Assembly (NCBI GenBank): GCA_018828145.1
Contig: JAHJWO010000024.1
Span: forward strand, 1 to 64,000
Origin: Alphaproteobacteria bacterium
GTDB taxonomy: Bacteria > Pseudomonadota > Alphaproteobacteria > Rhizobiales > Devosiaceae
Reading direction: 5' to 3'
Length of the DNA: 64,000 nucleotides
Part shown: positions 1 to 64,000 of the stretch, one piece after another
Layout: each line of letters starts with the position of its first letter
Numbering within the stretch: the stretch's first letter is position 1
Position numbers and translations under genes: made by a program
Notes under the pieces: model-generated
The model's input: only the letters and a program-made list of their open reading frames with translations
The model's database searches: none
Told to the model about the DNA's origin: nothing

Positions 1-24
1 AGCCTTCGCCCGGCAAGTGAAGAG

Positions 25-52
25 CCCTCGGGTCAAGCCCGAGGGTGACGAT
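25..52. repeat. Intergenic palindromic repeat, family B
   Basis: A palindrome (CCCTCGGG, TCAAG, CCCGAGGG) followed by TGACGAT. The same unit occurs twice, inverted, at 63463-63552 near the other end of the window, including the preceding AAGTGAAG. It lies just before the first gene and is a dispersed intergenic repeat of this genome, possibly able to form a hairpin in RNA. Confidence 0.75.
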
Positions 53-116
53 TTGGGGTGGGGTGACCTTTGGGCACAAACCCGCTACTGAACCCCTTCA
101 GCAAGCCCGGACGCTC

Positions 117-1310
117 ATGACCTTTACCACCACCATTTCCAGCCTCGGCCACAAGGGCGAGGGTGTTGCCGAAATCGAGGGCCGCAAGGTCTTCGTGCCG
201 TTGGCGCTGCCGGGCGAGACGGTGGAGATCGACATCGATAGCGAGCGGGGAACACTGCTGGGCGTGGTGACGCCGGCAAGCAATCGCATCGAGCCGTTCT
301 GTCCGCATTTCGGCGCCTGTGGCGGCTGCCAGCTGCAGCATCTCGACCGGGCGAGCTACGAGGCGTTCAAGATCGGGCTCATAGAGACGCCGCTGCGCTT
401 TGCCGGCATCGACACCAAGGTCAGCCGCTTCATCGACGCGGGCGGCGAGGGACGGCGGCGGGCGACGCTGCATGCGCGGGCCGAAGGAGCGGGCTATATG
501 CGGCTGCGCAGCCACCAGGTGCATGACCTCGACACCTGCCCCATCGTGGTGCCGGGGCTGGCCCGGGCGCCCGACATTGCCCGGGCCGTGATGCAGGCGG
601 TGGGGGAAGCCGATGTGAGCTTGACCGCCACGCTGAGCGGGCTCGACGTCGCCATCCGCACCGAGAAGAAGCAGGCCCGGATGGACCGGGTGGCGCCGCT
701 GGTGGCGCGGTTCAAGCTGGCACGACTGTCGCTCAATGGCGAAATGGTGCTGCAGGCGCAGCCGCCGATCGTGGAAATGGGCCGGGCGCGGGTGGAACTG
801 CCGATCGGCAGTTTCCTGCAGGCTACGGCGGCGGCCGAGGCCGTGCTGTCGGACTATGTGGTCAATGCCGTGGGCAAGGCCAAGAGTGTGGCCGACCTGT
901 TCTGCGGCGTGGGGCCGTTTGCGCTGCGGCTGGCCGAGCAGCGGCCGGTCTTTGCGGTGGACAGCGACAAGGCGGGCATTGCGGCGCTGGACAAGGCGCG
1001 GCGCTTCACCAAGGGCTTGCGCGAGGTGACGGCCAAGGCGCGCGACCTGTTCCGCGATCCGCTGACGCAGTTCGAACTGCCCTATGAGGCCGTGGTGCTT
1101 GACCCGCCGCGGGCCGGGGCCGAGGCGCAGGTGCGTGAACTGGCACAATCCAAGATCAAGACCGTGGTCATGGTGGCCTGCGATGCGCGGACCTTTGCCC
1201 GCGATGCCGCCATCATGATCGCCGGCGGCTATGCCATGAGCGATGTCGTGGCTGTCGACCAGTTCGTCTATTCGACCCATATCGAGATTGCGGCGACCTT
1301 CAGGCGCTGA
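117..1310 (+). CDS. Class I SAM-dependent RNA methyltransferase, RlmD/RumA (m5U) family
   Basis: A 397-aa predicted tRNA/rRNA uracil-5 methyltransferase. The start is placed at 117 because the TRAM-like OB-fold region begins directly after it (MTFTTTISSLG); upstream in-frame codons run into an intergenic repeat. Cysteines 62, 68 and 71 in CPHFGACGGC, with a further Cys in DTCPIVV, fit the 4Fe-4S cluster of this family. Around residue 260 lies the SAM-binding motif LFCGVGPFALRLA, followed by VLDPPRAG. The catalytic-cysteine region is VACDARTFARD near residue 352. The normal C-terminal motif reads S-C-N-P; here it is A-C-D-A, a mild variant. The target (23S rRNA or tRNA) cannot be decided from sequence. 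Confidence 0.88.
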   Translation: MTFTTTISSLGHKGEGVAEIEGRKVFVPLALPGETVEIDIDSERGTLLGVVTPASNRIEPFCPHFGACGGCQLQHLDRASYEAFKIGLIETPLRFAGIDTKVSRFIDAGGEGRRRATLHARAEGAGYMRLRSHQVHDLDTCPIVVPGLARAPDIARAVMQAVGEADVSLTATLSGLDVAIRTEKKQARMDRVAPLVARFKLARLSLNGEMVLQAQPPIVEMGRARVELPIGSFLQATAAAEAVLSDYVVNAVGKAKSVADLFCGVGPFALRLAEQRPVFAVDSDKAGIAALDKARRFTKGLREVTAKARDLFRDPLTQFELPYEAVVLDPPRAGAEAQVRELAQSKIKTVVMVACDARTFARDAAIMIAGGYAMSDVVAVDQFVYSTHIEIAATFRR

Positions 1311-1417
1311 GGCGGTTTTGTCAGGGCAGCGCAACCCTTGCCGGTGAAGCGGCGTTGGGGGTGCATCAATCAATGAGCGACTGCGTGGGGCGGGCGCCGT
1401 CGCATGGAGAACTACCC

Positions 1418-1861
1418 ATGCATATGTTGAAGACAAGTCTTGTTATCGGCGCACTGTTTGCCACCGTTGCCCTGCCGACCCTGGCACAGGACGCAGCAGC
1501 GCCGGCCGAAGGCGAAGTGACCACCGAAGCGGCGGCCAATGTGGCCGATCCGAGCGGTACCTTTGTCGATGAATACGGCACCTCGTTCACCTTCTCGCTG
1601 TGCGGCGAGACCGGGACCGACCTCTGCGGCGTGCTGAACACGCTCGAGGGCGAATCGGCCACGGAAGAGAACCTGGCCTTTGTCGGCCAGCTGGTGATGC
1701 AGGCGCCGCAGACCGCTCCGAACGAGTGGAAGGGTTCGCTGGCCGCTGGCGGCATGAGCGCGGAAGCAACCGTGACGCAGACCAGCCCGGACACGATCGA
1801 CATCCAGGGTTGCCGCGCGGCCATCCTGTGCCAGACGCTGACCTATAGTCGCGCCTCGTAA
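1418..1861 (+). CDS. Secreted DUF2147-like protein
   Basis: A 147-aa protein with a clear signal peptide (MHMLKTSLVIGALFATVALP, cleaved after LAQ), so periplasmic. The start at 1418 has a GGAGA seven bases upstream; ATG 1424 is a second possibility. After an Ala/Glu-rich linker the mature part has the pattern of DUF2147 proteins: Gly-Thr-Phe opening, FSLCGE, LCGVLNTL, and closing cysteines in GCRAAILCQTL. Molecular function is unknown for this family. It is a monocistronic gene convergent with actR, with only nine bases between the two stop codons. Confidence 0.7.
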   Translation: MHMLKTSLVIGALFATVALPTLAQDAAAPAEGEVTTEAAANVADPSGTFVDEYGTSFTFSLCGETGTDLCGVLNTLEGESATEENLAFVGQLVMQAPQTAPNEWKGSLAAGGMSAEATVTQTSPDTIDIQGCRAAILCQTLTYSRAS

Positions 1862-1870
1862 GGCAACGAA

Positions 1871-2422
1871 CTAGCGCGGCGCACGCTTGGCGAGAATTCG
1901 CTGCAGCGTGCGCCGATGCATGTTGAGCCGCCGCGCGGTCTCGGACACGTTGCGGTCGCAGAGCTCATAGACGCGCTGGATGTGTTCCCAGCGCACCCGA
2001 TCGGCCGACATCGGATTTTCCGGCGGCTCGGGCTTGTCCTCGCCGGTTGCGAGCAAGGCATTGATGACATCGTCGGCATCGGCCGGCTTGCTCAGATAAT
2101 CGATGGCGCCAAGCTTTACCGCGGTTACGGCGGTGGCGATATTGCCATAGCCGGTCAGCACCACGGCCCGCGCATCCGGCCGCTTCTGGTGCAGGGCCGA
2201 CACCACCTCAAGACCATTGCCATCTTCAAGGCGCAGATCGACCACGGCATAGGCCGGGGGGCGTTCGGCCACGGCCGCCAGGCCATCGGCCACGGAGCCA
2301 GCAATACGGACATCAAAGCCGCGGCGCGCCATGGCGCGCTCGAGGCGTTGCAGGAAAGCCGCGTCGTCGTCGACGAGCAGCAGGCTGGGGTCGGTGGCAA
2401 GGAGATCTTCGATCGTGCTCAT
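1871..2422 (-). CDS. actR: Redox two-component response regulator, RegA/ActR/PrrA family
   Basis: A 183-aa regulator with an N-terminal receiver domain (acidic pocket LLVDDD, phospho-acceptor Asp62 in YAVVDLRLEDG, conserved Lys in YLSKP), a short Pro-rich linker (PEPPENP) and a Fis-type helix-turn-helix at about 155-176 (NVSETARRLNMHRRTLQRIL). Length and the near-invariant HTH match the RegA/ActR/PrrA group, which controls energy, redox and carbon/nitrogen genes in Alphaproteobacteria. It lies 43 bp downstream of the sensor kinase in the same direction, an actSR-type operon. In this family the order is often sensor first, as here. Confidence 0.92.
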   Translation of the reverse strand: MSTIEDLLATDPSLLLVDDDAAFLQRLERAMARRGFDVRIAGSVADGLAAVAERPPAYAVVDLRLEDGNGLEVVSALHQKRPDARAVVLTGYGNIATAVTAVKLGAIDYLSKPADADDVINALLATGEDKPEPPENPMSADRVRWEHIQRVYELCDRNVSETARRLNMHRRTLQRILAKRAPR

Positions 2423-2465
2423 AGCCCCTCACATAAGCGTTTGCACTTGATACGTCAAAACAGCC

Positions 2466-3785
2466 TCAGTGGATCGGTGCCTCGACCGCGCCGCGCGGCC
2501 AGACGATGCGCACCCGGGCGTGACCATCCGCGGCGATATTCTCGAAGGCGAGGCGACCACCGGTCCGCTCGAGCAGGGTCTTGGCGATAAAGACGCCCAG
2601 ACCCAGGCCGCCGGGCTTGTTGGCATCGGGGCCATGCGGATCGCGGGGACGGCTGGTGAGATAGGGTTCGCCCAGCCGGGCGATGAGCTCGGGCGCGAAA
2701 CCCGGGCCGTCATCGGTGATCGAGACGGAAATGGCTTCCTGGTCCCAGGCCGCCTCGACCCGCACCGAGCTGCGGGCAAAGTCGGCGGCATTCTCGATGA
2801 GGTTGCCAAGGCCATAGAGCAGGCCGACGCTGCGCTGGAAGACCGGCGGCGGGCCGGCGGCCCTTTCATAATAGAACAGGATGGCCTTGCCGCGCCCTTC
2901 ATGGGGTCGGGCGACTTCGGCCAGCAGATCGGTGAGCGGCACGGCGGCGAAGGGATCGCCGCCATCGCTGCCCAGATTGCGCAGCTTGGCGAGAATGGCG
3001 CGGCAGCGGGCGGCCTGGGCGATGATCAGTTCGACATCGTCCGCCAGGTCGCTGCCCGGCTCGGCCTCGGCGCGCATTTCCTTGGCGGCCAGGGCAATGG
3101 TGGAAAGGGGCGTGCCCAGCTCATGGGCCGCAGCGGCGGCGAGGCCATCGAGTGCCGAGAGGCGTTCCTTGCGGGCTAGAGCCAGTTCGGTGGCCGCCAG
3201 GGCATCGGCGATCTGGCGGGCATCATGGGCAACGCGATTGGTATAGGCGGAGATGAAGACCACGCCGCAGACGATCGAGACCCAGATGCCGATGACATAG
3301 ATGCGGTTAAAGACCAGGCGCTCGGTCGGTTCCCAGGGCAGTGGCAGGTGCCAGACGGCCAACAGCGAGGCGATCACTGCGGCCAGGAGCGCAATGAGAT
3401 AGGCGGCGCGCTGGGGGAGCGTGGTGGCCGAAACCGAGACCGGGGCCAGCAGCAGCAGCGAGAAGGGGTTTTGCAGCCCGCCGGTCAAGGCGAGCAGGCC
3501 GCCGAGCTGGCAGAGATCGAAGACGATCTGGCTGGCGGTGGAGAGCGAGCTGGGGCGGTGGGAGGTGCCCAGGCGCAAGACGAGCCACAGGTTGACCGCC
3601 GCGGAGAGGGCGATGAGGGCGAAGCACTCGAGCAGCGGCAGCGGGAAGCCCAGCCCGAAGGCCACGAACAGCACGCCGATGACCTGTCCGCCAACGGCCA
3701 GCCAGCGCAACAGCACCAGGGTCTGCAGCCGCAGGGGCCGCCAGGTGGAGGGCAAAGGCAGGCCATCGGCCTGGGTCATGGACAT
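2466..3785 (-). CDS. actS: Redox sensor histidine kinase, RegB/ActS/PrrB family
   Basis: A 439-aa inner-membrane kinase. About six hydrophobic segments fill the first 190 residues. The quinone-sensing motif of the family, GGLQNPF, is present between segments 3 and 4. The H-box is AAAHELGTPLSTI and the redox-active cysteine region is QAARCRAILAKL. The ATP-binding domain shows NLIENAADFA (N-box) and ITDDGPGF (G1), then GGLGLGVFIAKTLLERTGG. All residues needed for kinase activity appear present. Start ATG 3785 or 3779 are both possible; 3785 has AAGGG about nine bases upstream. Transcribed with actR and divergently from the DUF2852 gene. Confidence 0.93.
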   Translation of the reverse strand: MSMTQADGLPLPSTWRPLRLQTLVLLRWLAVGGQVIGVLFVAFGLGFPLPLLECFALIALSAAVNLWLVLRLGTSHRPSSLSTASQIVFDLCQLGGLLALTGGLQNPFSLLLLAPVSVSATTLPQRAAYLIALLAAVIASLLAVWHLPLPWEPTERLVFNRIYVIGIWVSIVCGVVFISAYTNRVAHDARQIADALAATELALARKERLSALDGLAAAAAHELGTPLSTIALAAKEMRAEAEPGSDLADDVELIIAQAARCRAILAKLRNLGSDGGDPFAAVPLTDLLAEVARPHEGRGKAILFYYERAAGPPPVFQRSVGLLYGLGNLIENAADFARSSVRVEAAWDQEAISVSITDDGPGFAPELIARLGEPYLTSRPRDPHGPDANKPGGLGLGVFIAKTLLERTGGRLAFENIAADGHARVRIVWPRGAVEAPIH

Positions 3786-3930
3786 TATTGGGGCCCTTCC
3801 GGGGCAAATCTGCCCCCGCCATAGGGAGGCAAAAGTTTCATTTCAAGGGCCAAAAACCCCAGGCACAGCATTGATCCTACCCCGGACGGGGCCACCTATT
3901 GGGCATCGTGACTGGGAGAATGAAACCGAA

Positions 3931-4416
3931 ATGACCACAGCAATCATCAAACCTCAATGGTCCCCGCTGACCATCGCCCTCATGGTCGTGGGCTTTATCG
4001 TCTTCTGGCCAATCGGCCTTGCCGTGCTTGGCTATATCCTGTGGGGCGAAAAGTTCGGCGGCTCGCCGGAAAAGGCCCAGGCCTACTGGAACAAGGGCAA
4101 AGCCTGGTGCAGCTCCAACAAGCATGCACATCGCGGCTGGACCAATAACAACCGGAGCTACGGCATGAATTCGAGCGGCAATGCAGCCTTTGACGACTAT
4201 CGCGCCGAACAGCTCAAGCGCCTCGAGGAAGAGCGCGCCCGCCTCGACGCCGAGATCGACGCCTTCCACGAATACATGGCCAACCTCAACAAGGCCAAGG
4301 ACCGGGAAGAATTCGATCGCTTCATGAACGAGCGCCGCGGTTCGCGCCAGGGCTATGACCAGAACAAGCCCGACAATGGCGACCAGAACAACAATGGCTG
4401 GAGCAATAACGGCTAA
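3931..4416 (+). CDS. DUF2852 membrane protein
   Basis: A 161-aa protein. An N-terminal hydrophobic stretch (residues about 11-35, LTIALMVVGFIVFWPIGLAV) is followed by a glycine/asparagine-rich stretch, a predicted coiled coil at about 90-130 (YRAEQLKRLEEERARLDAEI) and a low-complexity Asn/Gly/Asp tail (NNNGWSNNG). This is the layout of the DUF2852 family common in Hyphomicrobiales; function unknown. Start 3931 is supported by GGGAGAA upstream. A strong intrinsic terminator follows at 4478-4502. Confidence 0.8.
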   Translation: MTTAIIKPQWSPLTIALMVVGFIVFWPIGLAVLGYILWGEKFGGSPEKAQAYWNKGKAWCSSNKHAHRGWTNNNRSYGMNSSGNAAFDDYRAEQLKRLEEERARLDAEIDAFHEYMANLNKAKDREEFDRFMNERRGSRQGYDQNKPDNGDQNNNGWSNNG

Positions 4417-4477
4417 GCCCGCCCCTGCCCGTCCCTTCTACCCTCCTGAAGCCGGTCGTTCCCAACGACTGAACTGG

Positions 4478-4502
4478 CGCCCCCGCAAGGGGGCGTTTTT
4501 TT
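4478..4502 (+). terminator. Rho-independent terminator after the DUF2852 gene
   Basis: Perfect 7-bp stem CGCCCCC / GGGGGCG with a GCAA tetraloop followed by seven T residues. It lies 62 bp past the DUF2852 stop codon. Confidence 0.9.
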
Positions 4503-4514
4503 CGTTTGGCATAG

Positions 4515-4592
4515 CGCACCCCCCCACCCTGACCCTCCGCTGAACGCGTCGGGCCGTCCCTCTCCCACAAGGGGAGAGGGGGAAGTGCGTGG
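4515..4592. repeat. Intergenic repeat, family A (CCTCTCCC type)
   Basis: Contains CCACCCTGACCCTCCGCTG, then CCCTCTCCC, ACAA, GGGGAGAGGG. Related C-rich/G-rich palindromes occur at 19494-19622, 39361-39386 and 43693-43722, so this is a dispersed repeat family rather than a terminator for one gene. Confidence 0.7.
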
Positions 4593-4648
4593 GGGAGTCA
4601 AAGTGCCCGTTTCCCGCTATCATCGCCGGGCGATTCCCACGGACACCC

Positions 4649-5386
4649 ATGAACCTCTTCTTCCGCGCCAAGCCCAAGATTCCGAGCAGCACCGTCATCG
4701 CGGTCGATGGCGCGCCGGTCAGTGTCACCGTGCGGGTCAATGCGCGGGCGCGCAGCTATCGGCTGTCCATTCCCCATAGCGGCGGCCCCGTGCTGACGCT
4801 GCCGCCACATGGCAAATGGGCCGAGGCGGAGGCGTTTCTGCACCGACACCACAACTGGCTGGCGGCCCGCATCAAGCGGGCGCCGGAGCAGAGCCTGTTC
4901 GGCGATGGCGGGGTGGTGCCGCTGCGCGGGGTGCCCCACCGCATCGTGGGGACCGGACGGGTGCGCGGGCGCGTCGAAGTCAGCGAGATGGATGGCGAGC
5001 CGATATTGCTCGTGCCGGGCGATCCGGCGCATCAGGCGCGGCGGCTGACCGACTGGCTCAAGGACGAGGCGCAGGCCGACCTCGTCGCGCGCAGTGCCGT
5101 GCATGCGGTGCGGCTGGGCGTGACCGTCAAGTCGGTCAAGATGCGCAGCCAGGCCAGCCGCTGGGGCTCATGCTCGTCGACGGGCAATATCAACTACAAC
5201 TGGCGGCTGGTGCTGGCGCCGCCCTTCGTGCTCGACTATGTGGCGGCCCATGAAGTGGCCCATCTGGTGGAGATGAACCATTCGGCGGCCTTCTGGGCGA
5301 CGGTGAAGCGTACCCTGCCCGACATGGAAAAGGGCCGCGCCTGGCTCAAGGCACATGGGCGGCAGCTGATGGCGCATGGCAATTAG
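4649..5386 (+). CDS. YgjP-like (DUF45) M48-type zinc metallopeptidase
   Basis: A 245-aa protein of the YgjP/WLM-like domain family. The C-terminal part has the family signature: RWGSCSSTGNINYNWRL, then AAHEVAHLVEMNHSAAFW, giving the HExxH zinc motif (HEVAH) plus a third His in NHS. The N-terminal half is the usual beta-rich part (VRVNARARSYRLSI, LPPHGKW). The start at 4649 is the first ATG giving a family-length protein; the upstream in-frame codons fall in a repeat. Predicted cytoplasmic; substrate unknown. Confidence 0.85.
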   Translation: MNLFFRAKPKIPSSTVIAVDGAPVSVTVRVNARARSYRLSIPHSGGPVLTLPPHGKWAEAEAFLHRHHNWLAARIKRAPEQSLFGDGGVVPLRGVPHRIVGTGRVRGRVEVSEMDGEPILLVPGDPAHQARRLTDWLKDEAQADLVARSAVHAVRLGVTVKSVKMRSQASRWGSCSSTGNINYNWRLVLAPPFVLDYVAAHEVAHLVEMNHSAAFWATVKRTLPDMEKGRAWLKAHGRQLMAHGN

Positions 5387-5443
5387 GGTCAAAGCTGCGT
5401 GATGGCCTCGCTCCGGCCACTGTCCGCGGCCTAGAAGCAGGGC

Positions 5444-5782
5444 ATGCGCCGCTTCGTCACCATCATCGTGCTTATCTTTGCCTTCGCATCCCTTGCTGGG
5501 ATGACGACCGCGCATGCGCATCGCTATCACAGCTCGCCCCTGGTCGTGCTGAACCATGTGGACGCCAACAACCAGTCCATTCCGGTGATCGTGGCCGTGC
5601 AACGCGGCGAGATCGATCTCGGCTCGGGCATTGTCATGCCCTGCGGGTCGCATAACGGCATTCCGGTAACGGTGATGCCGCTGCCGCTCTGCCCGGCGGA
5701 AGCCCGGCCCGTGCCCGGCACGGATACCGACATGGCGGACTGGTTCGGCACCGGACCGCTGCGGCCGCCCAAGCAGGCCTGA
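5444..5782 (+). CDS. Small secreted hypothetical protein
   Basis: A 112-aa protein with a signal peptide (MRRFVTIIVLIFAFASLAG, cleavage likely after AHA). The mature part is about 88 residues with two cysteines (MPCGSHN, LPLCPAE) that could form one disulfide. No family recognised. It sits between the YgjP-like gene and the L,D-transpeptidase gene, all on the same strand but with 57-61 bp gaps, so shared transcription is possible but not shown. Confidence 0.6.
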   Translation: MRRFVTIIVLIFAFASLAGMTTAHAHRYHSSPLVVLNHVDANNQSIPVIVAVQRGEIDLGSGIVMPCGSHNGIPVTVMPLPLCPAEARPVPGTDTDMADWFGTGPLRPPKQA

Positions 5783-5843
5783 ACACATCCATCATTCCCT
5801 GTTCCCTATGCTTGCGGCCCCTTTCGGGGCCAAGGATGTTTTC

Positions 5844-6530
5844 ATGTCGTCTATAATTCACGCGCCCCTGTCGCGCCGCGCCGTGCTGGCGGGCCTCGCC
5901 AGTGTCAGCGCTCTCGCCCTTGCCGCCTGCACCACGACCGGACCCACCCCGCCCGTCGTGCCGGCCGGACCGGTGCGCCATGCGGTGCCGCCCGATGTGC
6001 TGGCCATGTATGCCGCACGGCCCGAAGAGGACTATCCGGTTCCCGCGACCGATGTATCCATGATCGACCCGATCTACTGGCGGCAAGAGGTCGACAATCC
6101 GACCGGCCAGCCGGCCGGCCGCGTCGTGGTCGATACGGGCAACTATTTCCTCTACTGGACCATGCCGAACGGACGGGCCATGCGCTATGGCGTGGGGCTG
6201 GGCCGGGCGGGCTTTGAATGGAGCGGCGAGGGTCATATCGCCTACAAGCGGAAGTGGCCGGTCTGGACCCCGCCCAAGGAAATGGTCGACCGCCAGCCCG
6301 AGCTGGAAATCTATCGCAACGGCCAGCCGCCGGGCCTGCTCAACGCGCTGGGCGCCCGCGCCCTCTATATCCACCAGGGCAATCGCGACACGCTCTATCG
6401 CGTGCATGGCACGATGGACCCTGCCACCATCGGCAAGGCGGTTTCGAGCGGCTGCGTGCGGCTGTTGTTCCAGGATGTCATCGACCTGCATGACCGGGTG
6501 ACATCGGGCAGTCCGATCGTCGTCGCATAA
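5844..6530 (+). CDS. L,D-transpeptidase (YkuD domain), lipoprotein-like
   Basis: A 228-aa cell-wall enzyme. The N-terminus has a twin-arginine-like hydrophobic leader (LSRRAVLAGLASVSALALAAC) ending in a lipobox-like LAAC, so it is probably exported and perhaps lipidated. The YkuD catalytic region is present: ALYIHQGN, then a conserved His in YRVHGTMD and the catalytic Cys in KAVSSGCVRLL. Such enzymes make 3-3 peptide cross-links or attach proteins to peptidoglycan. Start 5844 is chosen because it begins the leader. A strong terminator follows directly. Confidence 0.87.
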   Translation: MSSIIHAPLSRRAVLAGLASVSALALAACTTTGPTPPVVPAGPVRHAVPPDVLAMYAARPEEDYPVPATDVSMIDPIYWRQEVDNPTGQPAGRVVVDTGNYFLYWTMPNGRAMRYGVGLGRAGFEWSGEGHIAYKRKWPVWTPPKEMVDRQPELEIYRNGQPPGLLNALGARALYIHQGNRDTLYRVHGTMDPATIGKAVSSGCVRLLFQDVIDLHDRVTSGSPIVVA

Positions 6531-6533
6531 GCG

Positions 6534-6563
6534 AAAAGGCCGCCCCGAGGGGCGGCCTTTTTT
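6534..6563 (+). terminator. Rho-independent terminator after the L,D-transpeptidase gene
   Basis: Stem AAAAGGCCGCCCC / GGGGCGGCCTTTT with a GAG loop and a T run, four bases past the stop codon. Symmetric A and T tracts make it potentially bidirectional, so it may also stop read-through of the convergent PBP gene. Confidence 0.93.
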
Positions 6564-6670
6564 GTGCGGGATCGGGTCTGCGGAGAGCGCGTGCCCTGCG
6601 CGCATGGCGCTCCGGGCCTGACGACCTAGATCGCTCCACCGGCGCGATCTTGCGCCAGAGGCGCCGGTCG

Positions 6671-9358
6671 TCAGTTCTGCTGGTCGCCGAAGATCAGGTC
6701 CATCAGCGTGCGCTGGCTGCGCTCGTTCTCGATGGGCACAGGCTGGCCCAGTGCGGCGGGCGGCTGCACCTGCTGCTGCTGCTGCGCGGGAGCACTCGGC
6801 ACCCAGACCTGTTGACCGGTGGCCGGATCGACCACCAGGGTCATGGGCAGGCCGGTATTGGCATCGATGGGCGCGGGGCCCACGCCATTGGTCTGGCCCT
6901 GCAGCGGATAGCCGGTGACCGGATCGATGGCCTGGCCGTTGTCAACGACCTGGCCGACCGGCATGCCGGTGGCAGGGTCGATCTGGACGCCATTGGCATC
7001 GACCAGCATGCCGCCGGTATTGCCCACGGGCATGCCGGTGGCCGGATCGATCTGCTGGCCCACCGGCTGGCCGGTGCTGGGGTCGACCATCTGGCCGGTC
7101 TGGATCGGCTGGTTGACCGCAGCCGTAGCCGCGGCAGGTACGTATTGGCCGGTTGCCGGATCGAGCCGCAGCAGCTGCCCGGTCGCGGGGTCGGTGGTGG
7201 TCTGCACCGGCTGGCCGGTGCCGGCATCGACATATTGCGTCATGGGCTGGCCGGTGGCCGGATCGATGGCGACCTGGCCGGTTGCGGGATCCAGCACCTG
7301 CTGGGCCACCAGCTGGCCTTCATAGCTGCCACCCGGAATGGGGGCGACCTGCTTGCCGGCATGCGCCTTGGTCATGAATTCGGACCAGATGGCGGCCGGC
7401 ACATTGCCGCCCGACAGTGTGGTCTTGGTGGCATCGTCATTGCCCAGCCAGACGCCGGTGACCATGGCCGAGGTATAGCCGATGAACAGCGCGTCCTTGG
7501 CGTCCTGGGTGGTGCCGGTCTTGCCGGCAAAGTCCCAGCCGCCCAGATTGGCGCCCTTACCCGTACCCACTTCCACGGCGGTCTTGAGCATGTCGTTCAT
7601 CTCGGCCAGGATATTGGGCGCGATGACGCGGCCCGGGCCGGCATCGGAGGACTGGTAGAGCTCGGTGCCGTCCTTGGCCTCGATGCGGGTGATGACATTG
7701 GGGATGACGCCGAAGCCGCCATTGGCGAAGGGGGCATAGGCGCTGGTCAGTTCGAGCAGGTTCACTTCCTGCGTGCCCAGGGCGATCGAGGGCACGGCCG
7801 TCAGCGGCGAGGAAATGCCCATACGGGTGGCCACGTCGATCACCGCCTGGGGGGTGACGTCGATGGCGAGGCGCGCCGTGATGGTATTGAGCGAATAGGC
7901 CAGGCCCTGACGCAGGGTCACGGTGCCGGCATATTTGCCCGAAGCATTGCGCGGGCTCCAGCCATTGTAGTCAAACTGGGCATCCTCGGCGAGGGTATCG
8001 GGCGTATAGCCCTTTTCCATGGCGGCCAGATAGACGAAGGGCTTGAAGGTCGAGCCGGGCTGGCGCTTGGCGGTGACGGCGCGGTTATACTGGCTGGCCT
8101 GGTAGTCCACCCCGCCCACCATGGCGCGCACAGTGCCGTCGACATCCATGGCAACGAGTGCGCCCTGGTTGAAGCCGCGCTTGGGGCCTTCGGAGGCCAC
8201 CAACTCCTTGACGATGAATTCGGCGTCCTTCTGCATCTTGAAGTCGATGGTGGTCTGGACCACCACGTCGGATTCGATCTCGCCGATATAGGCGGTCATC
8301 AGGCTTTCGACCCAGTCGGCAACGTAGTCTTCCGAGCCGGCAACGCGGGTGCGGACAGACTGGCTGGGGTCGATCTGGGCAGCCTGGGCCTCTTCGGCCG
8401 TGATGTAGCCTTCGCGGGCCATGGCGGCGAGCGACAGGCGCTGGCGTTCGATGGCGCGATCGGGATGGGACTTGGGATTATAGGCCGATGGCGCGGGCAG
8501 GATGCCGGCCAGCATGGCCGCCTGGCCCAGCGACAGGTTGCGCGCCGAGATGCCGAAATAGGTCTGTGCCGCTGCTTCGATGCCGGTGGTGCCGGAGCCG
8601 AAATGCACGCGGTTCATATAGAGTTCGAGGATCTCTTCCTTGGTGTAGTTCTGCTCGAGCCAGACGGCCAGAATGGCTTCCTGCACCTTGCGGCCCAGGG
8701 TCTGGTCGGGGGTGAGGAAGAGGTTCTTGGCCACCTGCTGGGTGATGGTGGAGGCGCCGCGGGTGACGTCGCCGGCCTGCACCGATTCCAGCGCCACCGA
8801 GATCAGGCCGATCGGGTCGACGCCGAAATGGCTCATATAGCGGCGGTCTTCGCTGGCGATGATGGCGGCCGGGACATAATAGGGCAGTTCGCGGTAGGTC
8901 ACGGCTTCGCCGCCGGTCTGGCCGCGATTGGAGATCAGGCTGCCATCGGCCGCCAGGATGCGGATATTGGGCGGGCGATCGGGAATGGCCCAGGTATTGG
9001 ACGAGGGCAGCTGGGCGCCGTAATAGACGATAACGCCGATGACCGCGATGCCGCCCCACAGGCAGGCGACAAAGCCCCACCAGAGCAGGCCCATGAGAAA
9101 GCCACCGGCGCGCGACCGGCGGGGCTTCTTGCGCTGGGCCTTGCCGCGCCTGGGCGTACGGGGCGGCTTGCCGCCGGGACCGCCGGGCGCAGCGCCACCG
9201 GAGCGCTCGTCGTCGACGAAGACGCCGACCGAGCGGCCCATGGTGGGCTCGACGCGGCTGCTACGGCCCTTGCCGCCATTGGCCTTGGCCTGAGGCTTGC
9301 CGCCCCGGGCCGGCTGGCTGCCCACGCGGTCATCAGCGGAAATGCGAAAATCCATCAA
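6671..9358 (-). CDS. mrcA: Class A penicillin-binding protein 1A with repetitive C-terminal tail
   Basis: An 895-aa bifunctional peptidoglycan synthase. A basic, glycine/proline-rich cytoplasmic N-terminus (1-86) precedes one transmembrane segment (about 87-113). The glycosyltransferase domain has the catalytic Glu170 in IIASEDRRYMSHFG and the GASTITQQVAKN motif. The transpeptidase domain has SxxK in PGSTFKPF (about residue 436), SLN in AYSLNTITA and KTG in AGKTGTTQD (about 613). Unusually, roughly residues 687-852 form a tail of eleven DPATGQPV-like repeats, then a poly-Gln/Pro stretch and a conserved-looking end (RTLMDLIFGDQQN). Both catalytic domains look intact. Either of the two first Met codons could start it. 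Confidence 0.93.
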   Translation of the reverse strand: MMDFRISADDRVGSQPARGGKPQAKANGGKGRSSRVEPTMGRSVGVFVDDERSGGAAPGGPGGKPPRTPRRGKAQRKKPRRSRAGGFLMGLLWWGFVACLWGGIAVIGVIVYYGAQLPSSNTWAIPDRPPNIRILAADGSLISNRGQTGGEAVTYRELPYYVPAAIIASEDRRYMSHFGVDPIGLISVALESVQAGDVTRGASTITQQVAKNLFLTPDQTLGRKVQEAILAVWLEQNYTKEEILELYMNRVHFGSGTTGIEAAAQTYFGISARNLSLGQAAMLAGILPAPSAYNPKSHPDRAIERQRLSLAAMAREGYITAEEAQAAQIDPSQSVRTRVAGSEDYVADWVESLMTAYIGEIESDVVVQTTIDFKMQKDAEFIVKELVASEGPKRGFNQGALVAMDVDGTVRAMVGGVDYQASQYNRAVTAKRQPGSTFKPFVYLAAMEKGYTPDTLAEDAQFDYNGWSPRNASGKYAGTVTLRQGLAYSLNTITARLAIDVTPQAVIDVATRMGISSPLTAVPSIALGTQEVNLLELTSAYAPFANGGFGVIPNVITRIEAKDGTELYQSSDAGPGRVIAPNILAEMNDMLKTAVEVGTGKGANLGGWDFAGKTGTTQDAKDALFIGYTSAMVTGVWLGNDDATKTTLSGGNVPAAIWSEFMTKAHAGKQVAPIPGGSYEGQLVAQQVLDPATGQVAIDPATGQPMTQYVDAGTGQPVQTTTDPATGQLLRLDPATGQYVPAAATAAVNQPIQTGQMVDPSTGQPVGQQIDPATGMPVGNTGGMLVDANGVQIDPATGMPVGQVVDNGQAIDPVTGYPLQGQTNGVGPAPIDANTGLPMTLVVDPATGQQVWVPSAPAQQQQQVQPPAALGQPVPIENERSQRTLMDLIFGDQQN
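6803..7297 (-). repeat. Tandem DPATGQPV-type coding repeats in the PBP1A tail
   Basis: Eleven readable copies in protein order: DPATGQVA, DPATGQPM, DAGTGQPV, DPATGQLL, DPATGQYV, DPSTGQPV, DPATGMPV, DPATGMPV, DPVTGYPL, DANTGLPM, DPATGQQV, spaced by 3 to about 20 residues. At the DNA level the units read GGCTGGCCGGTGGCCGGATC-like on the plus strand. The spacing is irregular, so this is a degenerate protein repeat, not a clean minisatellite. Confidence 0.85.
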
Positions 9359-9656
9359 GCAGACCTTAGAAAAACTGGTGCCTTTTGCCGCTTCTACCCT
9401 GTTCGCTCAAATCAGGGAACAAGAGGTTAGCGAAGGGTTAAGGCGATCATGACCGACTCGCGGGCTCGTCACGGACGACAAGGCGCTCCCCGCGCGATCA
9501 CTCATCCCTTCTCCGGGGCAATTGTGGCCGGTTTATGTGGGGTTTTGCGAGGGATGGCCGGGTGTTGCGGGGCTGTCACAGGCGATCGAGGCGGCGCGCC
9601 TGCCTTGTTCGCGCCGTGCGAAGCGGTATAGCTGCCGGCCGAACAGGAACGCCTCC
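9359..9656. other. Intergenic region between divergent PBP1A and HExxH genes
   Basis: About 298 bp that must carry the promoters of the PBP1A gene (minus) and of the secreted HExxH gene (plus). No conserved gene, palindrome or terminator is evident. Confidence 0.5.
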
Positions 9657-10184
9657 ATGCTGCGCCGGATCATTGCCATCGCATTTGCCCTTTGCGCCAG
9701 TCCAGCCATGGCGCAGGACAGTGTCGTGTTCGAGCGCGCACTCGACGCGGCCATCGCCACTTTCGAGGCGGCCCTGCCGCGGCTCGATGCCGACGCGACG
9801 GATGTCGACATCGCCGCCTATCGCGACGCGCTGACGCTGCAGCGCTTCCGATCGCCCCGCTGGGGCGGGACGGTGACGCTCGACATCGACATCCGCGAAC
9901 AGGCCGAGGGATCCTGCGGGCGTTTCGCCGCCTTCGTGGTTTTGCCACCCGAGAATGGCGTGGTGCGGCTGGTGCTGTGCCCGCAATTCTTTACGCCGGG
10001 TGCCGACGCCTTGCGGGAGCTGACCATACTGCACGAGATGGTGCATGTCGTGGCCGGGACCGACGAATGCCAGGCCATGGCCTTTGCGGCACGGATCGAA
10101 GCGGCGGCGCGTGGGACGTTCACCCCCGTCGACGCCTATTGGCAGGCAAGTGGCTGCGCGCAATCGGCCTATCGCCTGCCCTGA
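9657..10184 (+). CDS. Secreted protein with HExxH zinc-peptidase-like motif
   Basis: A 175-aa protein with a signal peptide (MLRRIIAIAFALCASPAMAQ). The mature domain has ILHEMVHVVAGTDECQAMAF: an HExxH motif (HEMVH) followed about 8 residues later by an acidic/Cys stretch and then FAARIEAA, the layout of small minimal gluzincin-type domains. Four cysteines in the mature part (SCGRF, LCPQF, DECQA, SGCAQ) could form two disulfides. No family name can be given with confidence. Start 9657 is preceded by AGGAAC. The function as a peptidase is inferred from the motif only. Confidence 0.65.
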   Translation: MLRRIIAIAFALCASPAMAQDSVVFERALDAAIATFEAALPRLDADATDVDIAAYRDALTLQRFRSPRWGGTVTLDIDIREQAEGSCGRFAAFVVLPPENGVVRLVLCPQFFTPGADALRELTILHEMVHVVAGTDECQAMAFAARIEAAARGTFTPVDAYWQASGCAQSAYRLP

Positions 10185-10228
10185 CCGGCGAATGCGGCAG
10201 GGGATTGCACCCCGTCCTCCAGCGGTTT

Positions 10229-10248
10229 ATTCAATAATATCGTTGAAT
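10229..10248. promoter_or_regulatory. Candidate ArsR-type operator
   Basis: Palindrome with perfect 6-bp arms ATTCAA and TTGAAT around an 8-bp AT-rich centre, 16 of 20 positions symmetric. It ends 17 bp before the ATG of the ArsR-rhodanese gene, where a repressor would block transcription. ATTCAA-type arms are common in operators of ArsR/SmtB repressors; the assignment to this regulator is an inference from position. Confidence 0.55.
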
Positions 10249-10265
10249 GATTGACTGGAGTGGTC

Positions 10266-10934
10266 ATGGCCCCGCCTTCCCCCAAATTCGCGCTGTTCGA
10301 GCAGTTTGCGCTGGTGGCCAGAACGCTGGGGCACCCGCAGCGGCTGGAAATACTCGAGCAGCTGGGGCAAGGCCCGCGCAGCGTCGACCGGCTGGCCGAC
10401 AAGCTGGGGCTGCCGATTGCCAATGTGTCCCAGCATTTGCAGACCATGCGCCGGGCCGGGCTGGTGACCGCAGAGCGGCAGGGCAAGTTCGTCATCTATG
10501 CCATGGCGGGCCGTGCCGTGCTGGGGGCGGTGGGCGCGCTGCAGAAGGTGGCCGAGAGCAATCTGGCCGAGGTGGACAAGGTGGTGCGCGGCTATTTCGA
10601 CGCGCGCGACAGCCTCGAGCCGGTATCGCGGGCGCAATTGCAGGCGCGTATCGCGGACGGGTTGGTCACGGTGCTCGATGTGCGGCCGGCCGACGAATAT
10701 GCGCTGGGCCATGTGCCGGGCGCCATCAATGTGCCGCTGGACGAGCTGGACGCGCGGCTGGCCTCGATCGGGCCGGACCGCCAGGTGATTGCCTATTGTC
10801 GCGGGCCCTACTGCGTCCTCTCCTTCGAGGCGGTCGCCCGATTGCGGGAAAAGGGGATCGCGGCGCAGCGCCTCGAGGGCGGCATGCCGGAATGGATCGC
10901 CGCGGGCCTGCCGACGGAGGTTTCGGCGCCATGA
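10266..10934 (+). CDS. ArsR-family regulator fused to a rhodanese domain
   Basis: A 222-aa two-domain protein. Residues about 10-90 form an ArsR winged helix (TLGHPQRLEILEQL, LADKLGLPIANVSQHLQTM, AGLVTAERQGKFVIYAM). After a helical linker, residues about 120-220 form a rhodanese domain: TVLDVRPADEYALGHVPGAI and the active-site loop YCRGPYCVLS, with the catalytic Cys in place. Start ATG 10266 has GGAG five bases upstream; a TTG at 10251 is less likely. The stop overlaps the MFS start by four bases (ATGA), so they are translationally coupled. Likely a sensor of reactive sulfur or metal(loid) stress controlling the exporter; the ligand is not known. Confidence 0.85.
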   Translation: MAPPSPKFALFEQFALVARTLGHPQRLEILEQLGQGPRSVDRLADKLGLPIANVSQHLQTMRRAGLVTAERQGKFVIYAMAGRAVLGAVGALQKVAESNLAEVDKVVRGYFDARDSLEPVSRAQLQARIADGLVTVLDVRPADEYALGHVPGAINVPLDELDARLASIGPDRQVIAYCRGPYCVLSFEAVARLREKGIAAQRLEGGMPEWIAAGLPTEVSAP

Positions 10935-12130
10935 GCATTTCGCCAGGCGCCGGGCCGATGTATCGTCAGGTCCTGCTGCTGTCATCGGCGCAGGCGCTGT
11001 TCCAGACAGTCTCGGTGCTGATCATGACCATCGGCGCGCTGGCGGGCGCGCAGCTGGCATCGTCGCCCGAATGGGCCACCGCGCCGATCGCGGCCATGTT
11101 CCTGGGCACTGCGCTGCTGACCGTGCCGGCCTCGATGTGGATGGCGCGGATCGGGCGGCGGGGCGGGTTCATTGCCGGGGCCCTGCTGGGCACGCTGGGC
11201 GGCCTGCTGGCGGCGGCCGGCGTGGCATGGGGGTCTTTGCCGCTGCTGAGCCTGGGCACGTTCTTTGTCGGCGGCTACCAGGCCTTTGCGCAATTCTACC
11301 GCTTCGCGGCCGCCGAAGTGGCGTCGGAGGCGTTTCGGCCGCGCGCCATTTCCCTCGTTCTGGCCGGTGGCGTCATCGCGGCGGTGCTGGGCCCCCAGCT
11401 GGGCCGCATCGGCGGACCACTGCTGGAGCCGCAATATCTGGGGTCCTTCCTGATCCTGGCGGCCCTGTCCCTGCTCGGGGCGGCCCTGCTGCTGGGCCTG
11501 CGCATCCCGCGCGAGGTGGAAAGCGCGGCAACCACCGAGGCGGCGCGGCCGTTCAGGGCGATCGTCACCCAGCCGAAATATCTGGTGGCCCTGTTCGGGG
11601 CGGCAACGGGCTATGGGGTGATGATCCTCGCCATGACGGCGACGCCGCTGGCCATGACGCATCACCAGCATGACCTGGGGACGACGGCGACGGTGATCCA
11701 GCTGCATGTGCTGGGCATGTTCCTGCCATCCTTCTTCACCGGCACGCTGATTGCCCGCTTCGGCGCGCTCAGGATCATGTTTTCCGGCGTCATGCTGCTG
11801 GCCGGCCATATCCTGCTGAGCCTGAGCGGGACCGGATTTGTCTCATTCGCCTCGGCGCTGATCCTCTTGGGAGTCGGCTGGAACTTTCTCTATGTGGGCG
11901 GCACGGCGCTGCTGACGCGGACCTATAGCCAGGCCGAGAAGGGCAAGGCCCAGGCGACCAATGACTTCACCATATTCGTGGTGGGCCTTGCCGCGTCACT
12001 GAGCGCGGGCATCCTGCACGAGACCATGGGCTGGCAAAGCCTCAACCTGGTGCTGCTGCCCTGGCTGGCGCTTGCCGCGGCTGCCATCCTGTGGCTGGGC
12101 CATGCGCAAAGGCGCCACGCGCCGGCGTGA
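10931..12130 (+). CDS. MFS transporter
   Basis: A 399-aa integral membrane protein with about twelve hydrophobic segments in two halves. The major-facilitator loop 2-3 motif is visible as ASMWMARIGRRGGF. Other hydrophobic blocks include FIAGALLGTLGGLLAAAGVA and IMFSGVMLLAGHILL. A His-rich loop (TPLAMTHHQHDLGTT) lies in the second half. It is coupled to the ArsR-rhodanese regulator through an ATGA overlap and is probably an efflux pump under that repressor. The substrate cannot be predicted. Confidence 0.88.
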   Translation: MSISPGAGPMYRQVLLLSSAQALFQTVSVLIMTIGALAGAQLASSPEWATAPIAAMFLGTALLTVPASMWMARIGRRGGFIAGALLGTLGGLLAAAGVAWGSLPLLSLGTFFVGGYQAFAQFYRFAAAEVASEAFRPRAISLVLAGGVIAAVLGPQLGRIGGPLLEPQYLGSFLILAALSLLGAALLLGLRIPREVESAATTEAARPFRAIVTQPKYLVALFGAATGYGVMILAMTATPLAMTHHQHDLGTTATVIQLHVLGMFLPSFFTGTLIARFGALRIMFSGVMLLAGHILLSLSGTGFVSFASALILLGVGWNFLYVGGTALLTRTYSQAEKGKAQATNDFTIFVVGLAASLSAGILHETMGWQSLNLVLLPWLALAAAAILWLGHAQRRHAPA

Positions 12131-12132
12131 CC

Positions 12133-13155
12133 TCAGCGCCAGCCGAGGCCCGGGGCGACGAGTTTGAGAATGCTCTCGATGACATGGGCGTTGTAGTCGA
12201 CGCCGAGCTGGTTGGGCACGGTGAGCAGCAGCGTATCGGCCTCGGCAATGGCCTCGTCCCTGGCCAGTTCCCTGATCAGCATATCGGGCTCGCCGGTATA
12301 GCCGCGGCCAAAGACGGCGCGCTTTTCGGGTTCGATATAGCCGAACTGATCTTCCTCGGGCCGGCCGCTGCCGAAATAGGCGCGGTCCATGTCATTGACC
12401 AAAGCGAAGATGGAGCGGCTGACCGAGACGCGGGGCTCCCGCGCGTGGCCGGCTTCCTTCCAGGCAGCGCGATAGGCGCGGATCTGCTCGGCCTGCTGGA
12501 TATGGAAGGGCTTGCCGCTTTCGTCGAATTTGAGCGTCGAGCTCTGCAGGTTCATGCCCAGTTTGGCGGCCCAGACGGCGGTGGCGTCGGTCGCCGCACC
12601 CCACCAGATGCGGTCGCGCAGGCCTTCCGAATGCGGCTCGAGGCGCAGCAGGCCGGGCGGATTGGGGAACATTGGACGCGGATTGGGCTGGGCAAAGCCC
12701 TGGCCCCTGAGCGCTTCGAGATAGATCTCGGCATTGGTGCGCGCCATGTCGGCGTCGGTCTGGCCTTCGGCGGGCACATGGCCGAAATAGCGCCAGCCAT
12801 CGATCACCTGCTCGGGCGAACCGCGGCTGATGCCGAGCTGCAGGCGTCCGCCGGAAATCAGGTCCGCGGCCCCTGAATCCTCGGCCATGTAGAGCGGGTT
12901 CTCGTAGCGCATGTCGATGACGGCGGTGCCGAGCTCGATGGTTTTGGTTTTCGCGCCGGCGGCGGCCAGCAGCGGAAAGGGTGAGGCGAGCTGCCGGGCA
13001 AAGTGATGCACCCGGAAATAGGCGCCATCAGCGCCCAGCTCCTCGGCCGCGACAGCCAGGTCAATCGACTGCAGCAGCGCATCGCCGGCCGTGCGGGTGC
13101 CCGATTGCGGCGAGGGCGACCAGTGGCCGAAGGAGAGGAAACCGATCTTTTTCAT
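12133..13155 (-). CDS. LLM-class flavin-dependent oxidoreductase
   Basis: A 340-aa luciferase-like monooxygenase fold protein. Typical elements: IGFLSFGHWSP at the N-terminus, AAEELGADGAYFRVHHFA, IELGTAVIDMRYENPLYMAE, and LQLGISRGSPEQVI (flavin-phosphate region). C-terminal GRGYTGEPDMLIREL and ADTLLLTVPNQLG are conserved in the group close to alkanal monooxygenase-like proteins. It uses FMN or F420; substrate unknown. It is convergent with the MFS gene (two bases between stops). Upstream of its start lies the left end of the 13.35-15.79 kb mobile element. Confidence 0.86.
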   Translation of the reverse strand: MKKIGFLSFGHWSPSPQSGTRTAGDALLQSIDLAVAAEELGADGAYFRVHHFARQLASPFPLLAAAGAKTKTIELGTAVIDMRYENPLYMAEDSGAADLISGGRLQLGISRGSPEQVIDGWRYFGHVPAEGQTDADMARTNAEIYLEALRGQGFAQPNPRPMFPNPPGLLRLEPHSEGLRDRIWWGAATDATAVWAAKLGMNLQSSTLKFDESGKPFHIQQAEQIRAYRAAWKEAGHAREPRVSVSRSIFALVNDMDRAYFGSGRPEEDQFGYIEPEKRAVFGRGYTGEPDMLIRELARDEAIAEADTLLLTVPNQLGVDYNAHVIESILKLVAPGLGWR

Positions 13156-13305
13156 GGGAGTGAACCTGAACGCGTGCGTCGTGACTGAGCTTTAGCTATG
13201 CCGACGACGGCCCGCAACCAAGCCAGTTCTGCGCAACGCACTGTTCAAAGGGGTGAACGCGCCGGTCTGCTGGGCACCGCTGAAGCCCTCATGGCCCAGG
13301 GCGCT

Positions 13306-13330
13306 CAAAACGCTCCACTGGAGCGTTTTG
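13306..13330. repeat. Perfect hairpin outside the left end of the mobile element
   Basis: Perfect 11-bp arms CAAAACGCTCC / GGAGCGTTTTG with an ACT loop, 20 bp outside the first TGAACCATAAA copy. It could act as a bidirectional terminator or be part of the element's insertion site. Confidence 0.6.
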
Positions 13331-13350
13331 TCCCTTCGGGCCGTGTTCAA

Positions 13351-13469
13351 TGAACCATAAAGTTGGTGGCTGCCCACCGGAATCTGGGAATGTGCGGCGA
13401 TTGCTGAACCATAAGCCATCCCGTTCTTGAACCATAAAGACCGATCAGCACACCAAAATGAACCATAAA
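13351..13469. repeat. Left-end repeats of mobile element: four TGAACCATAA(A) copies
   Basis: Direct copies at 13351-13361, 13405-13414 (ten of eleven bases), 13428-13438 and 13459-13469, spaced irregularly by 13 to 43 bp. The third copy extends to TTGAACCATAAAGACCGA, which matches the inverted copy at the right end exactly for 18 bases. Multiple subterminal copies of a short motif in opposite orientation at the two ends are typical of transposase-binding sites in DDE transposons of the Tn7/Tn5053/IS21 type. The whole 13156-13507 stretch holds no gene. Confidence 0.8.
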
Positions 13470-13507
13470 AATGCATGGTCACAATTTGATCAGCGCCCCG
13501 GTCCCTA

Positions 13508-14122
13508 TTAGATCTTGAACGTGGATACAGGCTCTTCGTCACCAGGACGCAGCGTGGGTACGTTGTCGCCCATGATCAACTTGATGGTCTGCCAGGCCGT
13601 ATCGGCCTGCTTGATCCCGAAAGTGTCCGACATCCAGATCACGAAGGTCTCGGTGCTCATCATGTCCATGTCGAGCTCCAACACCCTGAGGGCCGCCCGG
13701 ACCTTGCGATCGTCCATGATCGCGACGATCGCTTCGCCTTCCTGAATCAGGTCGTCGATTACCGTCATCGCGCTGAGGATGCTCCGGTCGCCCCTGTTGC
13801 TCCAAGACGGCTTCGATTCCGGTTTGCTTCCGGCGTCGCGCCAGTTGGTCATGGCCTTGCGGTATTCCTCGCCCTCTATGGTCGGTTGCTCATGGATACG
13901 ATCGGCGTTGTCCGCGAACCACCTTGCGAGAATATCGCGCTGGCCAATTCGCTGGTCGCTACCTGGATCAGGGGCGCGCACAGCCTCTTCCTTGACCATG
14001 TCGGTGACCCAGACGTCGGCCCCGGGCACGAACAACCAATCGAGACCTTCCGGACCGAGCAGCGACAGCACCGACAACGGCGTATTGTCCGCGATGAGTA
14101 TACGGGGCTTCCGCTCAAACAT
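13508..14122 (-). CDS. PIN-domain toxin of a toxin-antitoxin pair
   Basis: A 204-aa protein with the acidic residues of a PIN ribonuclease: Asp in ILIADNTPLSVLSLL, Glu in MVKEEAV, Asp in NRGDRSIL and Asp in AIMDDRKVRAAL, in the right order. It is longer than a typical VapC (about 130 aa), with an insert in the middle. The start ATG at 14122 lies inside the antitoxin gene, giving an 8-bp overlap typical of toxin-antitoxin operons. A role as translation-blocking RNase is inferred from the fold and the gene pair. It sits inside the mobile element, where it could stabilise inheritance. Confidence 0.75.
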   Translation of the reverse strand: MFERKPRILIADNTPLSVLSLLGPEGLDWLFVPGADVWVTDMVKEEAVRAPDPGSDQRIGQRDILARWFADNADRIHEQPTIEGEEYRKAMTNWRDAGSKPESKPSWSNRGDRSILSAMTVIDDLIQEGEAIVAIMDDRKVRAALRVLELDMDMMSTETFVIWMSDTFGIKQADTAWQTIKLIMGDNVPTLRPGDEEPVSTFKI

Positions 14123-14480
14123 GGCCGCCTCCCTTGCCGATACCCAGGCGGCGTTCAGCACCCGCGATCTCGGCGTCGATCGCCGGGCGATCCTTGCCGG
14201 ACAATGCATGGTCGGCCATCTGCAGCACGAACGTGTCGAAGTCCTGGGTGTCGCGCCCGAGTGGATCAGGCGGCAGGCCACGCTTCTCCACGGGCCTGCG
14301 TCCGCGGAGTTCTGTGGGCACAGGTTCGTTGGCCGACGTCTTCAGGCGTGAGAACTCCTCTACGGTGACCATAACAAAGCGCGGCTTGCCGTGATTGGTG
14401 ATCACGACAGGCTCAACAAACGCGGACCGCTGTACCTCGCCGGTCTTCTGCTGGAGATCGAGAGAACTGAATTGCTTCAT
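14115..14480 (-). CDS. Phd/YefM-type antitoxin
   Basis: A 121-aa protein. The first 50 residues have the Phd/YefM DNA-binding fold signature (SSLDLQQKTGEV, PVVITNHGKPRFVMVTVEEF). The C-terminal 70 residues, rich in charged residues (GRDTQDFDTFVLQMADHAL), would wrap the toxin. ATG 14480 follows GGAG nine bases upstream. It overlaps the PIN toxin gene by 8 bp. Antitoxins of this kind repress their own promoter, and tandem repeats lie just upstream at 14507-14529. Confidence 0.82.
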   Translation of the reverse strand: MKQFSSLDLQQKTGEVQRSAFVEPVVITNHGKPRFVMVTVEEFSRLKTSANEPVPTELRGRRPVEKRGLPPDPLGRDTQDFDTFVLQMADHALSGKDRPAIDAEIAGAERRLGIGKGGGHV

Positions 14481-14506
14481 CGGGTGGACTCCATGACGAA
14501 GCACAA

Positions 14507-14529
14507 TATACGTGTTTTACGTGTATTTA
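14507..14529. promoter_or_regulatory. Candidate autoregulatory operator of the Phd-PIN pair
   Basis: Direct repeats TACGTGT at 14509-14515 and 14518-14524 in an AT-rich stretch 26 bp upstream of the antitoxin ATG. On the minus strand this reads ACACGTAAAACACGT. Tandem short sites in front of the antitoxin gene are usual for Phd/YefM autorepression. Confidence 0.6.
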
Positions 14530-14933
14530 ACAATCCTTCCAGGACGGCGGCCTGGGACATGCTGGTTCAATACCGGCGGCGTCCAGAAGGGCGATGGCGT
14601 CCCGCGACCGCTTGGTGCCAAGAATCTCCGACAGCTCGGGCACCGTGACATAGGTGCTCTTGAACCGCTCGATTTCGTTCGGCGCCAAGAACGTGCCCTT
14701 CACGTCAGGGATGGTTTTCAGCACCTTCCGCCTCACGAAGTCGGCGGTCGAATTGTAGGAGAGGCCCAGCAGCGGCGCTGCATCCCGCATGGTCAACCCG
14801 GCTGCTTCTCCTGCCTCACCGCCCTGATCAACGCCGAGATGGACACCAAGAATCGAGGAACACCCGCGGCCTTCTGATCGATGGCAACGATCGGCACGGT
14901 TCCTGACAGCACCATTTGCAGGTGTCTCAAGCC
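14527..14933 (-). pseudogene. Frameshifted TniQ-like DNA-binding gene remnant
   Basis: Two minus-strand frames join into one plausible protein. The first gives HLQMVLSGTVPIVAID and GVPRFLVSISALIRAVRQEK and stops at TGA near 14793. The other continues as LTMRDAAPLLGLSYNSTADF, then LAPNEIERFKSTYVTVPEL and LGTKRSRDAIALLDAAGIEP. A single base lost around 14793-14801 explains the break (CCG GGT then TTG). The pattern of a helix-turn-helix followed by an F-x-x-x-Y-V-x-x-x-E-L segment resembles the C-terminal part of TniQ/TnsD-family target-selection proteins. The 5' end is also missing. The family call is tentative; the frameshift is well supported. Confidence 0.45.
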
Positions 14934-15000
14934 ACCTGATGGCGTGACGTGGTGCCTTGCTTGGAAGGGAAGCATCATCGGTGAGCAGGAGATGCTCGCC

Positions 15001-15567
15001 ATGTTGTCCAATGACATATTCCGATATGAGTTCACCCTCCCAGATACGATCGCATCCTGGACTGCCGACCACGTATTTTTCGGTAGTGTCTCCCCCATCG
15101 ACCGTCACCCCGGCTATGCCGACACTCGGATATATGGCTTCGAGATCGAAATAGCTTGGAGGTTGAACTCATCGCACATGAACCGCTTTGAGTTCTCCTA
15201 CGCGCTGGACCTTACGGATGACGATATCAAGTGGAGACGGTACAGTGGTGAAAACGGTCCTGGATATCGGGCAATGCCTCGAAGCGTCGCATCGCGTGCC
15301 GAAGTTGCCGCCGCATGGGTGGCCTGCGATGTTCAATATCATCTGAGTGGCTTCAAGAAAGAAATCGCCCAGTATATGGCGATCCAATCGCTTTGGGATC
15401 TAAAGCTTGGGAAACTGGCATCTTACACGACTTCGAAGCGGACGGATCTTTCCAAGTTAGAAAAACGCGTCGATCAGACCCTGTCGATGCTGCATCAAAT
15501 GTATCCATACGAAGATCATCCTCACCCGATCCCCGCCATGCTGCCGGAGACGGGGCTCCGTATCTGA
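15001..15567 (+). CDS. Hypothetical protein inside the mobile element
   Basis: A 188-aa protein not recognised as any family. It has no signal peptide or membrane segment. Readable stretches include FRYEFTLPDTIASWTADHVF, RFEFSYALDLTDDDIKWRRY, EVAAAWVACDVQYHLSGFKK and a charged helical end (KRTDLSKLEKRVDQTL). ATG 15001 has AGGAG nine bases upstream; ATG 14992 is an alternative. Codon use is less GC-biased than that of the flanking genes, so it is probably a passenger gene brought by the element. It runs opposite to the toxin-antitoxin genes and its stop codon abuts the gyrB fragment. Confidence 0.55.
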   Translation: MLSNDIFRYEFTLPDTIASWTADHVFFGSVSPIDRHPGYADTRIYGFEIEIAWRLNSSHMNRFEFSYALDLTDDDIKWRRYSGENGPGYRAMPRSVASRAEVAAAWVACDVQYHLSGFKKEIAQYMAIQSLWDLKLGKLASYTTSKRTDLSKLEKRVDQTLSMLHQMYPYEDHPHPIPAMLPETGLRI

Positions 15568-15570
15568 CCT

Positions 15571-15711
15571 GCCTACAAAGGCTTTGGTGAGATGAATGCC
15601 GAACAGCTCTGGGAAACCACGCTCGCCCCCAATGCCCGCACCCTGCTACGCGTCGAGATCGACCAGACCGACGAAGCCGACATAATCTTCACCGCCCTGA
15701 TGGGCGACCTG
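15571..15711 (+). pseudogene. Inverted fragment of the gyrB 3' end
   Basis: Reads [20 protein letters not shown], then [20 protein letters not shown] and TALMGDLE, and matches the C-terminal region of the neighbouring intact GyrB ([16 protein letters not shown]..., [10 protein letters not shown]) with scattered changes (by eye about 88 percent at DNA level). It lies on the opposite strand, tail to tail with gyrB, and begins straight after the stop codon of the hypothetical gene. Similarity ends after GDLE; the last GyrB residues are replaced by unrelated sequence. The open frame continues to 15804 from ATG 15592 as a 70-aa peptide, but there is no sign that it is expressed. Confidence 0.85.
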
Positions 15712-15720
15712 GAAATGAAA

Positions 15721-15746
15721 GACCCCAGGGATCGCTCCCTAGGGTC
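15721..15746 (-). terminator. Possible gyrB terminator / hairpin at the right end of the element
   Basis: Arms GACCCCAGGGA and TCCCTAGGGTC (10 of 11 paired) with a TCGC loop. Read on the minus strand the hairpin is followed by TTTCATTT, compatible with an intrinsic terminator for gyrB. It lies inside the element boundary, between the gyrB fragment and the right-end repeats. Confidence 0.5.
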
Positions 15747-15757
15747 TCAAGAACCGC

Positions 15758-15787
15758 TTTATGGTTCAACTCGGTCTTTATGGTTCA
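15758..15787. repeat. Right-end repeats of mobile element: two inverted TGAACCATAAA copies
   Basis: TTTATGGTTCA at 15758-15768 and again at 15777-15787. The outer copy with its inner flank (TCGGTCTTTATGGTTCAA) is the exact reverse complement of the third left-end copy over 18 bases. The outer copy ends 14 bp before the gyrB stop codon. Confidence 0.8.
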
Positions 15788-15800
15788 ATGCACAAGCGCC

Positions 15801-18290
<2,490 letters not shown>

Positions 18291-18357
18291 CTAGCGGAAC
18301 GGGGGTCCATACCCAAGCAAAATGGCCGTTTTCGGGGCGATTGCCGGGGATGAACAG

Positions 18358-19470
18358 CTAGTCGTGGTGGAGCCGTCCGTCGCGGACGGTGATGGTCTGT
18401 GCGCGGCTGCCAAGCGCCTCGAACAGCAGGCGGTCGGTGCCGGTGAGAAAGCACTGCGTTCCCAGCCCGTCCAGCGCCGAAAACAGCGCCCGGCGACGGT
18501 CGGGATCGAGGTGGGCGGCAATCTCGTCGAGCAGCAGAAAGGGCGTTATGGCGGTGCGCAATTTGACCAGCCTGGCATGGGCCAGGATGAGGCCGATCAG
18601 CAGGGCCTTCTGCTCTCCCGTCGAGCCCAGGACGGCCGGCATGGCCTTCTGGGCATAGGTCACTTCGAGGTCGACACGGTGTGGCCCTGATATGGTGCGT
18701 CCGGCTGCCCGATCAACCCCGCGCGAGGCGCGCCAGGTGGCACAAAGTGCGGTTTCGAGGGCGGCCGAGGACGGGTATTGGGCGCCATCCTCGAAGAGTG
18801 GCGTCAGCGCCAGATGGGCGGCAGGAAAGCTCTCGTCGTCAAGGCTCTGTTCGATCAGGGCCTGGAGGTGGGTGAGGCTATCCATGCGCGCCAGGTGGAT
18901 GGAGGCACCCAGCTCGGCCATCTGCGCCTCGATGGCATTGAGCCAGGCCATTTCGCCATTGTCCTCGAGCAGCCGATTGCGCTGCCGCATGGCCTTTTCA
19001 TAGTCGGACACCGAGGCGGAGTGGCTGGGGATCAGCGTCGTCACCAGCCGGTCGAGAAAGCGGCGCCGGTCGCCCGCAGGTCCGGAGAAGAGGCCATCCA
19101 TGGCCGGCGTCAGCCAGAGGACGCGCAGATAATCGCTCATTGCCTCGATGGAGCGGGCATTGGCCCCATTGATGCGCACGCGCCGGCCGCCATCGGGCGA
19201 GGCGCCGGTGCCGATATCGGCAGGGCCGTCATCGGTCTCGACCGTCGCAGCCACCGCCCAGGGGATATCGGAGCCCTGAGACTGCAGCGTCTCAAAGCTC
19301 GCCCCGCGCAGTCCGCGACCGGGGGACAGCACGGAGATGGCTTCGAGCAGATTGGTCTTGCCGGCGCCATTGGGGCCAGTGAGGACGACATGGCGGGAAT
19401 CGAGGTCCAGCGCCGCCGCGGCATAGTTGCGGAAGGCGGTGAGGCGGATGCGGGAGAGGTGGCGGGTCAT
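18358..19470 (-). CDS. recF: DNA replication/repair protein RecF
   Basis: A 370-aa SMC-like ATPase that loads RecA at gaps with RecO and RecR. Walker A is GPNGAGKTNLLEA near residue 35; the N-terminus RIRLTAFRNY is typical. The signature motif is STGEQKALLIGLIL and Walker B is FLLLDEIAAHLD. Length is normal for the family. It is in the dnaN-recF-gyrB direction, with a 174-bp gap full of repeats between it and dnaN. Confidence 0.97.
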   Translation of the reverse strand: MTRHLSRIRLTAFRNYAAAALDLDSRHVVLTGPNGAGKTNLLEAISVLSPGRGLRGASFETLQSQGSDIPWAVAATVETDDGPADIGTGASPDGGRRVRINGANARSIEAMSDYLRVLWLTPAMDGLFSGPAGDRRRFLDRLVTTLIPSHSASVSDYEKAMRQRNRLLEDNGEMAWLNAIEAQMAELGASIHLARMDSLTHLQALIEQSLDDESFPAAHLALTPLFEDGAQYPSSAALETALCATWRASRGVDRAAGRTISGPHRVDLEVTYAQKAMPAVLGSTGEQKALLIGLILAHARLVKLRTAITPFLLLDEIAAHLDPDRRRALFSALDGLGTQCFLTGTDRLLFEALGSRAQTITVRDGRLHHD

Positions 19471-19493
19471 ACGAGCATAGTGCCTGTGGAAGG

Positions 19494-19622
19494 CTCCCTC
19501 ACCCGCCCTTCGGGCGACCTCTCCCCCAGAGGGAGAGGTGGTCTTGCGGCAGCTTCGAGGCCCTCTTCACCTCTCCCTTCGGGGGAGAGGTCGGCGCGCA
19601 GCGCCGGGTGAGGGGGCCTTTG
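19494..19622. repeat. Compound palindromic repeat, family A, between recF and dnaN
   Basis: Contains CCCTCACCCGCCCTTCGGG and CGACCTCTCCC...GGGAGAGGTG, then CACCTCTCCCTTCGGGGGAG and AGGTCGGCGCGCAGCGCCGGG-TGAGGGGGCC. The outer parts (CCCTCACCCG and CGGGTGAGGGGG) are complementary, so the whole stretch can fold as a large cruciform with nested hairpins. This is the fullest copy of family A in the window. Confidence 0.8.
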
Positions 19623-19644
19623 TCTGATCAGGATGCGGCTGCCC

Positions 19645-20766
19645 TCACACGCGCATCGGCATCAGGACATAGAGCGCCCGCGTCTCGCCATCGTCCTTGA
19701 CCAGCGTGGGCGAGCCGGCATCGTTGAACATGAAGACGGCGTTTTCGGAGCGGATCTGGCCGATGATGTCGAGCAGGTAGCGGGCGTTGAAGCCGATCTC
19801 GAAGCCGTCGGTGTCGAAATCCACCGCCAGTTCCTCGCTGGCCGTGCCGTGGTCGGGATTGGTGACCGACAGCTCGAGCAGGCCATCCCGGGCCTGGAGC
19901 TTGACGGCCTTGCCACCGCGCTCGGAAGCGATGGTGGAGACGCGGTCGACGGCGGTAGCGAAGCTCGCCCGGTCGACATTCATCTGCTTGTCGTTGTTCT
20001 TGGGGGTGACCCGATCGTAATCGGGGAAGGTGCCTTCGATGAGCTTGCTGAGCAGGACGACCGAGCCGACGGTGAAGCGGATCTTGGTGTCAGAGACTTC
20101 CACCGAGACGTCGCCATCGGCGCCATCGAGCAGCTTCTGGACTTCGCCCACGGTCTTCTTGGGCACGATGATGCCGGGCATGCCCTTGGCGCCGGCTGGC
20201 GCCTCGATCTCGGCGCGGGCCATGCGGTGGCCGTCGGTGGCCACGGCGCGCAGCACGGTGCCCGTGCCGGTAATGTCCACGGTGTGGAAATAGATGCCGT
20301 TGAGGTAGTAGCGCGTTTCCTCGTTGCTGATGGCGAACTGGGTGCGCTCGATCAGCTCGCGCAGGGCGGCGGCGGGCATGGTGAATTCATGCCCGAAGGC
20401 GCCCGACTTGAGATCGGGGAAGCTGTCGGGGCTGAGGCAGGCCAGGTTGAAGCGCGAGCGCCCGGAGGTGAGAACCATGTTCTCGCCGCCATCGGTCTCG
20501 AGCCGCACTTCGGCGCCATCGCTGAGCTTGCGCACGATTTCGTAGAGCGTATGGGCCGGGACCGTGGTGGTGCCCGCGGTCGAGACCATGGCGGGCACGC
20601 TCTCGGTCACCTCGATGTCGAGGTCGGTGGCGCGCAGCTCGACCTTGTCATCGCCGGCCTTGAACAGGACGTTGGCCAGGATCGGATAGGTATTGCGGCG
20701 CTCCACCACCCGATGCACATGGCTCAGAGACTTGAGCAGATGATTGCGTTCGAGCGTGACTTTCAT
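19645..20766 (-). CDS. dnaN: DNA polymerase III subunit beta (sliding clamp)
   Basis: A 373-aa protein that forms the ring-shaped processivity clamp. Start MKVTLERNHLLKSLSHVHRV and end TLVKDDGETRALYVLMPMRV are characteristic of alphaproteobacterial DnaN. Internal landmarks are VVERRNTYPILANVLF and DLDIEVTESVPA, then YLNGIYFH and the P-loop-side segment LMPMRV that binds partner peptides. Length matches the family. It lies upstream of recF and is separated from dnaA by an oppositely oriented SDR gene. Confidence 0.98.
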   Translation of the reverse strand: MKVTLERNHLLKSLSHVHRVVERRNTYPILANVLFKAGDDKVELRATDLDIEVTESVPAMVSTAGTTTVPAHTLYEIVRKLSDGAEVRLETDGGENMVLTSGRSRFNLACLSPDSFPDLKSGAFGHEFTMPAAALRELIERTQFAISNEETRYYLNGIYFHTVDITGTGTVLRAVATDGHRMARAEIEAPAGAKGMPGIIVPKKTVGEVQKLLDGADGDVSVEVSDTKIRFTVGSVVLLSKLIEGTFPDYDRVTPKNNDKQMNVDRASFATAVDRVSTIASERGGKAVKLQARDGLLELSVTNPDHGTASEELAVDFDTDGFEIGFNARYLLDIIGQIRSENAVFMFNDAGSPTLVKDDGETRALYVLMPMRV

Positions 20767-20779
20767 GCGGCAACTTCCC

Positions 20780-20832
20780 TAGAGCGCTTTCAGGAAAAGT
20801 GGCGACCACTTTTCCGGTTCGAAAGCGCGAAC
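20780..20832. repeat. Rhizobial-type palindromic repeat, family C
   Basis: AGAGCGCTTTCAGGAAAAGTGG, a short centre, then CCACTTTTCCGG and TTCGAAAGCGC. The arms pair closely. This sequence type is a well-known dispersed intergenic palindrome in Hyphomicrobiales. It lies 14 bp upstream of dnaN, in its presumed promoter region. Confidence 0.8.
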
Positions 20833-20869
20833 GAACCTGGACTACGCGGGCTGCACGTCTGCAGCAAAA

Positions 20870-20892
20870 CCCCCGGCACGCCGGGGGTTGGA
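20870..20892 (-). terminator. Intrinsic terminator reading on the minus strand upstream of dnaN
   Basis: Stem AACCCCCGGC / GCCGGGGGTT; on the minus strand it is followed by TTTTGC. Neither flanking gene (dnaN minus, SDR plus) ends here, so it may be the ancestral end of the dnaA transcript, left in place after the SDR gene came between dnaA and dnaN. Confidence 0.65.
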
Positions 20893-21047
20893 CATTTACA
20901 ATTTCGTAAGGGATTAGCAAGGGCGAGACCGGCCTCGGCACGCAGAAATCCCCGTTTTCACCACCCATGCCACTGCCGGCAGATGATGCGTCGCGGTGCA
21001 CTATTGGATAGACTCCCTTCAACAGCATTCTGGATTGGGAGAGCGCG

Positions 21048-21899
21048 ATGGCCGAGAGTTTTGTTGCCGACGGCATTGCCGTGATCACCGGGGGCGCCAG
21101 CGGCATCGGGCGGGCCGCCGCGCGGCGCGCCGCCAGGGCCGGCATGCGCATCGCATTGGTGGACGTCAACGCGGCCAAGCTCGCCGCGACGGCCGGGGAG
21201 TTGGCGCAAACGCTGGGCGCCGACAAGGTGCTGACGAGCACGGCCGATGTTGCCGATGCGGCGGCCATGGCCGCCCTGGCCCGCGACGTCGAGTCGCGCT
21301 GGGGCAGCCCGACGCTGCTGATGAACAATGCCGCCGCTTTCGTTTCAGGTGGCGCCGGGGGCGTTCTCGATCCGATCGAGAACTGGCAGCGGCTCTTCGC
21401 CGTCAATGTGCTGGGCATCGTCAATGGCGTGCAGGCCTTCCTGCCGGGCATGCTGGCAGCGGGCCGGCCAGGGGTGATCGTCAATACCGGTTCCAAGCAG
21501 GGCCTGACCAATCCACCGGGCAACCCCGCCTACAATACCAGCAAGGCGGCAGTGAATGCCTATTCGCAGAACTTGGCGCGCGACCTGCGCGAGCGCCCGG
21601 GCAGCCACATCAGCGCGCATCTGCTGATCCCGGGCTGGACCACGACCGGCGAGGCCGAGCACCGCAGCGGCGCCTGGCTGCCGGAACAGGTCATCGACTT
21701 CATGGAGGCGGCCATCGCGCGGGACGCGTTCTTCATCCTCTGTCCGGACGACGAGACCAGCACCGAGACCGATCACAAGCGCATACTGTGGAATGCACTG
21801 GACATCGTCGAGAACCGGCCGGCGCTGTCGCGCTGGCATCCGGACTACAAGGCGGCGTTTGCGGAATTCATGGCGCTGCCGCTGCCGACGGCGAAGTAA
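21048..21899 (+). CDS. SDR-family oxidoreductase between dnaA and dnaN
   Basis: A 283-aa classical short-chain dehydrogenase. NAD(P)-binding motif TGGASGIGRAAARR near residue 15, NNAA in LLMNNAAAFV, catalytic Ser in NTGSKQG and YxxxK in PAYNTSKAAVNAYSQNLA. The C-terminal extension (ETSTETDHKRILWNALDIVE, RWHPDYKAAFAEFM) is longer than in minimal SDRs. It interrupts the common dnaA-dnaN order and runs opposite to both. It is convergent with dnaA with 40 bp between stops. Substrate unknown. Confidence 0.88.
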   Translation: MAESFVADGIAVITGGASGIGRAAARRAARAGMRIALVDVNAAKLAATAGELAQTLGADKVLTSTADVADAAAMAALARDVESRWGSPTLLMNNAAAFVSGGAGGVLDPIENWQRLFAVNVLGIVNGVQAFLPGMLAAGRPGVIVNTGSKQGLTNPPGNPAYNTSKAAVNAYSQNLARDLRERPGSHISAHLLIPGWTTTGEAEHRSGAWLPEQVIDFMEAAIARDAFFILCPDDETSTETDHKRILWNALDIVENRPALSRWHPDYKAAFAEFMALPLPTAK

Positions 21900-21939
21900 C
21901 GCGCGCTATCAAGGAGAGGGTGGCGCGTATGCGCCGCCC

Positions 21940-23391
21940 CTACTCTTCGAGCATGCGCTTGAGCAGTTCGATTTCCTGGGCCAGCTCGATATCGTCCTTG
22001 ATCATCTGTTCCACCTTGCGCACGGAATGGAGCACGGTGGTGTGATCGCGCCCGCCGAAGCGGCGGCCGATTTCGGGAAGCGAGCGGGAGGTCAGCGCCT
22101 TGGCCAGGAACATGGCGATCTGGCGGGGCCGCACCACGTCGCGCGAGCGGCGGGCTGACAGCAGTTCGTTGCGCGGCACCTTGTAGTGGCGGGAGACGAT
22201 CTTGAGAATGTCCTCGATGCGGACGCGGCGGGCTTCGCGCGAACGGATGAGGTCGCCCAGGGTCTTTTCGGCCAGCGGCACGGTGATCAGCTCGCCGGTG
22301 AGCTGGTTGGCGGCAACGAGCCGGTTGACGGCGCCATCGAGGTCACGGCCGTGGCTGATGACGGCACGAGCGATATAGTCGAGCACGGGCGCCGGGAAAT
22401 GCATGCCGTAGCGGGCCGTCGCCTGGTCGGCACGGCGCTGCACGATGGAGCGGCGCAGTTCGAGATCGAAGCCGGAAATCGGCACGACCAGCCCGCCCGA
22501 CAGGCGCGAGCGCACGCGCTCATCGAGCATTTCGAGATCACGCGGCGGCGCGTCGCCAGCCACCACGACCTGCTTGGCACCGGTGAGCAGCGTGCCCAGC
22601 GTATGGCCGAACTCGGTGGCCGACTTGCCCTGCAGGAACTGCATGTCGTCGATCAGCAGCAGGTCAACACGGCGCAGCCATTCCTTGAAGCCGAGCGCGG
22701 ACTGGCGCTGCACGGCGGTGATGAAATGGTACATGAAGTGGTCGGCCGTCAGATAGACGATGTTCTTGGTCGCATCGGCCGACTGCACCGCATGGGCGAT
22801 GGCATTGAGCAGGTGGCTCTTGCCCAGGCCGACGGTGGAATGGATGTAGACGGGATTGAAGGTCACCGTGTTGTTGGCGGCGGCCGCGGCAATCTGCTTG
22901 GCGACGCCAAGCGCCATCTCATTGGCCGAGCCCGGCACGAAGGTGTCGAAGGTCATGCGCGCATCGATGGCGCTGCCGGCCAGGGCATCGCCCTTGGCGG
23001 CGGAATTGTCGCGGACCAGGCGCGGGTGGCTGGTCGGCATCGGCGTCGCTGCAATGGCAGGCGCGGCGGTCTCATGGTTGGTGGCCGGCTCGGCGGCCGG
23101 AGCCAGACGCGGGCGGGCCTGGCCGTTGACACGCAGGGTCACCTGGATGCGGCTGACCTCTTCATTGTCGAGGCGGAACGCCTCGAGGATGCGCTCGGCA
23201 TAGTTGGACTGCACCCAGGAGCAGAGAAAGCGGGTGGGGGCGGAGAGATGGACCACGTCATCGACCATTTCCTCGAGCTCGAGGCGGGCGAACCAGGACG
23301 CGAAGACATCCTCACCGACACCGGCCTTGAGGCGGGCGCGCACCCGGTTCCAGAGTTCGCGCTGGCCATCGGGAGTGTCGGATGTGCTCAT
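21940..23391 (-). CDS. dnaA: Chromosomal replication initiator DnaA
   Basis: A 483-aa initiator. Domain I begins ELWNRVRARLKAGVGEDVFA; domain II is an Ala/Pro-rich linker; domain III holds Walker A in HSTVGLGKSHLLNAIAH and Walker B in LLLIDDMQFLQGK; domain IV ends with the DNA-binding signature FGGRDHTTVLHSVRKVEQM. ATG 23391 is chosen because domain I starts about ten residues later. The open frame extends upstream to 23667, but that part is low-complexity and unlike DnaA. The start has only a weak Shine-Dalgarno (AAAGGCG). Confidence 0.97.
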   Translation of the reverse strand: MSTSDTPDGQRELWNRVRARLKAGVGEDVFASWFARLELEEMVDDVVHLSAPTRFLCSWVQSNYAERILEAFRLDNEEVSRIQVTLRVNGQARPRLAPAAEPATNHETAAPAIAATPMPTSHPRLVRDNSAAKGDALAGSAIDARMTFDTFVPGSANEMALGVAKQIAAAAANNTVTFNPVYIHSTVGLGKSHLLNAIAHAVQSADATKNIVYLTADHFMYHFITAVQRQSALGFKEWLRRVDLLLIDDMQFLQGKSATEFGHTLGTLLTGAKQVVVAGDAPPRDLEMLDERVRSRLSGGLVVPISGFDLELRRSIVQRRADQATARYGMHFPAPVLDYIARAVISHGRDLDGAVNRLVAANQLTGELITVPLAEKTLGDLIRSREARRVRIEDILKIVSRHYKVPRNELLSARRSRDVVRPRQIAMFLAKALTSRSLPEIGRRFGGRDHTTVLHSVRKVEQMIKDDIELAQEIELLKRMLEE

Positions 23392-24235
23392 GACAGGTTT
23401 TTCGCCTTTGGTGGTCGGAAGGGAGGAAGAGGGATTGGCCTGAGCCCAATCGCTTCCTCCGGCGGTTGCCTGTCGCATCATCTTGGTTTGCCCCATTTGC
23501 TTCTTCGATTCCGTCCGGCCCGCAAAGCCCGCACGGTGTTTCTGCCCCATATCCGGAACCACGAACCGTTCTGGTCCCTGGCCACAGCTTCGCCATGGCG
23601 CCCCCCAGGAGGAGGCGCAAGTCTGCTGCCCGGCGTTACCCGCCGGCCGCTTTTCTAGTCCTGTCATGAACCCGGCCAGACCTGGCCGAAAACCTTACTA
23701 AATCCTGCCGGCCCTGATCGGACCGGCCGCTATAGTCGCTGCCAACACAATCGCCACCGATACAAAACCCCTACGGCATTACTGCCGAGATGCTGAAAAC
23801 AACGCCCCGAAAATGACCCCACCAGCTTGGCAGGACACTCGTAACCGGTGTCCTTTCCGCCGCTGACCAGATCACTTTAGAGGGACGATTTTGGGGCCGC
23901 AACCGTGGAATCTGCAAAATGAGGGCTTGACTCCGACGTTGTCTTTTTTGGCTTCCCGGCCCTACCAAAGTCCAGCAAAGCAAGGGTCTGTGACTCAACA
24001 CAGAATCCTCTCGCGAGGCCCCTTCAGACGCCAAAAAAATTATTTCCCCCTGGCGTGCTTTCCGCTGCGACACGGTGGCACGAGCGCGCTCCAACAATGT
24101 CCGACATTCATGCAAGTCATTGACGGAACTTGAGAAACCATATTCCGCGCGGTCTTTTAGGACCTAGGTCGATAGTGTCACATGCGTGACACATGGCCGT
24201 CAAATCGGAAAAAGCTTGCTGGCTACCATACAAAG
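23392..24235. other. Long intergenic region upstream of dnaA, no gene seen
   Basis: About 840 bp between dnaA and the rpsT terminator, with lower GC than its surroundings and short A/T tracts (for example CCAAAAAAATTATTTCCCCC near 24030-24050). It should hold the dnaA promoter. No 9-mer close to the DnaA-box consensus was found by eye, so a replication origin is not claimed. A perfect-armed palindrome is annotated separately at 24175-24192, and a 10-bp palindrome GACCTAGGTC lies at 24161-24170. Confidence 0.5.
24175..24192. promoter_or_regulatory. Palindromic site between dnaA and rpsT
   Basis: GTGTCAC, ATGC, GTGACAC: two perfect 7-bp arms around four bases. It lies just beyond the rpsT terminator and far upstream of dnaA. 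It looks like a dimeric regulator binding site, but no regulator can be named. Confidence 0.5.
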
Positions 24236-24261
24236 AAAATGGGCCCCTTGCGGAGCCCAAT
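24236..24261 (-). terminator. Rho-independent terminator of rpsT
   Basis: On the minus strand: GGGCTCC, GCAA, GGGGCCC, then ATTTTC, giving a 7-bp stem with one G-T pair and a short T run, about 48 bp past the rpsT stop codon. Confidence 0.8.
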
Positions 24262-24308
24262 TTCAAAAGCCGCCGGCTGCCACCTGAGGGGCGCCGCGGC
24301 GAAGCCGA

Positions 24309-24575
24309 TCAGGCGCTGAGAGCCTTGACGCGGCTGTTGAGGCGGGAAATCTTGCGGGCCGCCAGATTGGCATGAACGATGCCCTTGGTCGCCGCGCGGT
24401 TGATCTCGGGAGCGGCTGCCTGCAGCGCTTCCATGGCGACCTTGTGGTCACCGGCAACGATGGCCTCTTCAACCTTGCGGATGAAGGTGCGGACGCGCGA
24501 ACGGCGCGACTTGTTGACCGCGGTGCGGGCTTCGATCTTGCGGGTAGCCTTTTTGGCTGACGGCGTATTGGCCAT
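24309..24575 (-). CDS. rpsT: 30S ribosomal protein S20
   Basis: An 88-aa basic, helical protein that binds 16S rRNA early in 30S assembly. [20 protein letters not shown] and [20 protein letters not shown] are typical S20 sequence, ending in [12 protein letters not shown]. Start 24575 is fixed by homology; upstream in-frame codons do not belong to the protein. Monocistronic, with its own terminator at 24236-24261. Confidence 0.98.
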
Positions 24576-24826
24576 AACGGTCCTCTTGGCGTCCAACCGG
24601 CCGATCACACGCTACAAGCGCTGCAGGCGTCCGGGATGAAATGAAATCGGCGGCAATCGACAGCCGCCAAGTTGGGCGGTCTATAGGGGAGAAGGGCGCA
24701 AGCGTCAACTGGATTCACGGGCCGGGCGCTTGCATGGCACCTCTTCCACGCTCCCCTTGCCGGAGAGGGTGCCTCAAGGGCAAGCGAGGGGTTCAATCAA
24801 CCATGGCGCCCCCTCATCCGGCACAG

Positions 24827-25714
24827 CTAGGGCGCCTTCTGGCAGACCGGACAGAAGAAGGTCGAGCGGCCCGACTGGACGATGCGCTGCACCGTGCCGG
24901 TACAGAGCGGCGTCGGGCAAGGCTCGCCTTCCCGGTCGTAGACGGCGAAGCGGTGCTGGAAATAGCCCGAGCCGCCCTCGGCATTGCGGAAGTCGCGCAA
25001 GGTCGAACCGCCCACCTCGATGGCCTCGACCAGCACCTGGCGCACGGCATGGGCCAGATCCTCGAGCGCCGCCTTGGGCTTGCCCCTGGCTGTCACCAGC
25101 GTGCCGGCGAGGACGGTGGGCAGGATGTGGCTGCGATGCAGCGCCTCGGCCACATAGATATTGCCCAGCCCCGCCACGACGCGCTGGTCGAGCAGGGCCG
25201 CCTTGATCGGGGTCTTCTTGCCGGTGAACTTCTCCGCCATTTCGCCGGCATTGAAGTCATTACCCAGCGGCTCGGGGCCGAGGTCCTTGAGATAGGGGCT
25301 GTCGGCCAGGTCATCGTAGAGGTCGATAAAGCCGAAGCGGCGCGGATCGGCATAGATCAGGTGGCTCCTGCCATGCTCGGGATGGGTGATGTCCCAGACC
25401 ATATGGTCGTGCTTGGGCTCGGTGCCGGGCTCATAATAGCGCGGCGGCTTGTCGATGCCGTGCTCGGCAAAGCGCCAGGAGCCGGTCATGCCCAGATGGC
25501 TGAGCAGGGTCTGGCCGCTGGAGAGCTGGAGCAGCAGATATTTCGCCCGCCGGCCGACCGAGACGATGGTCTGGCCTTCCAGCGCCGCCTTGAGCCCCTC
25601 GGGGAACGGAAAGCGCAGATCCTTGCGGTTGAGCGTCACCTGGTCGATGCGCGCGCCGACCAGCCAGGGCTCCAGCCCGCGGCGGACGGTTTCGACCTCG
25701 GGCAGTTCGGGCAT
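24827..25714 (-). CDS. mutM: Formamidopyrimidine-DNA glycosylase
   Basis: A 295-aa bifunctional base-excision enzyme that removes 8-oxoguanine. The mature N-terminus [16 protein letters not shown] carries the catalytic Pro and Glu needed for the Schiff-base reaction, which fixes the start at 25714. The H2TH region is [20 protein letters not shown]. The C-terminal zinc finger is present, with cysteine pairs in [13 protein letters not shown] and TFFCPVCQ. Divergent from ubiE with 116 bp between starts. Confidence 0.97.
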
Positions 25715-25830
25715 TGTGGTCTCTTTTACCTGTGCGGCTTTGTGCCATGGCAAAGCCGGATTGGGTTGAATATGGTGCGCGCCGATACGACACGTATTGC
25801 CTCCCATACAAAATGCACAGGGCGATAGCC

Positions 25831-26595
25831 ATGACCGAGCCGCGCGAGACCACCCATTTCGGCGAACAGACCGTGGCGATGGACGACAAGCAGGGCATGG
25901 TCAATGCCGTGTTCCACAATGTCGCCGACCGCTACGACCTGATGAACGACCTGATGAGCGCCGGCATCCACCGGGTGTGGAAAGCGGCCATGGTCGCCGA
26001 CCTCGCGCCGCCCAAGGCGGGCACGCGGCCCTATCGGGTGCTCGACATGGCCGGGGGCACCGGCGACATTGCCGAGCGCATCATCAATGCCTCGGTGGGC
26101 TATGCCGAGGTCGTGGTCTCCGACATCAATGCCGACATGCTGCGGGTGGGCGCCGAGCGGGCGAAGGCGTGGCGCTACCCTGCGCAGGCCAGCTTCGTCG
26201 AGGCCAATGCCGAGGAACTGCCCTTCGAAGACAACAGCTTTGACGCCTATACGATCGCCTTCGGCATCCGCAATGTGCCGCGCATCCAGAAGGCGCTGGA
26301 CGAGGCGCATCGCGTGCTCAAGCGCGGCGGGCGCATCCTGGTGCTCGAATTCTCCCAGGTCGACGTGCCGGGCTTTGACGCCGTCTACTCCGCCTTTTCC
26401 GACCGGGTGATCCCGCCCATGGGCAAGCTGGTCACCGGCGATGCGCAGCCCTACCAGTATCTGGTGGAGTCGATCCGCAAGTTCCCCCCGCCGCCGGCTT
26501 TCTCGGCCATGCTGAGCCAGGCCGGGTTCAAGCGCGTCAAGCACACGCCCTATTCGGGCAATATCGCGACGCTGTTCTCGGGATGGAAGATTTAG
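25831..26595 (+). CDS. ubiE: Ubiquinone/menaquinone C-methyltransferase UbiE
   Basis: A 254-aa SAM-dependent methyltransferase of the ubiquinone pathway. Family signatures: [13 protein letters not shown]-type stretch (here [20 protein letters not shown]), SAM motif [15 protein letters not shown], the post-I region [13 protein letters not shown], and [20 protein letters not shown]. Ends [14 protein letters not shown] 25831 is preferred (AGGGCG upstream); ATG 25813 is possible. ubiB follows after three bases, so the two form an operon. Confidence 0.96.
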
Positions 26596-26598
26596 CGC

Positions 26599-28152
26599 AT
26601 GCTGCTTGGTGCCTATTTCCGCCTGATCCGGGCCGGTTACGTGCTGGCGCGCGAGGGTGCGCTGTCGATTCCCGGCGAGTTGCCGCCGGCCCTGGCGCCG
26701 CTGCGCTTCGGAATCTGGCTGGGCCGGCTGATCGAGCGGCCCAGCGTGCGCCGGACCGGCCATGTCGAGCGCCTCAACAAGGCGCTGAACCTGCTGGGGC
26801 CGACCTATGTGAAATTCGGCCAGACGCTGGCGACGCGGCCGGACGTGGTCGGCGCGCAGATTGCCAATGACCTGTCGGGCCTGCAGGACAAGATGGAGCC
26901 CTTCGACGCCGCACTCGTGCCGGCCATCCTGGTTGCCGCGCTCGATGGCAAGGCGGCCGAACTGACCGAGCTTTCCCCGCCCATCGCCGCCGCCTCCATC
27001 GCCCAGGTGCACAGGGCGCGGCTCAGGCCCGCCAACGGGATGGCAAAGACCGTCGCGGTCAAGATCCTGCGGCCGGGCGTCGAGGCCCGCTTCATGGCCG
27101 ATATCGAGAGCTTCTATGCCGCGGCGCGGCTTGCCGAGGGCATGGTGCGCTCGACGCGGCGCCTGCGGCCGACCGAAGTGGTCGAGACGCTCGACCGCTC
27201 GGCGCGGCTGGAACTGGACCTGCGCCTCGAGGCCGCGGCCATTTCGGAAATGGCCGAGAATATCAAGGACGATACCGGCTTCGTCATCCCCACCGTTTCT
27301 TGGGACCATGTGGCGCAGAATGTGCTGACGACCAGCTGGGTCGACGGCATCCCGATCCGCGACCATGCCGCGCTCGACGCGGCCGGGGTGGACCGCAAGA
27401 CGCTGGCGACCAAGCTGCTGCAGAGCTTTCTCAAGCATGCCATCCGCGACGGCTTCTTCCACGCCGACATGCATCCGGGCAACCTGTTCGCCGACCCCAG
27501 GACGGGCGACGTCATTGCCGTCGACTTCGGCATTATGGGTCGCATCAACCGCAAGGAACGGCGCTTCCTCGCCGATATTCTCTACGGCTTCATCACCCGC
27601 AACTATCGCCTCGTCGCCGAGCGGCATTTCGACATCGGCTATGTGCCCAAGGACCAGTCGGTCGACGACTTTGCCCTGGCGATCAGGTCGATCGGTGAAC
27701 CTCTTCATGGCCGCACTGCCTCCGATATCTCGATGGCGCGCGTGCTGGGCCAGCTCTTTGCGATTACCGACCTCTTTTCCATGCAGACCCGGCCCGAACT
27801 GGTGCTGCTGCAGAAATCCATGGTGCTGGTGGAAGGCGTGGCGCGGGCGCTCGACCCGCAGCTCGACATCTGGACGGTGGCCGAGCCTGTCGTGGGCGAC
27901 TGGCTGCGCAAGGAAGCCGGCCCGATCGGCCGGATCGAGGCGCTGACAGAGCAGCTCAAGGTGTTCGCCGAAGCGGCGCAGCGCCTGCCGGTGATCGCGG
28001 CGCAGGCCGAGCTGGCCCTGGCCGACTATCATGCCGGCAAGATGCGGCCCCGCAGCGACCGGCTGATGCGCTGGGCCATGCTGGGCGTGCTGGGCCTAGC
28101 CGGACTGGTGCTGCTGGCCGTGCTGTGGCGCCTCACCCTGGCGCCTTTGTGA
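26599..28152 (+). CDS. ubiB: Ubiquinone biosynthesis kinase-like protein UbiB
   Basis: A 517-aa ABC1/ADCK-family atypical kinase needed for ubiquinone synthesis. The family KxGQ motif is YVKFGQTLATRPD near residue 75. The Ala-rich loop is SPPIAAASIAQVHRARL and the catalytic region is FFHADMHPGNLFADP with VDFGIMGRINRKERRFLADI. A C-terminal hydrophobic segment (AMLGVLGLAGLVLLAVLWRL) is the expected membrane anchor. Follows ubiE by three bases. Confidence 0.96.
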   Translation: MLLGAYFRLIRAGYVLAREGALSIPGELPPALAPLRFGIWLGRLIERPSVRRTGHVERLNKALNLLGPTYVKFGQTLATRPDVVGAQIANDLSGLQDKMEPFDAALVPAILVAALDGKAAELTELSPPIAAASIAQVHRARLRPANGMAKTVAVKILRPGVEARFMADIESFYAAARLAEGMVRSTRRLRPTEVVETLDRSARLELDLRLEAAAISEMAENIKDDTGFVIPTVSWDHVAQNVLTTSWVDGIPIRDHAALDAAGVDRKTLATKLLQSFLKHAIRDGFFHADMHPGNLFADPRTGDVIAVDFGIMGRINRKERRFLADILYGFITRNYRLVAERHFDIGYVPKDQSVDDFALAIRSIGEPLHGRTASDISMARVLGQLFAITDLFSMQTRPELVLLQKSMVLVEGVARALDPQLDIWTVAEPVVGDWLRKEAGPIGRIEALTEQLKVFAEAAQRLPVIAAQAELALADYHAGKMRPRSDRLMRWAMLGVLGLAGLVLLAVLWRLTLAPL

Positions 28153-28215
28153 GCGCCTTGCCCGGTCAATGACTTAGCCATAGATTGCGCGCAGAAACCT
28201 TGGGAGACAGGCGTC

Positions 28216-28824
28216 ATGTCCATCGAGAAGCTCGGCAAATTCACCATTGCAATGCTGCTGGGCGCAGCGCTGACCGGCTGCATCGACGCCAAGGTCGACG
28301 TGGCGCTGACCAGCGAGACCACGGCCAAGGCGACGATGACCCAGGTCATGGGCGCCGAATTCTACTCCATGGTCGTGATGGGCGCCGAACAGGCCGGAGC
28401 GGATGCGCCGGCCGAGGATGAATTCTGCGCCGAGGGCGAGCTCACCGAAGGCGCCGATGGCAGCGCCACCTGCACCATTGTCGAGGAGGGTCGGTTTGCC
28501 GACCTGACCATGGGCAATGACGAGCAGGCCATCGTCTTTGCCGCGGCCGGCCCCGGCCTCGTCCGCATTTCCCTGCCGACCGCGGAAATGAAGGCCGAGA
28601 TCGGCGCCGACGACACCATGGATGCCGAGACGCGGCAGATGGTCGAGGCCTTCTTTACCGGCCATGCCGTCACCGTGCGCTTTTCCGGCGCCGAGGTGAC
28701 CGAGACGAATATGACGCTGTCGGGCGACAAGCGCTCGGCCGAACAGGTCATCCCCTTCCTCGATCTGATCAACGGTACCGTCGAGCTGCCCGACGAACTC
28801 TATGCCGTGGTCCGCGCCCCCTGA
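28216..28824 (+). CDS. Predicted lipoprotein
   Basis: A 202-aa protein with a lipoprotein signal: hydrophobic FTIAMLLGAALTGC with the lipobox LTGC, so Cys22 is probably lipidated. The mature part begins IDAKVDVALTSETTAKATMT and is rich in acidic residues, with two Cys (FCAEGE, TCTIVE) likely paired. It resembles LppM-like / DUF3153-type periplasmic beta-rich lipoproteins in style, but no family is claimed. Its TGA overlaps the dut ATG by one base (TGATG), so it is coupled to dut. It takes the place between ubiB and dut where many relatives have coaBC. Confidence 0.7.
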   Translation: MSIEKLGKFTIAMLLGAALTGCIDAKVDVALTSETTAKATMTQVMGAEFYSMVVMGAEQAGADAPAEDEFCAEGELTEGADGSATCTIVEEGRFADLTMGNDEQAIVFAAAGPGLVRISLPTAEMKAEIGADDTMDAETRQMVEAFFTGHAVTVRFSGAEVTETNMTLSGDKRSAEQVIPFLDLINGTVELPDELYAVVRAP

Positions 28825-29282
28825 TGGCTGACGCGGTCCCTATCGGCCTGGTCTGGCTGGCGCATGGCCAGGGCCTGCCCCTGCCCCGCCAGCAGAGCGC
28901 GGGCGCGGCTGGCGTGGATATTGCGGCGGCGCTCGGCCCCGACGAGGTGGTCGAGATCGCTCCTGGCGGCACGGCCATGATCCCGTCGGGCTTTGCCATG
29001 GCCCTGCCGGAAGGTTACGAGGCACAGATCAGGCCACGCTCCGGGCTGGCAGCAAAATTCGGGGTAACGGTGCTCAACGCCCCCGGCACGGTCGACGCGG
29101 ATTATCGTGGCGAAGTCAAAGTCATGCTGATCAATCACGGCCAGGCGCCCTTTGCGGTGCGCCGGGGCGAGCGCATTGCCCAGATGGTGGTGGCGCCGGT
29201 CAGCCAGGTATTTTTTACGCAATTGGAGACGCTGGATGAAACCGAACGCGGTGACCGCGGGCATGGCTCGACTGGGCGTTAG
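28824..29282 (+). CDS. dut: dUTP diphosphatase
   Basis: A 152-aa trimeric dUTPase that keeps uracil out of DNA and supplies dUMP. All five motifs are recognisable: I GAAGVDIAAAL, II RPRSGLAAK, III GTVDADYRGEVKVMLIN with the catalytic Asp, IV RGERIAQMVV, and V RGDRGHGSTG, where the usual RGxGGFGSTG is slightly altered. The start overlaps the lipoprotein stop by one base, and the DUF2259 gene begins inside its 3' end. Confidence 0.96.
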   Translation: MADAVPIGLVWLAHGQGLPLPRQQSAGAAGVDIAAALGPDEVVEIAPGGTAMIPSGFAMALPEGYEAQIRPRSGLAAKFGVTVLNAPGTVDADYRGEVKVMLINHGQAPFAVRRGERIAQMVVAPVSQVFFTQLETLDETERGDRGHGSTGR

Positions 29283-29979
29283 CCTGCTGGGCCTTGCAGC
29301 ACTGGTTGGCCCGGCCATGGCCGGCGACCGGGCGCTGATCGACCTCATCGGCTATTCCGCGGATGCCCGTTACTTCGCCTTCGAGGAATATGGCATCCAG
29401 GACGGCTCGGGCTTTGCCTATTCCAGCATCTACGTCGTCGACCTGGCCGAGGACGAGTGGGTGGTCGGCACGCCGGTGCGGGTGCGGGGCGAAAGCGAAG
29501 CGATGACGCTGAGCGTGGTGCGCGCCGAGGCACAGGCCACCGCCGCCGAGGATCTGGCGACGCTGGGCATAGACAGGCCCGCCGAACTGGTTGCGCTGGT
29601 TGGCGACGGGGCCCCGGGCCTCGATGCCGACCGCCTGCGCTTTGGCATGCCCGGCTACGAGCCGGGTGCGGTCCGGGGCGATCACGAACTGCGCCTGTCG
29701 AGCTTTCCCGTCACCGCTGCGGCGCCCTGCACGGAGTGGTTCGGGGTCGATCCGCTGGGCTACCAGCTGACGCTGGTCAGTGACGAGGGATCGCGCCAGA
29801 TCCACCGCGATGGCGACCTGCCGCGCTCGCGCGGCTGCCCGGTGACCTATCGGCTCCATGGCGTGGTGCTGCCGTTCCAGGCCGATTCGGTTGACGACGC
29901 GGTGGTGCTGATTTCCGTCTATCCCGGCAGTTTCGAAGGTCCCGACCGGCGCTTCATCGCGGTGCCGCTTGGCCTCTGA
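29236..29979 (+). CDS. Secreted DUF2259 protein
   Basis: A 247-aa protein with a signal peptide (MARLGVSLLGLAALVGPAMAG region). The mature start DRALIDLIGYSADARYFAFE and GIQDGSGFAYSSIYVVDL are typical of DUF2259, predicted secreted proteins of Hyphomicrobiales with no known role. ATG 29236 has GGAGA six bases upstream and overlaps dut by 47 bp; ATG 29263 with a shorter overlap is an alternative. Part of the lipoprotein-dut-DUF2259-moeB-like run. Confidence 0.78.
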   Translation: MKPNAVTAGMARLGVSLLGLAALVGPAMAGDRALIDLIGYSADARYFAFEEYGIQDGSGFAYSSIYVVDLAEDEWVVGTPVRVRGESEAMTLSVVRAEAQATAAEDLATLGIDRPAELVALVGDGAPGLDADRLRFGMPGYEPGAVRGDHELRLSSFPVTAAAPCTEWFGVDPLGYQLTLVSDEGSRQIHRDGDLPRSRGCPVTYRLHGVVLPFQADSVDDAVVLISVYPGSFEGPDRRFIAVPLGL

Positions 29980-30691
29980 CCCGCTCTCCCCCGCCGAAAC
30001 GCGGCGTTATGCGCGCCATCTGGTGCTCAAGGGCATGGGCGGGGCGGGCCAGCAGGCGCTGAAGCAGGCCCGCGTGCTGGTGGTCGGCGCGGGCGGGCTG
30101 GGCAGCCCGGTCATCGCCTATCTGGCCGGGGCCGGCATCGGCACGCTGGGCATTGTCGACCATGATGCGGTGTCGCTGAGCAACCTGCACCGGCAGGTGA
30201 TCCATACCGAGGCGGGCATTGGCGACAACAAGGCGCACAGCGCCGGGCGCTTTGCCAGCGCGCTCAACCCGCATGTCACGCTTGCCATCCATGCCGAGCG
30301 GCTTGAGGCCGGCAATGCCGGGGCCATCATCGCGGACTATGACCTGGTGCTGGACGGAACGGATAATCTGGCCACCCGCCGGGTGGTTGCGGCGGCCGCA
30401 GCACAACTGGGCAAGGCGCTGGTCTCGGGCGCCGTTTCGATGTTCGACGGGCAGGTCACGGTCTTCGCGCCGGGCGGACCGGCCTTTGCCGACCTCTATC
30501 CCGCAGAAGCCGACGATACCGACCTGCCCAGCTGCGAAGCCACCGGCATACTAGGCCCGCTGACGGGCGTCATCGGCACGCTGATGGCCATGGAAGCCAT
30601 CAAGCTTCTCACCGGCATCGGCGAACCGCTGATCGGCCGGGTGCTGACCTATGACGGCAAGGGCGGGCGGTTCAGCGAGTTTTCGTACTAG
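29969..30691 (+). CDS. moeB: MoeB/ThiF-family sulfur-carrier adenylyltransferase
   Basis: A 240-aa E1-like enzyme that adenylates the C-terminal glycine of a sulfur carrier such as MoaD or ThiS. The nucleotide-binding motif is VVGAGGLGSPVIAYLAGAG, followed by DHDAVSLSNLHRQ, and later DGTDNLATR. The cysteine region is SCEATGILGPLTGVIGTLMA. It is the short form without a rhodanese domain. The first in-frame start is TTG 29969, which overlaps the upstream stop by 11 bases; there is no upstream ATG. MoeB and ThiF cannot be separated by sequence alone. Confidence 0.85.
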   Translation: MASDPLSPAETRRYARHLVLKGMGGAGQQALKQARVLVVGAGGLGSPVIAYLAGAGIGTLGIVDHDAVSLSNLHRQVIHTEAGIGDNKAHSAGRFASALNPHVTLAIHAERLEAGNAGAIIADYDLVLDGTDNLATRRVVAAAAAQLGKALVSGAVSMFDGQVTVFAPGGPAFADLYPAEADDTDLPSCEATGILGPLTGVIGTLMAMEAIKLLTGIGEPLIGRVLTYDGKGGRFSEFSY

Positions 30692-30697
30692 CCGCCC

Positions 30698-31924
30698 TCA
30701 AGCGTCCGGATGCTTGAAGACCAGGGCGGCATTGGTGCCGCCGAAGCCGAAGGAATTGGACAGCACCACGCCCAGATCGACATTGTCGCGGCGCTGGCGA
30801 ATGATCGGCATGTCTTCGAAAGCGGGGTCGAGCACATCGATATTGGCGCTTTCGGCGATGAAGCGGTGCTTCATCATCAGGATCGAATAGATCGATTCAT
30901 GCACGCCGGTGGCGCCCTGGCTGTGGCCGGTCAGCGACTTGGTGGCCGAGATGGGCGGGCACTTATCCTCGTTGCCGAAGAGGGCACGGATCGCCTCGAT
31001 CTCGCGCAGGTCGCCCACCGGGGTCGAGGTGGCGTGCGGGTTGATGTAGTCGATCTTCTGCGGCACGTTCTTGAGCGCCATGCGCATGCAGCGCTCAGCG
31101 CCTTCGCCCGAGGGGGCAACCATGTCGAGCCCGTCCGAGGTCGCGCCATAGCCGATCAGCTCGGCCCAGATCCTGGCGCCACGCGCCTTGGCATGTTCGT
31201 ATTCTTCTAGCACCAGCACGCCGGCGCCGCCCGAGATGACGAAGCCGTCACGCGCTGCGTCATAGCAGCGGCTGGCCTTGGCCGGGGTGTCGTTGAAGTC
31301 GGAGCTCATGGCGCCCATGGCGTCGAACAGGTCGGAGAGGGTCCAGTCGAGATCCTCATGGCCGCCGGCAAAGACGATGTCCTGCTTGCCCATGATGATC
31401 TGTTCCATGGCATTGCCGATGCAGTGCTTGGACGTCGCGCAGGCCGCGGTGATGGTATAGTTGATGCCCTTGATGCCGAAGGGCGTGGCCAAAGTGGCCG
31501 AGGCAGTGGAGCCCATGGCCTTGGGCACGGCCAGCGGCCCGATGCGCTTGGGGCTGGTATTCTTGCGGGTGATGTCGGCGGCTTCGACAATGGTGCGGGT
31601 CGAGGCGCCGCCCGAGCCCATGACGATGCCCGTCATGGGGTTGGAGATGTCCTTTTCCTCGAGCCCGGCATCGGCAATGGCCTGCTGCATGGCGAGGTAG
31701 TTCCAGGCTGCGCCCTTGCCCATGAAGCGGGTGACGCGGCGGTCGAGGATTTCGAAGGGGTCGAGGCCCGGATCGCCCTTGACCTGGCTGCGGAAGCCCA
31801 GCTCGGCATAGTCCGGCGCGGCGACAATGCCCGGCCTGGCATTGCGCAGGCTTTCGGTGACCTCATCGAGCGAATTGCCGATCGAGGAAATGATACCCAT
31901 GCCGGTTACGACAACTCGTCTCAT
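30698..31924 (-). CDS. fabB: 3-oxoacyl-ACP synthase I
   Basis: A 408-aa condensing enzyme of fatty-acid elongation with a special role in making unsaturated fatty acids. Catalytic Cys in [16 protein letters not shown], His in [13 protein letters not shown], Lys in [14 protein letters not shown] and the end [20 protein letters not shown] 31924 has GAGG at good spacing; ATG 31930 is too close to it. It lies 84 bp downstream of fabA, the usual fabA-fabB pair. Confidence 0.96.
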
Positions 31925-32008
31925 CAACATCCTCGCTTCAGTCGGTTTCGGGCGCCATTGCGGCTGACGCCTCTCAGTTATGGAATCGTTGGGCCCAAGA
32001 TAAGGCGG

Positions 32009-32539
32009 TCAGGCGCTTTTCTGTGCCATCATCTGGCTGTCGGTAAACAGGCCAACGCGCAGGTCCTTGGCTTCGTAGATCACCTTGCCGTCAGCCTTGA
32101 CCCAGCCGTCGGCGATGCCAAGGGTCAGGCGGCCCTTCATCACGCGCTTGAGGTCGATGCCGTATTCGACCAGCTTGACGTCGTCCGTCACCTGGCCGGT
32201 GAACTTGATCTCGCCGCCCAGGGCGCGGCCGCGGCCGGGCTGGCCGATCCAGCTGAGGAAGAAGCCGGTCATCTGCCAGATGGCGTCGAGGCCCAGGCAA
32301 CCGGGCATGACCGGGTCGCCGATGAAATGGCACTTGAAGAACCACAGGTCCGGATTGACGTCGAGCTCGGCGCGCACCTGGCCCTTGCCATGGAGTCCAC
32401 CGGTCTCGTCGATATGGGTGATGCGATCGAACATCAGCATGGGCGGTGCCGGCAGGCGGGCATCGCCCTGGCCGGGCAGTTCGCCGCGACCATGGGCCAG
32501 CAGCTCTTCATACCCAAATGCGTTTTGCCGTTCGGCCAT
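32009..32539 (-). CDS. fabA: 3-hydroxydecanoyl-ACP dehydratase/isomerase
   Basis: A 176-aa hot-dog fold enzyme that dehydrates beta-hydroxyacyl-ACP and isomerises trans-2 to cis-3-decenoyl-ACP, the branch point to unsaturated fatty acids. Catalytic His in [17 protein letters not shown] and Asp in [17 protein letters not shown] are present. Length is standard. First gene of the fabA-fabB pair and divergent from irr. Confidence 0.97.
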
Positions 32540-32723
32540 GCCTGATACCCCGGTTAACCTTGTGGTTTGGTCTCGTATAGGCGCGCGTCGAGAGGGTCAA
32601 GTCAGGCCCTGTTGACCAAGAGGGGCAAAGGCGCGGCTGCGGCGCCCGTGCCGCTTGTGTGAATTTTCTGCGATAGTTATAAGGAAGTCAGCAATTTCCG
32701 GCCCTTTGCTGCTCAAGGACCCT

Positions 32724-33170
32724 ATGACTGATCGTTCCCAGACCGTCCGGTCGCACCCGTCGCGCAAGCCGTGCCTTACCGCTGTCCTGCGCATGGCCGG
32801 TCTCCGCCCGACCCGTCAGCGCGTCGCGCTGGCCGAACTGCTGTTCGGCGGCCCGCATCGCCATGTCAGCGCCGAGCAACTGCATGGCGAGGCCAGCGAA
32901 GCCCGGGTCAATGTCTCGCTCGCGACCATCTACAATACGCTGCACCAGTTCCATGAAGCGGGCCTGCTGCGCGAAGTGGCCGTGGATGCCTCGCGGTCCT
33001 ATTTCGATACCGACACGTCGGACCACCATCACTTCTACGTGGAAGACGAGCAGCGGATGATCGACATCCCCGCCTCGTCGGTGGAATTTGCGGCCCTGCC
33101 CGAGGCGCCAAAGGGCATGATGGTCAGCCATGTCGACGTGGTCATCCGCGTGCGCAAGGCCCAGGCCTGA
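32724..33170 (+). CDS. irr: Fur-family iron response regulator Irr
   Basis: A 148-aa metalloregulator. DNA-binding helix region LRPTRQRVALAELLFGG and VNVSLATIYNTLHQFHEAGL. The histidine cluster TSDHHHFYVEDE is the metal/haem-responsive site of Irr and Fur proteins; the absence of the Fur C-terminal CxxC cysteines favours Irr over Fur. In Hyphomicrobiales Irr represses haem synthesis and iron-using genes when iron is low. Start 32724 gives a normal-length protein. No clear ICE box was found in its own promoter region by eye. Confidence 0.88.
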   Translation: MTDRSQTVRSHPSRKPCLTAVLRMAGLRPTRQRVALAELLFGGPHRHVSAEQLHGEASEARVNVSLATIYNTLHQFHEAGLLREVAVDASRSYFDTDTSDHHHFYVEDEQRMIDIPASSVEFAALPEAPKGMMVSHVDVVIRVRKAQA

Positions 33171-33324
33171 CGGGCGGATTCGCGGCTCGGGCAGGGCCGC
33201 AATCTTGTCAAACGAGCCGTTGTCCATCCCCCTGCATGCAGGAAAATCGCCAAGCGTGACGGTGACAGCGTCCCGCTGATCGCCCATATTGCCGGCCGAA
33301 CGGCAATAACGGCAAGGGTGGCCA

Positions 33325-34152
33325 ATGAGCCAAAAGGTCAATCTCAAAGCCTATTTCGACCGAATCGGCTTTGCCGGATCCATCGCCCCGACCTTGGCGA
33401 CACTCGAGACGATCCACGCGCTGCATCCTGCAGCGATCCCCTTTGAAAACCTCAACCCGCTGCTCGGCCTGCCGGTCGAGCTCAAGCTGCCAAGCATCGA
33501 GAAGAAGCTGCTGACCGAAAAGCGCGGCGGCTATTGCTACGAGCACAACCTGCTGCTGATGGCGGTGCTGCGCGAGCTGGATTTCAGCGTGCGGGGCCTC
33601 GCCGCGCGGGTGCTGTGGAACAATCCAGGAGCCACCGACCCGACGCCCCATCACATGCTGCTGGCCGTCGATATCAACGGGGTCACCTATATTGCCGATG
33701 TCGGCTTTGGCGGCATGACGCTGACGGCGCCGCTGCGCCTCAAGGCCGATGCCGAGCAGGCAACGCCGCATGGCCCGTTCCGCCTCACCGGGGGCGATCC
33801 GGAATGGCGGCTGGAAGCGAAGATCGGCGACGACTGGAAGGCGCTCTACGCCTTCGAAATGGCCGAGAAGACCGACGCGGACTATGCCGCTTCCAACCTT
33901 TTCCTCTCCACCGACCCGGCATCGGCCTTCCGGCAGGAGCTGCGCGTCGCGCTGTCGCCCGCGGGCCGGCGGCTGGCGCTGCGCGACACTCGCCTGACCA
34001 TCCATGCCGAGGGCCAGCCCCCGGAATTCATGGTGCTCACCAGCGTGGCACAGATGCGCGAGGTGCTGTCCGGCCAGTTCGGCATCCAGCTGCCGCCCGC
34101 CGAGCTGCTCGATCCGCGGCTCGAAGCCATCCTGGCCAAGACAGAGGGCTAG
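33325..34152 (+). CDS. nat: Arylamine N-acetyltransferase
   Basis: A 275-aa acetyl-CoA-dependent enzyme. The Cys-His-Asp triad is visible: Cys in KRGGYCYEHN, His in PTPHHMLLAVDI and Asp in YIADVGFGGMTL. N-terminus LKAYFDRIGFAGSIAPTL and IPFENLNPLLGLPVEL are typical. It acetylates arylamines and hydrazines; the natural substrate is unknown. First of a run of four same-strand genes (nat, YdeI-like, DUF1697, ribokinase) with overlaps or a one-base gap. Confidence 0.93.
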   Translation: MSQKVNLKAYFDRIGFAGSIAPTLATLETIHALHPAAIPFENLNPLLGLPVELKLPSIEKKLLTEKRGGYCYEHNLLLMAVLRELDFSVRGLAARVLWNNPGATDPTPHHMLLAVDINGVTYIADVGFGGMTLTAPLRLKADAEQATPHGPFRLTGGDPEWRLEAKIGDDWKALYAFEMAEKTDADYAASNLFLSTDPASAFRQELRVALSPAGRRLALRDTRLTIHAEGQPPEFMVLTSVAQMREVLSGQFGIQLPPAELLDPRLEAILAKTEG

Positions 34153-34153
34153 C

Positions 34154-34750
34154 ATGGCGCCGGTCGTCGTCGACCCCGACAAGGTTCGCGAATTTGCCGA
34201 TGGCCAAGCCTTCTATGACTGGCTGGCGGCCCATCATGCCAGCGATGACGAAGTGTGGATCCGCATCTTCAAGAAGGGCAGCGGCCGGCCGACCATTTCG
34301 GCGGCCGAGGCGATCGACGTCGTGCTGTGCTGGGGCTGGATCGACGCCATCCGCAAGAGCTGGGACGATGTGTCCTTCGTGCAGCGCTATACGCATCGCG
34401 GCAGGAAGAGTGCCTGGAGCGATATCAACAAGGCCAATGTCGCCCGCCTCGTCGAGGAAGGCAGGATGACCGAGCATGGTCTCAAACATGTCGAACTGGC
34501 CAAGGCCGATGGCCGCTGGGACGCCTCCTACCGGACGACCATGGATCCGCCGGCGGACCTGCTGGCCGCCATCGAGGCCAGCCCCGGGGCGACGGAATTC
34601 TATCGCACCCTCTCGGCGCAGAATCGTTTCGCGCTGATCTTCCGCGTCATCAATCTCAAGACGCCTTCCGCCCGCGCCCGCAAGATTGCCGGCTTCGTCG
34701 CGATGCTCGAAAAAGGCGAAACCCTCCATCCGCAGAAGGTGAAGGCCTGA
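34154..34750 (+). CDS. YdeI/OmpD-associated family protein
   Basis: A 198-aa protein. The N-terminal half has the YdeI pattern (FYDWLAAHHASDDEVWIRIF, VVLCWGWIDAIRKSWD, RKSAWSDINKANVARL). The C-terminal half is the OmdA-like segment (DLLAAIEASPGATEFYRTLS, ARKIAGFVAMLEKGE). The family has no firm biochemical role; some members affect cell-envelope stress tolerance. It starts one base after the nat stop codon and its TGA overlaps the next ATG (TGATG), so the genes are coupled. Confidence 0.85.
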   Translation: MAPVVVDPDKVREFADGQAFYDWLAAHHASDDEVWIRIFKKGSGRPTISAAEAIDVVLCWGWIDAIRKSWDDVSFVQRYTHRGRKSAWSDINKANVARLVEEGRMTEHGLKHVELAKADGRWDASYRTTMDPPADLLAAIEASPGATEFYRTLSAQNRFALIFRVINLKTPSARARKIAGFVAMLEKGETLHPQKVKA

Positions 34751-35289
34751 TGGGCGTGTGGCTGGCCTTTCTGCGCGGCATCAATCTGGGCAAGCGGCAG
34801 ATGAAGATGGCCGAGCTCAGGGCCTGCCTCGAAGCCGATGGCTTTGCCGAGGTCAAGACGGTGCTGGCCAGCGGCAATGTGCGGTTTTCTGCCGAGGGTA
34901 GCGCCGCGGCGCTCAAGGCGCGGCTGGAAAAGCTCATGGCCGACCGCTTCGGCTTTGCGGTGGGCGTGGTGCTGCGCTCGGAAGACGAGATCAAGGCCAT
35001 GCTGGCAGGGCACCCCTTTGCCAGCCTCGATCCCAAGGCCGATGTCACAAGGCATGTGCTGATGTTCGAGCAGGCGCTGCCGGCCGGCCTGCAGGTCGAG
35101 GACCGGCCCGGCCATACCGAAATCCTGCGCATCGACCCGCGCGACATCTATATCGCCGGTTACCGCCAGCCCAATGGCCGCTATACCGAGGGCGTCGAGG
35201 ATGTGCTCAAGCCGCTCTATGCGCGGCTGGACAAGCCCGTGCTCGACACGATGCGCAACTGGAACACCATAGAGAAGGTTCTCACGTGA
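34750..35289 (+). CDS. DUF1697 protein
   Basis: A 179-aa member of DUF1697: WLAFLRGINLGKRQMKMAEL, VKTVLASGNVRFSAEG, DIYIAGYRQPNGR and the end DTMRNWNTIEKVL are the conserved blocks. Function unknown. Coupled to its neighbours by TGATG upstream and a GTGA overlap with the ribokinase gene downstream. Confidence 0.88.
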   Translation: MGVWLAFLRGINLGKRQMKMAELRACLEADGFAEVKTVLASGNVRFSAEGSAAALKARLEKLMADRFGFAVGVVLRSEDEIKAMLAGHPFASLDPKADVTRHVLMFEQALPAGLQVEDRPGHTEILRIDPRDIYIAGYRQPNGRYTEGVEDVLKPLYARLDKPVLDTMRNWNTIEKVLT

Positions 35290-36179
35290 TCACCGTCTTC
35301 GGCTCGACCAATCTCGACCAGATCGGCACTGTCAGTCGCCTGCCCAAGCCGGGCGAGACGGTGGCGGGGGGCACGTTCTCCATGGCCGCCGGCGGCAAGG
35401 GCGCCAACCAGGCGCTGGCCGCGCGCCGCGCCGGCGCGCAGGTCCGGCATGTCTCGGCCGTGGGCAACGACGCCTTTGCCGACCTGGCCCTGGCCCTGCT
35501 CAAGGCCGATGGGGTGGACCTCTCGGCGCTCAAGGTCGTCGATGGCGCGACCGGCATTGCCATGATCTTCGTCGACGCCCAGGGGGAAAATGTCATCGCC
35601 ATCCTGCCCGGGGCCAATGGCAAGGTGACGGCCGCCGATGCGCAAGCAACGCTGGCCGGGCTCACCGAAGGCGATACGCTGCTGGTGCAGCAGGAAGTGC
35701 CGCAGGCGGCCACCCGCCGGGCGCTGGAAATCGCCCGCGAAAAGGGTGCGCGCAGCATCCTGAACACGGCCCCCTTCCTGCCCGACACCGCAAAGCTGGC
35801 GCCGCTGGCCGATATCGTGGTCGCCAATGAGACCGAGTTTTCCCTGCTCAGCGGCCGCCCCATCGACCAGCTCGACGCGGCCATGCAGGACTGGGTCAAC
35901 CGCACCGGCCGCTCCGTGGTGGTCACGCTCGGCGCCGAGGGCGCCCGCGCCCGCACGCCCGATGGCCCCATCGCCGTGCCGGCAATCAAGGTCAGACCGG
36001 TCGACACGGTCGGGGCCGGCGACACCTTTTGCGGCTATCTCGCCGCCGGGCTCGACGCCGGCTATGGTCTGGAAGCGGCGCTCCGCCGCGCCGCCGCCGC
36101 GGGAAGCCTTGCCTGCCTCAAGCCGGGCGCCCAGCCGGCCATTCCCATGGCCGCCGAGGTGGACGCGGCGCTCAACTAG
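35286..36179 (+). CDS. rbsK: Ribokinase (PfkB family)
   Basis: A 297-aa sugar kinase. N-terminal substrate-side motif ITVFGSTNLDQIG and the GG-containing AAGGKGANQALAARRAGA. The catalytic signature DTVGAGDTFCGYLAAGL holds the Asp base and anion hole. NTAPF and ANETEFSLLSG match ribokinases. It begins at GTG 35286, overlapping the DUF1697 stop. No ribose transporter is nearby, so the exact sugar is uncertain. Its 3' end overlaps the convergent LysR gene by 8 bp. Confidence 0.88.
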   Translation: MITVFGSTNLDQIGTVSRLPKPGETVAGGTFSMAAGGKGANQALAARRAGAQVRHVSAVGNDAFADLALALLKADGVDLSALKVVDGATGIAMIFVDAQGENVIAILPGANGKVTAADAQATLAGLTEGDTLLVQQEVPQAATRRALEIAREKGARSILNTAPFLPDTAKLAPLADIVVANETEFSLLSGRPIDQLDAAMQDWVNRTGRSVVVTLGAEGARARTPDGPIAVPAIKVRPVDTVGAGDTFCGYLAAGLDAGYGLEAALRRAAAAGSLACLKPGAQPAIPMAAEVDAALN

Positions 36180-37059
36180 CGTCGCGAAACTCCTCCACCA
36201 GGGCAGCGATGAAGGCGGTTACCCGGCGTGGCACGAGATCGCGCGAGGGGTGGAGCGTATGGATGGGCATGGTGGGCAGGCGCCAGCCCTGCAAGATCGG
36301 CACCAGACGCCCGGCCTCGATATCGTCCTGCACCAGGTCGAGCGGCAGATAGACCACCCCAGCGCCATCGATGGCCAGCATGCGCTGCGCCTCGTCGCTG
36401 TCGATCTCGACGCCGCCCATGACCTCCACAGTCACTGCCGTGCTGCCTGCATCGAGGAAGCTCCAGCGATTGCGCGGCACGAGGTTGAGATTGAGGATGC
36501 AGCGACAGCGCGTCAGATCGGTCGGGTGCTGTGGCGCACCGTGCCGCGCGATGAAGGCCGGCGCGGCGCAGCAGACAAAGCCATAGGTGCCGAGGCGCCG
36601 CGCGACGAGACTGGAACTGGGTAAGTCCCCCACGCGCACCGCAAGGTCATAGCCCTCGGCCACGAGATCCACCCGGCGATTGGCGAGGCTCATCTCGAAG
36701 ACGATTGCAGGATGAGCCTCGGTGAACTGCGCGATGATTGCGGGCAGCCGGCGTATGCCAAGCGTCGTCGGGGCGCTGACGCGCAGGCGCCCGGTGAGCG
36801 TCCCCGCCGCCGAAATCTCGTCCAGCGCGGCGGTCGCCTCGATCACCGCTTCGGCACGAGCCAAGAAGGCCTGCCCCGTCTCGGTCAGCCGCTGGTTGCG
36901 CGTGGTGCGCTCGATCAGCTTGGCGCCGTAGCGCTGTTCCAGCGCCTGAATGCGCCGACCCACCATGGCCGGCGACAGGTTGAGCTGACGCCCCGCCTTG
37001 GCGAAACTGCCTATGCGGGCCGCGGCAATGAAGGTCCTGAGTTCTTCCAATTCAGCCAT
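36172..37059 (-). CDS. LysR-family transcriptional regulator
   Basis: A 295-aa regulator. The winged HTH is at the N-terminus (LRTFIAAARIGSFAKAGRQL, LSPAMVGRRIQALEQRYG, KLIERTTRNQRLTETG). The effector domain contains GRLRVSAPTTLGIRRLPAII and is of the CrgA/DhcR-like group. ATG 37059 is the natural start. It is divergent from an NADPH-dependent oxidoreductase gene with 105 bp between starts, containing TGCAAT half-sites, so that gene is its likely target. Confidence 0.9.
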   Translation of the reverse strand: MAELEELRTFIAAARIGSFAKAGRQLNLSPAMVGRRIQALEQRYGAKLIERTTRNQRLTETGQAFLARAEAVIEATAALDEISAAGTLTGRLRVSAPTTLGIRRLPAIIAQFTEAHPAIVFEMSLANRRVDLVAEGYDLAVRVGDLPSSSLVARRLGTYGFVCCAAPAFIARHGAPQHPTDLTRCRCILNLNLVPRNRWSFLDAGSTAVTVEVMGGVEIDSDEAQRMLAIDGAGVVYLPLDLVQDDIEAGRLVPILQGWRLPTMPIHTLHPSRDLVPRRVTAFIAALVEEFRDAS

Positions 37060-37072
37060 TCGATAACAATAC

Positions 37073-37115
37073 GCAATTCTGATTGCACCATCCATGCAAT
37101 TTTCTTTGCAATTGA
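37073..37115. promoter_or_regulatory. Candidate LysR binding region
   Basis: Overlapping symmetric sites: GCAAT-TCTG-ATTGC at 37073-37086 and ATTGCA-N7-TGCAAT at 37082-37100, followed by another TTGCAATT at 37107-37114. ATTGCA-N7-TGCAAT has the spacing of a LysR T-N11-A box. Position between the divergent LysR and oxidoreductase genes supports the call. Confidence 0.55.
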
Positions 37116-37164
37116 GGTGGTCCATCTTTGGGTCATCGAACTTAAACCCCACGGGAGACGTCAC

Positions 37165-37794
37165 ATGACCACCATCGCAATCATCGGCCTGGGCAATATG
37201 GGCAAGGGGCTAGCCAAGCGTCTTGCCGGCAAGACCGACCTCATCCTGGCGTCGCGCGATCATGCTGCCGCCACTGCTTTCGCCGCCACCCTGCCTGCGG
37301 GCGTAGTGGTCCTCGACCAGGCCTCTGCCATTGCCGGAGCCGACATTGTCGTGCTGGCGCTGCCCTTCGAGGCCGCGCTGGAAGCCGCGGGCAATCCTGC
37401 ACTCAAGAGCAAGATCGTCGTCGACATCTCCAACCCGGTAAAGGCCGATTTCTCGGGCCTGGCCATCGGCCACACCACGTCGGCCGCCGAACAGCTGCAG
37501 GCCGCAGCTCCCGATGCCAAGGTGGTCAAGGCGTTCAACACCATCTTTGCCGGTCTCTTTGACCTCCCGGCCGCCCAGACCGTCGCCGTTCCGGCTTTCA
37601 TCGCCGGCAATGACGAGGCTGCCGTTGCCGCAGTTGTCGAGCTGGCAGGACTGGCCGGCTTTGCCGTCGAGAAGACCGGCGGCATCGATGCGGCCCGCCT
37701 GCTGGAGCCGCTGGGCATGCTCAATATCCGCTTCGGCTATGGCCTCGGCCAGGGCACGGGGATTGCCCCCAACTGGATCAAGCTGGCGGCGTAA
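37165..37794 (+). CDS. NADPH-dependent oxidoreductase, F420 reductase-like
   Basis: A 209-aa Rossmann protein. Dinucleotide motif IAIIGLGNMGKGLAKRLAG at the N-terminus, ADIVVLALPFEAALEAAG, VVDISNPVKADFSG, KVVKAFNTIFAGLFDLP and ends GIAPNWIKLAA. This is the NADPH:F420-reductase-like / NAD(P)-binding group often induced under a LysR regulator. GGGAGA lies upstream of the ATG. A strong terminator follows at 37816-37847. Confidence 0.85.
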   Translation: MTTIAIIGLGNMGKGLAKRLAGKTDLILASRDHAAATAFAATLPAGVVVLDQASAIAGADIVVLALPFEAALEAAGNPALKSKIVVDISNPVKADFSGLAIGHTTSAAEQLQAAAPDAKVVKAFNTIFAGLFDLPAAQTVAVPAFIAGNDEAAVAAVVELAGLAGFAVEKTGGIDAARLLEPLGMLNIRFGYGLGQGTGIAPNWIKLAA

Positions 37795-37815
37795 GCTTCA
37801 CCCGCTGCAAAAATA

Positions 37816-37847
37816 GAAAGGGCAGGTCCAGCGGACCTGCCCTTTTC
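37816..37847. terminator. Bidirectional Rho-independent terminator
   Basis: Stem AAAGGGCAGGTCC / GGACCTGCCCTTT with an AGC loop and T run. It lies between the convergent oxidoreductase gene and infC and can serve both strands. Confidence 0.93.
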
Positions 37848-37867
37848 CAATTCCGTTCCGGCAGCCC

Positions 37868-38404
37868 CTATTTGGGCGCCAGGACCATGACCATCTGGCG
37901 GCCTTCCGAGCGGGGTTGGCTTTCCACCTTGGCGATGGCATCCATCTGCTCGCGGACCTTGATCAGCAGCTGCATGCCGAGTTCCTGGTGCGCCATTTCG
38001 CGGCCACGGAAGCGCATGGTCACCTTGACGCGGTCGCCCTCGTCGAGGAAGCGCTGCACGGCCTTCATCTTGGTCTCGTAGTCATGCGTGTCGATATTGG
38101 GACGCAGCTGGACTTCCTTGACCTCGATCACCTTCTGCTTCTTGCGCGCCTCGGCAGCTTTTTTCTGCGCGGCGTATTTGAAGCGGCCGAGGTCGAGCAT
38201 CTTGGCGACCGGCGGCACAGCGTTGGGAGAGATCAGGACGAGGTCGAGACCCTGTTCCTGCGCTTCGGCAAGCGCTTCACGGGTGTTGACGATCCCGCGA
38301 TTTTCGCCTTCAGCATCGATGAGTTGAACATCGGCGCTGGTGATATCTTCGTTCGAGAGCGGCCCATCTTTCTGGGGCGCGACTGGTCTCATTGGACGGC
38401 GAAT
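37868..38404 (-). CDS. infC: Translation initiation factor IF-3, probable ATT start
   Basis: A 178-aa factor that keeps ribosomal subunits apart and checks initiator tRNA. N-domain: [20 protein letters not shown]; linker rich in Lys; C-domain: [20 protein letters not shown]. The start is placed at ATT 38404, giving [14 protein letters not shown], which fits Hyphomicrobiales IF-3; AAGGA lies nine bases upstream. The first ATG (38392) would leave the Shine-Dalgarno 21 bases away. A rare start codon is the known basis of infC autoregulation in other bacteria. Confidence 0.93.
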
Positions 38405-38586
38405 GGCAAAGGATCCTTGTGTTATTGAGCCGGGTGGTGAAAGCGGGCATAAAATCGTGTTACGCGGACCATAAGTCAACTGCCAAACTGCCAGAAATTC
38501 CGGCCAGTTGCGCCTTTGAAACGCCACGGTCGCCAATCCCGGGCTGGCGTGGCTAACGACTCGTTTCCGCCTTTTGAGAGACTGCC

Positions 38587-39387
38587 ATGTCCATATCACC
38601 TCCAAAGACTTTCCGCATCCCTGTTGGCGAGGGCGGTGCAGCGCGCGACATTGCCGTGGCACAGCGCGCCGGCAAGGCGCCCGGGATCTTCTGGCTGGGC
38701 GGGTTTCGTTCGGACATGGCGGGCAGCAAGGCCATGGCACTGGATGCGCTGGGCGCAGAGACGGGCCTGGCCGTCACCCGCTTCGACTATTCCGGCCACG
38801 GCCTGTCGGGCGGGGACTTTGACCTGGGGACGATCAGCCGCTGGCTCGAAGAGGCCGAGGCCGTCCTCGCGCTGACGCAGGGTGCCCAGATCATCGTCGG
38901 CTCCTCGATGGGGGGCTGGCTGGCCCTGCTGCTGGCGCGCAAGCTCCTGGCCCGCGGCACGCCCGCCCATGGCATGGTGCTGATCGCGCCGGCCGCCGAC
39001 ATGACGCATGAGCTCATGCTCCCCGGCTTCACCCCGCAGGAACATGAATCGCTGCAGAATCTGGGCTTTATCGACCAGCCGAGCGAGTATTCCGAGACGC
39101 CCTATCGCATCACGCGGGCGCTGATCGAAGACGGCAAGCAGCATCTGCTGTTCGGCGGCGTCATCGAAACCGGCTGTCCGGTCACCATATTGCAGGGCGG
39201 CAGGGACGGGGACGTGCCCCAGGCCCATGCCATCAAGCTGGTGACCCACATCCTGCATGACCCGGTGACGCTGACACTGATCCCCGATGGCGACCACCGC
39301 CTGAGCCGGGACGAGGACCTGCAGCGGCTGAGAGATGCGGTAATGCGTCTGGTTGATTCTTCACCTCTCCCTCTAGGGGAGAGGTAG
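38587..39387 (+). CDS. Alpha/beta hydrolase
   Basis: A 266-aa hydrolase. Nucleophile elbow GSSMGGWLA (Ser), acid in [10 protein letters not shown] and His in [14 protein letters not shown] complete the triad. The oxyanion-side motif is [16 protein letters not shown], and [12 protein letters not shown] is typical of the ABHD10-like / carboxylesterase group. The last residues (SSPLPLGER) and the stop codon are encoded within a family-A intergenic repeat, so the C-terminus seems to have been extended or replaced by repeat insertion. Substrate unknown. Confidence 0.87.
39361..39386. repeat. Family A repeat overlapping the hydrolase 3' end
   Basis: CACCTCTCCCTCTAGGGGAGAGGT: arms ACCTCTCCC(T) and (A)GGGGAGAGGT. 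It provides the last codons and the stop of the hydrolase gene. Confidence 0.7.
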
Positions 39388-39395
39388 GCTTCGCC

Positions 39396-40052
39396 CTAGC
39401 TCCGCGTCGCCAGCCTGCTCTTTTGCACCCCGTCGGCATCGAAATTGTCGGGGCTCAGCCAGCGCTCATATTCCGCACGCAGGGCCGGCCATTCGCTGTC
39501 GATCATTGAAAACCAGGCGGTATCCCGGCTCTCGCCCTTGATGATCATGTCCTGCCGGAACAGGCCCTCATACTGGAAACCGAAGCGGCGCGCCGCCGCC
39601 TTGGACGGCTCGTTGCGGTTGTTGCACTTCCATTCGAAGCGCCGATAGCCCAGATCGTCGAAGACGTGACGGGCGAAGAGATAGAGCGCCTCGGTGGCCA
39701 GGGGCGTGCGCGCCATGGGCAGGCCCCAATAGACGCCGCCGATTTCGATCGAGCCATGCGCGGGCCGGATGCGCATCCAGCCCTGCTGCCCCACCGCCTT
39801 GCCGCTCGCCTGGTCGACCACGGCGACATAGCGGTCTTCGCCCCAGGTGGTGGCGGCAATGCGCGCCTCGACCTCGGCAAGCGTTTCGGGCGCCGTGCTG
39901 AACAGCCAGCGATAGCGCTCGGCGCCACCGGGCATGGTCGATATCTCGAAGATGTCCCTTGCATGCTTGCCGTCCAACGGTTCGAGCCGCACGAAGCGAC
40001 CCTCCAGAACGATGCGCTCGGGGGCGGATTTGGCAGGCTTTGGTGCGCTCAT
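39396..40052 (-). CDS. GNAT-family N-acetyltransferase (RimJ/RimL type)
   Basis: A 218-aa acetyltransferase. RFVRLEPLDGKHARDIFEIS opens the fold; GGVYWGLPMARTPLATEALY is the acetyl-CoA loop region, and FDDLGYRRFEWKCNNRNEPS then AARRFGFQYEGLFRQDMI are typical of RimL-like proteins acting on protein or small-molecule amines. Its start overlaps the stop of the upstream SDR-like gene by four bases (ATGA), so it is the last gene of the queG-SDR-GNAT operon. Confidence 0.87.
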   Translation of the reverse strand: MSAPKPAKSAPERIVLEGRFVRLEPLDGKHARDIFEISTMPGGAERYRWLFSTAPETLAEVEARIAATTWGEDRYVAVVDQASGKAVGQQGWMRIRPAHGSIEIGGVYWGLPMARTPLATEALYLFARHVFDDLGYRRFEWKCNNRNEPSKAAARRFGFQYEGLFRQDMIIKGESRDTAWFSMIDSEWPALRAEYERWLSPDNFDADGVQKSRLATRS

Positions 40053-40918
40053 TGTCTCGTCTCGAAAGTCTGGGCCAGCCCTTCCCGATAGGTGGGGTAG
40101 AGCAGTTCGATCCCCAGTGCCTCTTTGATGGCGGCATTGGAGACGCGTTTGTTGTCGGTATAGAAACTGCGCTGCATCGGCGTCATCTCCGCCGTTTCGA
40201 AGGCGATTTCCGGCGGCGGCTCTACGCCCATCATGCCGGCGGCATGGACGATCACCTCCTGGGGTGGCGCCGGCTCGTCGTCGGCCAGGTTGAAGGTGCC
40301 GTCGAGACGCGCTTCGGCAGCCAGCGCGGTGACGCGTGCGATATCGTCGACATGGATACGGTTGAACACCTGGCCTGGCTTGACCACCCGCCGCGACGTG
40401 CCGTCGGCCAGCTTGTCGAAGGTCGAGCGGCCGGGACCATAGATGCCGGCCAGCCGCAGGATGGTCAGCCTGACCCCGCGCCCGGCGGCATAATCGCGCC
40501 AGGCCTGCTCGGCCACGACGCGCCGGTCGCTGCGGGCATTGCGCGGCACGAGGGGCGCCGATTCATCGATCCAGGCGCCGCCGAAATCTCCATAGACCCC
40601 GATGGTGGAATAGTAGCAAAGCCATTCAAGGTTCTCCGCTGCGTCGAGGTCGGCCCGGTGGTGCAGCAGTGCCGGATCCCCGTCCTCGCCGGGGGCGATG
40701 GAGAAGATCACATGGCTTGATTTCCGCAGGTCGGGCGACAGGGTCGGGCCGGGCGCCGTACCGTCAAAGACATGGGCAGAAAGGCCCCTGGCGCGCATCA
40801 GCTGTGCCTTTTCGGCGCTGCGCACGGTCCCGCCGATATCGGCATAATGGCCCGATGCGCGCATTGCCATCGCGGCAGCGGTGGATGAGAAACCCAGGCC
40901 GAAAAAGAAGGCGTTCAT
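40049..40918 (-). CDS. NAD-dependent epimerase/dehydratase-like protein (YeeZ type)
   Basis: A 289-aa extended-SDR-like protein. The N-terminus MNAFFFGLGFSSTAAAMAMR has a loose Gly-rich dinucleotide motif; YYSTIGVYGDFGGAWIDES carries the Ser/Tyr region and LRLAGIYGPGRSTFDKL is the conserved IYGPGR segment. FNRIHVDDIARV follows. Start 40918 overlaps the queG stop by four bases (ATGA). Substrate unknown; E. coli YeeZ is the closest named type. Confidence 0.83.
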   Translation of the reverse strand: MNAFFFGLGFSSTAAAMAMRASGHYADIGGTVRSAEKAQLMRARGLSAHVFDGTAPGPTLSPDLRKSSHVIFSIAPGEDGDPALLHHRADLDAAENLEWLCYYSTIGVYGDFGGAWIDESAPLVPRNARSDRRVVAEQAWRDYAAGRGVRLTILRLAGIYGPGRSTFDKLADGTSRRVVKPGQVFNRIHVDDIARVTALAAEARLDGTFNLADDEPAPPQEVIVHAAGMMGVEPPPEIAFETAEMTPMQRSFYTDNKRVSNAAIKEALGIELLYPTYREGLAQTFETRQ

Positions 40919-42054
40919 GCGATATCCCCGGTCCATTCACCCATGACCGAGCTATCGCTTTCCCGGGCGCGATAGGCAAGGCTGAGTTCAGCCGCCCGCG
41001 CCGGCGCCAGCCGCCGCAAGGCCCAGACCGCTGCGCCGCGCACCAGGGCATCCTCGGCATCGAGCCTTGCCTCAACCAGCGGGATCAGCGTCGCATTGTC
41101 CGAGTTGCCGATGGCGATCAGCACGTTGCGCAGGAAGCGGGCAAGCCCGATCCGCTTGATCGGCGAGCCGGCAAACAGCGCCCGGAAGCGCGCGTCATCG
41201 AGCTGCACCAGCTCGGCCAAAGCCGGCCGCTCCAGCTCGGGCCGGGCCCGCAGCCGCGCCTCGCGGCTGATCGAGGCGAACTTGTTCCATGGGCAGACGG
41301 CGAGGCAATCGTCGCAGCCATAGATGCGATTGCCCATCGGCGCCCGAAACTCCACTGGAATGGGACCCTTGTGCTCGACCGTGAGGTAGGCCAGGCACCG
41401 CCTGGCATCGAGCTGGAAGGGGGCGGGAAAGGCATTGGTGGGGCAGATATCGAGGCATCTGGTACAGGAGCCGCAGCTTTCCGCATGCGGCGCGTCCGCG
41501 GGCAGGTCGGCAGAGGTCAGGATGGCGCCCAGGAACAGCCAGGAGCCGAATTCCCGGCTGACCAGCACAGTATGCTTGCCCTGCCAGCCCAGCCCCGCCG
41601 CCTCGGCCAGGGGCTTTTCCATCAGCGGCGCGGTATCAACGAAAACCTTGACCTCGGCCGCGGTTCTTCGCGCCAGCAGGCCGGCGATTTCCTTGAGCTT
41701 GCCCTTGATGATCTCGTGATAGTCGCGGTTGCGCGCATAGACCGAGATCGAGCCGAGCGATTTCTCGCCCAGAATGGCCAGCGGATCGGTTTCGGGGCCG
41801 TAGTTGATGCCCAGCAGGATCACCGATTTCGCCTCGGGCCACATGCCATTGGGGCTGGCGCGCCGCTCGGCGGTCTCGGCCATCCAGTCCATGTCGCCAT
41901 GCCAGCCGGCAGCCAGAGCCGCGTCGAGCTTGGCCGGAAGGTCCGGCCGCGCATCGGCCGCGGCAATGCCGAAACTGTCAAAGCCGAGCGCCGTGGCCCG
42001 GGCGCGCAGCTCGGCGACAAGGGTTTGGGCTGGCAATGTCGGTACTGCGTTCAA
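40915..42054 (-). CDS. queG: Epoxyqueuosine reductase
   Basis: A 379-aa iron-sulfur, cobalamin-dependent enzyme for the last step of queuosine synthesis in tRNA. Two 4Fe-4S motifs: CGSCTRCLDICP and CDDCLAVCPWNKF. The substrate and cobalamin region includes FVDTAPLMEKPLAEAAGLGW with the conserved catalytic Asp, and GKHTVLVSREFGSWLFLG. C-terminal HEAT-like repeats end the protein. The first codon is TTG (42054) with GAGGG just upstream; no ATG is available nearby upstream. First gene of a three-gene operon with ATGA overlaps. Confidence 0.95.
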   Translation of the reverse strand: MNAVPTLPAQTLVAELRARATALGFDSFGIAAADARPDLPAKLDAALAAGWHGDMDWMAETAERRASPNGMWPEAKSVILLGINYGPETDPLAILGEKSLGSISVYARNRDYHEIIKGKLKEIAGLLARRTAAEVKVFVDTAPLMEKPLAEAAGLGWQGKHTVLVSREFGSWLFLGAILTSADLPADAPHAESCGSCTRCLDICPTNAFPAPFQLDARRCLAYLTVEHKGPIPVEFRAPMGNRIYGCDDCLAVCPWNKFASISREARLRARPELERPALAELVQLDDARFRALFAGSPIKRIGLARFLRNVLIAIGNSDNATLIPLVEARLDAEDALVRGAAVWALRRLAPARAAELSLAYRARESDSSVMGEWTGDIA

Positions 42055-42084
42055 TGAGCCCTCATTACCCCGCCAAGCGGCAGC

Positions 42085-42762
42085 TCAGAAATCCAGATCC
42101 GCATAGCCCTTTTGCGGTGGCATGCCGACGACGCGGTCGTTGAGCAGGGTGCGGAAGGCCGGGCGCGACTTGATGCGGGAATACCAGTCGCGCGTTTCCC
42201 CGGCCTTGCCCCAGTCGATATCGCCCAGATAGTCGAGCACGGACAGATGCGCCGCCAGGGCGAAATCGGCCAGGGTCAATGCATCGCCGCCGAGCCAGGA
42301 GCGGGTGGCGAACAGCCAGTTGAAATAGAGCATGTGCTCGTTGAGGTTGGCCTTGGCCACGCGCAGCACGGCCGGATCGGGCGTGGCGCCGCGCTGGTCG
42401 CGCTTGACGATCTTTTCCTCGAGCACATAGCGGGTCACCTCGTCATTGAGCTTGACGATGACCCATTCGAGCAGGCGCCACATTTCGGCGCGCTGGCCCG
42501 GCTCTGCCGGTATGAGGCCGGCCACGGCGCTGGGCGTATAGAGGTCCTCCACCGTATGGATGGTGGCGAGGATCCCCACGATGGGCTGGTCGCTTTCGCC
42601 GATCAGGATGGGCAGGGTAGCGGCGGGATTGATCTCGAGCAGTTGCGCATCGCGCAGCCAGGGCTTGATCTCCTCCATGTCCAGCGGCACGCCATATTCG
42701 GCGCACATCAGGCGGATAAGGCGCGAGGACGGGTCGAGTGGATGATGGATCAGGCTCGGCAT
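42085..42762 (-). CDS. Glutathione S-transferase family protein
   Basis: A 225-aa thioredoxin-fold plus all-helical protein. LIHHPLDPSSRLIRLMCAEY has the active-site region with Ser; EINPAATLPILIGES is the cis-Pro region and LATIHTVEDLY follows. The C-terminal helix motif is LTLADFALAAHLSVLDYLGD with the N-capping Asp. The stop lies about 30 bp upstream of queG. Cytoplasmic; substrate unknown. Confidence 0.9.
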   Translation of the reverse strand: MPSLIHHPLDPSSRLIRLMCAEYGVPLDMEEIKPWLRDAQLLEINPAATLPILIGESDQPIVGILATIHTVEDLYTPSAVAGLIPAEPGQRAEMWRLLEWVIVKLNDEVTRYVLEEKIVKRDQRGATPDPAVLRVAKANLNEHMLYFNWLFATRSWLGGDALTLADFALAAHLSVLDYLGDIDWGKAGETRDWYSRIKSRPAFRTLLNDRVVGMPPQKGYADLDF

Positions 42763-42876
42763 TTTTGACGCTCGTCTCTTTTTGAGGGCGCTGCGGGGCT
42801 GTCGCTTGGCGCTTGCTGCGAACCGCGCTAGAGCTTGCCGACACCATAGGCCCGCTGGACTGAATTAGGGGATCAA

Positions 42877-43689
42877 ATGAACGCCGATCAAGGTCTTTTT
42901 GTGCCGCTGATCCTTGGAATTCTCGAAGGGCTTACCGAATTCCTACCCGTCAGTTCCACCGGACATCTGCTGCTGGCCGGCCATTTCTTCGGCCTCACCC
43001 AGCCGCCCACCTTTATCGTGCTGATCCAGCTGGGGGCGATCCTGGCGATCGTCACCGTCTATTTCGCCAAACTGGGCCTGCTGATCCGCGATGCGCTGCT
43101 CGGCAAGGCGCATGCCTGGAAGTTCGCTCTGGCCGTGGTGCTGGCCTGCCTGCCCGCCGTGGTGGCGGGCGTGCTGCTGCGCGATTTCATCCAGGGCGAC
43201 CTCTGGGAATCGGCGGTGCTGATCTGCTGGACGCTGCTGATCGGCGGCATCATCCTGCTGATCATCGACCGGCTGCCGCTGCAGCCGAAATATGACGATA
43301 TCTACCAGTTTCCCTGGCATCTGGCGCTGATCATCGGCCTGTTCCAGATGCTGAGCCTGGTGCCCGGCGTGTCGCGCTCGGGCTCGACCGTGGTGGCCGG
43401 CATGCTGTTCGGCGCTTCCAAGCGCGCTGCAGCGGAGTTCACCTTCTTCATCGCCCTGCCGATCATGGTCGGCGCCTTTGGCTATGACCTCTACAAGAGC
43501 CGCGAGCTGATCGACACGTCCATTGCGCTCAATGTGGCGATCGGCTTTGCCGCTGCTTTCGTGGTCGGTGCCCTCGTGGTGCGCTACCTGCTCGGCTTTG
43601 TCAGCAGATACGGCTTCGCCCCCTTCGCCTGGTGGCGGATCGTGGTGGGCGCGGCGGGGCTGATCGCTATCTACGCCCTGGGGCGCTAG
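42877..43689 (+). CDS. uppP: Undecaprenyl-diphosphatase (BacA type)
   Basis: A 270-aa integral membrane phosphatase that recycles the cell-wall lipid carrier. Catalytic motif 1: GILEGLTEFLPVSSTGHLLL with the essential Glu residues; motif 2: PGVSRSGSTVVAGMLFG with Ser/Arg. About eight membrane segments. Length is standard. Divergent from the GST gene. Confidence 0.97.
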   Translation: MNADQGLFVPLILGILEGLTEFLPVSSTGHLLLAGHFFGLTQPPTFIVLIQLGAILAIVTVYFAKLGLLIRDALLGKAHAWKFALAVVLACLPAVVAGVLLRDFIQGDLWESAVLICWTLLIGGIILLIIDRLPLQPKYDDIYQFPWHLALIIGLFQMLSLVPGVSRSGSTVVAGMLFGASKRAAAEFTFFIALPIMVGAFGYDLYKSRELIDTSIALNVAIGFAAAFVVGALVVRYLLGFVSRYGFAPFAWWRIVVGAAGLIAIYALGR

Positions 43690-43692
43690 GCG

Positions 43693-43722
43693 ATGGCCTC
43701 TCCCCCCGGGGGAGAGGCAGAC
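43693..43722. repeat. Family A repeat after uppP
   Basis: GCCTCTCCCCCCGGGGGAGAGGC, a near-perfect palindrome between the convergent uppP and lolA genes. It could also act as a transcription-ending hairpin. Confidence 0.65.
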
Positions 43723-43725
43723 GCC

Positions 43726-44349
43726 TTATTGCTCGAGCGGCTTGTAGTTGGCCGGGATGGAGAAGAAGGCGCGGGGGATGTCCACGCCCTTTTCCACGTC
43801 ATAGAGCGAGAAGGTCAGCTCGGCCCCGCTCGGCTCGACCAGGCTCCACTGCGCCAGTTCCTTGCTGTCGGTATCGAAGATCAGCGAGACCTGGACGGTG
43901 CCGGCAATGGTCTCGTCGATCACCGTGATGGCCATGTAGCCATCCGAATTGGTGACATCGACCACATTGGCATTGAGCAGGTTGACCTCGTCGCCCAGGA
44001 ACTGGCGCAGCGGGATCGAGTCCTGCGGATAGGCGTAATAGGTCTCGTCGCGCCGGTTGAGCACGTAGAAACCGCGGCCGATCGAGACGATTTCCTCGCG
44101 GCTGGGCGGGGCATAGCGGAAGGCAATCTTATCGGGGCGCTCGAGGAAGAAGGTCCCCTCGGTGCGCCCGCCATTGGTATCGATCTGCAGGAACCGGCCC
44201 ACCATGCTGCGGATCGCCGAATTATGCGCGCCGATATCGTTGATCAGTTGCTGTTCCTCGGGCGTCAGCGCGCGGTCCAGCGCCCAGGCGGGAACGCTGA
44301 GGGCGAAGGCGGCGGAAAGGCCGAGCAGCAGGGCATCGCGACGAATCAT
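43726..44349 (-). CDS. lolA: Outer-membrane lipoprotein carrier LolA
   Basis: A 207-aa periplasmic chaperone that carries lipoproteins to the outer membrane. Signal peptide MIRRDALLLGLSAAFALSVP (cut after AWA). The LolA beta half-barrel pattern is present: MVGRFLQIDTNGGRTEGTFF, PDKIAFRYAPPSREEIVSIG and a conserved end FFSIPANYKPLEQ. It lies downstream of ftsK, the usual neighbour in this group. Confidence 0.93.
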   Translation of the reverse strand: MIRRDALLLGLSAAFALSVPAWALDRALTPEEQQLINDIGAHNSAIRSMVGRFLQIDTNGGRTEGTFFLERPDKIAFRYAPPSREEIVSIGRGFYVLNRRDETYYAYPQDSIPLRQFLGDEVNLLNANVVDVTNSDGYMAITVIDETIAGTVQVSLIFDTDSKELAQWSLVEPSGAELTFSLYDVEKGVDIPRAFFSIPANYKPLEQ

Positions 44350-44525
44350 GGATATCGATCCCGGGTGGTGGTCGTTGTTGAAGCTAACCTAGAAAGCAAT
44401 TGCGGCAACAGGTGGTTCCGTCGCGGCCGCGCGACCGCTGCGGCAAGGGGCCGCAAACAACAATCCCCGCTTTCGCGGGGATGTCGTCAGGCGGTTGGAT
44501 GGATGCCAGTCGCATGGGGCGCCGG

Positions 44526-47231
44526 CTAGTCGCTGCCCACGAGGATTTCGCGCTTGCCCGCATGGTTGGCTTGGGAAATGACGCCCTCGCGCTCCATGCG
44601 CTCGATCAGGGTGGCGGCCTTGTTGTAGCCGATGGCGAGGCGGCGCTGCACATAGGAGGTGGAGGCCTTCTTGTCGCTCAGCACGATATGGACGGCCTTG
44701 TCATAGAGCTCGTCGCCCGAGCCGGCATAGTCGTCGCCGCCCGCGGCATCGCCGCCATATTCGCCGCCCTCGTCTTCTTCCTCGGTGATGGAGTCGAGAT
44801 AGTCGGGCGCGCCCTGGCTCTTGAGATGCCTGACCACGGCTTCGACTTCGCTGTCGGCCACGAAGGGGCCGTGCAGGCGCTTGGTGCGGCCGCCCGAGGC
44901 CATGTAGAGCATGTCGCCATTGCCCAGCAGCTGCTCGGCGCCCTGCTCGCCCAGAATGGTGCGCGAGTCGATCTTGGAGGTCACCATGAAGGAGATGCGG
45001 GTGGGGAAGTTGGCCTTGATCGTGCCGGTGATGACGTCGACCGATGGGCGCTGGGTGGCGGTGATGATGTGGATGCCGGCGGCGCGGGCCATCTGGGCCA
45101 GGCGCTGGATGGCGCCTTCGATATCCTTGCCGGCCACCATCATCAGGTCGGCCATTTCGTCGACGATGACCACGATATAGGGCAAGGGCTCGAGATCGAA
45201 CTCCTCGCTCTCGAAGATGGCTTCGCCGGTTTCGCGGTCAAAGCCGGTCTGCACTGTGCGGGTGATGACTTCGCCCTTGGCCTTGGATTCGGTGACGCGC
45301 TGGTTGAAGCCGTCGATATTGCGAACGCCGATCTTGCTCATCTTGCGATAGCGATCTTCCATCTCGCGCACGGCCCATTTGAGCGCCACGACCGCCTTTT
45401 GCGGGTCGGTGACGACCGGGGTCAGCAGGTGCGGAATGCCGTCATAGATGCTCAATTCGAGCATTTTGGGATCGATCATGATCATGCGGCACTGCTCGGG
45501 CGTCATCTGGTAGAGCAGGCTGAGGATGAAGGTGTTGATACCCACCGACTTGCCCGAGCCGGTGGTGCCGGCGATCAGCAGATGCGGCATGCGTGCCAGG
45601 TCGGCGATGACGGGCTCGCCGCCGATGGTCTTGCCGAGGCAGATGGGCAGCTTGCCCTTCATCTTCTCGAAATCGGAAGAGGCCAGCATTTCGCGGAAAT
45701 AGACGGTTTCGCGGTTCTGGTTGGGCAGCTCGATGCCGATGGCATTGCGGCCGGGCACCACGGCGACGCGGGCCGAGATGGCGCTCATCGAGCGGGCAAT
45801 GTCGTCGGCCAGCGAGATGACGCGGCTCGACTTGATGCCTGGCGCGGGCTCGAGTTCGAACAGGGTGACGACGGGGCCGGGGCGGACATTGATGATGTCG
45901 CCCTTGACGCCGAAATCCTCCAGCACGCCTTCAAGCTGGCGGGCCATTTCTTCCAGCCGCTCGGGCGCATGCTCGGGCGAGGGGCCCAGATGCTTGGGCT
46001 CGGACAGCAGGCTCAGCGGCGGCAGCTCGAAGCCGCCGGGCTCGTCGAGGAAGCTGGCCTGGGCCTCGCGCATCATGCGCTGGCCGGGAGCCGGGCGGGG
46101 CGCCGGCGCGGCAACGCGCGGCTTGGCCGGATCGACCGGATGGAAGCGCGAATCGCCCTGCTGCCGGTGATTTGCCGGCGCGACCGGCAGATCGGGCACG
46201 AAGGGCACGTCATCGGCCTCGTCGGGATAATCGAGCTCGGTATCGTCATAGCTGGGCCGGGCATTGATGCGCGGCGAGATTTCGGGCGCCGCGTCGAATT
46301 CGGGCTCGGCCGGGGCATGGATGCGGCGCGTCACAGGGGCCAGCGAAGGCTCGCGGCGGCTGTCAGGCGCCCCATTGCCATCAAGGCTGGGCTCGACATC
46401 GTCATCGCGCCAGGAGGCGGCGTCGGCAGCGCGGCGTTCGGCGTGGCTGGCGCGAGCGCGGCGGAAGGCGGTGCGCAGCGAATAGCCCAGATGCACCATG
46501 GCGCCGAGCGCGATATCGACGATCGGATTGGTCTCGGGCTCATCCTCTTCCGCCGGGGCGGCAACGCCTTTGCGGCCGGCAGCGGCCGAGGCCTTCTTCT
46601 GCGGCCCGGTGGGCACGCTCTGGCCCAGACCCATGGCGATCCAGAAGGCGGCCATGGCCGGAATGGCGATGATGATGGCAAAGAGCACAGCCGTGACGGC
46701 CTGGGGCTGTTCGCCGGTGACCATGGCGGCGAGGCCGGTAAAGCCGTTGCCGATCAGCCCGCCGAGACCGGTGGGCAGCGGCCAGCTGGCGGGCATGGCG
46801 ACAAAGGACAGCACACCGGCGCCAAGCAGGGTTGCGCCGATCCAGGCCAGGAAGCGCAGGCCCATATGGGTGGGCATGCGGCGACGGGCGAAGGACCAGC
46901 CCCAGAGCGCGGGGGGCACCAGCAGGGCCAGCGCGGCGAGGCCAAAGACCTGGAACAGCGCATCGGCGATCACCGCGCCGGGAAAGCCCAGCCAATTGGC
47001 CGGCACCTTGGCGGTGGCATAGGAAAAGCTCGGATCATCGACCGACCAGGAGGCGAGCGCCGCCAGGCAGATCGCCACCATGCCCAGCAAGATCAGGCCC
47101 GCCAGCCGCACCGGAATGCGAATCGCCAGGGCCGGTGGCGGCACGGGCATGGACTTGGCGCTGGCACCCCGCGAGCCGCGCTGCGGCACGGAGCGGATTT
47201 CATCAAGCACGGGCGAGGGAGAACTGGGCAT
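44526..47231 (-). CDS. ftsK: DNA translocase FtsK
   Basis: A 901-aa hexameric motor that clears chromosome ends from the division site. Four to five membrane segments in the first 190 residues; a Pro/Asp/Glu-rich linker (about 190-390); motor domain with Walker [21 protein letters not shown] and Walker [19 protein letters not shown]-terminal gamma winged helix from about 840 ([36 protein letters not shown]) that reads KOPS. ATG 47231 is chosen over an upstream TTG at 47243. Confidence 0.97.
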
Positions 47232-47375
47232 GGGCGAACTCAATACTGCCCGGACAAGCCCGGGCCCACATTGGCTGCATGCTACCGAGGACGGGTTAAC
47301 CCAAGGCTAACCATGGCGGGTGGCGGACACCCTCTTCACCTCTGTCTTTGGGGGAGATGAAGAGGCGCAACCCAA
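47232..47375. other. Intergenic region between ftsK and amtB terminator
   Basis: With the adjoining 205 bp up to amtB this makes about 350 bp without a gene. It should hold the ftsK promoter. CACCTCTGTCTTTGGGGGAG at 47337-47356 looks like a decayed family-A repeat. Beyond the terminator (47403-47580) nothing recognisable is seen. Confidence 0.45.
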
Positions 47376-47402
47376 AGAAAAGCCCGCCGGAGGGGCGGGC
47401 CA
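47376..47402 (-). terminator. Rho-independent terminator of glnK-amtB
   Basis: On the minus strand: GCCCGCC, CCTCC, GGCGGGC, then TTTTC. A perfect 7-bp GC stem with a T run, about 180 bp beyond the amtB stop codon. Confidence 0.75.
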
Positions 47403-47580
47403 GGTTGCCGCGTGGGTCGCGAGGGAGGAGCGAGACCGCGGGAGTGGCGTTGATCGTGGAGTGCGGCCCGTGCAGTTTTGCGAGTGGGAAGCCTCTGTGG
47501 CGGGCCAAGAGGGACACGAGCCGCACGCCACGATCAACTTGGGGAGACCGGGCGGCGCGGACGCCGCCCGGAAGCTGGTA

Positions 47581-48942
47581 TTAGTTGTAGGCGCGTTCGC
47601 CGTGGCTCGAGAGATCGAGACCATCGCTTTCGGCCGATTCGGGGACGCGGGCGCCGCCGAAGATGGCCTTGACGATGAACATGGCAACCAGGGCCACCAC
47701 GCCCGACCAGACGATGGCAATGGCCACGCCGGTGAGCTGGATCATGAACTGGCCACCGATCGAGTAGGCAGCGGCGTCGCCCAGCGGGTAACCGCCCAGG
47801 CCAGGCGCAGCGACGATGGCCGTGCCCAGGGCACCGACAATGCCACCCACGCCGTGGATGCCGAACACGTCGAGGCTGTCGTCATACTTGAGCATGGGCT
47901 TGAGGTTCACGACCGCCCACAGGCAGACGATACCGGCAACCGCACCGAGCACGATGGCGCCGCCGACACCGGCAAAGCCGGCAGCGGGGGTGATGGCGAC
48001 GAGGCCCGCAACGGCACCCGAGACGGCGCCCAGGGTCGAGGAGTGACCACGGGTGACCTTTTCGCCGATGGCCCAGGCCAGAGCCGCAGCGGCCGGAGCC
48101 AGCACGGTGTTGATCAGGGCGACGGCGGTCAGCGCGTTGGCTTCGAGATTGGAGCCGGCATTGAAGCCGAACCAGCCGAACCAGAGCAGGCCGGCACCAA
48201 CATAGGTCCAGACCAGGTTATGCGGAGCGATCGGCTCCTTCATGTAGCCGAGGCGCGGCCCCAGCACGATGGCGGCAACGAGAGCGGCCACACCGGAATT
48301 GATGTGAACCACGGTACCGCCGGCAAAGTCATAGGCGCCCAGGCCGAACAGCAGGCCAGGACCCGACCAGACCATGTGGGCCATCGGGATGTAGGAGAAG
48401 GTGAACCAGATGGCCAGGAACGCCATCAGCGCGCCGAACTTCATGCGCTCGGCGATGCCGCCGACGATGAGGGTCGAGGTGATGCAGGCAAAGGTCATCT
48501 GGAAGGCCACGAAGACCATTTCGGGTAGTTCGAAGCCGGCCGAGAAGGTCGCCGCGGTGGATTCGAGCGTCACGCCCGCCAGGAAGAACTTGGAGAAGTC
48601 GCCCACGAAAGCGGACAGGCCGCCTTCGGTCGGGCCGGCAAAGGCCAGCGAATAGCCATAGGCCACCCAGAGGATGGAGATCATGGCAAAGCCGAGGAAC
48701 ACCTGGGTCAGGGTCGACAGGATGTTCTTGGCGCGGACAAGGCCGCCATAGAACAGAGCAAGGCCGGGAATGGTCATCACGATGACGACCATGGTGGAGA
48801 CCAGCATCCAGGCCACGTCGCCCTTGTCGACGACGGCAGCGGCTTCTTCGACGACAGGCGCGGCAGCGTCCTGGGCAAATGCCGGCAGGGCCAGCAGCAG
48901 GGAGGCGAGTGCGGCGCTCCCCAGAATCTTAGACGTCTTCAT
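47581..48942 (-). CDS. amtB: Ammonium transporter AmtB
   Basis: A 453-aa trimeric ammonium channel. A signal peptide (LGSAALASLLLALPAFAQ) precedes eleven membrane helices. Family features: GDVAWMLVSTMVVIVMTIPG, ALFYGGLVRAKN, TFACITSTLIVGGIAERMKF, and the twin His pore residues in DFAGGTVVHINSGVAAL and DVFGIHGVGGIVGALGT. ATG 48942 has GGGAGAA upstream. It follows glnK by 22 bp and is expressed with it under NtrC/sigma-54. Confidence 0.96.
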   Translation of the reverse strand: MKTSKILGSAALASLLLALPAFAQDAAAPVVEEAAAVVDKGDVAWMLVSTMVVIVMTIPGLALFYGGLVRAKNILSTLTQVFLGFAMISILWVAYGYSLAFAGPTEGGLSAFVGDFSKFFLAGVTLESTAATFSAGFELPEMVFVAFQMTFACITSTLIVGGIAERMKFGALMAFLAIWFTFSYIPMAHMVWSGPGLLFGLGAYDFAGGTVVHINSGVAALVAAIVLGPRLGYMKEPIAPHNLVWTYVGAGLLWFGWFGFNAGSNLEANALTAVALINTVLAPAAAALAWAIGEKVTRGHSSTLGAVSGAVAGLVAITPAAGFAGVGGAIVLGAVAGIVCLWAVVNLKPMLKYDDSLDVFGIHGVGGIVGALGTAIVAAPGLGGYPLGDAAAYSIGGQFMIQLTGVAIAIVWSGVVALVAMFIVKAIFGGARVPESAESDGLDLSSHGERAYN

Positions 48943-48964
48943 CTGTTGTTTCTCCCGATGACGC

Positions 48965-49303
48965 TTAGAGGGCAGCCGCGCCGGTTTCACCGGTGCGGAT
49001 ACGGGTGACGGCGAGCAGATCGAGCACGAAGATCTTGCCATCGCCGATACGGCCCGTCTGGGCGCTATCGCGGATGGCTGCGGACACCGCGTCGGCGAGA
49101 GCGTCGTCAACGGCGATCTCGACCTTGAGCTTGGGCAGGAAATGTACGGCATACTCGGTGCCGCGGTAGATTTCGGAATGCCCCTTCTGGCGGCCGTAAC
49201 CCTTTACCTCGGTGACGGTCATCCCGTGCACATCCAAGGAATTGAGAGCCTGGCGAACCTCTTCGAGGCGTGATGGCTTGATAATTGCAATCACCAGTTT
49301 CAT
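48965..49303 (-). CDS. glnK: Nitrogen regulatory protein P-II (GlnK)
   Basis: A 112-aa signal protein. T-loop with the uridylylation site Tyr51 (EIYRGTEYAVHFLPK); B-loop TGRIGDGKIFVLDLLAVTRI for ATP/2-oxoglutarate; start MKLVIAIIKPSRLEEVRQAL. The link to amtB and the NtrC-type promoter identify it as GlnK rather than GlnB. It would dock on AmtB when nitrogen is plentiful. Confidence 0.95.
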   Translation of the reverse strand: MKLVIAIIKPSRLEEVRQALNSLDVHGMTVTEVKGYGRQKGHSEIYRGTEYAVHFLPKLKVEIAVDDALADAVSAAIRDSAQTGRIGDGKIFVLDLLAVTRIRTGETGAAAL

Positions 49304-49351
49304 GTGAGCCCCTTTGCGACTTGGCGCTTGGTCTGGAATGGCAAACTAGAC

Positions 49352-49367
49352 TCAAGCGCCGTGCCAA
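49352..49367 (-). promoter_or_regulatory. Sigma-54 (RpoN) promoter of glnK-amtB
   Basis: On the minus strand TTGGCACGGCGCTTGA: TGGCAC at the -24 element and TTGA at -12 with the correct GG-N10-G spacing (consensus TGGCAC-N5-TTGC, one mismatch). It lies about 50 bp upstream of the glnK start codon. Confidence 0.75.
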
Positions 49368-49449
49368 GTTGATCGCGGGGCGAAATTGGACACAAATTCA
49401 ACGAGTTAACGAATAAGCAAGGCAGCGATCGAAAATGCTGGCCGGGAAA

Positions 49450-49466
49450 TGCACAATGTTTGTGCA
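49450..49466. promoter_or_regulatory. NtrC enhancer site
   Basis: TGCAC-N7-GTGCA, a perfect match to the arms and spacing of NtrC sites, about 85 bp upstream of the sigma-54 promoter, the normal distance for an enhancer. This supports nitrogen-limited induction of glnK-amtB. Confidence 0.75.
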
Positions 49467-49567
49467 AAACTTGGCGGATCTGGGCAAAATTAAGGCATGC
49501 CCCGCGGCGATCAGCGCGCTTGCAAGGCGCGCCGCGCCGGAGACAATGGCGGCATGGAGAAACGGGC

Positions 49568-50791
49568 ATGAGCAAGAGCGGCGAAAACTATGATGTGCTG
49601 ATCGTCGGCGGCGGACCGGCGGGGCTGACGCTGGCGCTGGCGCTGGTGCAATCGGCGCGCGGCATCAAGGTCGGCCTTGTCGACCGCCGCCCGCTCTCGG
49701 TGCCGCGCGATGCCCGCGCCTCGGCCATCGCGGCGGGCGTGCGGCGCGTGTTCGAGGCGCTGGGCGTCTGGGACCAGATGGCGGCGGCGGCCCAGCCGAT
49801 CACGGCCATGCGGATTACCGATTCGGGGGAAGGCGACATTTCCCGGCCGCTGTTCCTGGCCTTTGACGGCGATGTGACGCCGGGCGAGGCTTTCGCCCAT
49901 ATGGTGCCCAACAGCGTCAGCGCCCAGGTGCTGCTCGATGCCGTGGCCGACCGGATCAGCGTCATCGCGCCGGCAACCATCACCGGCTTTGCCGCCGAGG
50001 CCAATGCGGCCCGGCTGGTGCTGGACGATGGCCGTATCCTCGTGGCCCCGCTGGTCGTGGCAGCCGATGGCGGCCAGTCGGCCCTGCGCGGCATGGCCGG
50101 CATCGGCGTCACCGGGCACGACTATGGGCAGACGGGACTCGTCACCACCATTGGCCATGCCCTGCCCCATGAGGGCGTCGCCTATGAACATTTCCGCCCG
50201 TCGGGCCCCTTTGCCAGCCTGCCGCTGCCGGGCAACCGCTCCTCGCTGGTCTGGACCGAGCGCAGCGAGAATGCCCCGCGCTACCTCGCCATGGACGACT
50301 CGACGCTCGCCACCGAAATCGAGGCGGTGATGGGTTCGACGCTGGGCGCGGTGACGGTGGAGGAAAAGCTCATGGGCTTTCCGCTGCGCCTGCAGATCGC
50401 GCGCGACTTTGTCGGGACACGGCTGGCGCTGGTGGGCGATGCGGCCCATGTCATCCACCCCATTGCGGGACAGGGCCTCAATATGGGCCTCAAGGATGTC
50501 GCGGCCCTGGCCGAGGTGGTCATCGAGGCCATCCGCCTCGGGCTCGACCATGGCGGGTCCGAGGTGCTGGAGCGCTACCAGGCCTGGCGCCGGCTGGATA
50601 CGGCCGCCATGGCCGCCATGACCGACGGGCTCAATCGCCTGTTTTCCAACGACGTGGCCCCGGTCCGGGCGCTGCGCGATTTCGGGCTGGGGCTCGTCGA
50701 TCGGGCCGGCCCGGTCAAGTCGGCCCTGATCCGCACAGCATCGGGGATTTCGGGCGGCGGCCCGCGGCTGCTCAGCGGCCTGCCGATCTAG
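49568..50791 (+). CDS. UbiH/UbiF/COQ6-family FAD monooxygenase
   Basis: A 407-aa flavoprotein hydroxylase probably acting on the ubiquinone ring. FAD motif VLIVGGGPAGLTLALAL; DG motif VVAADGGQSALRG; the second FAD motif LALVGDAAHVIHPIAGQG followed by LNMGLKDVAALAEVV, characteristic of ubiquinone hydroxylases. Which ring position it hydroxylates cannot be told, so no specific symbol is given. Divergent from glnK; the KTSC gene follows after two bases. Confidence 0.9.
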   Translation: MSKSGENYDVLIVGGGPAGLTLALALVQSARGIKVGLVDRRPLSVPRDARASAIAAGVRRVFEALGVWDQMAAAAQPITAMRITDSGEGDISRPLFLAFDGDVTPGEAFAHMVPNSVSAQVLLDAVADRISVIAPATITGFAAEANAARLVLDDGRILVAPLVVAADGGQSALRGMAGIGVTGHDYGQTGLVTTIGHALPHEGVAYEHFRPSGPFASLPLPGNRSSLVWTERSENAPRYLAMDDSTLATEIEAVMGSTLGAVTVEEKLMGFPLRLQIARDFVGTRLALVGDAAHVIHPIAGQGLNMGLKDVAALAEVVIEAIRLGLDHGGSEVLERYQAWRRLDTAAMAAMTDGLNRLFSNDVAPVRALRDFGLGLVDRAGPVKSALIRTASGISGGGPRLLSGLPI

Positions 50792-50793
50792 CC

Positions 50794-51000
50794 ATGGTCT
50801 GGTTGGACTCGGAGGCCATTGCCCGCGCCGAGTATGATGGGGAGGACGCGACCCTCTTCATCTGGTTCCGCGGCAATGAGCGGCCCTATGCCTATTACGC
50901 GGTGCCCGAGGAGATCTTCCATGCCCTGTGCGAAGCCGAGTCCAAGGGCCGCTTCGTGCAGGAGCACATCATCGACCGCTATCAATATGCCCCGCCCTAG
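50794..51000 (+). CDS. KTSC-domain protein
   Basis: A 68-aa protein that is a single KTSC domain: AIARAEYDGEDATLFIWFRG, YAYYAVPEEIFHALCEAESK and GRFVQEHIIDRY. The family is thought to bind nucleic acid or appear with RNA-linked proteins; role here unknown. Its TAG stop shares the CTAG palindrome with the stop of the convergent Trm112-like gene. Confidence 0.87.
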   Translation: MVWLDSEAIARAEYDGEDATLFIWFRGNERPYAYYAVPEEIFHALCEAESKGRFVQEHIIDRYQYAPP

Positions 51001-51239
51001 TGCTCGCCCCCGAGTTCGGGCAGTTGGCGCAGGGCTTCCGGCTCGACATTGCGGGCCTCGTCGAGGCTGAGCAGCGGCACGCCCTTGATGATGGGAAAGG
51101 CCAGCCGCGCCGCCACCGAAATCAGCTCGCTGCGATCGGCCGAAAGGGTCAGCCGCGTCTTGGTCAGCGGGCAGACCAGCATTTCGAGCGTCTTGACGTC
51201 GAAGACATGGCGCGGGCTGGTGTCTGGCGTTCCGCTCAT
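50997..51239 (-). CDS. Trm112-family protein
   Basis: An 80-aa protein of the Trm112/YcaR family: MLVCPLTKTRLTLSADRSEL, ISVAARLAFPIIKGVPLLSL. Only one Cys of the zinc-binding set remains (CPLTK), as in many alphaproteobacterial members. Bacterial homologues may activate methyltransferases. It follows the LON-domain gene by two bases in the same direction and shares its CTAG stop with the opposing KTSC gene. Confidence 0.88.
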   Translation of the reverse strand: MSGTPDTSPRHVFDVKTLEMLVCPLTKTRLTLSADRSELISVAARLAFPIIKGVPLLSLDEARNVEPEALRQLPELGGEH

Positions 51240-51241
51240 GG

Positions 51242-51910
51242 TCAGTTCAGCGGCGAGGGGCTGCCCGAGGCGCCGCGGGCAATCTCGTATTCGGTCATGG
51301 CGATCAGCGTTTCGGCGCGCTGCTCGAGGGTCTGGGCTTCCAGCAGCACCTGCTTTTCGGCCGGACCATAGGGCCCCACCATGCAGCAGAAATTGACGAG
51401 ATCCGCCGTGCCGGTGCGCTCGATCTCGTCCCAGTTGAGCTCGATGCTGGCAAATTCGGCATAGTCGCGCATCATCTTGACGAAGCGCTCGCGATCGACC
51501 GCCTCCTCGCCGAAATCGCGGGTGAAGTCGGTGGTGAAATCGTCGGCGGAGATGACGCCCTGGCGATAGGGGGTCATCACGGTCAGCTCATGGGCAAGAC
51601 GGAAGCGGGTCACGCCTTCGAGAATGATGAAGTAGCGCCCCTCCCCGCTCTCCTCGAAATGGGTGATCCGGCCCAGGCAGCCGATCGCCTGCAGCGGGCT
51701 GCGGCCCTTGGGGCTTTCCTCGCTGGTATCCTCGGGCTGGATCAGCCCGATCAGCCGGTCGCCGCGCAAGGCGGCGTCGACCATTTCGATATAGCGCGGC
51801 TCGAACACATTGAGCGGCCGGTGCGAAAAGGGCAGCAGCAGCGCCCCCGACAGCGGAAAGATCGGGACGGACTTGGGCAGATCGGCCGGCGAAGCGGGAC
51901 GCCTGAGCAT
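51242..51910 (-). CDS. LON-substrate-binding-domain protein
   Basis: A 222-aa protein equal to the N-terminal substrate-binding domain of Lon, without ATPase or protease parts: SVPIFPLSGALLLPFSHRPL, NVFEPRYIEMVDAAL, IGCLGRITHFEESGEGRYFI and ITRFRL-like GVTRFRLAHEL. ATG 51910 gives the normal N-terminus; the frame extends upstream into the thioredoxin gene region but without similarity. It follows the CnoX-like gene by 58 bp. Confidence 0.9.
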   Translation of the reverse strand: MLRRPASPADLPKSVPIFPLSGALLLPFSHRPLNVFEPRYIEMVDAALRGDRLIGLIQPEDTSEESPKGRSPLQAIGCLGRITHFEESGEGRYFIILEGVTRFRLAHELTVMTPYRQGVISADDFTTDFTRDFGEEAVDRERFVKMMRDYAEFASIELNWDEIERTGTADLVNFCCMVGPYGPAEKQVLLEAQTLEQRAETLIAMTEYEIARGASGSPSPLN

Positions 51911-51968
51911 GATGCGTTCCTTATATATGGCGCGCTGGCCACCGGCCCCCGGGGCCGGCAGCAACGCC

Positions 51969-52919
51969 TTACGAGAACAGGGCAGCCGACAGCAGGCGGC
52001 GGCCCTTGGCGGTGGCCGGGTCCTTGGGGCCCCAGGCCTCGAAGAATTCGAGCAGCTTCTTGCGCGCGCCATCCTCGTTCCAGGTGCGGTCGCGCTTGAA
52101 CAGGGTGACCAGCGCTTCGGCTGCCTCAACCCGCTGCCCCCTGGCATTGAGTGCCAGAGCAAGATTGTAACGCGCCTGATGGTCATCTGGATTGGCGGCG
52201 ACGGCGGCCTCGAGGGCATCGGTCTCGCTGAGATCGGCGGCTTCGGCCAAGAGGCGGATGGAATTGACCAGGGTATTGTAGGCCTCGCCCTTGCGCTCGG
52301 CCTCGGGGACCATGTCGAGCGTGGTGCTGGCCTGCTCGGTTTCCCCGGCTGCCATATAGACACGCGCGAGGCCGATCAGCGCCACGGCATGGTCGGGCTG
52401 GTGCTGCAGCACCATGCCGAAGATCTGCGCCGCCTGGCCCAGATCGCCGGCCACCAGCGCCGCCTCGGCGCCTTCGATGGCCTGGGCAATCTGGGCTTCG
52501 AGCGAATCCGCTGCCGGCTGCGGCGCCGGGGCGCCGGCAATCACCTTGTCGGCAAAGCGGCGCACCTCGCCCTCGGGCATGGCGCCCATGAAGCCATCGA
52601 CCGGGCGCCCGCCGGAAAAGGCAAAGACGGCGGGAATGGACTGGATGCCGAGCTGGCCGACAATCTGCGGGTTTTCGTCGATATTGATCTTGATCAGCCG
52701 GATCGCGCCGGCCTTCTCGTTGACCACCTTTTCCAGCGCCGGGGTCAGCTGGCGGCAGGGGCCGCACCAGGGCGCCCAGAAATCGACGAGTACCGGCTGG
52801 TCGAGCGAGGCGTCGATCACATCGGCCTTGAAGGCGGAATCGGTCGAATCCTTGATCAGCGCCCCGGCGGGAGGGGTGGTCTGGTGGGGAGCGGCAACGC
52901 CGTTGAACGGAGTGGACAT
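51969..52919 (-). CDS. Thioredoxin-TPR co-chaperone, CnoX/YbbN family
   Basis: A 316-aa protein with an N-terminal thioredoxin domain whose active site is canonical (VDFWAPWCGPCRQLTPALEK) and a C-terminal set of TPR-like helices (about 150-310; ALIGLARVYMAAGETEQAST, ARYNLALALNARGQRVEAAE). E. coli CnoX has SxxC; here CGPC is intact, as in Caulobacter-type proteins with redox activity. It likely protects proteins from oxidation and hands them to GroEL. Start 52919 removes a poorly conserved upstream extension. Confidence 0.9.
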   Translation of the reverse strand: MSTPFNGVAAPHQTTPPAGALIKDSTDSAFKADVIDASLDQPVLVDFWAPWCGPCRQLTPALEKVVNEKAGAIRLIKINIDENPQIVGQLGIQSIPAVFAFSGGRPVDGFMGAMPEGEVRRFADKVIAGAPAPQPAADSLEAQIAQAIEGAEAALVAGDLGQAAQIFGMVLQHQPDHAVALIGLARVYMAAGETEQASTTLDMVPEAERKGEAYNTLVNSIRLLAEAADLSETDALEAAVAANPDDHQARYNLALALNARGQRVEAAEALVTLFKRDRTWNEDGARKKLLEFFEAWGPKDPATAKGRRLLSAALFS

Positions 52920-53124
52920 GACGGAAACTGGGCCCTCGAAACGCGGCAGACTGGGATATTCGCGGACCTTATTGCGCCCGCAAACGGCGATGTGACAAGC
53001 CCCTCGACCCACAAGGCGACGACAAGATGACGATCGTGCCAAAATGTGGGTTGCAATGGGCGCTTCGATTGGGCATATAGGCGCGCGTCGCCGGACTGCC
53101 AAGGCAGGATGGAGACAACGGAGC

Positions 53125-53199
53125 GCGGGTGTAGCTCAGGGGTAGAGCATAACCTTGCCAAGGTTAGGGTCGTGGGTTCGAATCCCATCGCCCGCTCCA
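53125..53199 (+). tRNA. tRNA-Gly (GCC)
   Basis: A complete 75-nt tRNA including encoded CCA. Acceptor stem GCGGGTG / CGCCCGC, D-arm GTAGCTCAGGGGTAGAGC, anticodon stem TAACC / GGTTA with loop TTGCCAA (anticodon GCC at 53157-53159), and T-arm with GGTTCGAATCC. All stems pair. Confidence 0.98.
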
Positions 53200-53223
53200 A
53201 TCTTCCCAAAGGAAGAAACGATC

Positions 53224-53258
53224 AAAAGGCCGGGCTCATTGCCCGGCCTTTCGTTTTT
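53224..53258 (+). terminator. Rho-independent terminator after tRNA-Gly
   Basis: Stem AAAGGCCGGGC / GCCCGGCCTTT with a TCATT loop, then CGTTTTT, 25 bp past the tRNA. Confidence 0.93.
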
Positions 53259-53335
53259 CGGCTCCGTGATGTTCGGCGCTGGAGCGTGGCCGGGTCCGCG
53301 GGAAGCCAGCGTCGCTGTCAGCGGCCAATCCCGAC

Positions 53336-54445
53336 TTACAGAGAAGCCGCCATCCGTTCCACGGCCTCGAGAACGCGCCCCCGCGTGCAGCCGAAGTTGA
53401 AGCGGATGAACTGGCCATAGGCCGGGCCGAAATCGCTGCCGGGGCTGAAGGCGACCCGGGCATGGGTCAGGAAGTGTGCGGCGGGATCACCGAGGCCCAG
53501 GGCCGAGCAATCGAGCCAGGCGAGGTAGGTCGCTTCCGGCTTTTCCATTGTGATGCCGGGCAGCCGCTCGGCGACGGCACCGGCCAGCGTATCGCGGTTG
53601 CCCTCCAGATAGGCCAGCATGGCGTCGCGCCAGTCGGTCGCGTCGCGGAAGGCGGCCAGGGTGGCTTCCAGCCCCATTATATTGACACTGTCGACCATGC
53701 CCAGCCGCGAGGCTTCGAAGCGCTGGCGCAGCTCGGGGTTCTGGATGATGGCGAAGGCGGTCTTGAGCCCGGGAATATTGTAGGTCTTGGCCGCGGACAT
53801 CAGCGTGATGCTGCGCCGGGCAATGGCCGGGTCGAGGCTGGCGATGGGGATATGGCGCCGGCCGTCATAGAGCAGTTCGCAGTGGATCTCGTCGGAGATG
53901 ATGGGCCGATCCCCCATGGCCTCGGCCAGGGCCAGCAGCTCGGCGCGATCATAGACCTTGCCCGTCGGGTTGTGCGGATTGCACAGCAGCAGGGCATCGG
54001 CGCGGGCCAGCTCGGTGCGCTGCTCGGCAATGGGGCGGTCGAGCCGCAGCGCGATCGGCTGCAGCGACCAGTGCTCCGGCGCCACGCGGATGGGCTTATA
54101 GATCGGGGTCTGGAGCGCCAGGCTCTGCCCGGGCGCCAGCAGCGCCTTGATCGCCATGTTGAAGCCGGGTTCGACGCCGGGCAGGAAGACGATGTCCTCC
54201 GGCGTGATCGACCAGCCATAATTGGCCGCCATGTCGGCGACGATCTGCGCGCGCAGCTCGGGCTTCGCCGAGCAATAGCCGAATACCGGATGCTGCAGGC
54301 GCTGCATCATCGCTTCGACAATGGCGGGCGCCGCGGCAAAATCCATGTCGGCCACCCACATGGGCAGCACATCGGCGGGGTATCTGCTCCACTTGTTGCT
54401 GCCGGTCTGGCGGCGGTCGATGCCGGAATCGAAGTCGAAGGTCAC
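53336..54445 (-). CDS. patB: PatB/MalY-family PLP-dependent C-S lyase or aminotransferase
   Basis: A 369-aa fold-type I PLP enzyme. Typical MalY/PatB features: DRRQTGSNKWSRYPADVLPM, WVADMDFAAAPAIVEAM, LCNPHNPTGKVYDRAELLAL, SDEIHCELLYDGRRHIPIAS and the PLP Lys in LMSAAKTYNIPGLKTAF. Family members cleave cystathionine or transaminate. It starts at GTG 54445 and is the last gene of the operon from the hydantoin-racemase-like gene, two bases after the SDR stop, so it may act on a pathway product. Its exact reaction is open. Confidence 0.88.
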   Translation of the reverse strand: MTFDFDSGIDRRQTGSNKWSRYPADVLPMWVADMDFAAAPAIVEAMMQRLQHPVFGYCSAKPELRAQIVADMAANYGWSITPEDIVFLPGVEPGFNMAIKALLAPGQSLALQTPIYKPIRVAPEHWSLQPIALRLDRPIAEQRTELARADALLLCNPHNPTGKVYDRAELLALAEAMGDRPIISDEIHCELLYDGRRHIPIASLDPAIARRSITLMSAAKTYNIPGLKTAFAIIQNPELRQRFEASRLGMVDSVNIMGLEATLAAFRDATDWRDAMLAYLEGNRDTLAGAVAERLPGITMEKPEATYLAWLDCSALGLGDPAAHFLTHARVAFSPGSDFGPAYGQFIRFNFGCTRGRVLEAVERMAASL

Positions 54446-54447
54446 GC

Positions 54448-55176
54448 CTAGAGCCCCCGGATCATGCCACCATCGACGCGCAGCATGCTGCCGGTAACAA
54501 AGCTGGCCTGCCGGCTGGCGAGGAAAGCCACGACGGCACCGAATTCTTCGGGCTGGCCGTAGCGGCCCAGCGGGATGTCGCGGCGCGAGGCCGCCTGCAC
54601 GTCTTCCAGCGTGCTGCCGCTGCGCTGGGCCTTGCCGCTGTCCAGCTCGCGCACGCGGTCGGTATCGATGCGGCCGGGCAGGACCATATTGACGGTGATC
54701 CCCTGCGCCGCCACTTCGGCGGCCAGCGTCTTGGACCAGCCGGCAATGGCGCCGCGCACGGCGTTGGAGAGGGCGAGGCCGGGGATTGGCGCCAGCACAC
54801 CCGAGGAGCCGATGGTGATGATGCGGCCCCAGCCGCGCTCGATCATCTGCGGCAGCAGGCCGTCGGTAATGACATAGAGCGAGGTGGCCATGGTCTGGAA
54901 CGCGGCAAGCCAGTCGGCGCTGGACTGCCCCTGCGCCGGCCCCGCCTTGGGGCCCCCGCTATTGTTGACGAGGATATCCACCCCGCCTTCGCCGCGAACC
55001 CGCTCGATGAGGGCTGCGACCGAGGCAGGGTCGGCGAGGTCGACCTTGTAGTCCCCCGAGCGGGAGGCGGCGAGCACCGTCACGCCTTCGGCCCGCAGGG
55101 CGTCGGCGCTGGCGGCGCCCAGGCCACGACTGCCGCCCAGAACCAGGGCGCGCTTACCGGTCAGTCCAAAATCCAT
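54448..55176 (-). CDS. SDR-family protein with altered catalytic residues
   Basis: A 242-aa short-chain dehydrogenase-like protein. The cofactor motif LVLGGSRGLGAASADAL and NNSGG, plus ITIGSSGVLAPI (Ser), are present. But where Tyr-x-x-x-Lys should stand the sequence reads LSNAVRGAIAGWSKTLA, so Tyr is replaced by Ser and Lys by Arg. PGRIDTDRV and MLRVDGGMIRGL complete the fold. This is a known variant group whose activity is unclear. Its start overlaps the DHDPS-like stop by one base. Confidence 0.85.
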   Translation of the reverse strand: MDFGLTGKRALVLGGSRGLGAASADALRAEGVTVLAASRSGDYKVDLADPASVAALIERVRGEGGVDILVNNSGGPKAGPAQGQSSADWLAAFQTMATSLYVITDGLLPQMIERGWGRIITIGSSGVLAPIPGLALSNAVRGAIAGWSKTLAAEVAAQGITVNMVLPGRIDTDRVRELDSGKAQRSGSTLEDVQAASRRDIPLGRYGQPEEFGAVVAFLASRQASFVTGSMLRVDGGMIRGL

Positions 55177-56102
55177 CAGCTAATATCCTTCAGTTTGCGC
55201 TCCTGCCGGGCGATCAGGCGATCCACCTCGGACACGGCCCTGGGCGCCAGCGGCGCGCCCGGCCGGCGCTGTTGCGGGCTCGCAATGGCGCCCCGCTTGT
55301 GCAGCGTATGCTTGCGCACCGCCAGGCCCAGGCCCGGCTGCTGCTCATAGCGGACGAGCGGCAGATAGGCGTCGAATATATCCTGGGCCCGCTCCATGTC
55401 ACCCGCGCCGGCGAGGCGCACGACATCGACCATCATTTCGGGAAAGGCGAAGCCGGTCATGGCGCCATCGGCGCCGCGCTCCATTTCCTCGGGCAGGAAC
55501 ACCCCGCCATTGCCGCACAGCACCGACAGCCGGCGGCGGCCCTTGGCCTCGGCGGCGCGGATGTCGGAAATCTTGGCGAGGCCCGGCCAGTCCTCATGCT
55601 TGAGCATGACAATGGAAGGCATGGCCTCGACAATGCGGCCCAAGAGCGAAGAGCTGATGTGAATGCCGGTCACCAGCGGGAAATCCTGCAGCACCAGGGG
55701 CACGTCGGCGCCGATGGTGTCGACCACGCTCTGGTAATAGGCAAAGATCTGATCGTCGGTCTTGAGCGTGCCGGGCGGGGCGACCATGACGCCGGCTGCA
55801 CCCAGATCCATCACCGCCCTGGTCAGCTCGTCGATCGCGGCAAGGCCGGGCGCGGACACGCCGACGACGACCGGGCGGCCCTCGGCCCGGGCCAGGGTGC
55901 GGCGGGTGATATCGAGCGCTTCGCTCTGGGTCAGCTTGGGCGCCTCCCCCATCATGCCAAGGATGGTCAGGCCATCAGCGCCCTTGTCGAAGTAGAAATC
56001 GGTGACGCTATCGACGCTGGCCATGTCCACGGCAAGCGTATCGGTAAACGGCGTGACGGCAATGACGAAGACGCCTTTGCTCTCTGTGGTGATCAAGGGC
56101 AT
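55176..56102 (-). CDS. Dihydrodipicolinate synthase family lyase
   Basis: A 308-aa TIM-barrel class I aldolase-like enzyme. GVFVIAVTPFTDTLAVDMAS, LGMMGEAPKLTQSEALDITR (usual GEAxxLT motif) and the Schiff-base Lys in SIVMLKHEDWPG. The region of the DapA Tyr reads VLQDFPLVTG rather than YNVP-RT, so it is not DapA; related enzymes cleave or form 2-keto acids. Position in the operon suggests a catabolic retro-aldol or dehydratase step. Confidence 0.86.
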   Translation of the reverse strand: MPLITTESKGVFVIAVTPFTDTLAVDMASVDSVTDFYFDKGADGLTILGMMGEAPKLTQSEALDITRRTLARAEGRPVVVGVSAPGLAAIDELTRAVMDLGAAGVMVAPPGTLKTDDQIFAYYQSVVDTIGADVPLVLQDFPLVTGIHISSSLLGRIVEAMPSIVMLKHEDWPGLAKISDIRAAEAKGRRRLSVLCGNGGVFLPEEMERGADGAMTGFAFPEMMVDVVRLAGAGDMERAQDIFDAYLPLVRYEQQPGLGLAVRKHTLHKRGAIASPQQRRPGAPLAPRAVSEVDRLIARQERKLKDIS

Positions 56103-56114
56103 GCAATAATCCTA

Positions 56115-57470
56115 TCAGGCGAACCATTGGGAGGCGCGGCGCGGCGCATAGCGGCCGTCGCCGGGTTGGTTGACGATGTCCGTTCCATTCCAGGCGAGCT
56201 TGCCGCCGACATAGGTGCGGGTGACGCGGCAGTCGAAGCGCCGCCCGTGGAACGGGCTCCAGTTCAGCGCGTCATGCGCCTTGCTCTCGTCCCAGACCAT
56301 GGGTTCGGGCGAGAGAATGGCGATGTCGGCATCGGCACCGGGCTGCAGCGCGCCTTTTTCCGGCCAGAGGCCGAAGAAGCGGGCGGGACGCTCGCAGAGC
56401 TGGGAGACCGTCAGCGTCAATGCATCGAGATTGCGCTGCACTGCCCCGGTATAGAAGGCGGGCAGCAGGGTTTCGAGACCGGGCACGCCCGCGCCGGCAT
56501 CAAAGATCGAGGGCGTGAACTTGTTGTCGATGGGCCAGCTGGAATGGTCGGAGCTGACGAAGGCGACGCGCCCCTCGACCACATCGGCCCAGAGCTTTTC
56601 GATCTGGCCGGGGCGGATGGGCGGATTGACCTTCATGCGCGCGCCCAGTTCGCCGTCCCGGTCGGGGTCGAACCAGAGATAGTGCACGCAGAGCTCGCCC
56701 GTGGCGCGGAAGCCGTCGCGGCGATAGGTCTCGACCAGGTGGAAGCCGCGCGCCGAGGTGAGGTGCACGATATGGGCATGCGCGCCGCTCAAGGCGCCCA
56801 GCTCGAGGAAATGGGCGGTGGAGGCCTGCTCGGCCGCCAGCGGGCGGCTCGACGAATGCGCCTCGATCCCATTGTGACCAGCGGCACGGGCGCGGGCGAT
56901 GCGGGCGCGCACGATTTCCTGGTCTTCATTGTGAATACCCAGCGGCACATGGGTGGGCGCCAGGGCCTCGAAGAGATCGAGCAGCTGGTCGGCGGCAATG
57001 CGCGGAAAGCGGGTGGGGCTCGATTCAAAGCCTGAAATCTTGAAGGCGACCACGCCGCCCTCGATGAGCGGCAGGACCGAGCTCATGTCCTGCCCCGGCA
57101 TGACCGTGCCATAGAGCGCGACATTGGCATGGGCATGTTCGGCAATGGCCGCCGTCTTGTCGTTCAGCCGCTCGAGCGTGTTGAGCGGCGCCGGATTGTC
57201 ATAGGGCATGTCGACAATGGTGGTGACGCCACCGGCGACGGCCGAGCGGGTGGTCGAGGCAATGCCCGGCAGGCCGCCATAGCTGCCGGCATGGGTCTGG
57301 CCATCGATCACCCCGGGGATGATGAAGCCGGCGCCTGCATCGAAGCTGGCCCTGGCCTGGGGCGGCGCGCCGGTGCCGATGGCGGCAATCCGGCCATTCT
57401 CGATCGCCAGCCAGCCATTGGGGATGGGGCCGGTCGGCGTGACGACCGTACCAAGGATCACTTCGTCCAT
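56115..57470 (-). CDS. Dihydroorotase/hydantoinase-type cyclic amidohydrolase
   Basis: A 451-aa amidohydrolase-superfamily enzyme. The first metal motif is IIPGVIDGQTHAGS, where the usual HxH reads QxH, a substitution seen in some dihydroorotase-like members. Carboxylated Lys in GVVAFKISGFE, metal His in GIHNEDQE and HIVHLTSARG, and Asp in FVSSDHSSWP follow. It would hydrolyse a cyclic amide or ureide such as a hydantoin, dihydropyrimidine or allantoin-like ring. Flanked by a racemase and a lyase gene, which argues for catabolism, not pyrimidine synthesis. Confidence 0.88.
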   Translation of the reverse strand: MDEVILGTVVTPTGPIPNGWLAIENGRIAAIGTGAPPQARASFDAGAGFIIPGVIDGQTHAGSYGGLPGIASTTRSAVAGGVTTIVDMPYDNPAPLNTLERLNDKTAAIAEHAHANVALYGTVMPGQDMSSVLPLIEGGVVAFKISGFESSPTRFPRIAADQLLDLFEALAPTHVPLGIHNEDQEIVRARIARARAAGHNGIEAHSSSRPLAAEQASTAHFLELGALSGAHAHIVHLTSARGFHLVETYRRDGFRATGELCVHYLWFDPDRDGELGARMKVNPPIRPGQIEKLWADVVEGRVAFVSSDHSSWPIDNKFTPSIFDAGAGVPGLETLLPAFYTGAVQRNLDALTLTVSQLCERPARFFGLWPEKGALQPGADADIAILSPEPMVWDESKAHDALNWSPFHGRRFDCRVTRTYVGGKLAWNGTDIVNQPGDGRYAPRRASQWFA

Positions 57471-57472
57471 GT

Positions 57473-58135
57473 TCAGCGCGCCTTCATGCGATATTGGAGG
57501 TCGAGGGTGGTCGCGGCGAGGGCCACCCCGGCCTGCACCGGGTCCACCACGGGCAGGCCCAGGGCGGCTTCCAGCGCAGCGCGATAGCTGCCGAGGCCGG
57601 CGCAGCCCAGGATCACGACATCGGCGCCATCCTCGTCGCGCAGCTTGCTTCCGGTGCGCAGCACGGTTTCCACCACATCGGTGGCCATGAGCTGGGGGAT
57701 GGTCATGTCGATGGAGCGGTCACCCGCCAGCCGGCCGGAAATCTGGAGCGCCTGTAGATACCGCAGGTGCCGGGCGATCGAGGACGGCCCCAGCGAGACA
57801 ATGCCGAAGCGGCGGCCCAGCCCGAGCGCGGCGAGATAGGCGGCTTCGGCAATGCCGATCACCGGTCGCGACGTGGTGGCGCGCACACGGTCGATGCCGG
57901 GATCGGAAAAGCAGCTCAGCACATAGGCGTCGGCATGCTCGTCGGCGATGCGCTCGATGATATTGGGCACGACCATTTCGACATGGGCATCGGTCTCGAT
58001 GCCGGGCGGCGACTTGGCCAGTTCGGTCAGCGCGATATCGTGCCGGCTGGTCTCGGTGATGATCGACAGGCAGGCCTGCATCGACTGGGTGACCGAAACC
58101 GAGCTGTTGGGATTGATGACGAGAATGGAGGACAA
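57473..58135 (-). CDS. Asp/Glu/hydantoin racemase family protein
   Basis: A 220-aa protein. ILVINPNSSVSVTQSMQA is the family N-terminus; the first catalytic Cys is in YVLSCFSDPGIDRVRA and the second in VVILGCAGLGSYRAAL, with Gly-rich anion loops. It may racemise 5-substituted hydantoins or related acids. The start is uncertain: TTG 58135 has GGGA nearby and gives the correct N-terminus, whereas an out-of-frame ATG at 58140 is not used. First gene of the operon, two bases before the amidohydrolase gene. Confidence 0.85.
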   Translation of the reverse strand: MSSILVINPNSSVSVTQSMQACLSIITETSRHDIALTELAKSPPGIETDAHVEMVVPNIIERIADEHADAYVLSCFSDPGIDRVRATTSRPVIGIAEAAYLAALGLGRRFGIVSLGPSSIARHLRYLQALQISGRLAGDRSIDMTIPQLMATDVVETVLRTGSKLRDEDGADVVILGCAGLGSYRAALEAALGLPVVDPVQAGVALAATTLDLQYRMKAR

Positions 58136-58161
58136 GGCATGATCCCGCTTTGAATATTCCA

Positions 58162-58175
58162 CGTAATATACTACG
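58162..58175. promoter_or_regulatory. Candidate GntR operator
   Basis: CGTAATATACTACG, 12 of 14 positions symmetric around TATA, in the 154-bp region between the divergent racemase and GntR genes. It lies 27 bp upstream of the racemase start, where a repressor would act. Confidence 0.5.
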
Positions 58176-58289
58176 AAGAAGGGGGCGTCAAAGCCGTTTG
58201 CAGCTTTGGTAGCCAAAGACCAACCGTTGCCCTATGTTGAGGCAATTCCTGAAGAATCGAGCCGTCAAAGGCTGTACAAGGACGTTTTC

Positions 58290-58979
58290 GTGGCGATCAG
58301 CGGCTCACCCGACAAGGCAAGGAAGTCATTGACTGACCAGGCTTACGACGCCTTGCGCCAACAGATCATCACCGGGGTCCTGCCGCCCGGCCGCGAGATG
58401 AGCGAGCTGGAGCTGGCGGACGTGCTGTCGATGAGCAAGACGCCGGTGCGCGAGGCGCTGTCGCGCCTGGGCGTCGAGGGGCTGGTCGAGGCCTTTCCGC
58501 GCCGCGGCTACCGGGTGACCAGCGTCACCGTCAAGGACATGAACGATCTCTTCGCGGTCCGCGCCATGCTGGAGGGCACGGCGGGGGCGCTGGCGGCCAT
58601 CAACCTCACCGAAGCCGAACTCGAACGGCTCGATGCGCTGGCCGATGCCAGCTATGTGCGCGGCGAGAACACCAGCACGCAGTCCTTCGTCAAGGCCAAT
58701 GAGGATTTCCACTCCGCCATCGCCCGGGCGACGCGCAATCCGCGCCTGCACAACCTGGTGGTCAGCCACCTCGAGGAATGCGGCCGCTTCTTCTATATGG
58801 GCGCGCAGGCCCGCGACGTGAATCCGGAAACCACCAACGACCACCATCGCATCGTCGCCGTGCTGCGCGAACGCGATCCGGAGCGGGCGCGCGCCGCCAT
58901 GGTCGAGCATAACGAAAATACCCGCCAGGGCCTGCTGCGCGCCCTGCTCGATCGCTCGGACAGCGTGCTGTCCTTCTAG
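58290..58979 (+). CDS. GntR-family regulator (FCD/FadR subfamily)
   Basis: A 229-aa regulator. The N-terminal winged HTH ([53 protein letters not shown]) is followed by an all-helical FCD ligand domain ([37 protein letters not shown], with metal-binding Asp/His residues). GTG 58290 is chosen: AAGGA lies seven bases upstream, whereas upstream starts are weak. Divergent from the racemase-led operon, so it most likely controls it, with a pathway intermediate as ligand. Its TAG stop shares CTAG with the convergent AHSA1 gene. Confidence 0.9.
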
Positions 58980-59461
58980 GCCGCCCGGCCCAGGCGGGCC
59001 ACCAGCCGGTCGATGGTCATGGTCATGCCCGCTTCGATCCCCTTGTCCAGCCAGGCCTGCACCGCGCCCTGGCTCAGATCGTCCGGCAGCCGCAGCGTCA
59101 CCGTCAGCCGCGTCCGCGCGCCCACCGGCTCCAGCTCCACCGTCACTTCCGGCCCGTCGGGCTCGTCGGTATCGGGCCAGCCGCCGCTCGCCCCCCAGGC
59201 AAAGACCAGACGCCGGTTGGGCACGATGTCGCGATAGATGCCGCCGGTCATGTATTGCGTTGTCGCATTCTCCACCATGTGCTGCCGCCAGGCCCCGCCC
59301 ACGCGCAGGTCGAGCGTGGTCGGCTGGGTCGGCGTGGTGCCGGGGTTGAAAAACCAGTCCAGCTGCGCCGGGTCGGTCCAGGCCTGCCACACCAGTTCGG
59401 GCGGCGCATCGAGCAGGCGCGTCAGGGTGAAGCCGCGCTCCAGTACATAGTTGGACGCCAT
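58976..59461 (-). CDS. AHSA1/SRPBCC-domain protein
   Basis: A 161-aa START-like helix-grip protein: [67 protein letters not shown], and a C-terminal helix [19 protein letters not shown]. Family members bind hydrophobic ligands. It is encoded with the ArsR gene in front (stop and start overlap by one base), a common ArsR-AHSA1 arrangement. Confidence 0.88.
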
Positions 59462-59808
59462 CAGCGGTCTCCTTCCGTTTGGGTCTTGGTGGCCATCATG
59501 GTCTTGAGCTGGGCCTCGAGCCGGTCGAGGCGCGCGCCGAAGAAGTGCCGGTATTCGGCCAGCCAGCCATCCGCCGCCTCCAGCGGCAGCGCCTCCAGCC
59601 GGCAGGAGCGGAACTGCGCCTCACGCACCTTGCTCACCAGCCCCGCCTCTTCCAGCACCTTCACATGCCGCGACACCGAGGGCAGGGTCATCGCGAAGGG
59701 CTCGGCCAGCTCATTGACCGTTGCCGGCCCCTGCGCCAGCCGCGCCAGGATCGCCCGCCGCGTCGGGTCCGCCAGGGCGGCAAAAGTGATGCTCAGCGCG
59801 TCATCCAT
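59461..59808 (-). CDS. ArsR-family regulator
   Basis: A 115-aa winged-helix repressor: FAALADPTRRAILARLAQGP, AEPFAMTLPSVSRHVKVLEE and AGLVSKVREAQFRSCRLEAL. It lacks obvious metal-binding Cys sets and belongs to the metal-independent group found with AHSA1 genes. Translationally coupled with the AHSA1 gene. A palindrome 14 bp upstream of its ATG (59822-59839) is a likely autoregulatory operator. Confidence 0.9.
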   Translation of the reverse strand: MDDALSITFAALADPTRRAILARLAQGPATVNELAEPFAMTLPSVSRHVKVLEEAGLVSKVREAQFRSCRLEALPLEAADGWLAEYRHFFGARLDRLEAQLKTMMATKTQTEGDR

Positions 59809-59821
59809 ATTTGCGTACTTT

Positions 59822-59839
59822 GCTAATTACGTAACTAGC
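59822..59839. promoter_or_regulatory. Candidate operator of the ArsR-AHSA1 unit
   Basis: GCTA-A-TTACGTAA-C-TAGC: a symmetric 18-mer with one mismatched pair, centred on TTACGTAA, 14 bp upstream of the ArsR start codon. Confidence 0.6.
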
Positions 59840-59990
59840 TAAATACGACTCACGCGGCCAAGAGTCAACTGTCTGTCTCAGCCCTGCTCCGTCCCGGCAT
59901 CTTCCCGGGCTTGAGCCGGGATCCATCCTGAGATCGCGGGGCAGCCGACGCTCTCGACTTTCGGAAAGTGGCGCAGTGAAATGGACTTCA

Positions 59991-60761
59991 CTACAGCAGG
60001 CTCAGGACCTTCTTTCGGAGATAGTCCGATGCCAGCTGCGCTTCCGCCGCCCGCGTCGACCAGTCGTCCGCGACCTTGCCCAGATAGGCATCTCCCGCAA
60101 ATCTTAGTGTATCGGCGATTCCAGCGGGGAGCAGCGGCGCTGCCCAGCTGGCTGCCGCGTCCTTGGTGACGAACGCCCCGGTTTCAGCCGTTCGCCACAT
60201 CCGGGCCAGGGTCAGCAGGACATTGCGTTCATCACCCTCCTGACCAGCTACCAAGGACGGAATGGCCTCGCGCATTGCCCGACGAACCTGGTCGGCGGGG
60301 ATTTCAGGCAGAAGATCGGACAGGTCGGGGCCGATCAGTGGCACGGCCTCTTGCCGCGCCTGGGCGAGCATCAGCGTCACACCGGGATCGGAGAATGGCT
60401 CGGGAACGAGGCCGTTTTCGACGTCAGCGCGCAACCATTCCCCATAGAGAAATTCGCTTCGTCCCGGATAGCCGGGCGCGGCAAGGTCAGACGCCAGCAC
60501 TACCGACAGTTCGATGCAGCGCGGCTCGCCCGGCGGGTTGGGATAGCGGCCGGATACCTTGAGCAATGACGCTGCAAGGCTTTTGCGGTCCGCAGCAGAC
60601 ATTGGCCGGCTGATGACGATTATGAGGTCAACGTCGCTTCGTGGCCGCAAGCCACCCGAGACAGCTGACCCATAAAGATGGGCGGCAACCAGCTCCTGCC
60701 CAAAGATGTGCGTCGCGATCGCGATCACGGCCTCCGCTTCCTTGAGCATTCCAGTTCCCAT
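59991..60761 (-). CDS. AadA-like aminoglycoside nucleotidyltransferase family protein
   Basis: A 256-aa protein with an N-terminal nucleotidyltransferase domain (HLYGSAVSGGLRPRSDVDLI: GS followed by DxD) and a C-terminal helical domain like DUF4111 (RNVLLTLARMWRTAETGAFV, TKDAAASWAAPLLPAGIADT). This is the layout of ANT(3'')/ANT(9) streptomycin-spectinomycin adenylyltransferases. It is chromosomal, in normal base composition, with no integron or IS nearby, so it looks like a long-standing gene; whether it modifies antibiotics is not known. ATG 60761 or 60749 are possible starts. Confidence 0.8.
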   Translation of the reverse strand: MGTGMLKEAEAVIAIATHIFGQELVAAHLYGSAVSGGLRPRSDVDLIIVISRPMSAADRKSLAASLLKVSGRYPNPPGEPRCIELSVVLASDLAAPGYPGRSEFLYGEWLRADVENGLVPEPFSDPGVTLMLAQARQEAVPLIGPDLSDLLPEIPADQVRRAMREAIPSLVAGQEGDERNVLLTLARMWRTAETGAFVTKDAAASWAAPLLPAGIADTLRFAGDAYLGKVADDWSTRAAEAQLASDYLRKKVLSLL

Positions 60762-60956
60762 TCCGGCATTCAGTCGACTTGCGTCCCGATACTGACCGTT
60801 TGGCTATAGACGATCAACGTCGCCGCAACCCTCAGGCCGGGCATCAGGGAATGTGGATCGCTGACCGATACCTTCCGGAGGGGAAATCGCCCGCGCCTCG
60901 TCGAAACTGTGCTTTCCCGTTCGTCGTTGGGACAGACGCAACCCGAGAGGAGACGC

Positions 60957-61670
60957 ATGATGTCCTATATCGATGGCTTCGTATTGGCCGTTCCGGCCGC
61001 CAACAAAGACCAATACATCGCGCATGCCAGGCAAGGTGCCGATCTGTTCAAGAAGCTCGGCGCCACACGCATGGTCGAAACCTGGGCCGAGGACGTGCCG
61101 CACGGCAAGCAGACCGATTTCTATCGGGCGACCAAGCTGGAAGAGGGAGAGGTGCCGCTCTTTTCCTGGGTCGAGTATCCCGACCGGGCCACCCGCAAGA
61201 AGGCCGGCGAGGCCATGATGAGCGATCCTGACGTGCAGGCCATGTCCGAAATGCCGTTCGACGCCTCGCGCATGATCTATGGTGGCTTCGAAGTGCTTTA
61301 CGACACCGGCGCCCAGGGCAAGCCGGGCTATGTCGATGGCATGATTTCTCCGGTCCCCGTAGCCAACAAGGAGGCCTATCGCGCCGCCGCCCGGGCCCAG
61401 GCGCCGCTGCTTATTGAACACGGCGCCCTTCGCGTCGTCGACACCTGGGGCGATGACGTGCCTGCGGGCGAAACCACCGATTTCCAGCGGGCCGTCGCGA
61501 CGAGGGACGACGAAACCATCGGCTTTTCCATCATCGAATGGCCATCGCGGCAGGTGCGCGACGCCGCCTGGAAAATCCTGATGGAAGACCCCCGCATTGC
61601 CCCCGACCCAAAAATCTGGGACGCCTCCCGCTCGATCACCGGCGGCTTTGCGCCGGTCGTGGATCTCTAG
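60957..61670 (+). CDS. Tandem DUF1428 protein
   Basis: A 237-aa protein made of two DUF1428 (ferredoxin-like, antibiotic-monooxygenase-like) domains. Domain 1: YIDGFVLAVPAANKDQYIAH, ETWAEDVPHGKQTDFYRATK, MPFDASRMIYGGFEVL. Domain 2: YVDGMISPVPVANKEAYRAA, DTWGDDVPAGETTDFQRAVA, IWDASRSITGGFAPVV. Ordinary members have one domain of about 118 residues, so this is an internal duplication. GAGGAGA precedes the start. Function unknown. Confidence 0.87.
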   Translation: MMSYIDGFVLAVPAANKDQYIAHARQGADLFKKLGATRMVETWAEDVPHGKQTDFYRATKLEEGEVPLFSWVEYPDRATRKKAGEAMMSDPDVQAMSEMPFDASRMIYGGFEVLYDTGAQGKPGYVDGMISPVPVANKEAYRAAARAQAPLLIEHGALRVVDTWGDDVPAGETTDFQRAVATRDDETIGFSIIEWPSRQVRDAAWKILMEDPRIAPDPKIWDASRSITGGFAPVVDL

Positions 61671-61735
61671 GGCGAAATCCGCGCCAGCTCCCGCCCGCAT
61701 TCAGGGCTCGGGCTGGCGCTTCAGAACCGGTCGCC

Positions 61736-62647
61736 CTACCCCCGGCTCTGGTGCACATAGCCCCTGACGCTGGCCGGCACCTCGACCTTGAGCCATTCCC
61801 GAAACGCCCGCAGCTTGCGGCTTTCCCGCCGCCCCTGGGCTGTCACCAGCCAATAGCCCAGCGGGCCGTCCACCGCGTGGTCGAAGGGCCGCACCAGTCG
61901 GCCGTCGCTGACCGCGTCTGCGCTCATCATGTCGGCGGCCATCAGCACGCCCTGTTCGGAGATCGCCGCGTCAAAGGCCAGCGAGGCGTCCGAATAGACC
62001 GGTCCGGTCAACCTGATCGCCGGGTCGAGCCCGGCTGCGGCGCGCCAGGCGTCCCAGCTCAGCATGGTGGTTTCGTCCTGGATCACCGGCACGTGGGCCA
62101 GGTCCGCCGGGCGGGTCAGCAGCTTCGCCACGGGCGGGGCGCAGACCGGCTGGTATTGCGTGCCGCCGATCAGCTCGGCCCGCACGCCCGGCCATTGGCC
62201 ATCGCCATAGCGGATGCCGCAATCGACGTCGGGCCGGCTCAGGTCCAGCATGGCCGCCGTCACGTTGAGCCGCACCTCGATATCGCGGTTGTGCAGGGTG
62301 AACTTGTTGATGCGCCAGATCAGCCAGCGCGAGGCAAAGACGCTGCCCACCGTCAGGTTCAGCACGCCCTCGTCGCTGCCCTTGAGGCTGGCCAGCCCGT
62401 CCTGCAGCGCGGCAAAACCCGAGGTCAGCTGCGGCATGGCGGCCTTGAGGGCCGGCAGCGGCCGCAGCCCGGCGGGCGTGCGCTCGAACAGCTCCATGCC
62501 CAGCCGCTCCTCGGCCCGGCGCAGATGCTGGCTCACCGCGCCGATGGTGACGCCAAGCTCCTCGGCCGCCGGGGCCAGCGCGCCGCGCCGCGCCACGATC
62601 TCGATGGCGCGCAGCGCGTTGAGCGGAATGGGAAATGGGTTTGCCAT
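61736..62647 (-). CDS. LysR-family regulator (GcvA-like)
   Basis: A 303-aa regulator. The HTH is at PLNALRAIEIVARRGALAPA, EELGVTIGAVSQHLRRAEER and LGMELFERTPAGLRPLP. The effector-domain part DLSRPDVDCGIRYGDGQWPG, VRAELIGGTQYQPVCAPP is of the GcvA/AmpR-like subgroup. It is divergent from a 48-aa gene, which may be its target. Confidence 0.9.
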   Translation of the reverse strand: MANPFPIPLNALRAIEIVARRGALAPAAEELGVTIGAVSQHLRRAEERLGMELFERTPAGLRPLPALKAAMPQLTSGFAALQDGLASLKGSDEGVLNLTVGSVFASRWLIWRINKFTLHNRDIEVRLNVTAAMLDLSRPDVDCGIRYGDGQWPGVRAELIGGTQYQPVCAPPVAKLLTRPADLAHVPVIQDETTMLSWDAWRAAAGLDPAIRLTGPVYSDASLAFDAAISEQGVLMAADMMSADAVSDGRLVRPFDHAVDGPLGYWLVTAQGRRESRKLRAFREWLKVEVPASVRGYVHQSRG

Positions 62648-62751
62648 ATAGATTTTCTATATTCCTGCAGCGACCTTGTCCATTGCGCCTGCACTGGTCC
62701 GGGCGCACAACGGCATCATTGTCCACATCCGACCTGAAAGGAGGTCACAAA

Positions 62752-62898
62752 ATGTCTAGTCTCGTTACCCGCCTTGCCCGCCTCGTCGCGGGTCTCTTCG
62801 CCGCCGATCGCGCCCCGCTCGATCCCGACAGCATGAGCCTGCATGACTGGGCCGATTTGCCCGCCCATCACCCGGCCTGCGACCGAGCGCCGTGCTGA
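62752..62898 (+). CDS. Small 48-aa protein with DWADLP motif
   Basis: A short gene with an ideal Shine-Dalgarno (AAAGGAGGT, seven bases before the ATG), which makes translation likely. The protein has an amphipathic, Arg/Leu-rich N-terminus (LVTRLARLVAGLF) and a C-terminal DWADLPAHHP motif with two Cys in the last ten residues. Small proteins with such a motif next to GcvA-like LysR genes are known in Hyphomicrobiales, but I cannot name the family. Its function is unknown. Confidence 0.65.
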   Translation: MSSLVTRLARLVAGLFAADRAPLDPDSMSLHDWADLPAHHPACDRAPC

Positions 62899-62953
62899 GG
62901 CCACATTCGGGCCGTTGAAGGTGGGGGCTGACCCCGCCTTCAAGGAGCTTCCG

Positions 62954-63448
62954 ATGATCCGACCCCTCGCCGCGCTGGCCGTACTCGCTCTGCTCACCGG
63001 CAGTGCCGTCGCCCAGGACGCCGCTGCACCGGCCCCGCCGGCCGCGACCGATATCGTCATCGATCCGGCGGCCAGCCTCGATACCACGCCCAAGCAGGCC
63101 AATATGCTCACCGGCTTTTACGCCACCCAGGCGGTGATCGAGCTATGCGCCGTGCCGATCGAGCCGGCCATTGCCGAGGGCATGGCGGCCGACCGGGTCC
63201 GCCTTGAAACTGCGCTCAGCATGGATGCCGCGGCCGCCGCCAAGGCCTATGGCCTGGTCAAGGCCGATGTCGAAAAGACCACGCCCGATTGTGCCGAGGG
63301 CAGCGCCGACCGCCTCGGCGTCGACGCCGTCACCGCCATCTATGCCGACCTGGCCGCTCCTGCCCCGGCCGCCCCCGCCCCGGCCGGCACGGTGGCTCCT
63401 GCCGCAGAGGCGGCCCCGGCAGCAGAAGCTGCGCCTGCAGCGCAGTAG
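62954..63448 (+). CDS. Secreted Ala/Pro-rich protein
   Basis: A 164-aa protein with a signal peptide (MIRPLAALAVLALLTGSAVA, cut before QDAAAP). The middle part (about 45-140) is helical with two Cys (ELCAVPI, PDCAEG) likely bridged; the tail is a low-complexity PAAEAAPAAEAAPAAQ stretch. AAGGAG precedes the ATG at good distance. No family recognised. Confidence 0.7.
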   Translation: MIRPLAALAVLALLTGSAVAQDAAAPAPPAATDIVIDPAASLDTTPKQANMLTGFYATQAVIELCAVPIEPAIAEGMAADRVRLETALSMDAAAAAKAYGLVKADVEKTTPDCAEGSADRLGVDAVTAIYADLAAPAPAAPAPAGTVAPAAEAAPAAEAAPAAQ

Positions 63449-63462
63449 TCTTTCCCAACTCG

Positions 63463-63552
63463 ATCGTCACCCTCGGGCTTGACCCGAGGGCTCTACACTT
63501 GCCCATCCCTCGGTAAGTGAAGTCCCCTCGGGTCAAGCCCGAGGGTGACGAT
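63463..63552. repeat. Two inverted copies of the family B repeat
   Basis: ATCGTCACCCTCGGGCTTGA-CCCGAGGG at 63463-63490 and its exact reverse complement at 63525-63552, giving 28-bp perfect arms with a 34-bp centre; each arm is itself palindromic. The second copy with its flank AAGTGAAG matches the copy at the start of the window. It lies between the convergent secreted-protein and extensin-family genes and could work as a terminator. Confidence 0.8.
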
Positions 63553-63573
63553 CTGTGCTTTTGGGGGCTTTCT

Positions 63574-64000
63574 TTACTCGCAGATCCGCGCCGTACAGCT
63601 CTCGCCATGGCAGCCCAGGTCGAGATGCAGGTGGTCGCTGTGCTCGGCATTGGCCTCGGGCCCGAGCACCGTGGTGAAACTGCCGCAGGCCGCGTCATGT
63701 GCCAGCCGCAGCAGCCTGCCCTCCGGCGCGACGGCGCGGATCCAGTCGGTATCGACCGTGATGGCGCGTCCGTCTTCCAGCGTGAAGCCGATGACGTCCA
63801 GCCCATTGGCAAAGCCGTGTTCGGAAGTGAAGCCGCCCTCGCCATTATTGCGGTTGCGGCACATATAGCTGGTGCCGGTATCGACGCTGGCCAGCGGGCT
63901 TTCCAGCATGGCCTCGGCATAGCCGTCGACGCTCGCCACCCAGTCGGGCAGGGCGCTGGCCATCTGGCAATTGGTGGTGACGGGGCTCGAAAACGGCACC
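63574..64000 (-). CDS. Extensin-family protein, C-terminal part (truncated by window)
   Basis: The last 141 residues of an extensin-like C-terminal domain protein (Pfam extensin-like C). Conserved features: SYMCRNRNN, SEHGFANGLDVIGFTLEDGR, DAACGSFTTVLGPEANAEHS, DHLHLDLGCHG with the His residues of a VanY-like metallopeptidase fold and paired cysteines. It is probably periplasmic and tied to the cell wall. The start codon and N-terminus lie beyond the window. Confidence 0.88.
   Translation of the reverse strand, partial: VPFSSPVTTNCQMASALPDWVASVDGYAEAMLESPLASVDTGTSYMCRNRNNGEGGFTSEHGFANGLDVIGFTLEDGRAITVDTDWIRAVAPEGRLLRLAHDAACGSFTTVLGPEANAEHSDHLHLDLGCHGESCTARICE

Follow-up and report, generated by a model that had tools for sequence, protein, structure and literature searches.

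Elements of the Tn5053/Tn402 and IS21 families carry several subterminal transposase sites and encode a TniB-like ATPase or a Mu-like transposase, as do the elements described here; Tn5053/Tn402 elements contain tniA-tniB-tniQ plus a resolvase and lack TnsA, and IS21 contains istA and istB only. In Tn7 the tnsA side faces the homing gene, an orientation common to the present elements, and parE, a target discussed below, is a paralogue of gyrB. Tn7 homes to glmS through TnsD, landing ~20 nt past the stop codon with a 5-bp duplication. According to two papers, Tn7 inserts beyond an essential gene's stop codon and the TnsD site of Tn7-like elements lies 23-58 bp from the insertion (PMC2918618), a 5-bp target duplication is general for Tn7-like elements (PMC11406308), and TnsD targets parE in some type I-F3 CASTs (PMC11406308).

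Here, we describe elements that share with Tn7 a set of TnsA, TnsB, TnsC and a TniQ-domain selector, subterminal arrays of TnsB-type sites, TGT...ACA tips and insertion just downstream of an essential gene, but that are associated with gyrB rather than glmS, insert 5-8 nt rather than ~20 nt past the stop codon and duplicate 4 bp rather than 5 bp. Unlike in Tn7, the right end of one branch contains a copy of the gyrB tail. The parE-targeting I-F3 CASTs are likewise located next to the B-subunit gene of a type II topoisomerase (parE cf. gyrB here). Relative to Tn5053/Tn402 and IS21, the present elements have a probable TnsA-type endonuclease and a fixed insertion place by a housekeeping gene. 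In those parts of the literature that were searched, gyrB homing by Tn7-like elements was not found.

The locus lies within a 64,000-nucleotide stretch of DNA from a Devosia bacterium of the Devosiaceae (the window; contig JAHJWO010000024.1, genome G000). Positions 13344-15794 (2451 bp) are very probably a decayed, internally deleted remnant of a Tn7-like transposon from a family that appears to home to gyrB. The features of the locus are as follows.

13301..13343, no strand assigned: left flank outside the element, consisting of a hairpin (REP-like) repeat dispersed in the genus; several genus matches stop at ~13343
13344..13475, plus strand: left end (LE) with the TGT tip at 13344 and four predicted TnsB-type sites, TGAACCATAA(A)
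13508..14281, minus strand: ORF beside the antitoxin, a toxin by position only, with a 207-aa homologue in Devosia riboflavina (G031)
14115..14504, minus strand: Phd/YefM antitoxin (PF02604, E 1.8e-7)
14536..14927, minus strand: tniQ/tnsD remnant corresponding roughly to residues 453-583 of the 607, split over two frames and containing stops
14881..15567, plus strand: 228-aa ORF of no known family, mostly within the stretch about 14921-15571
15573..15712, plus strand: copy of the 3' tail of the gyrB coding sequence (about RYKGLGEMN...MGDL; PF00986, E 2.8e-14), inverted relative to the real gyrB
15713..15748, minus strand: terminator-like hairpin with a 13-bp stem and a U-rich run, oriented against transcription coming in from gyrB
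15757..15794, minus strand: right end (RE) with two predicted TnsB-type sites and the ...GCACA tip at 15794
15801..18254, minus strand: gyrB, the putative homing gene (Pfam gyrase B domains), its stop codon 6 nt from the RE tip

The first-pass annotation had described four direct copies of a repeat at the left, two inverted copies at the right and an exact inverted 18-mer pair, and all of these were recovered. Exact TGAACCATAA matches started at 13351, 13405, 13428 and 13459 on the plus strand and occupied 15759-15768 and 15778-15787 on the minus strand, and TTGAACCATAAAGACCGA at 13427-13444 had its exact inverted counterpart at 15771-15788. Allowing ≤1 mismatch gave seven matches (the six exact ones plus a one-mismatch site elsewhere), a number reached in 0/100 shuffles (mean 0.81, maximum 4) and thus above chance. 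The exact 12-mer TGAACCATAAAG occurred four times in the 4.43-Mb genome, every time within the window element; at one mismatch there were four further places genome-wide, one of them also within the element. The paired end motif was present in 3 of the 75 genus genomes (own included), with one forward and one reverse match apiece, cf. none of the 75 when the pattern was reversed as a control. Left-end sites started at spacings of 54-23-31 in the window, 53-23-31 in G031 and 54-22-32 in G068, with some sites of the latter two one mismatch away from the TGAACCATAA-type motif. The tips of the window element, TGT...ACA (TGTTCAATGAACC...GGTTCAATGCACA), place its boundaries at 13344 and 15794, and sequence like the left flank was also found downstream of gyrB in other species.

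A search for complete elements between such ends, which the first-pass annotation had proposed, led to a 15,484-bp element in D. riboflavina with the same ends and tips, likewise located beside gyrB, which supports the earlier claim that the repeats are the ends of a mobile unit. This element encodes four genes in the order tnsA-B-C-tniQ (tniQ/tnsD). Its TnsB (a 738-aa ORF) matched Mu-transpos_C (PF09299, E 4e-11, above cut-off) and, below cut-off, rve (E 1e-4); among solved chains Tn7-like TnsB was closest (best E 1.6e-42), the best match being an I-F3 TnsB. TnsC carried a TniB domain (PF05621, E 2e-22) as well as an AAA domain (AAA+ regulator), and TniQ matched PF06527 (E 8e-11); in fold comparisons of its structural model the top hit, a TniQ chain, fell short of significance (E 0.046). 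A TnsA-like gene lay upstream of tnsB in G031, G029, G006 and G237. By sequence, TnsA matched no solved chain, and Pfam left it unmatched in the proteins of 3/4 elements, that of G237 reaching PF08722 below cut-off (E 0.001); the best fold match of a weak model (pLDDT 60) was Tn7 TnsA (E 3e-6), which suggests a TnsA endonuclease of the Tn7 type recognised by fold rather than sequence.

Loss of the transposase genes from the window, as previously claimed, is borne out: tnsA, tnsB and tnsC had no credible match there (best E 0.094), and all that is left of tniQ is a frame-disrupted 3' fragment, 84% and 66% identical to G031 TniQ. The putative toxin had no Pfam family above cut-off; it and the antitoxin showed dN/dS values of 0.075 and 0.10, respectively, relative to their G031 homologues. 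The stretch about 14921-15571 had no counterpart in the G031 element. The terminator-like hairpin had a fold z-score of -4.8 on the minus strand, with a similar feature in G031 (z -3.9).

In G031, G029 and G237 the element tips lay 5-8 nt beyond the stop codon of gyrB. The G029 and G237 elements are more divergent than that of G031, one of the two coming from another family; because these divergent elements also start 5-8 nt past the stop, gyrB looks like a homing site. It was not the sole insertion site, since a related element in G006 adjoined the smc 3' end and a 3563-bp mini-element in G068, with no tns genes seen in its ORF list, lay within an AraC-type gene whose site was uninterrupted in 8/75 genus genomes. 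Overall, three intact elements plus the window relic were next to gyrB, one at the smc end and one within the AraC-type gene. Arrays of predicted TnsB sites were read at both ends. All 5 intact elements shared the TGT...ACA tips of the window relic and were flanked by target duplications of exactly 4 bp, not the 5 bp expected of Tn7-like elements; no alternative tip offset within 3 bases fitted ≥4 of the five at ≥4 bp. A more distant candidate in G551 had a 5-bp duplication. The window element itself has no target duplication (CGCT vs CGGC, read in the gyrB direction). The strict 4-bp stagger contradicts the rule stated for Tn7 relatives and would let transposase geometry be dissected, and a gyrB-specific selector, if true, would extend the list of homing sites by an essential gene that is almost universal.

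Several other accounts of the locus were weighed against a decayed Tn7-like remnant. The idea that the repeats have nothing to do with mobility and are simply dispersed or ancestral sequence deserves next to no credence: the left flank is itself a dispersed genus repeat, but the end pairs were restricted to three genomes and tied to tns genes in G031, and gyrB and the monooxygenase gene lie close together in relatives that lack the element (separated by 105 nt in G028, for example). Ancestral, fixed sequence was rejected because G031 alone, among the other 74 genomes of the genus, matched the window element at length (G068 matched ~215 bp of the right end). Thus neither observation that the first-pass annotation named as counting against its reading was made. 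Of the three element types it had named, Tn7-like stood and the other two fell. The 4-bp duplications, unlike those of canonical Tn7, and the TniB domain of TnsC would suit an IS21 or Tn5053/Tn402 element, but this assignment is highly improbable given the four ordered tns genes, the TnsA-like fold (from the weak model), the affinity of TnsB and insertion directly past an essential gene. The TnsA-like gene upstream of tnsB speaks against Tn5053/Tn402, and the four-gene set, together with an IS21 model score of 19.9 bits (cut-off 160), against IS21. We consider it unlikely, though the least so of these alternatives, that the window copy is a non-autonomous mini-element still mobile in trans via a related TnsABC and TniQ; it retains both tips and the full set of six sites, and the G068 element moved precisely into the AraC-type gene with a 4-bp duplication, but the window lacks a flanking duplication and its paired ends occur only once in the genome.

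Separate alternatives concern the gyrB tail. The window copy (15573-15712) corresponds to gyrB 15863-16002 over ~140 nt in inverted orientation, with 85.7% identity to its own gyrB and 92.1% to that of G008. Such copies occurred inside the right end of three branch elements (G000, G031 and G068), one of which (G068) is not beside gyrB, and each was closest to another species' gyrB. The first-pass annotation did not mention the inverted copy, gyrB homing or the relatives' 4-bp duplications. That the copy serves a function within the right end (landing site for further elements, TniQ-sequestering decoy or recombination handle), as opposed to having been passively captured, would be consistent with its presence in 3/3 branch elements, with a 3' edge at an identical position in gyrB and edge-to-tip distances of 83, 84 and 105 nt, and with only 3 rare states in G068. 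Such a function is nonetheless doubtful: the G031 copy contains indels, which count among the 10 rare states private to it, the real gyrB tail is the only one seen in the stretches read from G029 and G237, and the landing-site idea is weakened because the copy lacks the last 21 codons of gyrB, where a Tn7-like TnsD site would fall. Similarly speculative, and to be held no more firmly, is a separate gyrB-homing Tn7-like lineage with a 4-bp stagger, one branch of which has a tail copy that each host's gyrB overwrites in turn, so that it records the previous host, and that serves one of these functions. A single origin of the three copies was not rejected (AU p 0.111), and over seven tests of origin p-AU ranged from 0.05 to 0.31, leaving separate origins unproven. 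A literature search turned up no Tn7 element carrying an incomplete copy of glmS or attTn7.

For the decayed-remnant reading, homology, position and anatomy suggest the following roles. In intact relatives, TnsB (a DDE transposase) would bind the TGAACCATAA-type arrays at both ends, TnsA would cut the other strand, TnsC would bridge, and TniQ/TnsD would recognise the gyrB 3' end and direct insertion to a point a few bases beyond the stop codon, the two strands being joined 4 bp apart. The window copy has lost tnsABC and most of tniQ but retains an intact toxin-antitoxin-like pair, which may be why the remnant persists. The inverted tail may have joined the right end while a branch member sat next to gyrB, by template switching or recombination as a guess, and would travel with the element; the resemblance of each copy to the gyrB of a different species would be accounted for by gene conversion with the resident gene. 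Embedded target tails could then disclose an element's earlier hosts.

The element family is rare. A pattern scan of the whole collection returned six stretches (D. riboflavina, the Devosia MAG, L041 and three others); on reading, L041 was a short-unit repeat, and G063, flagged by the motif test, was by eye a hicA gene. TniQ searches retrieved 5 of 397 genomes at order level (E 1e-25; the window's own and G006 included), 6 of 247 in the family of G237 (E 1e-40; G237 included) and 0 of 385 at class level (E 1e-40, a search run without a positive control). Plasmids yielded distant TniQ relatives only (13 records, all <60% identity) and no match to the G031 left end. For six genomes carrying a distantly related TniQ, the stretches fetched gave no match to gyrB and, bar the G551 candidate, showed no clear ends; the stretch fetched from G505 had no gyrB. 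G022 and G027 carried end-like sequence adjoining gyrB, but the DNA fetched there (4.8 kb, reaching the end of the contig, and 19.9 kb, respectively) contained no tns match.

When the window's element (13344-15794, 2451 bp, TGT...ACA tips) was compared with 75 genomes of the genus, the window's own (G000) included, the single long match among those listed was in Devosia riboflavina IFO13584 (G031). An uncultured Devosia MAG (G068) gave a right-end match of ~215 bp, and the remaining matches listed fell in gyrB and in a dispersed repeat of the flank. The G031 ends enclose 15,484 bp beside gyrB, with a Tn7-like transposition gene set between them; the first-pass annotation had proposed that relatives be searched for complete elements with a transposase between like ends, and G031 carries one, laid out as follows:

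Transposition genes: tniQ (607 aa), tnsC, tnsB and tnsA, all on one strand
Left-end side: Phd/YefM antitoxin and a partner ORF
Right-side cargo: includes a MerR regulator and a cation-efflux protein with a heavy-metal domain

G031 TnsB had matches among Tn7-like TnsB chains, and TniQ matched a TniQ chain (E 3e-8). TnsA had no sequence match in Pfam or among solved chains, and the best fold match of its low-confidence model (pLDDT 60) was Tn7 TnsA.

The six copies of the end-repeat motif TGAACCATAA (four direct at the left end, two inverted at the right) and the exact 18-nt inverted pair lie where they had been placed from the sequence alone. There were 7 motif matches at ≤1 mismatch within the window, a number reached by 0 of 100 shuffles, and the exact 12-mer TGAACCATAAAG occurred at 4 places genome-wide, all inside the element. 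The paired end motif was found in 3 of the 75 genus genomes, with one occurrence per strand in each, and the pattern read backwards was absent from all 75. Just outside the element, at 13301-13343, lies a dispersed hairpin (REP-like) Devosia sequence that is present also at C27 and C36 of G000 and resembles the gyrB-downstream sequence of several species.

The window element is a relic. Its alignment with G031 comprised four blocks, namely the left end, a toxin-antitoxin-like pair, a 3' piece of tniQ that is split over two frames and contains stops, and the right end. The transposase genes had been presumed lost, and indeed the window yielded no convincing hit to tnsA, tnsB or tnsC (best E 0.094); no target duplication was present at the element's tips. 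Positions ~14921-15571 were unmatched in G031; a 228-aa ORF that belongs to no known family lies largely within them. Both ORFs of the toxin-antitoxin-like pair were under purifying selection (dN/dS 0.075 and 0.10). Relative to G031, dS was ~1.0 for the larger tniQ piece, 0.61 for the host gyrB and 0.32 for the toxin-position ORF, and these unequal values favour a mosaic over the simple vertical descent of a single insertion.

We surveyed the gyrB ends of 68 of the 75 genus genomes (G042 gives just 16 nt past the gene), in which the right-end tip lay 6 nt past the gyrB stop in G000 and 8 nt past it in both G031 and G029; in G237, from another family of the order, it lay 5 nt past the stop. G029 and G237 each had their own tns genes, with TniQ 40% and 29% identical to that of G031, respectively, the tnsA of G237 being assigned from its position, its alignment and a Pfam match below cut-off. 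The G006 element (TniQ 35%) was located not beside gyrB but at the 3' terminus of an SMC gene; it spans 40,256 bp (L031:4338 to L053:4792), and its cargo includes a DrmA-like (DISARM-type) gene. The G068 element (3563 bp, L018:732-4294) lay inside an AraC/GyrI-type gene and carried AbiEi/AbiEii cargo and a gyrB tail copy, with no tns genes seen in its ORF list. A gyrB-adjacent end flagged by motif in G063 reads, on inspection by eye, as hicA.

Sequence adjacent to gyrB was variable among genus genomes. The window's monooxygenase gene was near gyrB in 21 of 68 neighbouring stretches scanned (mostly ~1.6 kb, a few genomes being counted twice), and the gap between the two genes was 105 nt in G028, 276 nt in G068 and ~2.6 kb in the window. 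In G022 (L113), a TGTGCATTGAAC-like sequence follows soon after the gyrB stop; the 4.8 kb to the contig end had no tns match, and the sequence may therefore be either a degraded end or a chance resemblance. Three related Tn7-like elements are also accompanied by a gene for an FtsH-like AAA/M41 protease, in each case to the tnsA side of the tns set:

L029:8705-10678, FtsH-like AAA/M41 protease gene
L031:15858-17831, FtsH-like AAA/M41 protease gene
L048:1612-3612, FtsH-like AAA/M41 protease gene

A target duplication of exactly 4 bp accompanied TGT...ACA tips in five elements (G031 CGGC, G029 AGGT, G237 CCTC, G006 TAGA and G068 TCGG), and no alternative tip offset within 3 bases fitted at least four of the five at ≥4 bp. 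When TGT/ACA pairs ≥6 kb apart were scanned, with a duplication of ≥4 bp as a precondition, these ends came out top in G031, G029 and G237. In 8 of 75 genomes (68-76% identity), that of the window included, the G068 site with one duplication copy was unbroken; in G068 itself it was present in two halves only. The element is Tn7-like in most features and in its way of working, but the 4-bp duplication of the five elements differs from the 5 bp that defines Tn7-like elements. PMC10201428 and PMC2918618 were consulted on duplications and TnsD sites; the literature consulted was open-licence, and the 4-bp duplication may have been described elsewhere in print. Homing to parE is already known (PMC11406308). 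We found no description in the open-licence literature searched of gyrB homing by Tn7-like, TnsD or TniQ elements, in Devosia or otherwise, nor in the portions consulted of PMC10293859, PMC8649781, PMC12452197 and PMC11406308, although it may be in print elsewhere. A candidate distant element in G551 (L130:3646 to joined position 36613) has 14 of 16 tip bases matching and a 5-bp duplication (CAAGG); an FtsH-like gene lies close to one of its ends.

Immediately inside their right ends, the G000, G031 and G068 elements each carry a copy of gyrB coding sequence that runs from about RYKGLGEMN to MGDL; in G000 and G031 it is inverted relative to the adjacent gyrB. Identity to gyrB ended directly after MGDL in all three copies, and beyond it G000 and G031 carried a terminator-like hairpin facing gyrB read-through; G068 also had a hairpin there. 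The stretches read in G029 and G237 contained the real gyrB tail only. Among 29 gyrB genes compared, each copy was closest to that of another species, namely G008 for G000 (92.1% vs 85.7% to its own), G044 for G031 (89.3% vs 77.5%) and G033 for G068 (95.2% vs 90.4%), and these best matches were unchanged when 68 gyrB were compared. No two copies had a rare substitution in common; all that G000 and G031 shared were 8 gap columns along the 5' edge. The tree placed the G031 copy outside a group that included the G000 and G068 copies. Because AU tests rejected neither a single clade of the three copies (p 0.111) nor the grouping of each with its own gyrB (p 0.069, 0.051 and 0.308), independent capture or gene conversion is only suggested by these sequence comparisons. 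A separate, same-orientation duplication of about the last 19 gyrB codons was observed in G041 (L032:1838-1894). It lies ~0.9 kb away from gyrB, a CN-hydrolase-like gene separates the two, and on its far side is an ORF that by eye resembles hicA; the duplicated stretch begins approximately where the right-end copy stops.
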